44,541 nucleotides of DNA from Lachnospiraceae bacterium (GTDB lineage: Bacteria > Bacillota > Clostridia > Lachnospirales > Lachnospiraceae). The position numbers were made by a program, and so were the translations under genes. Of this stretch, positions 1-44,541 are shown in pieces (position 1 is the first letter of the stretch; each line of letters opens with the position of its first letter). Below the pieces are notes generated by a model, which worked only from the letters and a program-made list of their open reading frames with translations, was not told the DNA's origin and searched no databases. The stretch is taken from assembly GCA_022800815.1 (NCBI GenBank), contig JAAWRC010000028.1:1-44541 (forward strand). Reading direction: 5' to 3'.

Positions 1-147
1 CAGCATCGCTAAATCACTGTCTATCATAACCTGCTGGTTACGGATAACATATATCATGCTTTTTATATCGGACTCTGCTGATTCAATGCTTATTTCTTGA
101 GTATCATTATTTTCCTTTGTCAGAGCTGTTTGTTCTGTATCAGCCAT
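1..147 (-). CDS. ORF6N-domain protein, N-terminus only (runs off window)
   Basis: An open frame starts with ATG at 147 on the minus strand and stays open for 49 codons to the window edge. After an acidic, low-complexity lead of about 28 residues comes a segment reading MIYVIRNQQVMIDSDLAML. This matches the start of the ORF6N (phage-type KilA-N-associated) domain, where I-R-x-x-Q-V-M-x-D-x-D-L-A is typical. Proteins of this family are DNA-binding accessory factors, common in prophages and mobile islands of gut Firmicutes. The ribosome-binding site is weak (AAAGGG about 9 nt upstream). Twin palindromes upstream could be its operator. Most of the gene is outside the window, so only the domain start is supported. 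Confidence 0.7.
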   Translation of the reverse strand, partial: MADTEQTALTKENNDTQEISIESAESDIKSMIYVIRNQQVMIDSDLAML

Positions 148-201
148 CTTTATCGCCCTTTCTATTTTGAAATGCCAGCTTGGAACCTCAAAACTATGAG
201 T

Positions 202-284
202 AACTTGAAATCACAATTTGCGATTTCAAGTTCTGTTTCTTTGTATATCCTTAAACTTGAAATTCAAAATTGGAATACCAAGTT
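202..284. promoter_or_regulatory. Twin imperfect palindromes upstream of the ORF6N gene
   Basis: Two 27-bp palindromic units lie about 55-140 bp upstream of the ORF6N start codon. The first (about 203-229) has arms AACTTGAAATC and GATTTCAAGTT at 202-212 and 222-232, an 11-bp perfect inverted repeat. The second (about 256-282) begins CTTGAAATT and ends ACCAAG; by eye it matches the first at about 19 of 27 positions. Paired dyads in the upstream region of a phage-type gene suggest a repressor operator. No convincing -35/-10 pair was settled here. Confidence 0.5.
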
Positions 285-605
285 TTATGTATGCTTATTG
301 TTTGCTTTTACAATATATCACACATTTTTCTACGGGGATAGCAATAATCTCGCCATCTCCGCAGAAAAAGAGGACAAATTAATTCATTAATTCAATATGG
401 GTAATTTATGAAACCATACAGCATCATAAATTATATCGCAGTTATGTTTCTACACAATAAGTTTCAACTTCGTCACAAATTGGGACGAAGTGACGAATTA
501 GGACAAGTGACTCCCGCCTTTTAAATTAGCAAGTTTTTTAGAAAAATTTTTCGGAAAATTAGCAGAATCACTATTTTGATTAGCAATCTCAGATATAGTA
601 AAACA
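285..605. other. Gene-free AT-rich stretch
   Basis: No supportable gene is seen. The only plus-strand frame here (from 97) has no ribosome-binding site and no recognisable family. A 7-bp inverted repeat (CTTCGTC/GACGAAG, about 470-492) and a short near-duplicate containing AAGTGAC are present but cannot be interpreted. Confidence 0.6.
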
Positions 606-635
606 CCGGGAACTCTGGAACCCCAGTATTCCCGG
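606..635 (-). terminator. Intrinsic terminator of tRNA-Arg
   Basis: On the minus strand a CCGGGAA/TTCCCGG stem lies 13 nt after the tRNA 3' end and is followed by TGTTTT. This is a conventional Rho-independent terminator for a single-gene tRNA transcript. Confidence 0.75.
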
Positions 636-648
636 CATTTCTTAAGAC

Positions 649-721
649 GTCGCTAAGAGGATTTGAACCTCCGACCTACCGCTTAGGAGGCGGTCGCTCT
701 ATCCAGCTGAGCTATAGCGAC
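649..721 (-). tRNA. tRNA-Arg (anticodon CCT)
   Basis: The minus strand folds into a full 73-nt cloverleaf. It has a 7-bp acceptor stem (GTCGCTA/TAGCGAC), a D arm GCTC/GAGC, and an anticodon stem ACCGC/GCGGT with 7-nt loop CTCCTAA, giving anticodon CCT (codon AGG). The T arm is GGAGG-TTCAAAT-CCTCT with one G-U pair. The 3' CCA is not encoded. A terminator follows directly. The gene reads the AGG arginine codon. Confidence 0.97.
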
Positions 722-750
722 AGTTAAATCAAACGCCATCTATGTTCGGA

Positions 751-1632
751 CTAATCCTGAAAATTCACCTGGCCCTGAACCCATACCGGGCCCTTGAACC
801 GGCGTCCCACCTGGGGCTCTCCAAGAAGATCCTGCCTGTTGATGGCTACCTGCAGCATCAAATCGCTACACTCTACTATTAAAACATAAATTTCCTCATT
901 TGTCCACTGGTTTCTCACTTTTTCCACTTCTAATATTTCGCCCAGGGCGGAATACTGGTCGCACTCCACGCCGTAAGGCATGAAACAGGAATCCACGATG
1001 GAGTAGATGTCCTCCTCACGGATCCTGTCGGAGACAGAAGTGTAGAGATCCATATCCTCCATGGCCAGAGATTCCATGGCATCCGAATCCCCCCGCCTGG
1101 CCGCCTCCAGAAGATTGGTTCTGTTGACCGTGGCCACCTTGAGCCGTTCCTTCTGCTGCTGCGTCTTCTGAACCGGCAGAAGAATCTTTCCGCTCACGGA
1201 CAGTGCCGACAGCATCACCGAGGAAATGCGTACACTGCGGGAGGGATCATGAAACCGCTTCATGTACTCCATACCATTTTGAAGATAGAAAATCAAGGAA
1301 ACGCCGATCCGGTACTCCTCGCAGATGCCGGCATAGGACTCCTTCTCCGCATGACGCTGTACCTGGCAGGGCGCCTGGGTGCTGATGCAGGTACTGCGGA
1401 GGAACGGAAAATAATATTCCCTCTCAAATTCGTCCCTCTCGTCAAGCTCCCCGCAGACAGAGATCCCGAAGCCGCTCCCCGCAGACGCATAAAGCTGCTG
1501 CCTGGTCTCCCCGTCCGGCATCTGCACCACCTGCACCTCGTCCGGATTATTCTGAACTCTCGTCAAAAGCTCTCTGATATCCTTTTTCTTTCTGTACTCG
1601 CTAAACCCCACCGCCCGTAAAAATTTATGCAT
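751..1632 (-). CDS. DUF3881 family protein
   Basis: A 293-residue cytosolic protein without signal peptide or membrane segments. The opening MHKFLRAVGFSEYRKKKDI and the later stretches with EEYRIGVSLIFYLQN and SGKILLPVQKT match the DUF3881 family, which I know as a conserved Lachnospiraceae protein of about this length with no established function. The ATG is preceded by AAAGGA at a 10-nt spacing. It lies 43 nt downstream of serS on the same strand with a small hairpin between, so it is probably cotranscribed with serS under the T-box. That would tie its expression to uncharged tRNA-Ser, which is inference. Late residues (about 225-285) are compatible with a small beta-barrel fold, but no function is assigned. 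Confidence 0.8.
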   Translation of the reverse strand: MHKFLRAVGFSEYRKKKDIRELLTRVQNNPDEVQVVQMPDGETRQQLYASAGSGFGISVCGELDERDEFEREYYFPFLRSTCISTQAPCQVQRHAEKESYAGICEEYRIGVSLIFYLQNGMEYMKRFHDPSRSVRISSVMLSALSVSGKILLPVQKTQQQKERLKVATVNRTNLLEAARRGDSDAMESLAMEDMDLYTSVSDRIREEDIYSIVDSCFMPYGVECDQYSALGEILEVEKVRNQWTNEEIYVLIVECSDLMLQVAINRQDLLGEPQVGRRFKGPVWVQGQVNFQD

Positions 1633-1650
1633 ATCGACTTTATCCTTTCG

Positions 1651-1671
1651 GCTGATTCAGCAAGAATCAGC
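1651..1671 (-). other. Intercistronic hairpin between serS and DUF3881
   Basis: An 8-bp perfect stem GCTGATTC/GAATCAGC with a 5-nt loop immediately follows the serS stop codon. There is no U-tract, so it looks like an mRNA-processing or stability hairpin and not a full terminator. Confidence 0.5.
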
Positions 1672-1675
1672 TTTC

Positions 1676-2965
1676 TTATTTTGTCGGTTCCAGTTTCGTC
1701 TGCCCGCCCATGTAAGGCTGAATAACCGCAGGAATGTTCACGCTCCCGTCCTCATTCAGATTGTTCTCCAAAAATGCGATCAGCATACGGGGCGGAGCCA
1801 CCACCGTATTATTTAAGGTATGGGCAAAATACTTGCTCCCGTCGGCGCCCTTCACCCGGATGCCCAGACGGCGGGCCTGGGCATCACCCAGATTGGAACA
1901 GCTTCCCACCTCGAAATATTTCTTCTGTCTGGGGGACCAGGCCTCCACGTCAAAAGACTTCACCTTTAAGTCCGCCAGATCGCCGGAGCAGCACTCCAGG
2001 GTGCGGACCGGAATATCCATGGACCGGAACAAATCCACCGTGTTCTGCCACAGCTTCTCAAACCACATGGGGCTTTCCTCCGGCCTGCAGACCACGATCA
2101 TCTCCTGCTTCTCAAACTGGTGAATCCGGTAAACGCCCCGCTCCTCGATGCCGTGGGCTCCTTTCTCCTTACGGAAACAGGGAGAATAGCTGGTCAATGT
2201 ATAAGGAAGCTTCTCCTCCGGGTTCAGGGTGTCAATGAACTTTCCGATCATGGAATGTTCGCTGGTCCCGATCAGATACAGGTCTTCTCCCTCGATCTTG
2301 TACATCATGGCGTCCATCTCGTCAAAGCTCATGACGCCGGTCACCACGTTGCTGCGGATCATGAAGGGCGGAATGCAGTAGGTAAAGCCTCTGCCGATCA
2401 TGAAATCCCTCGCATAGGCCAGAATCGAGGAATGCAGTCTTGCAACGTCACCCATCAGATAATAAAACCCGTTCCCGGCCACCCGTCCGGCGCTCTCTAA
2501 GTCAATGCCGTCGAACCGCTCCATGATGGCGGTGTGGTAGGGGATCTCAAAGTCGGGAACCACCGGCTCGCCGTATTTCGTCACTTCCACGTTCTCCGAA
2601 TCGTCTTTTCCAATGGGTACGGAAGGATCAATGATGTTGGGAATGGTCATCATGGCCTTTTTGATGGCCGTCTCCACCTCCCGTTCCCTGGCGGAGAGTT
2701 CTTCCACCCTGGAGGCGTTGGCATTCACCTGGGCCTTGACCGCTTCGGCCTCCTCCTTCTTCCCCTGCTTCATCAGGCCGCCGATCTCCTTGGAGAGACG
2801 GTTCCTGTCGGCCCGGAGAGCTTCCACCTCACCCTTGATCTGCCGGTTTTCCTTATCCAGGGCAAGAACCTCGTCCACCAGCGGCAGTTTGTGGTCCTGA
2901 AATTTCTTTTTCATGTTCTCCCGGACCGCATCCGGATTCTCCCTCAAAAACTTGATGTCAATCAT
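1676..2965 (-). CDS. serS: Seryl-tRNA synthetase
   Basis: A 429-residue class II aminoacyl-tRNA synthetase that charges tRNA-Ser (and tRNA-Sec where present) with serine in the cytoplasm. The N-terminal ~110 residues form the long antiparallel coiled-coil arm (charged heptads, ending in TIPNIIDPSVPIG) that binds the tRNA-Ser variable arm. Class II motif 2 is visible as CFRKEKGAHGIEERGVYRIHQF, with TSEHSMIG just before it. The C-terminal block holds the motif 3 region (NTVVAPPRMLIAFLENN). Length is normal for bacterial SerRS. The ATG has a strong AAGGAGG 8 nt upstream. The gene sits behind a T-box leader and its own consensus promoter. Confidence 0.97.
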   Translation of the reverse strand: MIDIKFLRENPDAVRENMKKKFQDHKLPLVDEVLALDKENRQIKGEVEALRADRNRLSKEIGGLMKQGKKEEAEAVKAQVNANASRVEELSAREREVETAIKKAMMTIPNIIDPSVPIGKDDSENVEVTKYGEPVVPDFEIPYHTAIMERFDGIDLESAGRVAGNGFYYLMGDVARLHSSILAYARDFMIGRGFTYCIPPFMIRSNVVTGVMSFDEMDAMMYKIEGEDLYLIGTSEHSMIGKFIDTLNPEEKLPYTLTSYSPCFRKEKGAHGIEERGVYRIHQFEKQEMIVVCRPEESPMWFEKLWQNTVDLFRSMDIPVRTLECCSGDLADLKVKSFDVEAWSPRQKKYFEVGSCSNLGDAQARRLGIRVKGADGSKYFAHTLNNTVVAPPRMLIAFLENNLNEDGSVNIPAVIQPYMGGQTKLEPTK

Positions 2966-3027
2966 GTGTTCCTCCTTAAACTTGTGGTGAAAACCTCAAT
3001 TTGTAGTAGAATGTTGTAAAATTGTGG

Positions 3028-3262
3028 TTAAAAAACACCTTCCGTCCAAAACAGGGACGAAAGGTTTCCGCGTTGCCACCCATATTGCCGGTCAGGGACC
3101 GGCCTCTTGATGGTGGGATATAGGCCACCGGCCTTTTGGCTCGTCGCCAACTGCTCCGAAAGTGGAAGGGCCTGCTTCCCTGCCGGTTCACACCTGCCAC
3201 CGGCTCTCTGAAAGGGTGTCACACGCTTTAGCTTTCCTCACTGCATTTGCCTTATTTTCGTT
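3028..3262 (-). promoter_or_regulatory. T-box leader of serS
   Basis: The leader RNA (minus strand) holds the invariant T-box sequence as TGGGTGGCAACGCGG (plus positions 3068-3082). It also has an upstream CAGAGAGCC segment typical of the Stem I AG bulge and distal loop, and a terminator hairpin whose arms (ACCTTCCGTCC and GGGACGAAAGGT, 3037-3065) run into a U-tract. In T-box riboswitches uncharged tRNA pairs with a specifier codon and the antiterminator, allowing readthrough. Two serine codons, TCC and AGC (the AGC at plus 3153-3155), lie in the expected 3' part of Stem I; I could not decide between them. The leader should raise serS, and probably DUF3881, when serine charging falls. Confidence 0.92.
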
Positions 3263-3269
3263 GCTCCCT

Positions 3270-3298
3270 ATTATATATCAGCCCTCTGCATTTTTCAA
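3270..3298 (-). promoter_or_regulatory. Sigma-A promoter of serS
   Basis: Minus-strand TTGAAA, a 17-nt spacer, then TATAAT. Initiation would fall near 3263, giving a leader of about 300 nt that holds the T-box. Confidence 0.85.
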
Positions 3299-3453
3299 GG
3301 CCTTTCTCCCCTTCTTTTTTCTTCACAAATCCGTTTACTTTCTCGCTTTACCACATTAAGTTGACATACTTTCCAAAATATGCCTTACAAATTACTGAAT
3401 TTTTAGCGTTTTTCTTTCTTTTTTTATTATCAATTCTTTTTTTCTTTCCCATA

Positions 3454-3482
3454 TTGACAAACATATAAAATTTCTGTAAACT
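3454..3482 (+). promoter_or_regulatory. Sigma-A promoter of the symporter gene
   Basis: TTGACA, a 17-nt spacer, then TAAACT, in a T-rich upstream context. Predicted initiation near 3489 places the hairpin at 3494-3532 at the very 5' end of the mRNA. Confidence 0.75.
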
Positions 3483-3493
3483 AACTACATACA

Positions 3494-3532
3494 CCTTGGT
3501 AGACGACGAAGTTACGCCCGGCTTTACCAAGG
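3494..3532 (+). promoter_or_regulatory. 5'-terminal leader hairpin of the symporter mRNA
   Basis: CCTTGGTA and TACCAAGG form a perfect 8-bp stem enclosing a 23-nt loop, starting only about 5 nt after the predicted transcription start. It is followed by an AT-rich run and then the AGGAGG ribosome-binding site. It could stabilise the mRNA or bind a regulator. It is not a convincing terminator because the U-tract is broken. Confidence 0.5.
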
Positions 3533-3561
3533 CATTATTTTTATAACAGGAGGTATTTCTT

Positions 3562-4821
3562 ATGAAAAAGAAAAAAATCAGTCTGGCGATTAAGATCCTG
3601 ATCGCCATGGTCCTGGGCCTCATCTTCGGCTTCGTCCTCAAAGGACAGCACGAATATTGGACCTATGTGACCGACACCGTCGGTACCATCTTCATCCGTC
3701 TGTTGAAGATGACGATCCTGCCGTTAATTCTCTGCTCCATCATCGGCGGCATCGCCAGCATTGCAAACCTGAAACAGCTCAAGAAAATCGGGATCCGCTT
3801 TATCATCTACTGGATCCTGGCTTCCTTCCTGGCTGCCGTGACCGGACTTATCTTTTCCTATATTATTCAGCCCGGTGTCGGCGTCAATCTGGGAGCGGCG
3901 GCGGAAGAATATTCCACGGAGGGCGTCAATCTCCTGGAGACCGTGATCAATTACATCCCCGAGAACGTGTTCGGCGCCATGGCTGACTTCTCCATCATCC
4001 AGGTCATCGTCTTTGCCATCTTTGCGGGTATCGGCATTTCCACCCTGCCCGAGGGCAAGGCGAAAAACTTCCTGACCGATATTTTCGCTTCCGGCAACGA
4101 CCTGATGATCCGCATCGTCGAGATGATCATGAAGCTGGCTCCCATCGGCGTCTTCTGTCTAATGGCGGAGGTTTCCGGCACCCTCGGAGCAGAGGTTCTG
4201 GGCGCTCTCGGCAAGATGCTCATCACCCAGTATGTGGCCTATGCGGTGCTGATCGTCGTCGTGTTCCCGTTAATCCTTGCTTTTATTGCCAGGGTCAACC
4301 CGATCCAGCATTACCGGAACGTGTTCCCGGCCATGATCCTTGCCTTCTCCTCCTGCTCTTCTTCCGCAACGCTTCCCCTTACCATGAAGTGTGCGAAGGA
4401 GCGCTGCGGTGTGCCTGAGGACACGGTCGGCCTGATCGCACCTCCGGCGGCCACCATCAACATGCAGGCCTGCTGTGCAGAGATGGCTATCTACGCCGTA
4501 TTTGCCGCCCAGCTCTTCGGCCGCAGCTATGGCATCGGCGAGCTGGCCTTGATCATCTTCCTGGGCGTCATCATGGCGGCAGGCGTGGCGGGCGTTCCCG
4601 GCGGCGGCATCATGATGAGCGCCATCATGATGGAGACCATGGGACTTCCCCTCACCATCGTTCCCTGGGTGGCCGGCATCTACCGTCTGATCGACATGCC
4701 CAACACCATGTTAAACGTGACCGGCGACACCGTCGGCATGGTGACCGTCTCTGCCATGATGGGGAATCTGGACAGAGACAAATTCAATTCTCACAACGAG
4801 GATGATTCGGCGAAAGCATAG
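3562..4821 (+). CDS. Dicarboxylate/amino acid:cation symporter (DAACS family)
   Basis: A 419-residue polytopic membrane protein that should import C4-dicarboxylates or acidic/neutral amino acids with Na+ or H+. Family hallmarks are a positively charged start (MKKKKISLAIKI) with eight or so hydrophobic helices, the serine-rich re-entrant loop FSSCSSSATLPLTMK (residues ~265-280), PAATINMQ (~300), the glycine/proline loop GVAGVPGGGIMM (~345), and the last helix motif RLIDMPNTMLNVTGD (~380). In GltPh-type proteins these segments carry the substrate and Na+ sites; here NMQ replaces the usual NMDG. AGGAGG lies 8 nt upstream of the ATG. It is first in a row with the 389-aa unknown and asparaginase, pointing to aspartate, asparagine, glutamate or a related acid as substrate (inference). 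Confidence 0.9.
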   Translation: MKKKKISLAIKILIAMVLGLIFGFVLKGQHEYWTYVTDTVGTIFIRLLKMTILPLILCSIIGGIASIANLKQLKKIGIRFIIYWILASFLAAVTGLIFSYIIQPGVGVNLGAAAEEYSTEGVNLLETVINYIPENVFGAMADFSIIQVIVFAIFAGIGISTLPEGKAKNFLTDIFASGNDLMIRIVEMIMKLAPIGVFCLMAEVSGTLGAEVLGALGKMLITQYVAYAVLIVVVFPLILAFIARVNPIQHYRNVFPAMILAFSSCSSSATLPLTMKCAKERCGVPEDTVGLIAPPAATINMQACCAEMAIYAVFAAQLFGRSYGIGELALIIFLGVIMAAGVAGVPGGGIMMSAIMMETMGLPLTIVPWVAGIYRLIDMPNTMLNVTGDTVGMVTVSAMMGNLDRDKFNSHNEDDSAKA

Positions 4822-4841
4822 ACAGAAGGAGGCCCTTTAAT

Positions 4842-6011
4842 ATGGAAGTAAAATTTTCTGAACAACCCGGAGGAGTTCTCGGCATCTCCGGCCATGCGGG
4901 CGTAGGCCACGTACATAGCCATTCCGGTTTTGTACAGGATGACTCGGCAGGTCTTGCAGTTGCGGCCTTGATCTTAAAAAAGGCGCTTCCCGTCGACACC
5001 GTGATCTCGGAGGTTCAGGCATCCATGGAGGAGGGACGAATCACTGTGCGTACAAACGGGGGAGGGGAGGCTTCGGCTTCCCCCCGCCGTGGGATCGCCC
5101 CTTTCGAGAAGGAGCTTTTGGAATCCCGTGGCGTAAATCTGGATGCGGCATTCTCCCAGAATGCCGCCGTTCGTGTATTTGGCCGCATGTACGGACAGGG
5201 CGTCTCGGAGACGGCCGCCTGTTTTCAGGGGGCCTGTGCCCTGGCGGTTCTTGACACCTTCGTAAAGGCGGCTCCCGGACGCTTCCACGTCTCCGCCCCT
5301 GCGGAAAAAACCGGATACCTGGACAAGGCCGTCACCACCGTCCTCGACGTGGACGGCATTCCCATGGCCCTGATGCTCTTAGTCAACTTCTCCGAGGGCG
5401 GCATCGGACCGGCGGAGGACTACGAGGGCAACGTACCCTGGGATTTCAAGGAACCGGTCATGAAGGCCGTGGGCCTGGATGCGGTTCCCACCATTCTCAT
5501 CGAGAGCAAAGCCTACATTCCCGCCTTTGCCCCGGAGCTTACGGAAAACATGCTGATGCTCCGGGCCGAGGAGGGGACCGATAACGTGGCGCTGGCCGAA
5601 ACTCTTTTAAGTGCGGCAAAGGAGGCTCACATCCCCTGCTGCCTGAAGACAAACGCCATGCCCCTGGCCCCCGGAAGCCTTGCGAAAGCCACGGCCGCTT
5701 ACGCAGACAGGCTGATCACCCTGGCCGGACAGTTAAAGACAGCCGACGACTGTATGGAAAAGGTAAGGCTCACGGCGGACCTTGCGGAACTGATCAGCCA
5801 GGATGCGGGCGGGGTCACCTTCATGGGCAACACGGTCAACGACCAGATGCGGGGCGCCGGCATCATTCCCGGTTCCCATGCCATCCTCTCCATGATCGTG
5901 ACCACAAAGTACAAAGAATATGTAAAAATTCCCATGCTGACCGAGGAGGATGCGGAGCACTACCTCACCGTGATTCTCAATGGAATGAAGCGTTACCGGG
6001 ACAGCCTGTAA
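4842..6011 (+). CDS. Unrecognised 389-residue protein of the amino-acid island
   Basis: I do not recognise this family. It is soluble-looking, without signal peptide. Notable features are a histidine-rich N-terminal segment GISGHAGVGHVHSHSGFVQDD (residues ~13-33) with four His and adjacent Asp residues, suggestive of a metal or catalytic site; Gly/Ala-rich central helices; FSEGGIGPAEDYEGNVPWDF (~185-205); and a conserved-looking GNTVNDQMRGAGIIPGSHA near the end. The gene starts 20 nt after the symporter stop with GGAGG, and asparaginase begins 41 nt downstream, so the three are almost certainly one operon. Context suggests an enzyme handling the transported amino acid or dicarboxylate, such as an amidohydrolase or lyase, but that is guesswork. 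Confidence 0.75.
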   Translation: MEVKFSEQPGGVLGISGHAGVGHVHSHSGFVQDDSAGLAVAALILKKALPVDTVISEVQASMEEGRITVRTNGGGEASASPRRGIAPFEKELLESRGVNLDAAFSQNAAVRVFGRMYGQGVSETAACFQGACALAVLDTFVKAAPGRFHVSAPAEKTGYLDKAVTTVLDVDGIPMALMLLVNFSEGGIGPAEDYEGNVPWDFKEPVMKAVGLDAVPTILIESKAYIPAFAPELTENMLMLRAEEGTDNVALAETLLSAAKEAHIPCCLKTNAMPLAPGSLAKATAAYADRLITLAGQLKTADDCMEKVRLTADLAELISQDAGGVTFMGNTVNDQMRGAGIIPGSHAILSMIVTTKYKEYVKIPMLTEEDAEHYLTVILNGMKRYRDSL

Positions 6012-6052
6012 CTCATTTCTGAAATTGTGATTTTTGACAGGAGGAAGCCATC

Positions 6053-7057
6053 GTGAAAAAAATTCTCTTAATCTCCACCGGGGGCACCATCGCCTCCACC
6101 CCCACGGAAAACGGCCTCACCCCCACCGTGAGCGGTGCGGACATGGTCCGGCTGATCCCGGAGCTGGAAGGCCTCTGTGAGATCCGCTACACGGAACTTT
6201 TAAATCTGGACAGCAGCAACATGCAGCCGGAGGAATGGGCCGCCATGGCGAGCGCAGTCTTCACCGCCCTCTCCATCTATGACGGCGTCGTCATTACCCA
6301 TGGGACCGACACCATGGCCTACTCGGCGGCCGCCCTCTCCTTCATGCTCCAGAACCTCAACAAACCAGTGATCCTCACCGGCTCCCAGCTTCCCATCGAG
6401 GACGAAAACACCGACGGCAAGCGGAATATCCTCAACGCCTTCCGCACCGCCGTGGACGGAAGGCTCTGCGGTGTCTACATCGTTTTCGACGGAAGCATCA
6501 TTCCCGGCATCAGCGCCAAAAAGACCTGTTCCCGCAATTTCCACGCCTTCGAGAGCATCAACCGCAAACCGGCGGGGGAAATCGCCGAGGATGGAACCGT
6601 GGTCCTCTACGCAGAGCCGAAGGCACCCGCATTCTTAAAGCCGCTGACCCTGAATGCCAATTACGACGCCAGCGTACTCTTAATCCGGCTGACCCCCGGC
6701 ACCAGGCCGGAGCTTTTGGAGGCCGCAGGGACTCTGGGCTACCGGGCCGTCGTCATCGAGGCCTTCGGTCTGGGGGGAATCCCTAACGTGCGCCGAAACC
6801 TTCTCCCCTCCATCCACAAGCTGATCTCCCAGAGAATACCAGTGGTGGTCACGACCCAGTGCGTCTATGACGGCTGTGACTTAAGCGTTTACGACGTGGG
6901 CGTGGATGCGGCAAAAGCCGGCGTTCTCTCGGCCGGGAACATGACCACGGAAGCGATCGTCGCCAAGCTGATGTGGATCCTTGGGCAGACTGACGATTTT
7001 GAACAAACTACATCCCTCTTTTCCCGGGATTTTATCGGCGAATTTAACAGAATCTAA
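6053..7057 (+). CDS. ansA: L-asparaginase, type I (cytoplasmic)
   Basis: A 334-residue asparaginase hydrolysing L-asparagine to aspartate and ammonia. The N-terminus carries the active-site loop ISTGGTIAS with the first catalytic threonine. VITHGTDTMAYSA (residues ~80-92) supplies the second Thr-Asp pair, and DENTDGKRN (~120-128) the conserved lysine. No signal peptide is present, so the protein is cytoplasmic. Its length fits the bacterial type I class. The start is GTG at 6053, chosen because CAGGAGG lies 8 nt upstream and the methionine aligns with the family start. It follows the symporter and the 389-aa protein and precedes gdhA, which suggests asparagine/aspartate/glutamate catabolism releasing ammonia. 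Confidence 0.92.
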   Translation: MKKILLISTGGTIASTPTENGLTPTVSGADMVRLIPELEGLCEIRYTELLNLDSSNMQPEEWAAMASAVFTALSIYDGVVITHGTDTMAYSAAALSFMLQNLNKPVILTGSQLPIEDENTDGKRNILNAFRTAVDGRLCGVYIVFDGSIIPGISAKKTCSRNFHAFESINRKPAGEIAEDGTVVLYAEPKAPAFLKPLTLNANYDASVLLIRLTPGTRPELLEAAGTLGYRAVVIEAFGLGGIPNVRRNLLPSIHKLISQRIPVVVTTQCVYDGCDLSVYDVGVDAAKAGVLSAGNMTTEAIVAKLMWILGQTDDFEQTTSLFSRDFIGEFNRI

Positions 7058-7075
7058 GAAATTTTATATTTTTTC

Positions 7076-7104
7076 TTGACTTTTCCTTTTTAACGTGCTA
7101 TAGT
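7076..7104 (+). promoter_or_regulatory. Sigma-A promoter of gdhA
   Basis: TTGACT, a 17-nt spacer, then TATAGT. The start site should fall near 7111, only about 7 nt before a strong terminator-like hairpin. Confidence 0.75.
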
Positions 7105-7117
7105 CTTGATCATGACA

Positions 7118-7166
7118 AAGGAGTCAAACAAAGCAGGTTCGACCTGCTTGTTTTGGCTCCTTTTTT
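7118..7166 (+). terminator. Promoter-proximal terminator or attenuator in the gdhA leader
   Basis: About 20 nt on each side (AAGGAGTCAAACAAAGCAGG and its near-complement) form a long, almost perfect hairpin followed by a run of six T. It can end the asparaginase transcript. It also lies immediately after the gdhA promoter, so RNA from that promoter starts with a complete intrinsic terminator and must read through it to reach gdhA, 38 nt further on. Either conditional termination or a very short stable RNA is possible. Confidence 0.8.
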
Positions 7167-7189
7167 ACATTATGAAAAAACACATTTAG

Positions 7190-8539
<1,350 letters not shown>

Positions 8540-8629
8540 ATTTCATCTGTATGCGTTCTGTTATTTGATACCGCTTATAATACCCATAACAAGGTATTGT
8601 AACTATACACCCCCTATTGTATTTTCAAA

Positions 8630-8661
8630 AAGAAGAGACGATCCTCGGATCGCCTCTTCTT
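8630..8661 (+). terminator. Terminator of gdhA (bidirectional)
   Basis: AAGAAGAGACGATCC and GGATCGCCTCTTCTT form a near-perfect stem, with A-tract and T-tract on either side. It ends gdhA and could also act on the convergent lipoprotein transcript. Confidence 0.9.
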
Positions 8662-8833
8662 TTGTTCCAATTTTTCGTAATTAGAAATAATATCGTTTCT
8701 TTTATATGTTTAACATTTCTTTTTATTGATCCATAGCATAGAATTTCTATGAAAACTTTTTTGTTTCTTCATACGGTTTCTATGCAGCTTCTATGTGATT
8801 TCCTTGTGGTTTCTTTCCGGTTTCTTCCCCTTT

Positions 8834-9562
8834 TCAAAGGGGCTTTGCCTTTTTGGCCTCATCCGGAAGAACAATCGCATCCAGATCATTAAATCCATTA
8901 TATACACAGTTGATCAGGAAAATATCCATGTCTTTCAGCATCCCGAAATCAATGGTGACAGAAAGCGGAAGCTTCGTCTCGTTGTCCTGATAGAGCGTCA
9001 CGACCCCCTTGGCGTTTGCCTCGACGGCGCTGGCGCTGAGTCCCGACGCCTTGATCACCTCTGCCATATTCTTTGCCGTGATCTCGCCCGTAATTACCGT
9101 ACAGGGAATCCCGTTATACTCCGTCTCCTCCCCCAGCTCCCATTCACTCCCCGATGTCAGCAGGATCTTTCTTCCCAAATCCTCCTCCACCGGCTCGTGC
9201 TCATACACGGACCAGGCATTTCGCTCCCATACGTAGGAGTAGGCAAGGTCTTCCTCCTGCCGGATCACGTAAAGCTCCTGGGAAGTCGATCCCTTTCCCC
9301 GGGTGACGGTCAGCACCGTGTGGGAATCCATGGGCTCCTTCATCTGCTCAATGTCCGTCTTCATCGCAACGGCGGCTTCTCCCACGGGAGTCCAGTTCAC
9401 CGCAAGGCTCATCCGCACCGAGGTGACCTCCTCCATGGCCAAAGTCATCTCCTTAATGGCCTCCTCCCCGGGCGTTGCCTTCTTTCCACAACCTGCCGCA
9501 AGAAGCATACTTAAAATCGCGGCACTGCCAAACAAAAGGTGTCTTCTCAATGTCTTCTTCAT
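8834..9562 (-). CDS. Secreted lipoprotein of unknown function
   Basis: A 242-residue lipoprotein precursor. Residues 1-25 form a signal peptide (MKKTLRRHLLFGSAAILSML) ending in the lipobox LAAGC, so the mature protein should begin at that cysteine and be anchored outside the membrane. The mature part is rich in beta-compatible segments (SVRMSLAVNW, SYVWERNAWSVYEH, TLYQDNETKLPLSVTIDFG). It is compatible with the LolA/LppX-like DUF6612 type fold that binds hydrophobic ligands, but I assign this only tentatively. It is a single gene, convergent with gdhA and divergent from the PucR-type regulator. AAAGGGGA precedes the ATG. Confidence 0.75.
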   Translation of the reverse strand: MKKTLRRHLLFGSAAILSMLLAAGCGKKATPGEEAIKEMTLAMEEVTSVRMSLAVNWTPVGEAAVAMKTDIEQMKEPMDSHTVLTVTRGKGSTSQELYVIRQEEDLAYSYVWERNAWSVYEHEPVEEDLGRKILLTSGSEWELGEETEYNGIPCTVITGEITAKNMAEVIKASGLSASAVEANAKGVVTLYQDNETKLPLSVTIDFGMLKDMDIFLINCVYNGFNDLDAIVLPDEAKKAKPL

Positions 9563-9626
9563 AACTCAAGTCCCCTTTCACCTGTTTCCTTTATTTATGT
9601 GTCGTGATTCTTTTCTTCTAGTTAAA

Positions 9627-9635
9627 ATTATAACA
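9627..9635 (-). promoter_or_regulatory. Possible extended -10 promoter of the lipoprotein gene
   Basis: The minus strand reads TGTTATAAT, an extended -10 element, about 65 nt upstream of the lipoprotein start. The matching -35 is poor. Confidence 0.4.
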
Positions 9636-9689
9636 TACTTTTTTCCTTTTGAACACTACCTTTGTGATAATTTTGTATTTATTTTTTTC

Positions 9690-9718
9690 TTGTCTTCTCA
9701 TATATTGTATGTTAAAAT
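9690..9718 (+). promoter_or_regulatory. Promoter of the PucR-type regulator
   Basis: TTGTCT, a 17-nt spacer, then TAAAAT, giving a leader of about 185 nt before the regulator start at 9911. Confidence 0.6.
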
Positions 9719-9754
9719 TGAAAAAAGATTTCTCAAAAAAATTGGAGCAATTTT

Positions 9755-9817
9755 ATGAAAATTTACGATAAAAAACTTTTTGGAAAAACCATCCTCTCTG
9801 TCAGAAGAACGGGCTGA
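9755..9817 (+). CDS. Possible 20-residue leader peptide
   Basis: A short open frame, ATG at 9755 to TGA at 9817, encodes MKIYDKKLFGKTILSVRRTG. It has a GGAG ribosome-binding site 7 nt upstream and lies inside the leader of the regulator mRNA. A downstream stem (TGATGAGTTT with AAACTCGTCA, about 9862-9892) ends just before the regulator ribosome-binding site. This layout would suit translational coupling or attenuation. No family is recognised and it could be chance. Confidence 0.35.
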   Translation: MKIYDKKLFGKTILSVRRTG

Positions 9818-9910
9818 AAAACGCAGAACGAAATGACGAACCATTTTTCAAACCGTGATTGTGATGAGTTTCCCACCCGAAAACTCGTCAATTCGTACAG
9901 GAGACATTCC

Positions 9911-11425
9911 ATGAAATTATCCTCAGATATCTTATTTCAAGATCTGGCAAAACATTTTTCCCTAGCGACGGTGGGCAGGAAAAAGACCACCCTCTCCTTA
10001 GAACCGCCCGTCTTTTATTACGCCGACATGCCTTACGAGGACAACAAGGTTTATATCGGCCGCATCGGGGAGCTTCCTCCCCCTCCGGAGAATATCTCCT
10101 GCCAGATCATCTGCGTGGGCGGCCGCCTGCCTGCCCTCTGGGATGCGGGGAATTCCTGCGCTTTCTCCATCGTCTCCGAAGCGGACCTGCTCCGTGTCTT
10201 CAACATCGTGCAGAACACTTTCCTGCGCTACAGCAAATGGGATTCCGACCTGTACCACCTGTTGAATACCACCGCCAATCTGGAGGAAATGATCCGCTTA
10301 ACCTCCGAGATCCTCGGTAAATCCATTTCTCTGGTCAACAACCAACTGGAGATCGTTGTCCAAGCCATCTCCGACGAGAACCGAAGGCTTCCTCCTTCCT
10401 GGGAACACATGCTCCCCTCCAATGTGCGCACTTGGGCAGACACCCATAAAAAGAATACTTCCTTTCGGGAACCCTTTTTCTTTCTGCTGGAGGGTTATCT
10501 TTCCTATTGTATCAATATCTTTATCCGAGATTCCTACTGGGGCATGATCGCCATCAGCGCGGAGCAGGAGGATCCCACCTCCTGGATCGTCGTCCTTTTT
10601 GACCATTTCTTTGAGGTCTTCCGTCTGGCCCTGTCAAAAAACCTGAACCATGGCCACGGGACCCTGGTCACCCTGCGGTCGGTATTCTCGGATCTTTTGA
10701 ACTGTCTGCCCGTGACTCCCGCCAAGCTGGAGAAGGCCTGCTTAAACAGCGGACACCGTCCCGCCGCCTGGATCTGCGCCGCACTGCGTCCCACCGGTTC
10801 CATGGAACATCTTCCCCCGGAATATTTCTCGAAACAGTTGGAACAGCTCTTTACAAAATCCTACGCCGCTCCTTTTTCCGGCCACATCGCACTCTTTTTT
10901 CCCCTGACACCGGAAGAATTCTGTAGGGATGGGTACGATGGAAATACAAAGGAAGCCCTCTACGAGCTGGAAGAAGGGCTTAATGAATTTGACGTCCGTG
11001 CCGGGATCAGCCTGGTCTACGAGGATATTTTGAAAAGTCATGATTATTTTCGACAGGCCATGATCGCCCTGGAAACTGCGGACAGCATAGAAATCCGGGA
11101 AAAATTCTGCTATTTTGAGGATTACGCCCTCTCCTACGCCCTGAAAAACAGCATCGGGGAACTGAGACCTGAGCTCATGATGCCCTGCGGCCTGGCAAAG
11201 CTTTTGCAGGAATCCAGGGAGGGAGCCGATTACTGGAAAACCCTGGAGTTTTATCTGGATCACGAGATGAACGCCTCCAGGACCGCCCGTGAACTGTTCA
11301 TCCACAGGACCACCCTGCAGAACCGCCTGAGCAGAATCAGCCGCTTTGTGGATCTCGACTCCCCGGAAAGCCGCATGTACCTGAGATACTGCATCTACCT
11401 TTACAGGCTCTTCCAGAATTTTTAA
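9911..11425 (+). CDS. PucR/CdaR-type transcriptional regulator
   Basis: A 504-residue regulator. The C-terminal ~60 residues carry the PucR-type helix-turn-helix: TLEFYLDHEMNASRTAREL then FIHRTTLQNRLSRI, the hallmark arrangement of this family. The middle (about residues 250-380) resembles a GGDEF-like/CdaR sensory segment, and the N-terminal 200 residues resemble the purine-catabolism-regulator input region. The start at 9911 is chosen because AGGAGA lies 6-7 nt upstream. An in-frame ATG at 9833 has no ribosome-binding site. It is divergent from the lipoprotein gene and 170 nt ahead of the 410-aa gene, so it probably activates the downstream three-gene unit in response to its substrate (inference from PucR-family biology). 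Confidence 0.88.
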   Translation: MKLSSDILFQDLAKHFSLATVGRKKTTLSLEPPVFYYADMPYEDNKVYIGRIGELPPPPENISCQIICVGGRLPALWDAGNSCAFSIVSEADLLRVFNIVQNTFLRYSKWDSDLYHLLNTTANLEEMIRLTSEILGKSISLVNNQLEIVVQAISDENRRLPPSWEHMLPSNVRTWADTHKKNTSFREPFFFLLEGYLSYCINIFIRDSYWGMIAISAEQEDPTSWIVVLFDHFFEVFRLALSKNLNHGHGTLVTLRSVFSDLLNCLPVTPAKLEKACLNSGHRPAAWICAALRPTGSMEHLPPEYFSKQLEQLFTKSYAAPFSGHIALFFPLTPEEFCRDGYDGNTKEALYELEEGLNEFDVRAGISLVYEDILKSHDYFRQAMIALETADSIEIREKFCYFEDYALSYALKNSIGELRPELMMPCGLAKLLQESREGADYWKTLEFYLDHEMNASRTARELFIHRTTLQNRLSRISRFVDLDSPESRMYLRYCIYLYRLFQNF

Positions 11426-11553
11426 CTATAAGATATATATTTTCATTCTTTTTGGCATTATTGTCAATTTTTCTCGTTATTTCCCCTATATATTGCAGTA
11501 TTTACAAATATATCTCTCTACTATACCATAAGCGTTAGAGAAGTTGTTCTTCT

Positions 11554-11568
11554 GCATGGGATCCATGC
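11554..11568 (+). promoter_or_regulatory. Short hairpin in the leader of the 410-aa gene
   Basis: GCATGG-GAT-CCATGC forms a compact hairpin about 10 nt upstream of the AAAGGAGAGG ribosome-binding site. The rest of the 11426-11594 gap is AT-rich. It should hold the promoter and a regulator site, but no clean -35/-10 pair is seen, consistent with an activator-dependent promoter. Confidence 0.4.
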
Positions 11569-11594
11569 GGACGCAGGAAAGGAGAGGGTTTTTT

Positions 11595-12827
11595 ATGAGT
11601 AAAAAAATTGATCCACGGATGCCCAAGGAGGTCGGTTCCGGTCTTTATCCCGTGAAATCGCCCTGGGACAAGATGATTTCTTATCACGACGCCGCTCATT
11701 ATGTACAGCGCTATACCAACGTGGTGAGTGCGGCAATCATGCAGGCATTCCGCATGCTGGTCCCGGACTATGCCGAGCGAAGCCAGGCCATGTGCACCAA
11801 CGCTTACAACCGTCTGAGCTATGTCTATCAGATGATCCCCGGCTATCCGGAGATGAATGCGGATGAACTCCACATGCACCCTTTCATGCGGGGCAATTTC
11901 GTGGGCGGCCTCATCGGCGATGCCGGCGACGAGGACCTTCTCATGTGCGGCCGGGTCAATGACTTCGGCACCTACCGGGCGGAGAAGGAGCTGGACGTCT
12001 GTTACTGGGATCTGGTGGGCTCCGAGCTCTGCCGTTCGACCACACAGTCTCTCCAAGCCTGTGCGGACCACGCCGCTAAGCTCCGGCCGGAAGGACCTCA
12101 CATTGAATACCACATGGTGGAAGCCAAGGGCTGCGGCGACCGCCACTGCCGGATCGTGGCGGAATGCCGCAAAAAATTCCCCATGCCGCCCCATGAGCAG
12201 TGGGAGTGCTTCGGCCCGGTGGCCACGGAAAATCAGATCAAGTTTACCAAGGAAGAAGACTGCGTCGACGAATCCATGATGTTTAGGGAGGAGACGGATT
12301 ATCTCTTTTCCAACGGCACCAACATGGAGAAAGACTGGCGTTCCGCCTATCCCATGGTCACCAGATCCTACGGCGCCACCTACATCCTGCCCACTCTGGA
12401 CGACCTGATCCGAGAGGGAAAGCTGACCAACGAACAGGTGGATTACGCCATCCACTGTCTCTGCGAGGCCGCCGGAAAGGCCACCTTCATCGACGATTTT
12501 GCCAAGGAAGGACTCCGGGTATGGCTGGGCGCTCCCCACGAAATCAGCAAGGACGACGGACGGCTCATGGGCGGTTACCTGGAAATGTTCCTGCAGAGCC
12601 TCCATGCAGCTTACGAGATCGAAGCCTTCAACGGGGAAGAGTGCATTTACGTCATTGACCGAGCCGCCCTTGCCAACAACATGCCCAAGATGGTGGATGC
12701 CTATCTCTGGTTCTGGTACGGCATGACCAAGAGCCTGGTCAACGCCCAGTGGTCCCTGTGGGAGGAGGATTCTCCGGAAGGAAAACTCCGGATCAAGATT
12801 GCCAAGAAGGTCGATAAGTTCTGCTGA
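11595..12827 (+). CDS. Unrecognised Cys/Trp-rich 410-residue protein
   Basis: I do not recognise this family with certainty. The protein is soluble-looking and begins MSKKIDPRMPKEVGSG. Residues ~140-190 contain VCYWDLVGSELCRSTTQ and then HIEYHMVEAKGCGDRHCRI, a Cys-x6-Cys-like terminal motif that faintly recalls V4R or ATC-hydrolase-type domains. The C-terminal half is helical and rich in Trp, Met and acidic residues (YLWFWYGMTKSLVNAQW). Start 11595 is chosen by AAAGGAGAGG 7 nt upstream; an earlier in-frame ATG at 11544 lacks one. It lies between a PucR regulator and a GcvT-like gene plus an SDR, so it is probably a dedicated substrate-processing or methyl-transfer partner (inference). Confidence 0.75.
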   Translation: MSKKIDPRMPKEVGSGLYPVKSPWDKMISYHDAAHYVQRYTNVVSAAIMQAFRMLVPDYAERSQAMCTNAYNRLSYVYQMIPGYPEMNADELHMHPFMRGNFVGGLIGDAGDEDLLMCGRVNDFGTYRAEKELDVCYWDLVGSELCRSTTQSLQACADHAAKLRPEGPHIEYHMVEAKGCGDRHCRIVAECRKKFPMPPHEQWECFGPVATENQIKFTKEEDCVDESMMFREETDYLFSNGTNMEKDWRSAYPMVTRSYGATYILPTLDDLIREGKLTNEQVDYAIHCLCEAAGKATFIDDFAKEGLRVWLGAPHEISKDDGRLMGGYLEMFLQSLHAAYEIEAFNGEECIYVIDRAALANNMPKMVDAYLWFWYGMTKSLVNAQWSLWEEDSPEGKLRIKIAKKVDKFC

Positions 12828-12854
12828 TCCCCATCGTCTACCATCGTTTATTAA

Positions 12855-13064
12855 GGTAACTGCGAAACCGCAAAACATGGAAAGGATTCTGACAATTGCA
12901 TCCAGGAAAAGCCCTCTGCGCCATGGAAACGAGACCATGGAAAGCGGGAGGGTCTGGCCCTCCCGTTTTCTGCGCTTATGGGCTCGTTGGAATGGTTGGC
13001 GCTGCAGGCTTTGGATGGGTCAATTGTCAGAATCCACTCGACAATTCCACATTTCGCAATTGCC
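12855..13064. repeat. Large inverted-repeat element (MITE-like or structured leader)
   Basis: The gap between the 410-aa gene and the GcvT-like gene holds nested inverted repeats. GGATTCTGACAATTG (12884-12898) is matched perfectly by CAATTGTCAGAATCC (13021-13035). Further out, GGTAACTGCGAAA (12855-12867) pairs with TTTCGCAATTGCC (13052-13064) with one wobble and one mismatch. Inside lie a GGGAGGG/CCCTCCC hairpin and CCATGG repeats. The ~210-bp palindromic unit looks like a miniature inverted-repeat element or a large RNA domain ahead of the GcvT-like gene. No target-site duplication was identified. Confidence 0.65.
12945..12965 (+). terminator. Terminator-like hairpin inside the inverted-repeat element
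   Basis: CGGGAGGG-TCTGG-CCCTCCCG forms an 8-bp GC stem followed by TTTTCTG. It could partly end transcription after the 410-aa gene or act as an attenuator for the GcvT-like gene. Confidence 0.6.
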
Positions 13065-13098
13065 TACCACCGTTTACTTTTTGAAAGGAGTCGATGAT

Positions 13099-14136
13099 AT
13101 GAATTATCCATATCCGGTTATGTATAAAAATGTCTACAAATATGACGATATGAAACGGGCCGAGCACATGGCGGCCCGGACCACCGTGGGCTGGTATCTG
13201 TGGACCCATCAGCTTGTGGAGGTCACCGGCCCGGACTGCACAGCCTTCCTGGAGTACATCTTCCCGAAAAATATCGGCAATCTCGCTGTCGGGAGAGAGC
13301 GCTACACAACCATGCTGGACGAAGCGGGCGAGATCATTGACGACGTGGTGGTCTTTCGCATGGAGGAAAAGAAATTCTGGATCTCTACCTTGTTCCGCAA
13401 GGATATGTTCCGCTGGTTCGAGTCCCATAAAAGCTCCTTCGACGTGAGCTGGACGGACATCACGCCCCAGTGGGAAATGTATGCCGTGCAGGGGCCAAAA
13501 TCCCTGGACATGGTAAATACAATCATTAAAATTCCTGTTAATAGCATGAAATTCTTTGAGATTCGGGCAAATGAGATCGACGGCGTTCCCGTTTACGTCA
13601 ACCGGGCGGGCTATACCGGCGAAAAGCTGGGCTTTGAGATCTACTTCCCCAAGGCGGAAGCTCCCGCCATGGAAGAAAAGCTCCGGGCACTGGCAAAGAC
13701 CTTTGAGGGAAGAGAAGTCACAGAATTCCAGGTCATGGCCTGGACGCTTCCCTGCGAAGCCGGATTTTTCTACATGCGTGACCTGCGCCACACCAATCCC
13801 TTTGAGGTAGGCCTGGAGGGCGGCATCAACTGGGAGAAGGACTTTATCGGCAAAGAAGCCCTCTTAAAGGTCCGGGAAGAGGGCCCTGCCCGTGAGGTAG
13901 TAGGCTTCACGGTCGCAGACGTGGACATTCACATCAAGGGGCGCAATATGGGAAACGAGGGGGAATTTGTTTACAAAGATGGCGAGTACGTGGGCCGCTG
14001 TATGAAAATCTGCTACAGCTTTGTGAAAGATACCAACAACGGCACCATCATCTGCAGGAAGGACTCCTTAAAGCCCGGCGACAAAGTCACCATGCACGGC
14101 CATGAAGCCGTCATCTGCGCACCAAAGTTTATCTAA
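13099..14136 (+). CDS. GcvT-family aminomethyltransferase/folate-dependent demethylase-like protein
   Basis: A 345-residue protein of the GcvT/DmdA/LigM superfamily, which transfers one-carbon or methyl groups from a substrate to tetrahydrofolate. Visible signatures are MLDEAGEIIDDVVVFRM (residues ~75-90), YAVQGPKSL (~130), the conserved RAGYTGEKLGFEIYFP loop (~170-185), and the C-terminal barrel entry NPFEVGLEGGINWEKDFIGKEAL (~230-255). There is no glycine-cleavage P or H protein nearby, so it is probably not the housekeeping T-protein; a specialised demethylase role is more likely (inference). Start 13099 has AAAGGAG 9 nt upstream. The longer frame from 12799 merely reads through the repeat element. 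It is followed 57 nt on by the SDR gene. Confidence 0.85.
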   Translation: MNYPYPVMYKNVYKYDDMKRAEHMAARTTVGWYLWTHQLVEVTGPDCTAFLEYIFPKNIGNLAVGRERYTTMLDEAGEIIDDVVVFRMEEKKFWISTLFRKDMFRWFESHKSSFDVSWTDITPQWEMYAVQGPKSLDMVNTIIKIPVNSMKFFEIRANEIDGVPVYVNRAGYTGEKLGFEIYFPKAEAPAMEEKLRALAKTFEGREVTEFQVMAWTLPCEAGFFYMRDLRHTNPFEVGLEGGINWEKDFIGKEALLKVREEGPAREVVGFTVADVDIHIKGRNMGNEGEFVYKDGEYVGRCMKICYSFVKDTNNGTIICRKDSLKPGDKVTMHGHEAVICAPKFI

Positions 14137-14193
14137 GGAAACACTGATTCGATCATGGTTTCCTCAATATAAAATTTTAGGAGGATACTAATT

Positions 14194-15102
14194 ATGGGAT
14201 TTGATCCGAAAGCAATTGCCGCATCGATCATGAGGGGATACATCACGGACACGCCCTCCCTCGAGGAAATGCTTTACGTGAAGGGAAAGGTGGCCATCGT
14301 CACCGGCGGGACCTCCGGCCTCGGCTTCTGCACGGCCCAGCGCCTTTTGCAGGGCGGAGCAAAAGTCGTGATCTCCGGCTCCACCGACGAAAAAGGCGAA
14401 AATGGCGTCGCACTCTTAAAGGAAGCCGGGTTTTCCGACATTACCTTCTGCAAAGCCGACCTCTGCAGCGAAGCCGACGTGGAAGCTCTGGTAAAGTTTG
14501 CAGCCGACACCTACGGCTCCGTGGACATTCTCGTCACCTCCGGCGGCGCATGGAGCTTTGCCCACATCTATGACCTGCCGGAAGAAGATTTTATGAAGAC
14601 GGTCAACATCAATCTGGCCGGCGCCTATCGCTGTGCGAAACATGTGAGTAAATATATGATCGAACACGAGGTAAAGGGCAAGATCGTCCTTGTCTCTTCA
14701 AACGTGGCCTACATGCCCCAACCGGTCTTCGGCGGCTACGCCCACTATGCGGCCTCCAAAGGTGGCGTCATCTCCATGACCTACGAGATCGCCAAGGAAT
14801 TGAAACGGTACGGCATCATGGTCAACTCCGTGGCTCCCGGCGGTATGAAGACTCCCGGCGGCCTCACCAACGGCCCGGTCCGCTCCCTGTCCCCGGAAAA
14901 ACAGATGGAGATCGGAAAGGAACTGCGGGTCGCAAAGCTGGACACCGTTCCCACCGCCGATTCCGTCGCCATGGTCATCTATGGCATGTGTACCCGCATG
15001 GCTGACGGCGTCACCGGCGAATGCATCGTCGCAGACAGCGGCATGATGCGCAATATCGTCTCCTACCAGCCGGCCATCGAGGAGTATCCACCGAAGGAAT
15101 AA
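14194..15102 (+). CDS. Short-chain dehydrogenase/reductase (SDR)
   Basis: A 302-residue SDR. After a ~28-residue family-specific lead comes the Rossmann motif VAIVTGGTSGLGFCTAQRL (TGxxxGxG, residues ~31-49). NILVTSGGAW-like VDILVTSGGA (~110) follows, with serine VLVSSNVAY (~167) and the catalytic YAASKGG (Tyr-x3-Lys, ~188-192), then SVAPGGMKTPGG. It should oxidise a hydroxyl or reduce a carbonyl using NAD(P). GGAGG precedes the ATG. It is the last gene of the PucR-controlled unit and likely acts on the product or substrate of the GcvT-like step (inference). A strong terminator follows. Confidence 0.9.
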   Translation: MGFDPKAIAASIMRGYITDTPSLEEMLYVKGKVAIVTGGTSGLGFCTAQRLLQGGAKVVISGSTDEKGENGVALLKEAGFSDITFCKADLCSEADVEALVKFAADTYGSVDILVTSGGAWSFAHIYDLPEEDFMKTVNINLAGAYRCAKHVSKYMIEHEVKGKIVLVSSNVAYMPQPVFGGYAHYAASKGGVISMTYEIAKELKRYGIMVNSVAPGGMKTPGGLTNGPVRSLSPEKQMEIGKELRVAKLDTVPTADSVAMVIYGMCTRMADGVTGECIVADSGMMRNIVSYQPAIEEYPPKE

Positions 15103-15135
15103 ATGCCAGAACCAGTGCGGTTGGAATTTTTTTGC

Positions 15136-15174
15136 CCCGGAATGGTTTACCTGTTTCAGGTATCCCATTCCGGG
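15136..15174 (+). terminator. Terminator after the SDR gene
   Basis: CCCGGAATGG and CCATTCCGGG form a 10-bp stem with an inner ACCTG/CAGGT pairing, followed by ATATTTTATTTT. It closes the catabolic unit. Confidence 0.85.
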
Positions 15175-15229
15175 ATATTTTATTTTATAGTTTTCATTTT
15201 TATTTAAGTTTCTTTTAATCCGCAGATTC

Positions 15230-15258
15230 TTGTATTCGACGAACTTTCATTGTATACT
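15230..15258 (+). promoter_or_regulatory. Promoter of the Rpn-family gene
   Basis: TTGTAT, a 17-nt spacer, then TATACT, about 29 nt upstream of the Rpn-family start codon. Confidence 0.65.
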
Positions 15259-15286
15259 GGTAGCAATGGGAGGATAGAGTTTTTAA

Positions 15287-16262
15287 ATGACAAACCATTT
15301 ACGGGATTTAAAGCCAGACACTGTACTAAAGAATTACTGGCGGGTCAACGAACAGTTTGCCGACTTTTTCAATGCGGCACTTTTTAAGGGAAAAACTGTT
15401 ATCCATCCGGAAGAGTTAGATGGCGAGGATACAGAAGAATCTTCTGTGCTGGAACACAGGGCAGATGCAGAAAGCATCCAAGCTTCGAGGGATAATCTAA
15501 AAATAAGCAAGCGATCGACTTCTCACGGCGTCAGGCTGGTATTGCTTGGCATGGAAGCATCAGGAACATATCCACTATGCGATGCCTTTGCGCATCATGG
15601 GTTACGATTACAGTGCATATAAAAAACAATACGACAAAAATGCAAAGAACGTCCTTTCATCTGGTGGTACGAAAAAAGACGAGTTTCTGTCAAGGATGAA
15701 AAAGACAGACAAATTCATGCCTGTCATTACAATCGTGATCTATTATGGCGAAAAGCCATGGGACGGTGCACGCTCTCTCCATGAAATGCTCAATATTCCG
15801 GAAGAAATGGAAACATTCGTCAATGACTACCCAATGATCCTTGTGGAAGCAAGGGAGAATGACCTGGTCTTCCATAATACAAATAATGCTGATTTTTTCC
15901 ACATGATGAAACTGATTCTTGATCAAAGCATGCCGGAGCAGGAAGCGAAGGCAAAAGTTATAAACTATGCCAGAGAACATGACGTGGATAAAGCGGTCAT
16001 CATGACACTAGCCGGCACAGCCAACTGCAAGATTGATTATTGTGCACTGTCCGGAAGGGAGGATTTCGACATGGGTACGCTGTTTGAAAGGATTGCGAAA
16101 GAAAGCGAAGTAAAGGGTAAAGCCGAGGGCATTATCGAAACCGGATTTGAATGTGGGCTTTCTGAGCATAACATTCTGGAAAAACTACAGAAAAAGTTAA
16201 ACGTAACCTTACAGAAGGCGGAGGAATACCTCAAGCGATTCGAAAAACAGACCATATCCTGA
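15287..16262 (+). pseudogene. Rpn-family recombination-promoting nuclease, frameshifted
   Basis: Two overlapping frames together encode one Rpn/YhgA-like (PD-(D/E)XK) nuclease of about 324 residues. The first frame has the usual opening (VNEQFADFFNAALFKGKTVI) and SHGVRLVLLGME. The second picks up HQEHIHYAMPLRIMGYDYSAYKKQYD and continues through VITIVIYYGEKPWDGARSLHEML to a charged coiled C-terminus. One extra base near 15557 (in ATGGAAGCATCAG) accounts for the shift; removing it gives a continuous frame. GGGAGGA and a promoter precede the start. Rpn proteins are often frameshifted or present in many copies in Lachnospiraceae, so this may be a real loss, a variable gene, or a base-call error. 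Confidence 0.88.
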
Positions 16263-16270
16263 GTCAGACT

Positions 16271-16305
16271 ACAGGAGCCTGAAAGACCTGCTTCCCGGCT
16301 CCTGT
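16271..16305. terminator. Terminator between Rpn gene and adhE (convergent)
   Basis: ACAGGAGCC/GGCTCCTGT, a 9-bp perfect stem with a 17-nt loop, lies between the two convergent genes. The T-rich stretch after it on the plus strand is imperfect. Confidence 0.6.
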
Positions 16306-16350
16306 GATCATGCTCATTTATTTATTTTATCTCTTCTCTTACTTATCTTT

Positions 16351-19038
16351 TTATTTCCCGTAATATGCCTTCAGATAGATTTCCTTCAGTTCCCGCATCA
16401 GAGGATATCTGGGATTGGCCCCGGTACACTGGTCGTCAAAAGCCTGCTCCACCATCTCGTCCAGGGTCGCCAGGAAGTCTTCCTCCTTGATCCCATAGTC
16501 GGCGATGGTCTTCTTGATCCCAATCTTCTCCTTGAGGTCCTCCAATGCCTGAATCAGGTTCTCAAATACCTCCTGATCGTCCTTTCCGGTGATCCCGGCA
16601 AACCGGGCCGCCTCCACGTAGCGGTCAAAGGCATGAGGATATTTGTACTGAGGGAAGGTTCCCATCTTTGCGGGGGCCTCCTCCGCATTATAGCGAATCA
16701 CATAGGTCAGCACCAGGGCGTTGGCCACGCCGTGGGGCAGATGATGGAAGGCGCCCAGCTTGTGAGCCAGGGAATGGTTCACACCCAGGAAGGCATTGGC
16801 GAAGGCAAGACCCGCCATGCAGGAAGCGTCCGCCATCTTCTCCCTGGCCTCGGCGTCGTCCGCACCGAACTCGTAAGCCCTCGGCAGGTAGGTGAAGACG
16901 TTCTTGATGGCCTTGAGGGCCAGGCCGTCCGTGTAGTCGGAAGCCATCACGGACACGTAAGCCTCCAGCGCATGGGTCATCACGTCGATGCCGGAAGCGC
17001 TGGTGAGTCCCTTCGGCATGGTCATCATGTTGTCCGCATCCACGATCGCCATGTTGGGAAGCAGCTCATAATCGGCCAGGGGCCATTTCTTTCCGGTGGT
17101 CTCGTCGGTGATGATGGCAAAGGGCGTGACCTCGGAGCCGGTTCCGGCGGAGGTGGGGATCGCCACAAAGTATGCCTTCTCGCCCATCTTCGGGAAGGTG
17201 TAGACCCTCTTCCGGATATCCATGAAATCCATGGCCATATCCATGAAATCCACCTCCGGATGCTCGTACATCACCCACATGATCTTGGCCGCGTCCATGG
17301 CGGAACCGCCGCCCAAGGCAATGATCGTGTCCGGCTCAAAGCTGCGCATCATCTCCGCACCGGTCTTGGCGCATTTTAACTTGGGATCGGGCTCCACGTC
17401 GTAATAGCAGGTGTAGACGATGCCCATCTCATCCAGCTTATCCGTGATCGGCTTGGTGTAGCCGTTTTTATAAAGGAAGGTATCCGTCACCAGGAACGCC
17501 CTCTTCTTGTGCATGATGGTTCCCAGTTCGTCCAGGGCCACCGGCATGCATCCTCTCTTGAAATAAATTTTTTCCGGCGTCCTGAGCCACAGCATATTCT
17601 CTCTCCTCTCGGCAACGGTCTTAATATTGATCAGCTCTCTCACTCCCACGTTCTCCGACACGGAGTTTCCGCCCCAGGAACCGCAGCCCAGAGTGAGGGA
17701 AGGCGTGAGACGGAAATTGTAGAGATCGCCGATCCCGCCCTGGGAGGAAGGCGTGTTCACCAGGATCCTGCAAGTCTTCATGGCCGCCTGGTGCTTCGCC
17801 ATCTTGTTCCTTCCGTCCTCCGTGGCCGCATTGACATAGAGCACGGAAGTATGGCCGTAGCCGCCGTCGGCGACCAGGCGCTCCGCCTTTGCCACGGCGT
17901 CGTCGAAATTCTTCGCCTTGTACATAGCGAGAACGGGGGAAAGCTTCTCATGGGCAAAGGGCTCAGAAACCTCCACCGAATCCACCTCACCGATGAGGAT
18001 CTTGACATCCGCCGGCACTTGGATCCCGGCCAACTCCGCAATCACGGGGGCCGGCTGTCCGACGATCTTGGCGTTGACCGTTCCCGCCTCCGTCAGAATG
18101 ATGCCCCGCAGTTTATTCATCTCTTCCTCGCTCAGGAAGTAGCATTTCCTCTTCTTAAATTCCGCATGGACTTCTTTGTAAACCTTCTCCAGCACGATCA
18201 CCGACTGCTCCGACGCACAGATCATTCCGTTGTCAAAGGTCTTGGAGTGAATGACGGAATTCACCGCCATCAGAATGTCCGCCGTGTCGTCGATGATGGC
18301 GGGCGTGTTCCCGGGGCCCACGCCCAGGGCGGGCTTTCCGGAAGAATATGCCGCCTTCACCATGCCGGGGCCGCCCGTCGCCAGGATGATGTCCGCTCCC
18401 TTCATGACCTCGTTGGTCAGCTCCAGGGAAGGCACGTCGATCCAGGAGATGATCCCCTCCGGCGCTCCTGCCTTCACCGCCGCATCCAAAACCACCTTCG
18501 CCGCCGCAATGGTGCATGCCTTTGCACGGGGATGAGGGGAAATGATAATGGCATTTCTCGTCTTCAGGGCGATCAAAGTCTTGAAAATTGCCGTGGAAGT
18601 CGGATTCGTGGTCGGAATGACCGCCGCCACCAGTCCGATGGGTTCGGCGATCCGCTTATATCCAAACGCCTTGTCTTCCTCGATCACACCGCAGGTCTTT
18701 TCATGTTTAAATTTATTATATATGTACTCTGCCGCATAGTGGTTCTTGATCACCTTGTCTTCCACTACGCCCATGCCGGTCTCCTCCACCGCCATCTTCG
18801 CAAGGGGAATCCGCTGATGGTTGGCCGCCATGGCCGCCTCATAAAAAATCTTATCGACCTGTTCCTGGGTAAAGGTGGCAAAAATCTTCTGGGCCGCCCG
18901 CATCTCTTCCATTCTTGCCAGAAGCTTGTCGACACTATCGATGATTCCATCCTGCACTCCGGCTGTCTTTGTTGTTTCCTCCACAGCAATCTTTGTCTCT
19001 TCCACCGATGCTGCTTTTGCTGTTTCTTTTTTTGCCAT
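16351..19038 (-). CDS. adhE: Bifunctional acetaldehyde-CoA/alcohol dehydrogenase
   Basis: An 895-residue AdhE that reduces acetyl-CoA to acetaldehyde and then ethanol, consuming two NADH, and normally assembles into spirosomes. The N-terminal ALDH-like half shows IPTTNPTSTAIFKTLIALKTRN, GVGPGNTPAIIDDTAD and the catalytic cysteine in TFDNGMICASEQS. The C-terminal iron-dependent ADH half has IALGGGSAMDAAK, PTSAGTGSEVTPFA and the metal-binding histidines in HSLAHKLGAFHHLPHG. Compared with typical AdhE (~870 residues) it has a hydrophilic N-terminal extension of about 30 residues containing a repeated VEET motif. GAGGAAAAC precedes the ATG. It is a single gene with a consensus promoter and a Rex operator. 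Confidence 0.97.
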   Translation of the reverse strand: MAKKETAKAASVEETKIAVEETTKTAGVQDGIIDSVDKLLARMEEMRAAQKIFATFTQEQVDKIFYEAAMAANHQRIPLAKMAVEETGMGVVEDKVIKNHYAAEYIYNKFKHEKTCGVIEEDKAFGYKRIAEPIGLVAAVIPTTNPTSTAIFKTLIALKTRNAIIISPHPRAKACTIAAAKVVLDAAVKAGAPEGIISWIDVPSLELTNEVMKGADIILATGGPGMVKAAYSSGKPALGVGPGNTPAIIDDTADILMAVNSVIHSKTFDNGMICASEQSVIVLEKVYKEVHAEFKKRKCYFLSEEEMNKLRGIILTEAGTVNAKIVGQPAPVIAELAGIQVPADVKILIGEVDSVEVSEPFAHEKLSPVLAMYKAKNFDDAVAKAERLVADGGYGHTSVLYVNAATEDGRNKMAKHQAAMKTCRILVNTPSSQGGIGDLYNFRLTPSLTLGCGSWGGNSVSENVGVRELINIKTVAERRENMLWLRTPEKIYFKRGCMPVALDELGTIMHKKRAFLVTDTFLYKNGYTKPITDKLDEMGIVYTCYYDVEPDPKLKCAKTGAEMMRSFEPDTIIALGGGSAMDAAKIMWVMYEHPEVDFMDMAMDFMDIRKRVYTFPKMGEKAYFVAIPTSAGTGSEVTPFAIITDETTGKKWPLADYELLPNMAIVDADNMMTMPKGLTSASGIDVMTHALEAYVSVMASDYTDGLALKAIKNVFTYLPRAYEFGADDAEAREKMADASCMAGLAFANAFLGVNHSLAHKLGAFHHLPHGVANALVLTYVIRYNAEEAPAKMGTFPQYKYPHAFDRYVEAARFAGITGKDDQEVFENLIQALEDLKEKIGIKKTIADYGIKEEDFLATLDEMVEQAFDDQCTGANPRYPLMRELKEIYLKAYYGK

Positions 19039-19149
19039 GTTTTCCTCCTGACATCCGCCGAACCGATTTTTCGGTCAGGTTCCGGCAATTCCTGTCTCAG
19101 CGTCTCAATCTGTTCTGTCTCCGATTGACACGACAACTTTCGGGTTACA

Positions 19150-19167
19150 TTGATAACTTCTTAACAA
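19150..19167 (-). promoter_or_regulatory. Rex (redox repressor) operator of adhE
   Basis: The minus strand reads TTGTTAAGAAGTTATCAA, matching the Rex consensus TTGTTAANNNNTTAACAA at all but one specified position. It lies just downstream of the adhE -10, about +3 to +20, where bound Rex would block initiation. Rex releases DNA when NADH/NAD+ rises, which would induce ethanol formation. Rex itself is not encoded in the window. Confidence 0.85.
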
Positions 19168-19176
19168 TCCTCTGTT

Positions 19177-19205
19177 ATTATAACTTCATGTTAATATTTT
19201 GTCAA
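19177..19205 (-). promoter_or_regulatory. Consensus promoter of adhE
   Basis: Minus strand TTGACA, 17 nt, TATAAT: a perfect sigma-A promoter. It gives an untranslated leader of about 130 nt and is controlled by the adjoining Rex site. Confidence 0.9.
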
Positions 19206-19244
19206 TCCTTGTTTGTAATTTTTTTAGGGTTTTGCCCATAAAAA

Positions 19245-19299
19245 TTTCTGCTGTTATCTGATTTTTGTTATATTCAGAATTTTCAGATAACAACAGAAA
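19245..19299 (-). terminator. Terminator of the parA-parB-DUF4446 transcript
   Basis: A 17-nt arm TTTCTGCTGTTATCTGA and its near-perfect complement surround a 21-nt AT-rich loop and, on the minus strand, run into ATTTTTAT. It ends the DUF4446 transcript about 20 nt after the stop and isolates adhE. Confidence 0.75.
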
Positions 19300-19318
19300 T
19301 TTGTTATAAATTTATAAA

Positions 19319-19840
19319 TTACTTTTCAGCGCTCGGCTTTTCATGTCCGAGGGCGATTTTTACAGCTTTTTCTTCTTCCCGTCCGAGAGGCACTTCCGTC
19401 TCTCCGTCTATTACTTCTTTTACGTATACATAGCAAGTGTCCCGGCTGTGGACCGCATTCAAAATATAGCCATTTCTCTTTTGATTCATCAGCGCGAGTG
19501 CAAAACTGGATTTTCCTCCCATTCCCGGAAATGCGTCATATTTTACAAGGCCTGTTTTGTGGAACGATTTCGTTAATACCTGATGAATTACTTTAAGCGC
19601 TTTCTTTGTCGATTCATCCTCTTCCTGAAGTTTGCGGATGTCATCAAAAGCCTGCGCAAAAACTTCCTCCAGAGATTCCGCATCCCGTCCCCTCATAAAG
19701 CGATCATATTTTTTTGCCAGTCTGGAGTTTTTTACAATCTGAACAATCACCAGTACCGCCAAAATCAAGACGATCACGGCCAAGCCAAGGATGATGAAAA
19801 TTGGATCAAATCCCAGTTGATTCAAAATGCTGTTTTCCAT
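19319..19840 (-). CDS. DUF4446 family membrane-anchored protein
   Basis: A 173-residue protein with one N-terminal transmembrane helix (about residues 13-35, PIFIILGLAVIVLILAVLVIV), a charged coiled-coil-prone linker (RGRDAESLEEVFAQAFDDIRKLQEEDE), and a compact domain ending near EEKAVKIALG. The central VKYDAFPGMGGKSSFALALMNQKRNGYIL is the DUF4446 signature. The family regularly sits directly after parB in Clostridia, as here (28-nt gap), but its role is not established. A link between chromosome segregation and the membrane is only suggested by position. The ATG has GGAGG upstream. Confidence 0.88.
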   Translation of the reverse strand: MENSILNQLGFDPIFIILGLAVIVLILAVLVIVQIVKNSRLAKKYDRFMRGRDAESLEEVFAQAFDDIRKLQEEDESTKKALKVIHQVLTKSFHKTGLVKYDAFPGMGGKSSFALALMNQKRNGYILNAVHSRDTCYVYVKEVIDGETEVPLGREEEKAVKIALGHEKPSAEK

Positions 19841-19868
19841 TGATGTTTTTCCTCCTGATGCTTTTTTC

Positions 19869-20822
19869 TTATCCCTTTAAATGTTTAAACAGATCCATAA
19901 GTCTTTCTAACTCTTCCATAGAATAATATTCAATTTCTATTCTTCCCCGATTGGTATCCTTTCTATTTATATTTACCTTCGTCCCTAAAATTTCCCGAAT
20001 GCTGTTTTCAATATTTTTATAAATAACCTCCGCACCGGAATCGGGGACGGCGGAAACTTTTGGAGACTTCGGTTTTAATAATGCCTTGACGAGCTTTTCC
20101 GTCTCCCGAACACTGTATTTATTTTCGATCACTTTTTCAGCCGCCATATACTGGGTCTCTTTATCCTCCAATGCGAGCAGCGCCCTCGCATGTCCTCCGG
20201 ATATCTCCCCCTCGATCAGCATGAGCTGAACCCGTTTATCTAGTTTTAACAAGCGCATGGAATTTGTAATCGCCGTTCTGCTCTTGGATACCCGGAGCGC
20301 AATCTCTTCATGCTTTAAATGAAATTCATCGATTAATCTCTGGTAAGCGGACGCTTCCTCAATGGGATTCAGGTCCTCCCTCTGGATATTTTCAATCAGG
20401 GAAATTTCCATGATCTCCTGATCACTATAGTCCTTGACAATAACCGGTACTTCTTTCAGCTTGGCCAGCTTGGCAGCCCGCCAGCGTCTCTCTCCCGCAA
20501 TAATCTCATAATAATCTTCCCGCTTTTGTACCAAAAGCGGCTGTATGATTCCGTATCGTTTAATAGACTCTGCCAGTTCATTCAAGGCCTCCTCGTCGAA
20601 CTGCTTCCTCGGCTGTTCTCTGTTTGGCTCAATCAGGCTCAACTTTAAAAGCACCGGCTGCCTTTTTTCCTCTTCCTGGTTTTTTTCAGAGCCGTTGTCT
20701 CCCGTTATCTGAATTTTGGAACCCTGATTTGATTTCTGAATTCCCCCCAACTCCATTCCCATGGGAATCAGGGCATCCATGCCTTTCCCCAGGCCCAATC
20801 CGCTTTTTCTTGCCTGTGCCAT
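19869..20822 (-). CDS. parB: Chromosome-partitioning protein ParB (Spo0J)
   Basis: A 317-residue ParB. The N-terminus opens KSGLGLGKGMDALIP, then LIEPNREQPRKQFDEEALNELAESIK (residues ~65-90). The CTP-binding/Srx box GERRWRAAKLAKL (~110-122) and ENIQREDLNPIEEA follow, with a helix-turn-helix around VSKSRTAITNSMRLLKL (~180-196) that reads parS, and the C-terminal dimerisation region. ParB loads on parS, slides as a CTP-dependent clamp, and recruits SMC. Here parS sites lie 1-1.4 kb upstream. It follows parA by 43 nt in one operon with DUF4446. AAGGAAAACC precedes the ATG. Confidence 0.96.
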   Translation of the reverse strand: MAQARKSGLGLGKGMDALIPMGMELGGIQKSNQGSKIQITGDNGSEKNQEEEKRQPVLLKLSLIEPNREQPRKQFDEEALNELAESIKRYGIIQPLLVQKREDYYEIIAGERRWRAAKLAKLKEVPVIVKDYSDQEIMEISLIENIQREDLNPIEEASAYQRLIDEFHLKHEEIALRVSKSRTAITNSMRLLKLDKRVQLMLIEGEISGGHARALLALEDKETQYMAAEKVIENKYSVRETEKLVKALLKPKSPKVSAVPDSGAEVIYKNIENSIREILGTKVNINRKDTNRGRIEIEYYSMEELERLMDLFKHLKG

Positions 20823-20865
20823 GCTGGTTTTCCTTTCTGATTATAATAATCCAGACACAATCTTT

Positions 20866-21630
20866 TTAATTTCCTCGTTGGATCACTTCTTTTGCCAATA
20901 ATCGGTAACTTTCCGCCCCTACGGACCGGGGATTATAGAGAGTGATTGGTTTTCCATGGCTTGGCGCCTCCGCAAGCCTTACATTTCTTGGAATTATTGT
21001 CTTGTAGACAGCGTTACTCAGGTAATTTTTTACATTTTCAACCACTTGAAGCGACAGATTTGTCCTGGAATCATACATGGTAAAGACAACACCTTCCAGT
21101 TCCAGGGATGAGTTTAGCCGTTGTTTTACCAGATTAATCGTGTGAATTAGCTGTGAAAGGCCCTCCAGGGCGTAATATTCACACTGAATCGGCACCAAAA
21201 CCGTGTCTGCCGTCGTCATTGCGTTTACGGTCAGCATATTTAAGGAAGGAGGACAGTCAATCAAAACAAAATCATAGTTGCTTCTGATTTTATCAATTTC
21301 TTCCTTTAGAATAAACTCTTTGTTTTCAATCCCGATCAATTCGATCTCTGCACCGGATAATTCTATGTTGGAGGGCAAAATATCCAGGCCGGGAAGGACT
21401 TCTTTTAACAGGCATTCTTCGACGGGACTCTGTCCAATGAGAAGTTCATAAATGGTCTTTTCCTGATCGTTTTTATTCACTCCCAGGCCGCTCGTTGTGT
21501 TTCCCTGGGGGTCCAAGTCCACGGTCAACACTCTTTTTCCGGCTTCGGCAAGACAAGCCGAGAGATTAATTGCTGTTGTAGTCTTTCCTACACCGCCTTT
21601 TTGGTTGGCAATAGCTATAATTCTTCCCAT
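20866..21630 (-). CDS. parA: Chromosome-partitioning ATPase ParA (Soj)
   Basis: A 254-residue ParA/MinD-type ATPase. The deviant Walker A motif is at the N-terminus (IANQKGGVGKTTTAINLSACL), with DLDPQGNTTSGLG (A'), and VLIDCPPSLNMLTVNAM as Walker B. Length and motifs fit the chromosomal Soj class. ParA binds DNA in its ATP dimer form and works with ParB in origin segregation and DnaA control. AAAGGA precedes the ATG. It heads the parA-parB-DUF4446 operon, separated from rsmG by about 6.3 kb of accessory DNA, whereas in related genomes it is often near rsmG. Confidence 0.97.
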   Translation of the reverse strand: MGRIIAIANQKGGVGKTTTAINLSACLAEAGKRVLTVDLDPQGNTTSGLGVNKNDQEKTIYELLIGQSPVEECLLKEVLPGLDILPSNIELSGAEIELIGIENKEFILKEEIDKIRSNYDFVLIDCPPSLNMLTVNAMTTADTVLVPIQCEYYALEGLSQLIHTINLVKQRLNSSLELEGVVFTMYDSRTNLSLQVVENVKNYLSNAVYKTIIPRNVRLAEAPSHGKPITLYNPRSVGAESYRLLAKEVIQRGN

Positions 21631-21660
21631 AAGCGTGAGTTCCTTTCTTTATTCTCTATT

Positions 21661-21669
21661 ATTATACCA
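21661..21669 (-). promoter_or_regulatory. Possible extended -10 promoter of parA
   Basis: TGGTATAAT on the minus strand, about 30 nt upstream of the parA start, is a TGN-extended -10 element. No good -35 is present. Confidence 0.45.
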
Positions 21670-21718
21670 TTATATAATCTCTATTACCACAATATTTTCT
21701 TAATTCTTTTATAAATTT

Positions 21719-21734
21719 TGTTTCATGTGAAACA
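21719..21734. promoter_or_regulatory. parS site 1 (one mismatch)
   Basis: TGTTTCATGTGAAACA differs from the parS consensus TGTTTCACGTGAAACA at one central base. It lies about 90 bp upstream of parA. Confidence 0.85.
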
Positions 21735-21809
21735 TTTTTTATTCTTTGGTCCACTTTTATTTTTTAAATTGATGACTTTGAACTCTTGTCATCTTGAAAT
21801 TTGCAAATT

Positions 21810-21825
21810 TGTTTCACGTGAAACA
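21810..21825. promoter_or_regulatory. parS site 2 (perfect)
   Basis: TGTTTCACGTGAAACA, an exact 16-bp palindromic ParB binding site. A half-site TTTCATG lies a few bases downstream. Confidence 0.95.
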
Positions 21826-21921
21826 CTTTGTTTCATGTTTTTCCACTTTAGGTATTTAAAATTTATAAACAACAGTCATTATATATGTTTTAAAGAAATC
21901 ATTATAGCTTATTATTTCATA

Positions 21922-21937
21922 TGTTTCACGTGAAACA
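21922..21937. promoter_or_regulatory. parS site 3 (perfect)
   Basis: TGTTTCACGTGAAACA, exact match, 112 bp from site 2. Confidence 0.95.
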
Positions 21938-22155
21938 TAGATGTCCTTGTCTGTTTTTTTATAAGTATAATCTATCTTCAGCGAAAAGAATCCAGTCATG
22001 ATAAGATAAAACCGCTAAATGGATACAAGTAAAGGTGTTATCTAATTTACTTTTTAAAATAAACCATAAACCATGGGCAAAGTCCAAGATAATCTTTTTT
22101 ATCAAAGAAAAATATATTCGATATATGTGATCTTATGCCCATCTATTTTCTTTCA
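21938..22155. other. Gene-free AT-rich spacer between parS sites
   Basis: No gene is seen. Short frames in 21718-22264 exist only because each parS palindrome encodes FHVK or FHVSRET in translation. They lack ribosome-binding sites. Confidence 0.7.
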
Positions 22156-22171
22156 TGTTTCACGTGAAACA
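22156..22171. promoter_or_regulatory. parS site 4 (perfect)
   Basis: TGTTTCACGTGAAACA, exact match, 234 bp from site 3 and about 120 bp before the alpha/beta hydrolase start. Confidence 0.95.
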
Positions 22172-22220
22172 TTTTTAACTGCGATTTTTAAAACAAAGTC
22201 AAAGAATTTCAACATTTTCC

Positions 22221-22249
22221 TTGTATCAAACTGTAAAATATACTATAAT
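22221..22249 (+). promoter_or_regulatory. Promoter of the alpha/beta hydrolase gene
   Basis: TTGTAT, 17 nt, TATAAT, ending 44 nt before the start codon. parS site 4 lies about 50 bp upstream, so ParB spreading could affect it. Confidence 0.75.
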
Positions 22250-22293
22250 AAAAGAAATAACTAACCATATAATTTTGTTGAGGGTGTTAATCT

Positions 22294-23253
22294 ATGAATA
22301 AAAAAAGCGGTTTAATAAAAGGCATTTTTTTAGGTACATCTACAGCGGCCATCATCGCCGCCATCAATAAAGCCTTATTTGTACGGGCCACATCAAAAAA
22401 ACTCCTCACGACAGAGGAGCATGGTATTTATGCCTGGAGATTTGGAGATATTTTTTATACAAAGTCAGGAGAGGGAAAACCCCTGCTTCTGATCCATGAC
22501 CTAGTGACAGCTTCGTCCGGATATGAGTGGCATAAATTGATAAAAAAACTTTCCAGATCACATTCCGTTTACACCATTGATCTGCTTGGCTGCGGTCGCT
22601 CTCAAAAGCCAAATCTGACTTACACAAATTTTCTCTATGTTCAGCTTCTCACGGACTTTATCAAATCTGTGATTGGACATAGAACCGATGTGATAGTCAG
22701 CGGAAGTTCCTCTTCTTTTGTGATAACCACCTGTAACAATAACACGGAACTTTTTGACCGGATCATTATGATCAATCCGGATTCCCTCCTGAAATGCGGG
22801 CAAACCCCCAACCAATATAGCAGGATCTATAAATTTTTGATTGACCTTCCTGTCATCGGTACGCTGATCTACAATATTGCAAACAGCAGAAAAAGTATTA
22901 CGGAAAAATTTCTAACGATCAATTATGCGGATCCCTGTAAAATTGAACCAGAAACAATTTCCTTCTGCCACGAGGCCTCCCACCTGGGAGACTCCAGTGC
23001 CAAGGCTCTTTATTCCAGCATCAAGGGCAACTATACGAAATTAAGCATTTCCCATGCGCTGAAAAAAATTGACAATAGCATTTTTATAATCGGTGGCGAA
23101 TATGAGAAAAATATTGAAAATACGATTTTGGAATATACGGCCTTGAATCCCGCTGTCGAATCGGAAATTTTGAAAAATTCTGCCCATCTTCCTCATATGG
23201 AGACCCCGGAAGAAATTGTTAAAGTGATAGAAGATTTTCTCTCCTTAAACTGA
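22294..23253 (+). CDS. Alpha/beta hydrolase, membrane-anchored
   Basis: A 319-residue alpha/beta-hydrolase-fold protein. A hydrophobic N-terminal segment (GIFLGTSTAAIIAAINKALF, residues ~9-28) may anchor it to the membrane. The oxyanion region is LLLIHDLVTASSGYEWH (~65-80), with TIDLLGCGRSQKP (~93-105). The nucleophile elbow reads VSGSSSSFV (~135), with serine where GxSxG is expected but the last glycine replaced. The catalytic histidine is likely in NSAHLPHMETPEEI (~298). The substrate cannot be told; the closest general type is the esterase/lipase or haloperoxidase-like class. GAGGGTG precedes the ATG. It lies directly beside the parS cluster and is followed by a strong terminator. Confidence 0.85.
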   Translation: MNKKSGLIKGIFLGTSTAAIIAAINKALFVRATSKKLLTTEEHGIYAWRFGDIFYTKSGEGKPLLLIHDLVTASSGYEWHKLIKKLSRSHSVYTIDLLGCGRSQKPNLTYTNFLYVQLLTDFIKSVIGHRTDVIVSGSSSSFVITTCNNNTELFDRIIMINPDSLLKCGQTPNQYSRIYKFLIDLPVIGTLIYNIANSRKSITEKFLTINYADPCKIEPETISFCHEASHLGDSSAKALYSSIKGNYTKLSISHALKKIDNSIFIIGGEYEKNIENTILEYTALNPAVESEILKNSAHLPHMETPEEIVKVIEDFLSLN

Positions 23254-23326
23254 AAGATTTTTCATATAAATATCAGCCCTATTAAAGTCTTGTCATATTT
23301 ATGCGCTATAATATGTTTTGTTATAA

Positions 23327-23364
23327 ATGATCGCTGCAAAGGCCACTGCAGCGACCATTTTTTT
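23327..23364 (+). terminator. Terminator of the alpha/beta hydrolase gene
   Basis: ATGATCGCTGCA and TGCAGCGACCAT form a 12-bp stem (one wobble) with an 8-nt loop followed by seven T. It is a strong intrinsic terminator. Confidence 0.9.
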
Positions 23365-23443
23365 ACACAAATCCATAAGAAAATACAGGATTAAGACAGT
23401 GTATAGCGTGTGATGCCGCAATAAAAGCCCACAATTTAAAAAT

Positions 23444-23504
23444 TTATCCACAAAATCTTTAAAAACAATCTGTTTATCCCACATGCAAGCACCTATTATC
23501 CACA
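23444..23504. promoter_or_regulatory. DnaA-box pair upstream of padR
   Basis: Two perfect DnaA boxes TTATCCACA lie at 23444-23452 and 23496-23504, with an imperfect TTATCCCACA between them (23474-23483) and a TGTGGAAAA near 23567. They are about 12 kb from the main origin. The rest of the 23365-23597 gap is AT-rich and includes a GGTGA/TCACC dyad (about 23511-23525). No gene is supported there. Confidence 0.65.
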
Positions 23505-23597
23505 TTATATTGGTGATATTGTCACCTCCTTGATGATAAATAACCATATTTTCCATTTTTTTGTGGAAAACCACCTCAAAATTACCGAATGCCATTC

Positions 23598-23660
23598 TTG
23601 ACATATATCGCAAACCGATATATAATATCTAAATATACAGTTCTACTGTATATTTAGATA
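23598..23660 (+). promoter_or_regulatory. padR promoter with two embedded operators
   Basis: TTGACA (23598-23603), 17 nt, TATAAT (23621-23626) forms a consensus promoter. The spacer holds an ATATATCG-CAAAC-CGATATAT dyad (23603-23623). A second, perfect 15-bp inverted repeat with 5-nt spacer (arms TATCTAAATATACAG, 23626-23640, and 23646-23660) covers the start site. The layout is that of tight repression, most simply by the PadR product. Confidence 0.8.
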
Positions 23661-23690
23661 TAAAGTCATGCAATATAACGGAGGTGTCTT

Positions 23691-24029
23691 TTGAACAGAA
23701 ACAAATATCTTCCTCTCACAGAAACTGTTTATTATATGCTTTTAGCCCTGATGGAACCGTCTCACGGATACGCAGTCATGCGGCAGGTGGAAAACTTGAG
23801 CGGCGGCCAGGTCCGGCTTGCGGCCGGAACCCTGTACGGAGCCATTGAAAATCTTTTGAAGAAGCAACTGATCCACTCTCTCCCCAGCGATAACCCCAGA
23901 CGAAAAGTATACGTGATCTCCGAGCTAGGAAAAACTGTCCTGCATGCGGACTGTCAAAGAATGGTACGCATGATCCAGATGACGAGAGAACATGCAAAAG
24001 AAGAGACCGGGCCTTCTCTTCTCCCATAA
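23691..24029 (+). CDS. PadR family transcriptional regulator
   Basis: A 112-residue PadR-type winged-helix repressor. The opening LPLTETVYYMLLALMEPSHGYAVMRQVE, then LAAGTLYGAIENLLKKQLI (recognition helix, ~residues 40-58) and RKVYVISELGKTVL (wing) are diagnostic. The start is TTG at 23691, chosen because GGAGG lies 7 nt upstream and the protein begins where the family does. PadR proteins usually repress an adjacent transporter or detoxification gene in response to small molecules. Here no target follows in the same direction: the next gene is a convergent AraC regulator. Its target is either the upstream hydrolase, lost, or elsewhere. Two dyads in its own promoter suggest autoregulation. Confidence 0.93.
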   Translation: MNRNKYLPLTETVYYMLLALMEPSHGYAVMRQVENLSGGQVRLAAGTLYGAIENLLKKQLIHSLPSDNPRRKVYVISELGKTVLHADCQRMVRMIQMTREHAKEETGPSLLP

Positions 24030-24040
24030 GAATCCATCCG

Positions 24041-24937
24041 TCAACGGCGTGCACTCCGATATTCCCTCGGAGCGCAGTCGTAAAACCGCCGGAACATTTT
24101 CGCAAAATTGCTCGGACTGTCAAACCCGCAGGCAGAAGCAATTTCCGAGACACTGCCCGACGGGTTGGACAAAAGCATCCCCGCCCCCTGCATGATCCGG
24201 TATTTCAATAAATACTGAATAGGAGAAACCTGAATGGTCTTTTTAAAACAGCGGAAACATTCCCGTTCGCTAATATACGCCGCCCTCGCAATCTCTTCCA
24301 GGGAAATGTCTTCCGCATAATTTTTATGGATATATGTGAGCATTTTTCTGACCCGAAGATTATCCTGATTCAGAGAAGCGTTCCCTATGTCCATCTGCGG
24401 TTCAAATCTTCGATATAAAAAAAGGCAAATCCGGGAAAGTGCCTCTCTCACGACAAACTCATAACCGCTCTCTTCCCCTTCCATCGCTTCAAAGGCCTCT
24501 TGAAACCAGTTCAAAATCTGGCTGTCATCAACATCCTCCATGTGACAACCAGAAAAAGATTGGCAGGAGACAAGGGAACCCATATATTTTTCGGCAAACA
24601 CGGAACTGTCGCTCCCCTGGACCAGTTCTGAAGAAAAAACCAAAGAACGCATTTTACAGCGATCTTCTGTCGAAGCGTAATGAAGCATATTTGAATTCAG
24701 GGCCAGGCAATCTCCTTTTTTCAGCCAAAAGACCCTGGAAGGAATCTTCACTTGCAATTTCCCCTCTTCTACACATATGATCTCAATCTCCTCATGCCAA
24801 TGCCAGGGGACAATGTCTTCGGGATTATTCGTATAATAAGACTCGTATCCCGCGCAGGGAAATCCCTTTGTCCCATGCAGTCTCAGTTCTTTATGTTCTT
24901 TATTTAAGACTCCCATTTCCTTTTTCCGCGATATCAT
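24041..24937 (-). CDS. AraC family transcriptional regulator
   Basis: An AraC-type regulator of about 298 residues. The N-terminal cupin is marked by VPWHWHEEIEIICVEEGKLQVKI (residues ~43-65) and LKKGDCLALNSNMLHYA, a sugar- or effector-binding beta barrel. The C-terminal ~100 residues hold two helix-turn-helix motifs: EDISLEEIARAAYISERECFRCFKK and SVSEIASACGFDSPSNFAKMFRR, ending in APREYR. The start at 24937 is preferred because it has GAAGGA upstream. An in-frame ATG at 24967 lies about 12 nt from the predicted start site without a ribosome-binding site. It is convergent with padR, 11 nt apart. Its target is unknown; the decayed sugar/alcohol genes to the right are candidates. Confidence 0.92.
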   Translation of the reverse strand: MISRKKEMGVLNKEHKELRLHGTKGFPCAGYESYYTNNPEDIVPWHWHEEIEIICVEEGKLQVKIPSRVFWLKKGDCLALNSNMLHYASTEDRCKMRSLVFSSELVQGSDSSVFAEKYMGSLVSCQSFSGCHMEDVDDSQILNWFQEAFEAMEGEESGYEFVVREALSRICLFLYRRFEPQMDIGNASLNQDNLRVRKMLTYIHKNYAEDISLEEIARAAYISERECFRCFKKTIQVSPIQYLLKYRIMQGAGMLLSNPSGSVSEIASACGFDSPSNFAKMFRRFYDCAPREYRSARR

Positions 24938-24984
24938 ATTTGTTCCTTCTTCTAATATTGCCTTCATTTTGGCGGTTTTCTTAT

Positions 24985-25013
24985 ATTATATGGCCGAAAT
25001 CATATTGTATCAA
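24985..25013 (-). promoter_or_regulatory. Promoter of the AraC regulator
   Basis: Minus strand TTGATA, 17 nt, TATAAT, about 45 nt upstream of the preferred start codon. Confidence 0.75.
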
Positions 25014-25178
25014 GTACCATATTGCGGTATTCTTATGTCAGAAAACAAAACTTCCTCAGGTGCCGGAAAGAAGCCCATCTCATGAAAACAATCTGATTCC
25101 CCAAAACCATGAGATATTCTTATGAAATTAAAATTCTCTTGACGAATATGAACGACTGGGCCAAGTTTCACAAAACTG

Positions 25179-25251
25179 ATGATCGGGGCCTATGTGTAAG
25201 CGGGAATCCGTCGATTAGAAGCGCTTAGGCCAGGCGGTTCCCAATGATCAT
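25179..25251 (+). ncRNA. Candidate pseudoknotted structured RNA
   Basis: A 73-nt segment with three interlocking helices. The outer stem is ATGATC (25179-25184) with GATCAT (25246-25251). The hairpin stem is GGCCTA and AGCG (25187-25192, 25199-25202) with CGCT and TAGGCC (25222-25231). The hairpin loop GGGAATCCG (25202-25210) is complementary to downstream CGGTTCCC (25235-25242), an 8-bp pairing with one bulge that would make a pseudoknot or an alternative fold. TTTTTC follows. I do not recognise a known riboswitch, ribozyme or sRNA class. It lies in the 690-bp gap upstream of the decayed binding-protein gene. Confidence 0.4.
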
Positions 25252-25290
25252 TTTTCTTATACTTCTACCAACACTTTAATCATAACATGC

Positions 25291-25321
25291 GGAAAAACCA
25301 CCTCTCACCGGTGGTTTTTCC
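25291..25321 (+). terminator. Intrinsic terminator-like hairpin
   Basis: GGAAAAACCACC-TCTCACC-GGTGGTTTTTCC forms a perfect 12-bp stem. With its own A and T tracts it would terminate in either direction. It lies 40 nt after the candidate RNA. Confidence 0.75.
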
Positions 25322-25623
25322 ATGCGCTCCTGTCGGCGTTTCTCTATTCTCAATTTTTATCTTCACACTTGTAAATCCTTTTTTTCATCAATGAATGCCT
25401 GTTTGAGAAATCGATTATAGGCATAATTCACAAATTTATAGCACAATATTTGTCATAAACGAACAAATATTTAAAATTTTAAGTGAATATTTTAACTTTA
25501 TTTTCCGATCGTGCTATCTTTTATTTGTAATCAATCACAAACAATGTCAACTCAAGATTGGCCATGAAAAGATTGTTTCTGTAACCGTAGCGTTCTGATT
25601 GTGGTAAAAACAGGAAGTATAAG
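25322..25623. other. Gene-free AT-rich stretch before the decayed binding-protein gene
   Basis: No gene or clear regulatory site can be supported. The stretch is strongly AT-rich, with TTTTAAGTGAATATTTTAACT-like runs that may be remnants of a promoter region. Confidence 0.5.
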
Positions 25624-26064
25624 GTGAAAAAAGGATTCTGTATTTTATTGGCGTTTATGATGTTTTGTTTAGCCGGCTGCGGCAATGGAGAATCCGGGTC
25701 GAATGCTGAGAACGGCGAGGTCACGCTCGCTTTCTCGGGATCTCAGACCGGAGATTTTGCAGAATACGGTCAATCCATGAAGGCGGCGGCACAGATTGCC
25801 ATTGACGAATGGAACGAGAAGGGCGGTGTCCTCGGATATTTTTCGAGCGGTGTCGCCATGACCGCTGCGGAGATCTATCAGGAGGAAGGAATCGCACTGG
25901 TAAACGGCTCCGCCGCTCATGTGGATTATTCCAAGATCGGGGACTGTATTTTCAGGAATAACGCCATCTATGTAACGGAAGCAAGTACCTGTATCCAGGT
26001 AACGGAATATCTTGGACGAAAGAAATTAGGTATTTTAAATCCCAACAGTGATGCAGGTGTCTGA
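25624..26064 (+). pseudogene. ABC-transporter substrate-binding protein (branched-chain amino-acid type), decayed
   Basis: The frame from GTG 25624 begins with an intact lipoprotein signal (FCILLAFMMFCLAGCGNG) and then TLAFSGSQTGDFAEYGQSMKAAAQIAIDEWNEKGGV, the classic start of Peripla_BP_6/LivK-type receptors. About 35-40 residues that normally follow are missing, the sequence jumping to YFSSGVAMTAAEIYQEEGIALVNGSA. The frame then stops at about 146 residues where the family needs about 380. An internal deletion and C-terminal loss make this a remnant. The signal peptide and lipobox would still allow a short secreted product, but ligand binding is implausible. Confidence 0.85.
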
Positions 26065-26129
26065 TCGTCGAGGACGGAGCCTATAAAAAGGTTTCCGGCA
26101 CCCTGCTCAGCCAGACGGACTAGAGTGAG

Positions 26130-26360
26130 GAAAAAGGAGTTTCCCCGTCGGCAATCGCCATTGCCTGGATCCTGCGCCACCCGGCAAAAATACAGCCTTT
26201 GATCGGGACCACGAACAGAGAACGGCTGCGGGATATCTGCACGGCTTGTGACGTGGTGATCAGCCGTGCCGAATGGTATGAGCTTTACCGGGCCACTCTC
26301 TCTGACGAAGGAAGAATTCAGACTGGAAGTTCTCTCTCCAAGCCGTCAAACCGGGAATAA
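26130..26360 (+). pseudogene. Aldo/keto reductase, C-terminal fragment
   Basis: The frame reads EKGVSPSAIAIAWILRHPAK, then QPLIGTTNRERLRDICTACDVVISRAEWYELYRAT. This is the C-terminal NADPH-binding end of a YdhF/YcsN-type aldo-keto reductase: SPSAIAIAW, the IGTTN loop and the W-YELYR end are diagnostic. The rest of the enzyme is absent. An in-frame stop lies just before it, and unrelated codons continue after 26296 to the stop at 26358-26360. It is joined to the binding-protein remnant without a proper intergenic region, showing a deletion junction. Confidence 0.85.
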
Positions 26361-26466
26361 CCGGCAGGGAAGTGAAATCCCGCAGGGATGTACATTTATG
26401 CATTCCCTTTTGATATGATATACTGGATACAATTAAACGCAAATTATGGAATAAGAGGTTTTTTGA

Positions 26467-26568
26467 ATGAGCGTAAAGATCAAGGACGTTGCAAAGGCCG
26501 CAGGCGTGAGCACGGCAACCGTATCCAGAGTACTGAATCAATCGGCCAATGTGTGTGAGGAGTTCTGA
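26467..26568 (+). pseudogene. LacI-family regulator, N-terminal fragment
   Basis: ATG 26467 starts VKIKDVAKAAGVSTATVSRVLNQSANV, an intact LacI helix-turn-helix with hinge start, but the frame ends after 34 codons at 26568, where a full LacI protein has about 340. The sequence then passes directly into an alcohol dehydrogenase fragment. Ribosome-binding AAGAGG is present, so a DNA-binding-domain-only peptide might still be made. Without the hinge and dimerisation domain, regulation is unlikely. Confidence 0.9.
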
Positions 26569-26570
26569 GA

Positions 26571-27047
26571 GACGATCCTGCAAATTATAATGCGAGGGCG
26601 GAGGTCATGTGGGCGGGAAGTCTTTCCCACAATGATCTGACCGGCTGTGGTAACGGTGGAAACGATTTCGCCACCCATATGCTGGAACAGGAATTGAGCG
26701 GCATCTTTGACGTGGCCCACGGCGCCGGCCTTTCGGCCCTCTGGGGAAGCTGGGCAAGATATGTTTACCGGGACTGCCTGGACCGTTTCTGCAAGTATGC
26801 GGTCAATGTCATGGGCGTCAAGGGGGCTACCGACGAGGAGACCGCCCTCAAAGGGATCGAAGCGACAGAAGCCTTCTTCAGGGAGATCCATATGCCTGTC
26901 TCCCTGAAGGAGCTGAATCTGGATCCCACAGAGGAGGAGATGGACCTGATGGCCCACAAGTGCATCATCGCCGCAGGTGGGAAGAAGGGTTCCGCAAAGG
27001 TTCTCTTTGAGGAGGATCTGAGAAAGATCCTGGAAATGGCCAGATAA
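26571..27047 (+). pseudogene. Iron-containing alcohol dehydrogenase (YqhD/BdhA-like), C-terminal fragment
   Basis: The frame runs DDPANYNARAEVMWAGSLSHNDLTGCGNGG, then DFATHMLEQELSGIFDVAHGAGLSALWGSWARYVY, continuing to an intact C-terminus. This is the C-terminal ~155 residues of a butanol/aldehyde dehydrogenase of the YqhD type. The metal-binding histidines HMLEQE and DVAHGAG are present, but the whole NADPH-binding N-terminal half is gone. The junction with the LacI fragment is within 3 nt of its stop codon. The fragment has no ribosome-binding site and is non-functional as an enzyme. Confidence 0.9.
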
Positions 27048-27152
27048 ATGTAACTGATTTGATTATATTATTAGGAAAAAAGAGGAAGACACGAATGATT
27101 CAGAATCAACCGGTACATATGGACAATGAAACCGCCAATATGAAAGGATCAA

Positions 27153-27455
27153 ATGAAGGATCCCATGAGCATGAGGGAATTCGGAGAAATTTTTGTAAAG
27201 GATCTGATCACTTTTGAAAATCGTGTCGTGGAGATCAACGACGACACCGTACATATCGAGATGCATTACTGCCCCCTGCTCTCGGCATGGAAAAAGCTTG
27301 GCTTCTCCGACGAGAACTGCGCCCTTTTCTGTGACATTGCCATGGAGGGGGACCGGAAGTTTGCCCGGGATATGGATGCGGAATTCTCCCTGACCAAAAA
27401 GATTGCGGAGGGCGACGACTGTTGTGATTTAAAGTTCACCAGGATCAATAAATAA
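27153..27455 (+). pseudogene. L-2-amino-thiazoline-4-carboxylic acid hydrolase-like protein, N-terminally truncated
   Basis: This 100-codon frame (ATG 27153, AAAGGA upstream) reads VVEINDDTVHIEMHYCPLLSAWKKLGFSDENCALFCDIAMEGDRKF, then KKIAEGDDCCDLKF. The CP...LG...C..CDIA and final GDDCCDLKF pattern is that of the ATC-hydrolase-like family (PF14196), widespread in Lachnospiraceae. Family members are usually longer at the N-terminus, and stop codons block extension upstream in this frame, so I treat it as truncated. It might still be a short expressed protein. It is 25 nt upstream of the UPF0303 remnant. Confidence 0.7.
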
Positions 27456-27480
27456 AACTCAACCGGCTCAGGAGGGAAAC

Positions 27481-27956
27481 ATGGACAGAATCGCAAAGCT
27501 TAAGCATCAGGAAGAAGTTTTACAGTTTTCTGAATTCCCCAACGAGGAGGCCTGGAAGCTCGGCTGCTACATGAGGGACCGAGCAGAAAAAAAGGAATTC
27601 AGATTGGCATCTGCATCCGTTTGAACAGCGGGCTCACCTTGTTCCAATCGATTCCCAACGAGGTGCGCCTGTCGAATCAGGAGTGGATGTACCGAAAATT
27701 CAACCTGGTCCGCTGCATGGAAAGAAGCTCTCTCATGAGTACGTGGATCCTTGAGGAACAGGGACAATCCCTGGCAGACCACGGGTTAAACGACGCAGAG
27801 TATGTGCTTTGCGGCGGCGGTTTCCCGATCCGTCTTAAAAATGCCGGGATCATCGGCGCCGTCACGGTATCTGCCCTGCCCCACGAGGAGGACCATGCCT
27901 TTATCGTGGAATGTCTGGCGGGATACCTGAACGCCGACGCCGATTCTCTTCTTTAA
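27481..27956 (+). pseudogene. UPF0303 heme-degrading-domain protein, frameshifted at a poly-A run
   Basis: Frame one starts MDRIAKLKHQEEVLQFSEFPNEEAWKLGCYMRDRAEKK. Frame two continues IQIGICIRLNSGLTLFQSIPNEVRLSNQEWMYRKFNLV, then GGGFPIRLKNAGIIGAVTVSALPHEEDHAFIVECLAGYL. Together they match the UPF0303/HbpS-GlcG-like family (~160 residues) over its full length. The shift falls at a run of seven A near 27585-27595; eight A would restore one frame. AGGAGGG precedes the ATG. It may be a true lesion, slippage-prone phase variation, or an assembly error. Confidence 0.88.
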
Positions 27957-27978
27957 AATATTTTGAAATTCCTGTGCT

Positions 27979-28707
27979 TCAAGTGAGCGGAGCCTTCGCC
28001 GGAATCCCTGCCTTTCTCGGGTATTTTGCGGAGAGCCCCGCTTTTCGTTCAATGAAGATTAAGCTCCTCCCCGCCCCGTCCAGGGTAAATTTCTCAACGG
28101 CCCTTGTCTTGCAGCCAAGCTTCTTGATGGCGGGCTTTGCCGTCTCCAGCTCTTCCTCGATCTCCCCGGATTTGTAGGAAACAAACCTTCCCCCTATTTT
28201 CAGGAAGGGCGTACAATACTCGGAAAGGGTGGAAAGGTTTGCCACGGCCCTGGAAAGACAGAGATCGTACCTTCCCCGGTAATCCGGATCCCGGCCAAAA
28301 TCTTCTGCCCTGCCGTGGAGCAATTCCACTCCCGCCCCCTCTCCATTCAGCCCTAAGTTATCCACGACTTTGGAGAGAAAAGCCATTCTTTTCCCCAAAG
28401 AATCCAATAAAGTCACAGAAAGATGTGGATACAGGATCTTTATGGGGATTCCCGGAAAGCCCGCCCCGGTTCCCACATCGATAAAATTCCGGATGGCGGA
28501 GAAGTCAAAGTAATTTGTGACCAGGACGCTGTCCAGAAAATGTCTGCAGACGACCTCCTCGAACTTTGTCACGGCGGTCAGGTTCATGACCTTGTTGGTC
28601 TCAGTAAGCAGTTCATAATACTGTTCAAACTGCTGCGCCTGCCGCTCCGTGATGCTGATCTTTTCCCCTTCAAACCGCTTTTTTATATATTCTTGTCTCT
28701 CATTCAA
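27979..28707 (-). CDS. rsmG: 16S rRNA (guanine527-N7)-methyltransferase
   Basis: A 242-residue RsmG (GidB), methylating G527 in 16S rRNA; loss gives low-level streptomycin resistance. Features are [32 protein letters not shown] (family opening, residues ~28-60), the SAM-binding loop [20 protein letters not shown] (~72-90), and [14 protein letters not shown] (~150). The length is normal for the family. The start ATG overlaps the mnmG stop codon by 4 nt, the usual arrangement, so the two are translationally coupled. It ends 23 nt from the convergent UPF0303 remnant. Confidence 0.96.
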
Positions 28708-30596
28708 TAGTTTTTCCTCTGTTCCAAATAGACTAACAATACGGAGATGTCCGCCGGGGACACACCGGAGATCCGGGACGCCTGACCGATGTTCACCGGT
28801 CTCAACTGGTTCAGTTTCTGCATGGCTTCCTTCCGCAGCCCCTTGATGGCTTCATAATCAAAATCTTCCGGAAGCCGTTTTCCCTCCAGTTTTTTGAACT
28901 GGCGGACCTGGCTCTCCTGCCGCTTTAAATATCCCTCGTACTTGAGATCGATCTCCACCTGCTCTCTCACTGCGGGGGGAAGAGAAGGGCGTCCCTCGTC
29001 GATCTCTCCCAGGGCTTCATAGGAAAGCTCCGGCCGCTTGACAAGTTCTGCCAGAGTCACTCCGTTCTTTAACAACGTGCTCCCGCTCTTCTCCAGAAAT
29101 CTCTGGATTTTTTCCGTTCCCCCGACGGCGGTTCCCTCCAGCCGGCGGATCTCCTCCCTGATCAGCTCCTTTTTTTCCAATAATTTCCGGTAACGCTCTT
29201 CGTCAATGAGCCCGATCTCGTGCCCGATCTGTGTAAGGCGCAGGTCCGCGTTGTCCTGGCGGAGAAGCAGGCGGTATTCCGCCCGGGAGGTCATCATCCG
29301 GTAAGGCTCATGGCTCTCCTTCGTCACCAGATCGTCGATCAGGACTCCGATATAGGCCTGGGAACGGTCCAGAACGATCCCCTCCTGCCCTCTCACGCTC
29401 CTGGCCGCATTGACTCCCGCCATGAATCCCTGTACGGCCGCTTCCTCGTAGCCGGAGCTTCCGTTGAACTGCCCGCCGCTGAAAAGTCCCTTGATATTCC
29501 GAAATTCCAGGGTCGGGTAAAGCTGTCTCGCATCAATGCAGTCATATTCGATGGCGTAAGCGTTCCGGACGATCTTCACGTTCTCCAGCCCCGGTACCGT
29601 CCGGTACATGGCGTGCTGGACGTCCTCCGGGAGGGAGCTGGACATGCCGCCCAGATACATTTCGTTGGTATACTCTCCCTCCGGCTCGATAAACACCTGA
29701 TGCCGCTCCTTATCCGCAAACCGGACCACCTTGTCCTCGATGGAGGGACAGTAGCGGGGGCCGGTCCCCTCGATAAAGCCGGAGAACAAAGGCGAGCGGT
29801 CCAGGTTTTCCCGGATGATCCGGTGGGTCTCCTCGTTGGTGTAGGTGAGCCAGCAGGAAACCTGCTCCCTCTGGATGTCGTCGGGATCGGTGGTGAAGGA
29901 AAACGGCACGATCCTCTCGTCCCCAAACTGTTCCTCCATCTTGGAAAAATCAATGCTCCTCCCGTCCACCCTGGCCGGAGTTCCCGTCTTAAAGCGGTAC
30001 ATGGCGATCCCGTGGGCCTTCAGGGAGTCCGTCAGATGAGTGGCCGCCTGGAGTCCGTTGGGCCCGGTGGGATTACTGACATTTCCAAAAATACACCTGG
30101 CCCTCAGGTAGACTCCCGTGGCAAGGACCACCGCCCTGCACCGGTATCTGGCTCCGGAGACGGTCCCAATCCCCACAATCCGGTCTCCCTCCGTCTCGAT
30201 CTCGGAGACCTCCGCTTGCCTGATGGTCAGATGCTCCGTATTCTCCAGAGTCCTCCTCATCTCCCCCGTGTAGCTCTGCTTGTCCGCCTGGGCCCGCAGG
30301 GAATGGACGGCAGGCCCCTTGGACCGGTTCAGCATTTTGGACTGGATAAAGGTTTTATCGATATTCTTTCCCATCTCCCCGCCCAGGGCGTCCAATTCCC
30401 GTACCAAATGGCCCTTGGAGCTCCCACCGATGTTGGGATTGCAGGGCATCAGGGCGATGCTGTCCACGCTGACCGTGAACATGATCGTGTCAAGTCCCAG
30501 TCTGGCGCAGGCGAGGGCCGCTTCACACCCGGCATGCCCGGCGCCGACCACCACCACGTCGTAACTCTCTTCCAGTATTTTATCTTCTTCCGCCAC
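28704..30596 (-). CDS. mnmG: tRNA uridine-5-carboxymethylaminomethyl modification enzyme MnmG
   Basis: A 630-residue FAD protein (GidA) that, with MnmE, installs cmnm5 at wobble U34 of several tRNAs. The N-terminal FAD-binding motif is [16 protein letters not shown] (residues ~14-29). [18 protein letters not shown] (~50), the central [21 protein letters not shown] and the C-terminal helical domain ([22 protein letters not shown]) are all present. The start is GTG at 30596 with AAAGGAG about 11 nt upstream. It lies 80 nt downstream of mnmE and overlaps rsmG, so the mnmE-mnmG-rsmG order is conserved. Confidence 0.97.
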
Positions 30597-30676
30597 GGTT
30601 TTTTCGTCTCCTTTCCTGCAGAGTTCCCTTTTAGATAATTGCGAAACTGCCTAAGAGTTCCCTTTCCTCAAAATCC

Positions 30677-32056
30677 TCATTTTCCCATACAAAACTTATC
30701 GAATATCTCCAGCGCCAGGTCCTCGCTCACGGTCTCTCCCGTGATCAGTCCCAATGTCTCGTAAGCGTCCATCAGGTCGATGGAATAGAAATCCTCCGGC
30801 ATTCCGTTTTCGATACTCGTCTCCACCTGCCCGAGACTTTCAAAGGCTTTTTCAAGGGCATGCTTCTGCCTGGCGCTTGTAATATAGATCTCGTCGTTGA
30901 ACCGGACCATGCCGGAGAAGAACAGGCGGGAGACCTCATCGGTAAGCTCCGAAAGTCCTGTCCCCTCCCTTGCGGAAAAGGAGATGACGGGCCGCCCTGC
31001 AAAGAGCTCTTTTGCCTCCTCCATGGTCAGGGCCTGCTCCAGATCAGATTTATTGAACAGGATAACTGCCTGCTTTTCCTGGATGGCCTCCATGATCCGC
31101 TCGTCTTCCCCGGTCAGCCCGGCGGCGGAATCAACCACGTAGAGGATCAGGTCGGCGTCCTTCGCATGGTCCATGGCCCGTTCTACGCCGATCTTTTCTA
31201 CGATGTCCTCCGTATCCCGGATTCCCGCCGTGTCCATCAGGTTCAAGCTGATCCCTCCCAGGACCAGATGCTCCTCCAGGGTGTCTCTGGTGGTTCCTGC
31301 CACATCCGTCACAATGGCCCGCTCCTCTCCCAAAAGCAGATTAAGGACCGAGGACTTTCCGGCATTGGGCTTCCCCAGAATCACCGTCTTGATCCCCTCG
31401 GAAAGCATCCTCCCCCCGTCGGCGGAGTCGATCAGGGCCTTTATCTCTCCCTTCACCTCTGCCATCGTCCCCCGGAGCCGTTCCCTGTAGCCGTCCAGAG
31501 ACATATGCTCCGGGTCGTCCAGGGCCGCCTCCAGAAACGCAGTCTCATAGAGGATCCTTCCCCGGAGTCCCTCTATTTTTTCGGAGACGGATCCCTTTAA
31601 CTGTCTCAGAGAACTTTTCCTGGCGTATTCGTTTTTGGAATGGATCAATTCCGCAACGGCTTCCGCCTGGGACAGGTCGATCCGTCCGTTCAAGAAGGCT
31701 CTTTTTGTGAATTCTCCCGCCTGCGCCGGCCTGGCCCCGTTTCTGACAACGGTCTCCATCACCCGCTTCATGACCAGAACTCCGCCATGGCAGTCGATCT
31801 CCACCGTATCCTCCGCCGTATAGCTGTGGGGCCCCTTCATATAAAGTACCAGAACCTCGTCGATCATGGTCTCTCCGTCATAGACATGCCCGTATGTGAC
31901 CGTGTGGCTGGGCAGCTTCGTCACTTCAAGTCCTCTCTTTTTGGGCTGAAAAATCCGGGAAAGGACCCTAAGAGCTTCCTTCCCGCTGATCCTCACGATC
32001 CCGATCCCGGAATCGGTCATGGCCGTGGCGATGGCTGCGATCGTATCTGTCTCCAT
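30677..32056 (-). CDS. mnmE: tRNA modification GTPase MnmE
   Basis: A 459-residue GTPase (TrmE/ThdF), partner of MnmG. The start ATG at 32056 is chosen over the longer frame from 32128 because AAGGAG lies 5 nt upstream and METDTIAAIATAMTDSGIGIVRISG is the family start. The N-terminal folate-binding domain covers ~residues 1-115. The embedded G domain has G1 LGKPNAGKSSVLNLLLG (~223-238), G3 MDTAGIRDTEDIVEKIG and G4 NKSD. The C-terminal FCMGK carries the essential cysteine, usually C-I-G-K, with Met in place of Ile. Confidence 0.97.
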   Translation of the reverse strand: METDTIAAIATAMTDSGIGIVRISGKEALRVLSRIFQPKKRGLEVTKLPSHTVTYGHVYDGETMIDEVLVLYMKGPHSYTAEDTVEIDCHGGVLVMKRVMETVVRNGARPAQAGEFTKRAFLNGRIDLSQAEAVAELIHSKNEYARKSSLRQLKGSVSEKIEGLRGRILYETAFLEAALDDPEHMSLDGYRERLRGTMAEVKGEIKALIDSADGGRMLSEGIKTVILGKPNAGKSSVLNLLLGEERAIVTDVAGTTRDTLEEHLVLGGISLNLMDTAGIRDTEDIVEKIGVERAMDHAKDADLILYVVDSAAGLTGEDERIMEAIQEKQAVILFNKSDLEQALTMEEAKELFAGRPVISFSAREGTGLSELTDEVSRLFFSGMVRFNDEIYITSARQKHALEKAFESLGQVETSIENGMPEDFYSIDLMDAYETLGLITGETVSEDLALEIFDKFCMGK

Positions 32057-32116
32057 AAGAACTCCTTTCTCCGATATTCGAACCGCACAGGAGGAAGGAT
32101 TTCCTGTACGAAGAAA

Positions 32117-32144
32117 AGGAGCTGACATGAAGCTGCCAGCCCCT
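32117..32144 (-). terminator. Terminator between jag and mnmE
   Basis: On the minus strand AGGGGCTGGCA and TGTCAGCTCCT form an 11-bp stem with two G-U pairs and a 6-nt loop, running into TTTTCTT. It likely ends or reduces the rpmH-rnpA-yidD-yidC-jag transcript. Confidence 0.7.
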
Positions 32145-32155
32145 CTTTCTCTGTT

Positions 32156-32860
32156 TTATAATTTCCAATAGTCCTGCCCGTTCTCTCTGTTATAATATCT
32201 CCCGGGACGGTCATACCGGTCTTTTCTTCCTTCTCTTTTCAGAGAAACGACCACGTGGCGGTAAGGTTCCTCCCCCTCGCTTCTGGTCAACACGTATTTG
32301 TCACTCTGAAGGACTGAATGAATGATCCGCCTCTCATAAGGATTCATGGGCTCCAGGGAAACGGGGCGTTTTGTTCTCTTCACCTTAGAAGCAATGTTTT
32401 TTGCCAGGCTCTCCAGGGTCGCCTTTCGTCTCTCCCTGTAATTTTCCGTGTCCAGCTTGATGCGGAGGTACTCCTCTCTCTCTTTGTTTACGATCAGGCT
32501 CACCAGATACTGAAGGGAATCCAGAGTCTGTCCTCTTTTTCCGATGAGAACTCCCATCTCTTCGCCGCTCATGTCGATGTTCAGGCAGCCTTCTTCTTCA
32601 TCCATGACGGAGGTGAGCGTCACCTCCATACCTATGGTCTTGAATATCTTACGGAGAAAATCTTCTGCTACATCCAAATCTGTCATTATTTTTCTGGCTT
32701 TGATCACGGCCGGCTTGCTGTTGATAATACCAAGAAATCCTGTACTGCCTTTTTCGATCACTACATAATCCAGCTTGTCACTGGTTGTCTCCAGCTCGAT
32801 CAAAGCTTTTGTAACCGCATCGTCGACGGTCTTTGCAGATACTTCGATATATTCACTCAT
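32156..32860 (-). CDS. khpB: RNA-binding protein KhpB (Jag; SpoIIIJ-associated)
   Basis: A 234-residue protein with an N-terminal Jag-N domain (SEYIEVSAKTVDDAVTKALIEL...KGSTGFLGI, residues 1-50), a KH domain around IDMSGEEMGVLIGKRGQTLDSLQYLVSL (GxxG loop IGKRGQ, ~95-120) and an R3H domain with LEPMNPYERRIIHSVLQ (R-x3-H, ~170-185). It binds RNA, partners with KhpA, and is linked to cell-elongation control and the yidC operon. AAGGAG precedes the ATG. It begins 15 nt downstream of yidC. The C-terminus has an Arg/Tyr-rich tail (DRYDRPGRYYNRENG). Confidence 0.96.
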   Translation of the reverse strand: MSEYIEVSAKTVDDAVTKALIELETTSDKLDYVVIEKGSTGFLGIINSKPAVIKARKIMTDLDVAEDFLRKIFKTIGMEVTLTSVMDEEEGCLNIDMSGEEMGVLIGKRGQTLDSLQYLVSLIVNKEREEYLRIKLDTENYRERRKATLESLAKNIASKVKRTKRPVSLEPMNPYERRIIHSVLQSDKYVLTRSEGEEPYRHVVVSLKREGRKDRYDRPGRYYNRENGQDYWKL

Positions 32861-32875
32861 GACAGCAGTCTCCTT

Positions 32876-34108
32876 TTATTTTTTCTTACCCTTCTTCTCC
32901 TCATAATCCTGGACCATCCTGGCCCTGGATGCGATCGTTCCCATATTTTCTCTTTTCTGCTTATAATAATCTGTCGAGTTGGTAATAGGTTTCTTTCCCC
33001 TCTCCTCTTCCATCTCTTTCTTTTTGGCCGCCACCTCAGCCGCCCGGTTGGCGCTCTTGATCGTCGCATTGGCGTTGATGGGAGGTAATCCCTTCTTCTC
33101 CCGCTTTTTGTTTCTCTTTTCAATATTGGACTTGATCATCTTATCCACATCAATCTTCTTCATGTACTGATTGATACCAAGCTGCATGAAGATGCGGACC
33201 GTGCTGCTGGCCACCCAATAGATGCCGATACCGATCGGAAAGGTGATACAGAAGAAAACGGACATGATCGGCATGATGGTGTTCATCGACTTCATGGCCC
33301 CCGCTCCGGGCATGTCCTCGTTCTGGGCGGCGTTGTTGTTGACGTTCATGGTCTTGACGCTGATCCACTGGGTAAGTCCCGCCAGGATCGGGATCAAGAG
33401 AGCAAGGGAAAATTTAAAACCGGGAGCTTCCGTCAGATTCAGTCCTCCCAGGAAGGAGTTGACTCCCAAAAACTTCTCCGAGCTTTCCGTGATCACCTTT
33501 TCCAAAGCGGGGAAGATTCCCTTTAATTCCTCCCAAGCCGCCGCATTGAATTTTCCAAAGAGATCCACCATCTTGTCGGCCACGGTATAGTCAATCTTGT
33601 CAATGGGCAGATTGTTTGCCTTTGCCAACTCCGCAATCTTGTCGATATAACCTGGCTGCTCCATGACCGGGGTGACCACGTTCATCAGCATGTCCTTAAT
33701 GGCTCCGATATAGGCCGGGATCCGGTAGATGACCTGATACAGGGCAAACATGATGGGCAACTGGATGAAGGTCGTCAGACAGCCGCCTGTCGGGGTCGCC
33801 CCGTATTTATCATAGATCGCCTGCTGTTCCAGCATCATCTTCTGCTGGGTGGCCTGATCCTTCCTGTCCTTATACTTCTTCTGAAGGGCCATCAGCTCCG
33901 GCTGCATGATTGAATTCAGTTTCATGAACCTCTGCTGCTTGATGGTAAGGGGAAGCAGTAAAAGATTGACGATCACCGTGAAGATGATGATGCACCAGGC
34001 CACATTGTGGATCCCAATACGGTAGATCCCGTCCATGATATAGCCGAGCAGGGTCGCAATCGGCCCTATGATAAATGTCGTACTTTTTGTCAATAATAGA
34101 AAATTCAA
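32876..34108 (-). CDS. yidC: Membrane protein insertase YidC (SpoIIIJ type)
   Basis: A 410-residue Oxa1/YidC insertase that integrates proteins such as AtpE with or without SecYEG. Starting at TTG 34108 gives LNFLLLTKSTTFIIGPIATLLGYIM, the normal clostridial start, with GGAGG 8 nt upstream. The longer frame from GTG 34147 has no such site. Five membrane segments include WCIIIFTVIVNLLLLPLTIKQQ with the following cytosolic loop, CLTTFIQLPIMFALYQVIYRI, and FFCITFPIGIGIYWVASSTVRIF. The conserved hydrophilic-groove arginine is not resolved in this reading. A long basic cytosolic tail (KREKKGLPPINA...) may bind ribosomes. Confidence 0.95.
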   Translation of the reverse strand: MNFLLLTKSTTFIIGPIATLLGYIMDGIYRIGIHNVAWCIIIFTVIVNLLLLPLTIKQQRFMKLNSIMQPELMALQKKYKDRKDQATQQKMMLEQQAIYDKYGATPTGGCLTTFIQLPIMFALYQVIYRIPAYIGAIKDMLMNVVTPVMEQPGYIDKIAELAKANNLPIDKIDYTVADKMVDLFGKFNAAAWEELKGIFPALEKVITESSEKFLGVNSFLGGLNLTEAPGFKFSLALLIPILAGLTQWISVKTMNVNNNAAQNEDMPGAGAMKSMNTIMPIMSVFFCITFPIGIGIYWVASSTVRIFMQLGINQYMKKIDVDKMIKSNIEKRNKKREKKGLPPINANATIKSANRAAEVAAKKKEMEEERGKKPITNSTDYYKQKRENMGTIASRARMVQDYEEKKGKKK

Positions 34109-34161
34109 CGTTCTGACCTCCAGGTCCGGCAAAAGCGGTTCTTTCACCGGATAGTTCGTAT

Positions 34162-34377
34162 TCAGGGAACAGGATCATACCCTCCCTCTGCAAAAGGATT
34201 GCATCTCAGGATTCTTTTCACTGCCAGAAAGGAGCCCTTCCACGGACCGTATTTTTCCAACGCCTCCACGGCATACTGAGAACAGGTCGGGATATAAATA
34301 CACCGGGTCCTCGTTTTCAGGCCCGAAAGATATTTCTGATAAAAATGTATTATTCCAATCAATATTCTCTTCATCAT
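34162..34377 (-). CDS. yidD: Membrane protein insertion efficiency factor YidD
   Basis: A small protein of about 71 residues beginning [19 protein letters not shown], with the family motif [19 protein letters not shown] (Cys and Pro-Thr-Cys-Ser-x-Tyr) and the C-terminal [17 protein letters not shown]. YidD helps YidC-dependent insertion at the membrane surface. The start is uncertain: ATG 34377 or 34374 fits the family. An in-frame TTG at 34395 overlaps the rnpA stop codon and would add six residues (translational coupling). It lies between rnpA and yidC as in most bacteria. Confidence 0.93.
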
Positions 34378-34391
34378 AGCTTTTTCTTTTT

Positions 34392-34727
34392 TCAAATCAG
34401 GTGATGGCTCTTTAAAAGGCCTGTAAGGGCACCCTCAATCTCCTGGTAGGTTCTCCCATTACTTTTCTCTCTGGCGATCACCACAAGATCATGTCCGCCA
34501 GATACCTTCCCGCAGTTTAACCGATAACTTTCCCGTATGAGGCGTTTGACCCGGTGCCTCACCACGCTGTTTCCGACCTTTTTGCTGACGGAAATTCCCA
34601 CTCTGTTTTCCCCGTCGTCGTCTCTTTTTTTCACATATACGACAAGATACCTGTTGGCGAGGGATCTCCCGTTCCGATAAACCGACTGAAAATCCCCGCT
34701 TTTTTTCAGCGAATAAAATTGACTCAT
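34392..34727 (-). CDS. rnpA: Ribonuclease P protein component
   Basis: A 111-residue basic protein subunit of RNase P, which assists the RNA subunit in trimming pre-tRNA 5' ends. The start [21 protein letters not shown] and the RNR signature region [29 protein letters not shown] (residues ~40-70), then [10 protein letters not shown], are typical. Length is normal. It is 76 nt downstream of rpmH and its stop overlaps the alternative yidD start. Confidence 0.96.
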
Positions 34728-34803
34728 TTTTTTTCTCTACACGTCTTTTTCATACGACTGTTTTCATTAAGGAAGGGAAAACAAAAGGCCACAAACCTGC
34801 GGC

Positions 34804-34938
34804 CTAAGCTGATAATCTCTTTCTTCCCTTTGCTCTTCTGGCTGCCAATACTCTTCTTCCACCTTTTGTACTCATTCTTGCACGGAAGCCATGAACCCTC
34901 GCATGGGACTTCTTTTTGGGCTGAAATGTCATTTTCAT
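34804..34938 (-). CDS. rpmH: 50S ribosomal protein L34
   Basis: A 44-residue, strongly basic protein reading [20 protein letters not shown], then [20 protein letters not shown] and RLSA: complete L34. AAAGGAGGTGG lies 7-8 nt upstream of the ATG. It is the first gene of the rpmH-rnpA-yidD-yidC-jag operon, divergent from dnaA across the origin, the standard arrangement in Firmicutes. A consensus promoter is 60-90 nt upstream. Confidence 0.99.
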
Positions 34939-35001
34939 GATCGCTCCACCTCCTTTTCCTCTCATTTTGACGGATTAAATCCATAACAGAAAATCATTTC
35001 T

Positions 35002-35030
35002 ATTATATGCAATTACGGAAGTTCCGTCAA
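35002..35030 (-). promoter_or_regulatory. Promoter of the rpmH operon
   Basis: Minus strand TTGACG, 17 nt, TATAAT; the start would be about 55 nt before rpmH. Confidence 0.85.
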
Positions 35031-35082
35031 GATATATTTGCGAAAAAAGTTCTGTTCCCATAAATTATAGACTTGCAGCCAT

Positions 35083-35330
35083 TTATCCCCAAAATGTGGA
35101 TAAATGGTGTATAACTCTGTTATTTTCCTGTTACTTGTTTGTTTAAAACTTCAAAAAAGCCTTATATGGCAAGGCCTTTCCAAATTACGACAAGTTATTC
35201 ACATTTTGTGGATAACTTGTGGAAAAACCTCTGTTTTTCTCCTTTTAGTTCTCCTCTGTATCAAATAAAATACTCTCTGTTTTTCTTAATCCTCATAGTT
35301 ATCCACATTACATCAACATTTTGTGGATAA
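35083..35330. other. oriC: oriC part 1: DnaA-box cluster upstream of dnaA
   Basis: Four perfect DnaA boxes are present: TGTGGATAA at 35095-35103, 35207-35215 and 35322-35330, and TTATCCACA at 35299-35307. One-mismatch boxes lie at 35083 (TTATCCCCA), 35195 (TTATTCACA) and 35218 (TGTGGAAAA). Several form close inverted pairs (35083/35095, 35195/35207, 35299/35322). The surrounding 34983-35466 gap is AT-rich. This is the incC-like half of a bipartite origin, and it also means dnaA is autoregulated by DnaA. Confidence 0.92.
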
Positions 35331-35367
35331 CTTGTTATCTTCCCACAGCTTCTTTTCAAAATTTTCG

Positions 35368-35396
35368 TTGAAAAATAATCCGAATTGGTATAGAAT
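35368..35396 (+). promoter_or_regulatory. Promoter of dnaA
   Basis: TTGAAA, 17 nt, TAGAAT. It lies directly downstream of the DnaA boxes, so DnaA binding can repress it. Confidence 0.8.
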
Positions 35397-35466
35397 AGTT
35401 AAAAGTATAAGGGGGCTTTTGCGCTCTGTCGTGTTTTGATTTGGGAAAAGGCGGGGATAAGAAAAA

Positions 35467-36858
35467 ATGCTTCAGACGATACAGAAACATTGGGACGAGA
35501 TTTTGCAGCTGATACGGTACAATCACAATGTGTCTCTGGCCAGTTATGATACCTGGCTTATGCATTTACACGTAAAATCGGTGGACGAAAACGCCCACAT
35601 GGTTCATATTGCCTTCGAAAATCCGCTGTATTACAACTCGGAATTCGTCATCAAGCATGTCACGAAAAATTATTCCAGTTTATTTCAGATCTATATCGAG
35701 CAGGTAACCGGATTTGTCTGCGAAGTTGACATTTATATGGAAAAAAAAGAAGAAAAAGCGGAAGTCTCCAAACCGAAAAAGACGATACGACGGAAAGCGG
35801 AATCGGAGGTTTCTTCCCCGAACAGCAATCTGAATCCCAAGTATACCTTTGATAATTTTGTGGTCGGCTCCAGCAACGAATTCGCCCATGCGACCTGCCT
35901 GGCCATTGCGGAAGCTCCGGCTACCAAATATAATCCTTTTTTTATCTACGGAGGCGCCGGTCTCGGTAAAACCCACCTGATGCACTCCATCGGCAATTTC
36001 ATCATCAAGAACGATCCTTCCCAAAAGGTCATGTACGTGACCTCGGAACGGTTTACCAATGAGCTTATTGACTCCATCCGGAGCAAGTCGGCCACCTCCG
36101 TCCATTACTTTCGGGAGAAATACCGTAACAACGATGTTCTTCTGATTGACGACATTCAGTTCATTATAGGGAAGGAGAGTACCCAGGAGGAGATTTTCCA
36201 CACCTTCAACGCCCTCCATGAGGCCGGAAAACAGATTGTGTTTTCCAGCGACCGCCCTCCCAGGGACTTTGAGACCGCCCTGGAGGACAGGCTTCTTTCC
36301 CGATTCAAGGCGGGTCCCATTGCGGACATCAAACCGCCCAACTACGAAACCAGGATGGCCATTCTCCGGAAAAAAGAGGAGATCGAGGGATACAACATCG
36401 ACAACGAAGTGATCCATTATATTGCAAATAACATTACCTCCAATATTCGTGAGCTGGAGGGGGCCCTCACCAAGGTTGTCGCCCTGGGAAGGCTCAACAA
36501 AAAAGAGGTGGACCTTCCTCTGGCGGAGGAGGCCCTGAAAGACCTGATCTCCCCGAACCACGCCCAGGTGGTTACCCCTGAAGTGATCCTTGGCATGGTG
36601 GCGGACCACTATGGCTGCAAAACCTCCGACATTCTCTCCAACAAACGGTTAAAGGAGATCATCATCCCCAGGCACATGGTCATGTACCTGTGCCGCCAGA
36701 TGACGGATTCCACCCTCCAGTCCATCGGTAAATTCCTGGGAGGGAGGGATCATTCCACGGTAAAAAGCGGGATCAACAACATCACCCAGCTTATGGAAAA
36801 TGACAGGGAGCTTAAGAATACGGTGGAAGTTCTGAAAAAGAAGATCAGCTTCTCGTAA
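35467..36858 (+). CDS. dnaA: Chromosomal replication initiator DnaA
   Basis: A 463-residue AAA+ initiator. Domain I is residues ~1-85 and domain II a Lys/Glu-rich linker (~90-125). Domain III holds Walker A FFIYGGAGLGKTHLMHSIGN (~155-172), Walker B VLLIDDIQFI and ERFTNELI. Domain IV carries the DNA-binding signature GRDHSTVKSGI near residue ~430. ATP-DnaA binds the boxes on both sides of the gene and opens the origin. The ATG is at 35467 with a modest AAGGCGGGG site. It is followed by the second box cluster and then dnaN. Confidence 0.98.
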   Translation: MLQTIQKHWDEILQLIRYNHNVSLASYDTWLMHLHVKSVDENAHMVHIAFENPLYYNSEFVIKHVTKNYSSLFQIYIEQVTGFVCEVDIYMEKKEEKAEVSKPKKTIRRKAESEVSSPNSNLNPKYTFDNFVVGSSNEFAHATCLAIAEAPATKYNPFFIYGGAGLGKTHLMHSIGNFIIKNDPSQKVMYVTSERFTNELIDSIRSKSATSVHYFREKYRNNDVLLIDDIQFIIGKESTQEEIFHTFNALHEAGKQIVFSSDRPPRDFETALEDRLLSRFKAGPIADIKPPNYETRMAILRKKEEIEGYNIDNEVIHYIANNITSNIRELEGALTKVVALGRLNKKEVDLPLAEEALKDLISPNHAQVVTPEVILGMVADHYGCKTSDILSNKRLKEIIIPRHMVMYLCRQMTDSTLQSIGKFLGGRDHSTVKSGINNITQLMENDRELKNTVEVLKKKISFS

Positions 36859-36875
36859 AACCATGGAAAAAACAT

Positions 36876-37020
36876 TGTGGATAAACAGGACGGTATCCAC
36901 AGGATAAAACAGGACCGTCCACATATTTATCCAAACCTTAAAGTCTTTGTTTAAGCGGTGTAAGGGAACTTTTCCCCAAATCCACAGCCCCTATTACTAT
37001 TGCTACTAAATCATTTAATA
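36876..37020. other. oriC: oriC part 2: DnaA boxes and DnaA-trio unwinding element between dnaA and dnaN
   Basis: A perfect box TGTGGATAA lies at 36876-36884. Weaker boxes are GTATCCACA (36893-36901), TTATCCAAA (36927-36935) and AAATCCACA (36978-36986). The last is followed by a GC tract (GCCCC) and then TATTACTATTGCTACTAA (36992-37009), a run of near-triplets like the DnaA-trio that B. subtilis uses to load DnaA on single-stranded DNA, and then AT-rich DNA. The order box, GC tract, trio and AT-rich matches a basal unwinding system. Confidence 0.82.
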
Positions 37021-37059
37021 TCTTTCTGTCTCTACCTGCGAAAGGAGTCGGACCAATTT

Positions 37060-38157
37060 ATGAAGCTTTCTTTTGAAAAATCTGTGCTGTTAAATGGAAT
37101 CAACATCGCCATGAAGGCGGTTTCCACCAGAACGACCATGCCGATTTTGGAATGCATCCTCATAGACGCCTCGGACGAGGAGATCAAGCTGACGGGCAAT
37201 GACATGGAGCTTGGCATTGAGACAAAGGTTGCGGGATCGATCCTAGAGCCTGGGAAAATCGCCATCGACGCAAAACTTTTATCGGAGATCGTAAGGAAGC
37301 TCCCGGACAGCCAGGTGGTCATTGAGGCGGATGAATACTGTAACGTGGTCATTGACTGTGAGAAATCCAGTTTTAAGATTGCCGGGAAACCGGGGGATGA
37401 ATTTTCTTATCTGCCTTATATTGAGAAAGACCATTATATCAGTCTCTCCCAGTTTACGCTTAAGGAGATGATCCGACAGACGATCTTTTCCATTGCCCAG
37501 GGAGAAAATAACAAACAGATGACAGGTGAGCTTTTCGAGGTGAAGGATGATTTTCTGCGGGTCATTTCCTTGGACGGCCATCGGATTTCCATTCGCAGGA
37601 TGAAGCTTAAGGACCATTACGAGGATGAAAAGGTGATTGTTCCCGGAAAGACTCTCTCTGAGGTGAGCAAGATCCTGTCGGGGGATACGGACAAGGAGAT
37701 TGTCATTTACTTTACCGGCAATCATATTTTGTTTGAATTCGATGATACCATTGTGGTGTCCAGGCTTATCGAGGGGCAGTATTTTAATGTGGATCAGATG
37801 CTTTCCAACGATTACGAGACAAAGATTTCCCTTAACAAACGGGAATTTTTGGATTCGATCGAACGGTCCATGCTGCTCATCCGGGAGAATGACAAGAAGC
37901 CTTTGATCCTCACGGTGAAGGACCAGGAGATGGAGGCGGCGGTGAAGTCTGCCATCGGTTCGCTGAAGGAGGATATTCTGGTAAACAAAGAGGGGAAGGA
38001 CATCACTATCGGCTTTAATCCGAAATTTTTGATTGACGCCCTGCGGGTGATCGACGACGAGAGGGTTGACATGTACATGGTTAACTCCAAGGCGCCCTGT
38101 TTTATCAGGGACAGCGAGGGGGCTTATATTTATCTGATCCTTCCTGTCAACATTTAA
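37060..38157 (+). CDS. dnaN: DNA polymerase III beta subunit (sliding clamp)
   Basis: A 365-residue beta clamp, three repeats of the DnaN fold. MKLSFEKSVLLNGINIAMKAVSTRTTMPILECILIDA opens domain 1. Conserved stretches include SFKIAGKPGDEFSYLP, VISLDGHRISIRRMKL and the C-terminal YIYLILPVNI. The start at 37060 is selected by AAAGGAG 12 nt upstream; the longer in-frame extension from 37000 runs into the origin element. The clamp tethers polymerase and repair factors to DNA. It is followed 10 nt later by yaaA. Confidence 0.98.
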   Translation: MKLSFEKSVLLNGINIAMKAVSTRTTMPILECILIDASDEEIKLTGNDMELGIETKVAGSILEPGKIAIDAKLLSEIVRKLPDSQVVIEADEYCNVVIDCEKSSFKIAGKPGDEFSYLPYIEKDHYISLSQFTLKEMIRQTIFSIAQGENNKQMTGELFEVKDDFLRVISLDGHRISIRRMKLKDHYEDEKVIVPGKTLSEVSKILSGDTDKEIVIYFTGNHILFEFDDTIVVSRLIEGQYFNVDQMLSNDYETKISLNKREFLDSIERSMLLIRENDKKPLILTVKDQEMEAAVKSAIGSLKEDILVNKEGKDITIGFNPKFLIDALRVIDDERVDMYMVNSKAPCFIRDSEGAYIYLILPVNI

Positions 38158-38167
38158 GGAGATTTTT

Positions 38168-38377
38168 ATGGATGTGATTAAACTTAGGGGAGAATATATC
38201 AAGCTTGGACAGGCTTTGAAGGCGGCGAGGTTTGTTTCCTCCGGCGTGGAGGCAAAGGTCCTGATCCTTGACGGAAAGGTGAAGGTCAACGGGGAGGTCT
38301 GCCTTCAGAGGGGGAAAAAACTTGTGGGCGGGGATTCTTTTGAATTTGGCGGAAATATCGTGAAGATAGAAAATTGA
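38168..38377 (+). CDS. yaaA: S4 RNA-binding-domain protein YaaA
   Basis: A 69-residue protein consisting of one S4 domain: IKLGQALKAARFVSSGVEAKVLILDGKVKVNGEVCLQRGKKL (residues ~8-50). The gene always sits between dnaN and recF in Firmicutes and may act in ribosome assembly, but its role is poorly defined. AAGGAG precedes the ATG; spacing to dnaN is 10 nt. Confidence 0.95.
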   Translation: MDVIKLRGEYIKLGQALKAARFVSSGVEAKVLILDGKVKVNGEVCLQRGKKLVGGDSFEFGGNIVKIEN

Positions 38378-38387
38378 TGGTGCGGGC

Positions 38388-41412
<3,025 letters not shown>

Positions 41413-41428
41413 GACGGAGGAACTTTAG

Positions 41429-43942
41429 ATGGAGAAAACAATTTTTGACAAGGTCCACGAGGTAGACCTGCAAAAGACCATGGAGAAATCGTATATCGAT
41501 TATGCCATGAGCGTCATTGCCGCCCGTGCCCTTCCGGACGTGCGAGACGGCCTTAAGCCGGTACAAAGACGGGTCCTCTATGCGATGATCGAGCTCAACA
41601 ACGGTCCCGACAAGCCCCACAGAAAATGTGCCCGTATCGTCGGCGACACCATGGGAAAATATCATCCCCACGGCGACAGCTCCATTTACGGAGCCCTGGT
41701 CAACATGGCCCAGGAATGGTCCACCAGGTATCCCCTCGTGGACGGCCATGGGAATTTCGGTTCCGTGGACGGGGACGGGGCGGCGGCCATGCGTTACACG
41801 GAGGCCCGTCTCAGCAAGATCTCCATGGAGATGTTGGCGGACATCGGAAAGGACACCGTCGACTTCATTCCCAACTTTGACGATACGGAGAAGGAGCCGA
41901 GGGTCCTTCCCTCCAGATTCCCCAACCTTCTGGTGAACGGAACCCAGGGGATCGCCGTCGGCATGGCCACCAACATTCCTCCCCACAACCTGAAAGAAGT
42001 CATCGAAGCTGTGGTCAAGCTCATCGACAACCGGATCCTGGAGGATCGGGACACGGATATCGACGAGGTGATCGACATTGTCAAGGGTCCGGATTTCCCC
42101 ACCGGTGCCCAGATCCTGGGAAAAAGAGGGATTGAGGACGCTTACCGGACGGGCCGGGGAAAGATTCGGGTCCGCGCCGTGACCAATATCGAGCCCATGT
42201 CCGGCGGGAAGCATGCCATCATCGTCACGGAGCTTCCCTACATGGTCAACAAGGCAAGGCTTATTGAGAAGATTGCGGAGCTTGTCCGGGACAAGAAGGT
42301 GGACGGGATCACCGCTCTCAGGGACGAGTCGGACCGGACCGGCATGCGCATCTGCATCGAGCTGCGCCGGGATGCCAATCCGACCATCATCTTAAATCAG
42401 CTTTACAAGCACACCCAGCTTCAGGACAGCTTCGGCGTGATCATGCTGGCCCTTGTGAACAATGAGCCGAAGGTCATGAACCTTCTGGAGATGCTCAAGT
42501 TCTATCTGGCCCACCAGGAGGACGTGGTCACCAGAAGGACGAAATACGATCTCAACAAGGCGGAGGAGCGGGCCCATATCTTAGAGGGTTTGTTGATCGC
42601 CTTAGACAATATCGACGAGGTGATCCGGATCATCCGGGCTTCGAAGAATACGCCGGAGGCCAAGCAGAACCTGATGGAGCGGTTCGGCCTTAGCGACGCC
42701 CAGGCCCAGGCCATCGTGGACATGCGCCTTCGTGCCCTCACCGGTCTGGAACGGGAGAAGATCGAGAACGAGTACCGGGAACTGCAGATTCGCATTGCAG
42801 AGTTAAAGGCCATTCTGGCGGACGAGAAAAAGCTTCTGGCTGTGATCAAGGAAGAGATCCTCGTGATCTCCGCCAAATACGGGGACGAGAGAAGGACTTC
42901 CATCAGCTTTGACGAGTCGGACATGTCCATGGAGGATCTGATCGCCGATGAGAACACGGTGATCGCCATGACCAATCTCGGCTACATCAAGAGGATGTCG
43001 GAGAATAATTTCAAGGCCCAGCACAGGGGCGGCAAGGGCATCAAGGGGATGCAGACGCTGGAGGAGGATTACATCGAGGACCTTCTCATGACCAGCACCC
43101 ACCATTACCTGATGTTCTTTACCAACAAGGGGAAGGTCTACCGTCTGAAGGCTTATGAGATCCCGGAGGCCGGAAGGACGGCCAGGGGTTTGGCCATCGT
43201 GAACCTTCTGCAGCTTCTTCCGGGAGAAAAGGTGACGGCCATCATTCCCATCCGGGAATACGAGGAGGGCCGGTATCTCTTCATGGCCACCAGGAACGGA
43301 ATGGTGAAGAAGACTTCCATTGTGGAGTATCAGAATATCCGCAAATCCGGCCTGCAGGCCATCAATCTCCGGGAGGACGACGAGCTCATCGAGGTAAAGT
43401 CCACCAATGATGAGAAAGATATCATTCTGGTGACGAAGATGGGCCAGTGCATCCGTTTCCATGAGAGGGACGTGAGGCCCACCGGCCGGGCGTCCATGGG
43501 TGTGATCGGCATGAAGCTTGAGAAGGATGACGAAGTGATCGGCATGCAGATGAATACCCAGGGCGAAGCCCTCCTGATTGTCTCGGAGAACGGCATGGGC
43601 AAGCGGACCCTTCTGGAGGAATTCACTCCCCAGCTTCGGGGCGGCAAGGGCGTCAAGTGCTATAAGATCAACAATAAGACCGGCTTTATCGTGGGTGCGA
43701 AGGTGGTCAGGGCAGAGCAAGAGATCATGATCATCACCACGGAAGGGATCATCATCCGCATCAACGTGCAGGATATCTCCATCCTTGGGAGGATCACCTC
43801 CGGCGTGAAGTTGATCAACATCGACGACAACGACATCTCCGTGGCCAGCATCGCCAAGGTGAGGGAGGACCCGAACAACGCCGACGAGGAGAAGAAGGAA
43901 GAGAATGTCCAGATGACGCTGGAGCTTAAAGACGGAGAGTAG
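41429..43942 (+). CDS. gyrA: DNA gyrase subunit A
   Basis: An 837-residue gyrase A. The winged-helix breakage domain has [12 protein letters not shown], the quinolone-determining segment [21 protein letters not shown], and the catalytic tyrosine in [10 protein letters not shown]. At the position of E. coli Asp87 this protein has glycine (IYG). The C-terminal beta-pinwheel includes the GyrA box [11 protein letters not shown]. The tail is acidic. GGAGG precedes the ATG. It is the last conserved gene of the dnaA operon region; only decayed gene fragments follow. Confidence 0.98.
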
Positions 43943-44060
43943 GGAAACCCAGATGTTCTTACGGCATGCGGGAGCTTTTTCAGGAATCTGCGTGCCGGGA
44001 AACCTCTCCCGTCGGAAGGAGGATTTTAGGACAATTAAGGGAGAAACTTGCCATTGCTCC

Positions 44061-44232
44061 GGAGACTTTGGCGGCACGGTTACGGCTCTGGCCGTCAATG
44101 TGGAGACCTATGCCACCCACATTGACGGACTTCCGGTCGCTGTCAACATTGGATATGGGTTTGAAAGGCATGATTGGCAAGGGAAAGCGTTCTGGAGAAG
44201 TGGTCGATGCCATCGTGAGAAACGGAACCGAA
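44061..44232 (+). pseudogene. Fumarate/tartrate hydratase alpha- and beta-subunit remnants, fused by deletion
   Basis: In one frame (44061-44150) the DNA reads GDFGGTVTALAVNVETYATHIDGLPVAVNI, the C-terminal end of a class I fumarase/L(+)-tartrate dehydratase alpha subunit. In the next frame (44149-44232) it reads LDMGLKGMIGKGKRSGEVVDAIVRNG, the C-terminal active-site region of the matching beta subunit. The stop of alpha and the first half of beta are missing, so a deletion joined the two ends. This is clear gene debris directly after gyrA. Confidence 0.85.
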
Positions 44233-44399
44233 ATGGAGGTGCAATTTATTATTCATCTGGCTCACCTCATTCAGGAGTAGTCCATGGAACATCTGGAGGA
44301 GATGCAGTTCTTGTTAAATCAAAATGGGGGAAAGGGCCTTTAATACAACATGGAGTTCTAAATAGTCCTTATGGAAGTTCTGTATTATATTATGATTGA
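44232..44399 (+). pseudogene. C-terminal fragment resembling a polymorphic-toxin (Rhs/WapA-type) tail
   Basis: After the hydratase remnants the frame reads NGGAIYYSSGSPHSGVVHGTSGGDAVLVKSKWGKGPLIQHGVLNSPYGSSVLYYD and stops at 44397-44399. The HSGVV, SKWGKGPLIQH and SPYG elements recall small C-terminal modules found at the ends of Rhs/WapA-type toxins. This assignment is from memory and less sure than the hydratase call. No N-terminal toxin part or immunity gene is present within the window. Confidence 0.5.
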
Positions 44400-44451
44400 T
44401 TAGCAGGATATCTATGAAAAGAAAAGAAAGTCTCGTCATATTGAGGGCACT

Positions 44452-44483
44452 GAAAAACTCCCACTTTTTTAGCAGGAGTTTTC
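44452..44483 (+). terminator. Terminator-like hairpin near the window end
   Basis: GAAAAACTCC and GGAGTTTTC form a stem around a 13-nt loop, followed by TTTCTTC. It would end transcription from gyrA or the debris. Beyond it, to 44541, nothing is seen. Confidence 0.65.
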
Positions 44484-44541
44484 TTTCTTCTAGATATAGA
44501 CAGCTTCCATACACAAATTTATTCTAAAGTATGCAAAAAGA

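Follow-up and report, generated by a model that had tools for sequence, protein, structure and literature searches.

An undescribed 410-residue protein constantly paired with a GcvT-like protein in gut-type Clostridia, a probable tetrahydrofolate-dependent one-carbon unit

Introduction

Which reaction could a GcvT-like protein carry out when it is encoded beside a protein of no described family? The T-protein of glycine cleavage (GcvT, PF01571) takes as its substrate a one-carbon (C1) unit that a partner protein carries, and LigM, DesA and DmdA are single-component enzymes. The hosts of the characterised tetrahydrofolate (THF) demethylases and demethylenases of this superfamily are aerobes, and demethylation in gut anaerobes is usually ascribed to corrinoid systems. 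PMC5547118 gives five characterised examples of these THF-dependent enzymes, which work singly and come from bacteria of the sea and the soil. In a 44,541-nt stretch of Lachnospiraceae DNA (the window), a preliminary description had proposed a PucR-controlled demethylation/oxidation unit made of a 410-aa protein (ORF410), a GcvT-like protein and an SDR. Here we examine this proposal by sequence, structure and genome comparisons.

Gene organization and upstream signals

All four genes were confirmed at their coordinates (Table 1), and so was the strong terminator proposed to close the unit, a 16-pair hairpin behind the SDR gene followed by U-rich sequence. The closest solved structures to the SDR are glucose 1-dehydrogenases. 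No Rfam family matched at gathering scores across positions 9400-15700. The window also carries dnaA (35467-36858, + strand, found with Pfam), the genes to its left look like parAB, rsmG, mnmG, mnmE, yidC and rnpA, of which ParB alone was checked with Pfam, and the GC skew switches sign near 36 kb. From dnaA, its neighbours and the skew, the replication origin probably lies ~20 kb to the right of the cluster, so that the cluster genes would run towards it, in agreement with the head-on orientation proposed earlier.

Table 1. Features of the cluster, with positions in the window.
Feature	Position	Strand	Basis or remark
PucR-type regulator (HTH_30)	9833..11425	+	PF13556 1.6e-14; PucR N-terminal domain not found
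Candidate operator, palindrome TTGGCATTATTGTCAA	11452..11467	unassigned	pattern derived from the same site
Possible ORF410 promoter	11501..11529	+	consensus match only
ORF410, 410 aa, undescribed family	11595..12827	+	predicted tandem H-NOX/TRAPP/V4R-fold domains, ~25-200 and 258-410
Dispersed palindromic repeat, MITE-like, inserted in operon	12854..13066	unassigned	gap length, L005 comparison, genome copies
GcvT-like, probably THF-dependent one-carbon transferase, 345 aa	13099..14136	+	GCV_T 1.3e-44
SDR dehydrogenase, glucose-dehydrogenase-like, 302 aa	14194..15102	+	adh_short 8.2e-48
Terminator hairpin	15136..15174	+	-28.4 kcal/mol, z -7.4, U-rich tail

The HTH_30 domain of the regulator scored 53.9 bits against a cut-off of 27, and PF07905, the PucR N-terminal domain, was absent from its Pfam matches at E≤1. 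If remnants and cut copies are included, 27 of 30 loci have a regulator of the PucR class next to the cluster. Control of the cluster by the window PucR, part of the original proposal, appears doubtful, because this regulator shares only 22-28% identity with the 15 PucRs compared from other clusters, whereas ORF410 is 82-92% identical to that of several of the same clusters, and because a sister genome (L005) keeps just the C-terminal part of its PucR. A shared operator upstream of the cluster was rejected: the palindrome TTGGCATTATTGTCAA, the sole match in the window allowing up to one mismatch, was kept with one mismatch in L005 and was absent from the other 27 of the 29 upstream regions checked. 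The ORF410 promoter match is weak, since consensus matches numbered 7 against 4.8 (sd 2.1) in shuffles.

ORF410 and the GcvT-like gene form a constant pair

Co-occurrence in other genomes agreed with the proposed partnership of the two proteins. All 30 loci have the GcvT-like gene next to ORF410, at identities as low as ~32-33%, and the SDR was found in 27 of the 28 uncut loci. Profiles of ORF410 and of the GcvT-like protein selected the same 10 of 98 related genomes, which belong to three genera, eight of them to a single one; the GcvT profile gave strong scores of 489-599 bits, a cut copy in genome G004 (184 bits) and a remnant in the host genome (58 bits), and the next best other gene among the 98 genomes reached 168 bits. 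Pairwise distances of the two proteins correlated closely (r = 0.97; 20 loci; 0 of 9999 permutations), the PucR correlation being 0.40 (14 loci; 15 of 9999 permutations), and the GcvT-like proteins of ORF410 loci formed a clade of their own. The cluster is small and mobile-looking and occurs in gut-type Clostridia, and the accessory or acquired character suggested for it was supported; ORF410 was not found in the phages, plasmids and viral contigs searched.

The GcvT-like protein stands apart from glycine cleavage

The host genome (3.4 Mb, 97% complete) contains two GCV_T matches in all, each beside an ORF410, and 0 matches to the H-protein (PF01597) or the P-protein (PF02347), for which controls were positive in 13 and 10 of 14, respectively. 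In another locus, L074, the ORF410/GcvT module lies next to a separate gcvT-H-PA-PB operon. On these grounds a role in glycine cleavage was rejected, as the preliminary description had anticipated. None of the three outcomes it had named as contrary to its reading (a match of the 410-aa protein to an unrelated family, a lack of co-occurrence, P/H proteins elsewhere) was found.

With a query starting 10 codons upstream of the 13099 start, the GCV_T domain scored 152.9 bits in Pfam against a curated cut-off of 25.6, and the C-terminal barrel stayed under its cut-off (12.4 vs 25.9 bits). NCBIfam scores were also below cut-off, both for the gcvT models (114.9 of 235.85 bits for TIGR00528; 155.3 of 300 for NF001567) and for the equivalog models of TMAO demethylase, the second-best match (120.4 of 1100), DmdA (112.9 of 410), DesA (60.8 of 800) and LigM (46.1 of 580). 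By these scores the protein is closer to the glycine-cleavage T-protein than to DmdA or LigM, far under each cut-off, and its closest solved structure is an aminomethyltransferase (1woo). This ranking argues against a methyl-level demethylase that, like DmdA or LigM, would make 5-methyl-THF by taking over a methyl group intact, the donor being a methyl ether or a sulfonium or ammonium compound, with ORF410 as a substrate-binding helper and the SDR working on the demethylated product. It also counts against such an enzyme that, to our knowledge, DmdA and LigM work without an ORF410-like partner. We regard this alternative as unlikely, even if DesA, LigM and DmdA, GcvT relatives outside glycine cleavage and without its partners, are demethylases of this kind (PMC5547118), and even if polyol/sugar-acid-type dehydrogenases (the Zn-ADH of L076, closest to scyllo-inosose 3-DH, below cut-off) and the FGGY kinases of L007 and L038 would suit O-methylated sugars or inositols.

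Residues Y69, D82 and E180 are invariant in a 12-row alignment, and D82 and E180, the conserved putative THF-contact Asp/Glu, align with a D and an E of 1woo that have a role in T-protein. The protein thus shares with T-protein the folate-binding domain and the catalytic-type Asp, Tyr and Glu, but differs in its partner, in the lack of H- and P-protein matches in the genome and in the signature Arg-Asp...Arg, AWTLP standing where RDTLR is expected. Because of this loss, THF binding is not certain. The missing arginines would suit a folate-binding accessory protein (YgfZ-like) in a unit devoid of C1 transfer, where ORF410 would be the ligand sensor of an SDR pathway, and V4R domains can indeed be sensors, as in DmpR (PMC7264223). 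The invariant catalytic-type Asp and the lack of any other Pfam domain in ORF410 argue against such a unit, which would also leave the tight 1:1 gene pairing and the C1 genes of locus L012 (see below) unexplained; we consider it very improbable.

The predicted fold of ORF410 resembles tandem H-NOX/TRAPP/V4R-type domains

That the 410-aa protein could not be placed was borne out: neither Pfam nor NCBIfam gave a match to it at E≤1, and nothing significant turned up among PDB sequences (best E 0.5 with the single sequence, none with the profile). With 14 Cys (3.4%) and 9 Trp (2.2%), its description as Cys/Trp-rich is fair but mild. In an alignment of 25 members 46 positions are invariant, including C136, C146, E176, D182, H184 and C185. 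Structure prediction, which had been suggested as a check, gave an AF2 model with pLDDT 77.8 and pTM 0.83. Among the 50 Foldseek matches listed, which include designed proteins, nearly all natural ones are H-NOX, TRAPP or phenol-binding PoxR/MopR domains, with probabilities mostly of 0.85-1.00 and all E-values >0.001 (best 0.006). In its predicted fold ORF410 thus resembles tandem H-NOX/TRAPP/V4R-type domains, at Foldseek E-values that are not significant, and this resemblance hints at substrate binding.

Against a V4R profile, the N-terminal domain scored 25.0 compared with a permuted mean of 12.9, a score reached by 0 of 200 permutations, whereas that of the C-terminal domain was reached by 24 of 200, which amounts to no match; the hhalign probability was just 8.8%, and no V4R Pfam model or relative matched the window ORF410 at E≤1. 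In the profile comparison C146 and GD..C185 align with conserved V4R positions. Cys177 is the third zinc ligand of DmpR (PMC7264223); position 180 of ORF410 is Cys or Ala, so this ligand has no constant counterpart. ORF410 further differs from the V4R sensors DmpR, PoxR and MopR in having two tandem domains and no other domain found. A sequence search of one half against the other detected no internal duplication (E 0.8). The predicted secondary structure does repeat.

A Cys...Cys...A.G(D)..C motif likens ORF410 by eye to ATC hydrolases (PF14196), an assignment that was rejected, as the profile score was reached by 46 of 200 permutations and there was no Pfam match. The same permutations count against the idea that ORF410 alone is the catalyst, a metal-dependent hydrolase or lyase, and that the GcvT-like protein only traps released formaldehyde on THF, a role proposed for the GcvT domain of TMAO demethylase. 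The enzyme-like conservation of ORF410, the motif and the second rank of the TMAO demethylase model would fit this arrangement; we know of no hydrolase of the predicted fold that releases formaldehyde, and we judge it quite improbable.

One-carbon genes in a related locus and proposed mechanism

In L012 the cluster is accompanied by a run of genes for an SDR, an MFS protein, a second SDR, formate-THF ligase, FTCD_C, FolD and a formate/nitrite transporter. Such C1 genes occur in 1 of the 30 loci, and link the module to tetrahydrofolate one-carbon chemistry as first proposed. The combination of ligase, cyclohydrolase, FolD and transporter suggests that a methylene-level unit is oxidised to formate with gain of ATP. 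No MTHFR gene was recognised among the C1 genes in the 15.3 kb covered at L012, a further point against methyl-level transfer. Of the demethylation/oxidation pathway proposed initially, the THF link is supported, and a methylene-level unit is at least as likely as the methyl group.

Taken together, the cluster probably serves to detach single carbon units from some compound and load them onto folate. On balance we favour, with modest confidence, the view that the two proteins make up a two-component THF-dependent one-carbon transferase in an anaerobic bacterium of the gut type. ORF410, with its two predicted domains and conserved Cys/Glu/His/Cys cluster, would bind a substrate that is most likely a small compound from the diet, and would present or activate its C1 unit; within a physical complex, the GcvT-like subunit would pass this unit to THF. 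The most likely product, 5,10-methylene-THF, would enter the folate pool. The SDR would oxidise or reduce the substrate before or after the transfer. In the L012 relative, methylene-THF could be converted through FolD, cyclohydrolase and formate-THF ligase to formate and ATP, the formate leaving via the FNT channel. More tentatively, and with some doubt, ORF410 may be a tandem V4R/H-NOX-fold metalloprotein that replaces the H-protein and hands formaldehyde-level carbon from a plant or diet compound, for instance from a methylenedioxy or methoxy group, to its T-protein-like partner.

Among known systems, SesA and BrdA, THF-dependent demethylenases of the GcvT superfamily, offer a comparison at the methylene level. 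In the available part of PMC5547118, BrdA transfers a methylene unit to THF, the purified enzyme acts as one protein with THF and an ORF410-like partner is not mentioned. In the same source, the predicted THF-binding residues of SesA include an Asp and a Glu, which have possible counterparts in the GcvT-like protein, and the BrdA homologues have 429-476 aa, more than the GcvT-like protein, and are annotated as LigM-type. If the two-component transferase is real, the constant pair would represent a second anaerobic demethylation route and a function could be assigned to an unnamed family missing from Pfam and NCBIfam; if ORF410 does substitute for the H-protein, a two-protein demethyl(en)ase that needs neither oxygen nor corrinoids would be spreading between gut Clostridia, with ATP gained through formate formation in some hosts. 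Among the titles and abstract starts found by searching open-licence literature, none described ORF410 or the pair, which does not imply that none has been published.

A palindromic repeat separates the pair in the window

A feature that the preliminary description had not mentioned lies between the two genes. Their gap measures 271 bp in the window, compared with 12-41 bp in 11 other loci, and is largely occupied by a palindromic repeat of ~210 bp that is missing from L005. The RNA fold of the whole gap has a z of -7.3, and the repeat gave 55 matches in the genome, corresponding to ~42 distinct places after hand merging.

ORF410 and the GcvT-like gene occur together

The placement of the four genes in the preliminary description was confirmed. 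Searches with the 410-aa protein (ORF410) or its alignments found intact ORF410 at 30 distinct loci (the window, L005-L015, L016, L033-L045 and L074-L077; L046, the same record as L005, was counted once and the broken copy L017 was left out), which are not independent, as twelve belong to the same genus as the window. The pairing with a GcvT-like gene, expected to recur in other genomes, was present at 30 of the 30 loci, including L014 (GcvT frame cut by the contig end), L038 (short GcvT) and L034 (gene order reversed). The SDR lay close by at 27 of 28 loci, L014 and L015 being left out as cut by contig ends; L039 was the exception, and at L035 the SDR was on the opposite strand. In 98 related genomes, the ORF410 profile matched ten, from three genera, and the GcvT-like profile gave strong scores (489-599 bits) in exactly these ten; weaker scores came from a cut copy in the sister genome G004 (184 bits), and a remnant in the host genome G000 (58 bits), and no other GcvT gene exceeded 168 bits. 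ORF410 and GcvT-like distances correlated with r 0.97 (20 loci; 0 of 9999 permutations). The family is rare, being found phylum-wide in 3 of 398 genomes and in 7 of 397 within the family (own genome counted in both), and in the class of genome G442 in 1 of 82, G442 itself. We consider the module a genuine two-protein variant of GcvT-type genes that has been conserved; no description of it was found in the literature searched.

Features discussed (coordinates in the window unless another sequence is named)
Feature	Location	Remark
PucR-type regulator	9833-11425+	
ORF410	11595-12827+	
GcvT-like gene	13099-14136+	
SDR	14194-15102+	
Dispersed palindromic, hairpin-forming repeat (MITE-like), ~212 bp	12854-13066	inside operon, between ORF410 and GcvT
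Antisense open frame, 467 aa	11535-12938, minus strand	
Overlapping reading frames	15287-16262	downstream of terminator
ATC_hydrolase-family (PF14196) frame	27153-27452	
dnaA	35467-36858	
Decayed third copy (L017)	G000 contig C10, 209-2746	ORF410 in two frames, MFS gene in pieces
Module and gcv operon	L074, 8101-18165	

A PucR-class gene stood beside the cluster at 27 of 30 loci, counting a remnant at L005, a fragment at L038 and a contig-cut copy at L007; none was seen at L033 (where only about 1 kb upstream was examined), L035 or L075. The window PucR shared 22-28% identity with 15 other PucRs, whereas its ORF410 was 82-92% identical to those of L006, L008, L009, L010 and L011, and at L005 only the C-terminal part of PucR is left; the enzymes have therefore been kept while regulators changed or decayed. 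PucRs diverged faster than ORF410 everywhere: those of L006, L008, L009 and L010 share 43-59%, and those of the window and L011 fall outside this group (23-27%). Since PucR distances still gave r 0.40 (14 loci; reached by 15 of 9999 permutations), the regulator is not wholly independent of the module either.

The module is separate from glycine cleavage

The host genome (3.4 Mb, 75 contigs, 97% complete; the window is its contig C24) has two GCV_T genes, each adjoining ORF410, and searches for GCV_H and GDC-P in it found none, so a role in glycine cleavage was rejected. This separation, proposed from the first inspection, is also seen at L074, where the module lies directly beside a gcvT-gcvH-gcvPA-gcvPB operon (Pfam was used to check T and H, and both P genes were assigned by reading their sequences) and two kinds of T-protein therefore coexist in one neighbourhood. 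The operon's T-protein is 31% identical to the window GcvT-like protein, which has AWTLP where the canonical protein has RDTLR; a similarity search found a GcvH gene like that of L074 at 1 of 30 loci, L074 only. Against curated models, the GcvT-like protein had its best score with T-protein (155 bits), followed by TMAO demethylase (120), a second T-protein model (115), DmdA (113), DesA (61) and LigM (46); each score falls far short of the cut-off. The nearest solved structure was 1woo, recorded as an aminomethyltransferase (2.5e-37), a T. maritima protein; Y69, D82 and E180, invariant in a 12-row alignment, align with residues of its folate site.

Genes near the cluster point to folate. At L012, one same-strand run comprises ORF410, GcvT-like, SDR, MFS, a second SDR, formate-THF ligase (3.8e-278), FTCD_C cyclohydrolase, FolD and a formate/nitrite transporter, and so covers the route by which methylene-THF becomes formate for export; among the genes in the 15.3 kb examined there, none was recognised as a methylene-THF reductase. 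A similarity search with the four L012 C1 proteins found such genes at 1 of 30 loci, in flanks of 4 to 20 kb depending on the locus (44.5 kb for the window). MFS genes occurred near the cluster at 5 of 30 loci (L012, L034, L039, L074, L075) and zinc alcohol dehydrogenases at four (L034, L074, L076 and, farther off, L007), that of L076 being nearest to scyllo-inosose 3-dehydrogenase, below cut-off. A conserved orphan of ~71 aa, with no Pfam or NCBIfam match and no counterpart in the window, was present near the cluster at nine of the 30 (L033, L037, L038, L040, L041, L042, L044, L076, L077).

C1 transfer is the best reading of the gene pair's putative activity. SesA and BrdA are THF-dependent demethylenases, related to GcvT, that cleave methylenedioxy rings, and BrdA requires THF (PMC5547118). 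LigM yields 5-methyl-THF and, in a bacterium lacking glycine cleavage, is partnered by MTHFR (PMC12585457). The window system may work like SesA, BrdA or LigM. It fails the curated cut-off of each enzyme with a model (LigM, DesA, DmdA, TMAO demethylase and GcvT), and it is likened to SesA and BrdA by their description; the constant ORF410 partner sets it apart.

ORF410 and a putative metal site

Window ORF410 had no Pfam or NCBIfam match at E≤1 and no significant PDB sequence match, and five distant members had no NCBIfam match. An alignment of 25 members, several of them almost the same, had 46 invariant positions, including C136, C146, E176, D182, H184 and C185. AlphaFold2 gave a poor model with 13 sequences (pLDDT 61) and a better one with 25 (pLDDT 77.8, pTM 0.83; residues 1-17, 102-116 and 236-245 unreliable), in which helices followed by strand-strand-helix-strand-strand appear twice. 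Among the best 50 of 220 Foldseek matches, the natural ones were nearly all H-NOX, TRAPP/Bet3, YslB and phenol-sensing PoxR/MopR domains, alongside de novo designed proteins; probabilities were mostly 0.85-1.00, the best E was 0.006 and none was below 0.001.

Against a V4R profile (18 sequences used of 30 loci returned from 199 genomes), the N-domain profile scored 25.0, with a probability of only 8.8% and E 0.004, which exceeds its reverse (14.4) and every one of 200 column permutations (maximum 20.2); the C-domain was not above chance (24 of 200 permutations reached its score). In the aligned block, C146 and G-D-x-x-C185 occupy conserved V4R positions. The zinc ligands of DmpR are Cys151, Glu172, Cys177 and Cys185 (PMC7264223). 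Three of them, the Glu and the first and last Cys, seem to have ORF410 counterparts, but position 180 of ORF410 is Cys or Ala, and a metal site in ORF410 is therefore one that we infer. Against ATC hydrolases the N-domain, too, scored no better than chance (46 of 200 permutations reached the score); ATC hydrolases themselves scored 26.8 against V4R (0 of 200). The window carries an ATC_hydrolase-family frame, matching the C-terminal half of the model only, and the family occurs in 16 of 41 related genomes, several with more than one copy.

Copies, probable mobility and an insertion in the operon

A second complete set in the host, on contig C67, consists of SDR, ORF410 (57-59% identical), GcvT-like gene and divergent PucR. 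L017, the decayed third copy, retains a GcvT stretch of 36-42 residues; G004 has its third copy (L039) in the matching place with uninterrupted frames, flanked by the same DUF1846, CTP synthase and FtsH genes. The L009 cluster, like L039, has these DUF1846 and CTP synthase genes nearby. ORF410 at 82-98% identity occurs in assemblies titled Lachnotalea, Eubacteriales, Blautia, Lachnospiraceae, Merdimonas, Clostridia and Clostridiales. Recombinase genes adjoin L010, and conjugation and Toprim genes lie upstream of the L012 run. The genes that flank the cluster in the window, as far out as 24 kb, recurred, among the loci clustered, only in L005, a metagenome assembly of the same genus titled 'uncultured Lachnotalea'. 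Exchange is the likely reason for the module's distribution.

The ORF410-GcvT gap is 271 bp in the window versus 12-41 bp at 11 other loci, and the insert is absent from its sister L005. The insert is a repeat with at least 55 matches in the host genome (40 of 97 candidates scored), merged by hand to about 42 places; L061, from the same genus, has a partial match (133 bp, 74%). Folding of the gap as RNA gave -112 kcal/mol (z -7.3); Rfam gave no match to the repeat at gathering scores. In the window's lineage, the repeat may separate expression of GcvT and SDR from that of ORF410. The head-on orientation to the fork, also noted initially, stands because the cluster runs towards dnaA from about 20 kb away.

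The overlapping frames downstream of the terminator are possibly one broken gene, as the second weakly matches a YhgA-like transposase (PF04754, 6.7e-4, below cut-off). Long frames similar to that antisense to ORF410 occur at other loci, and the window's is probably a codon-bias effect.
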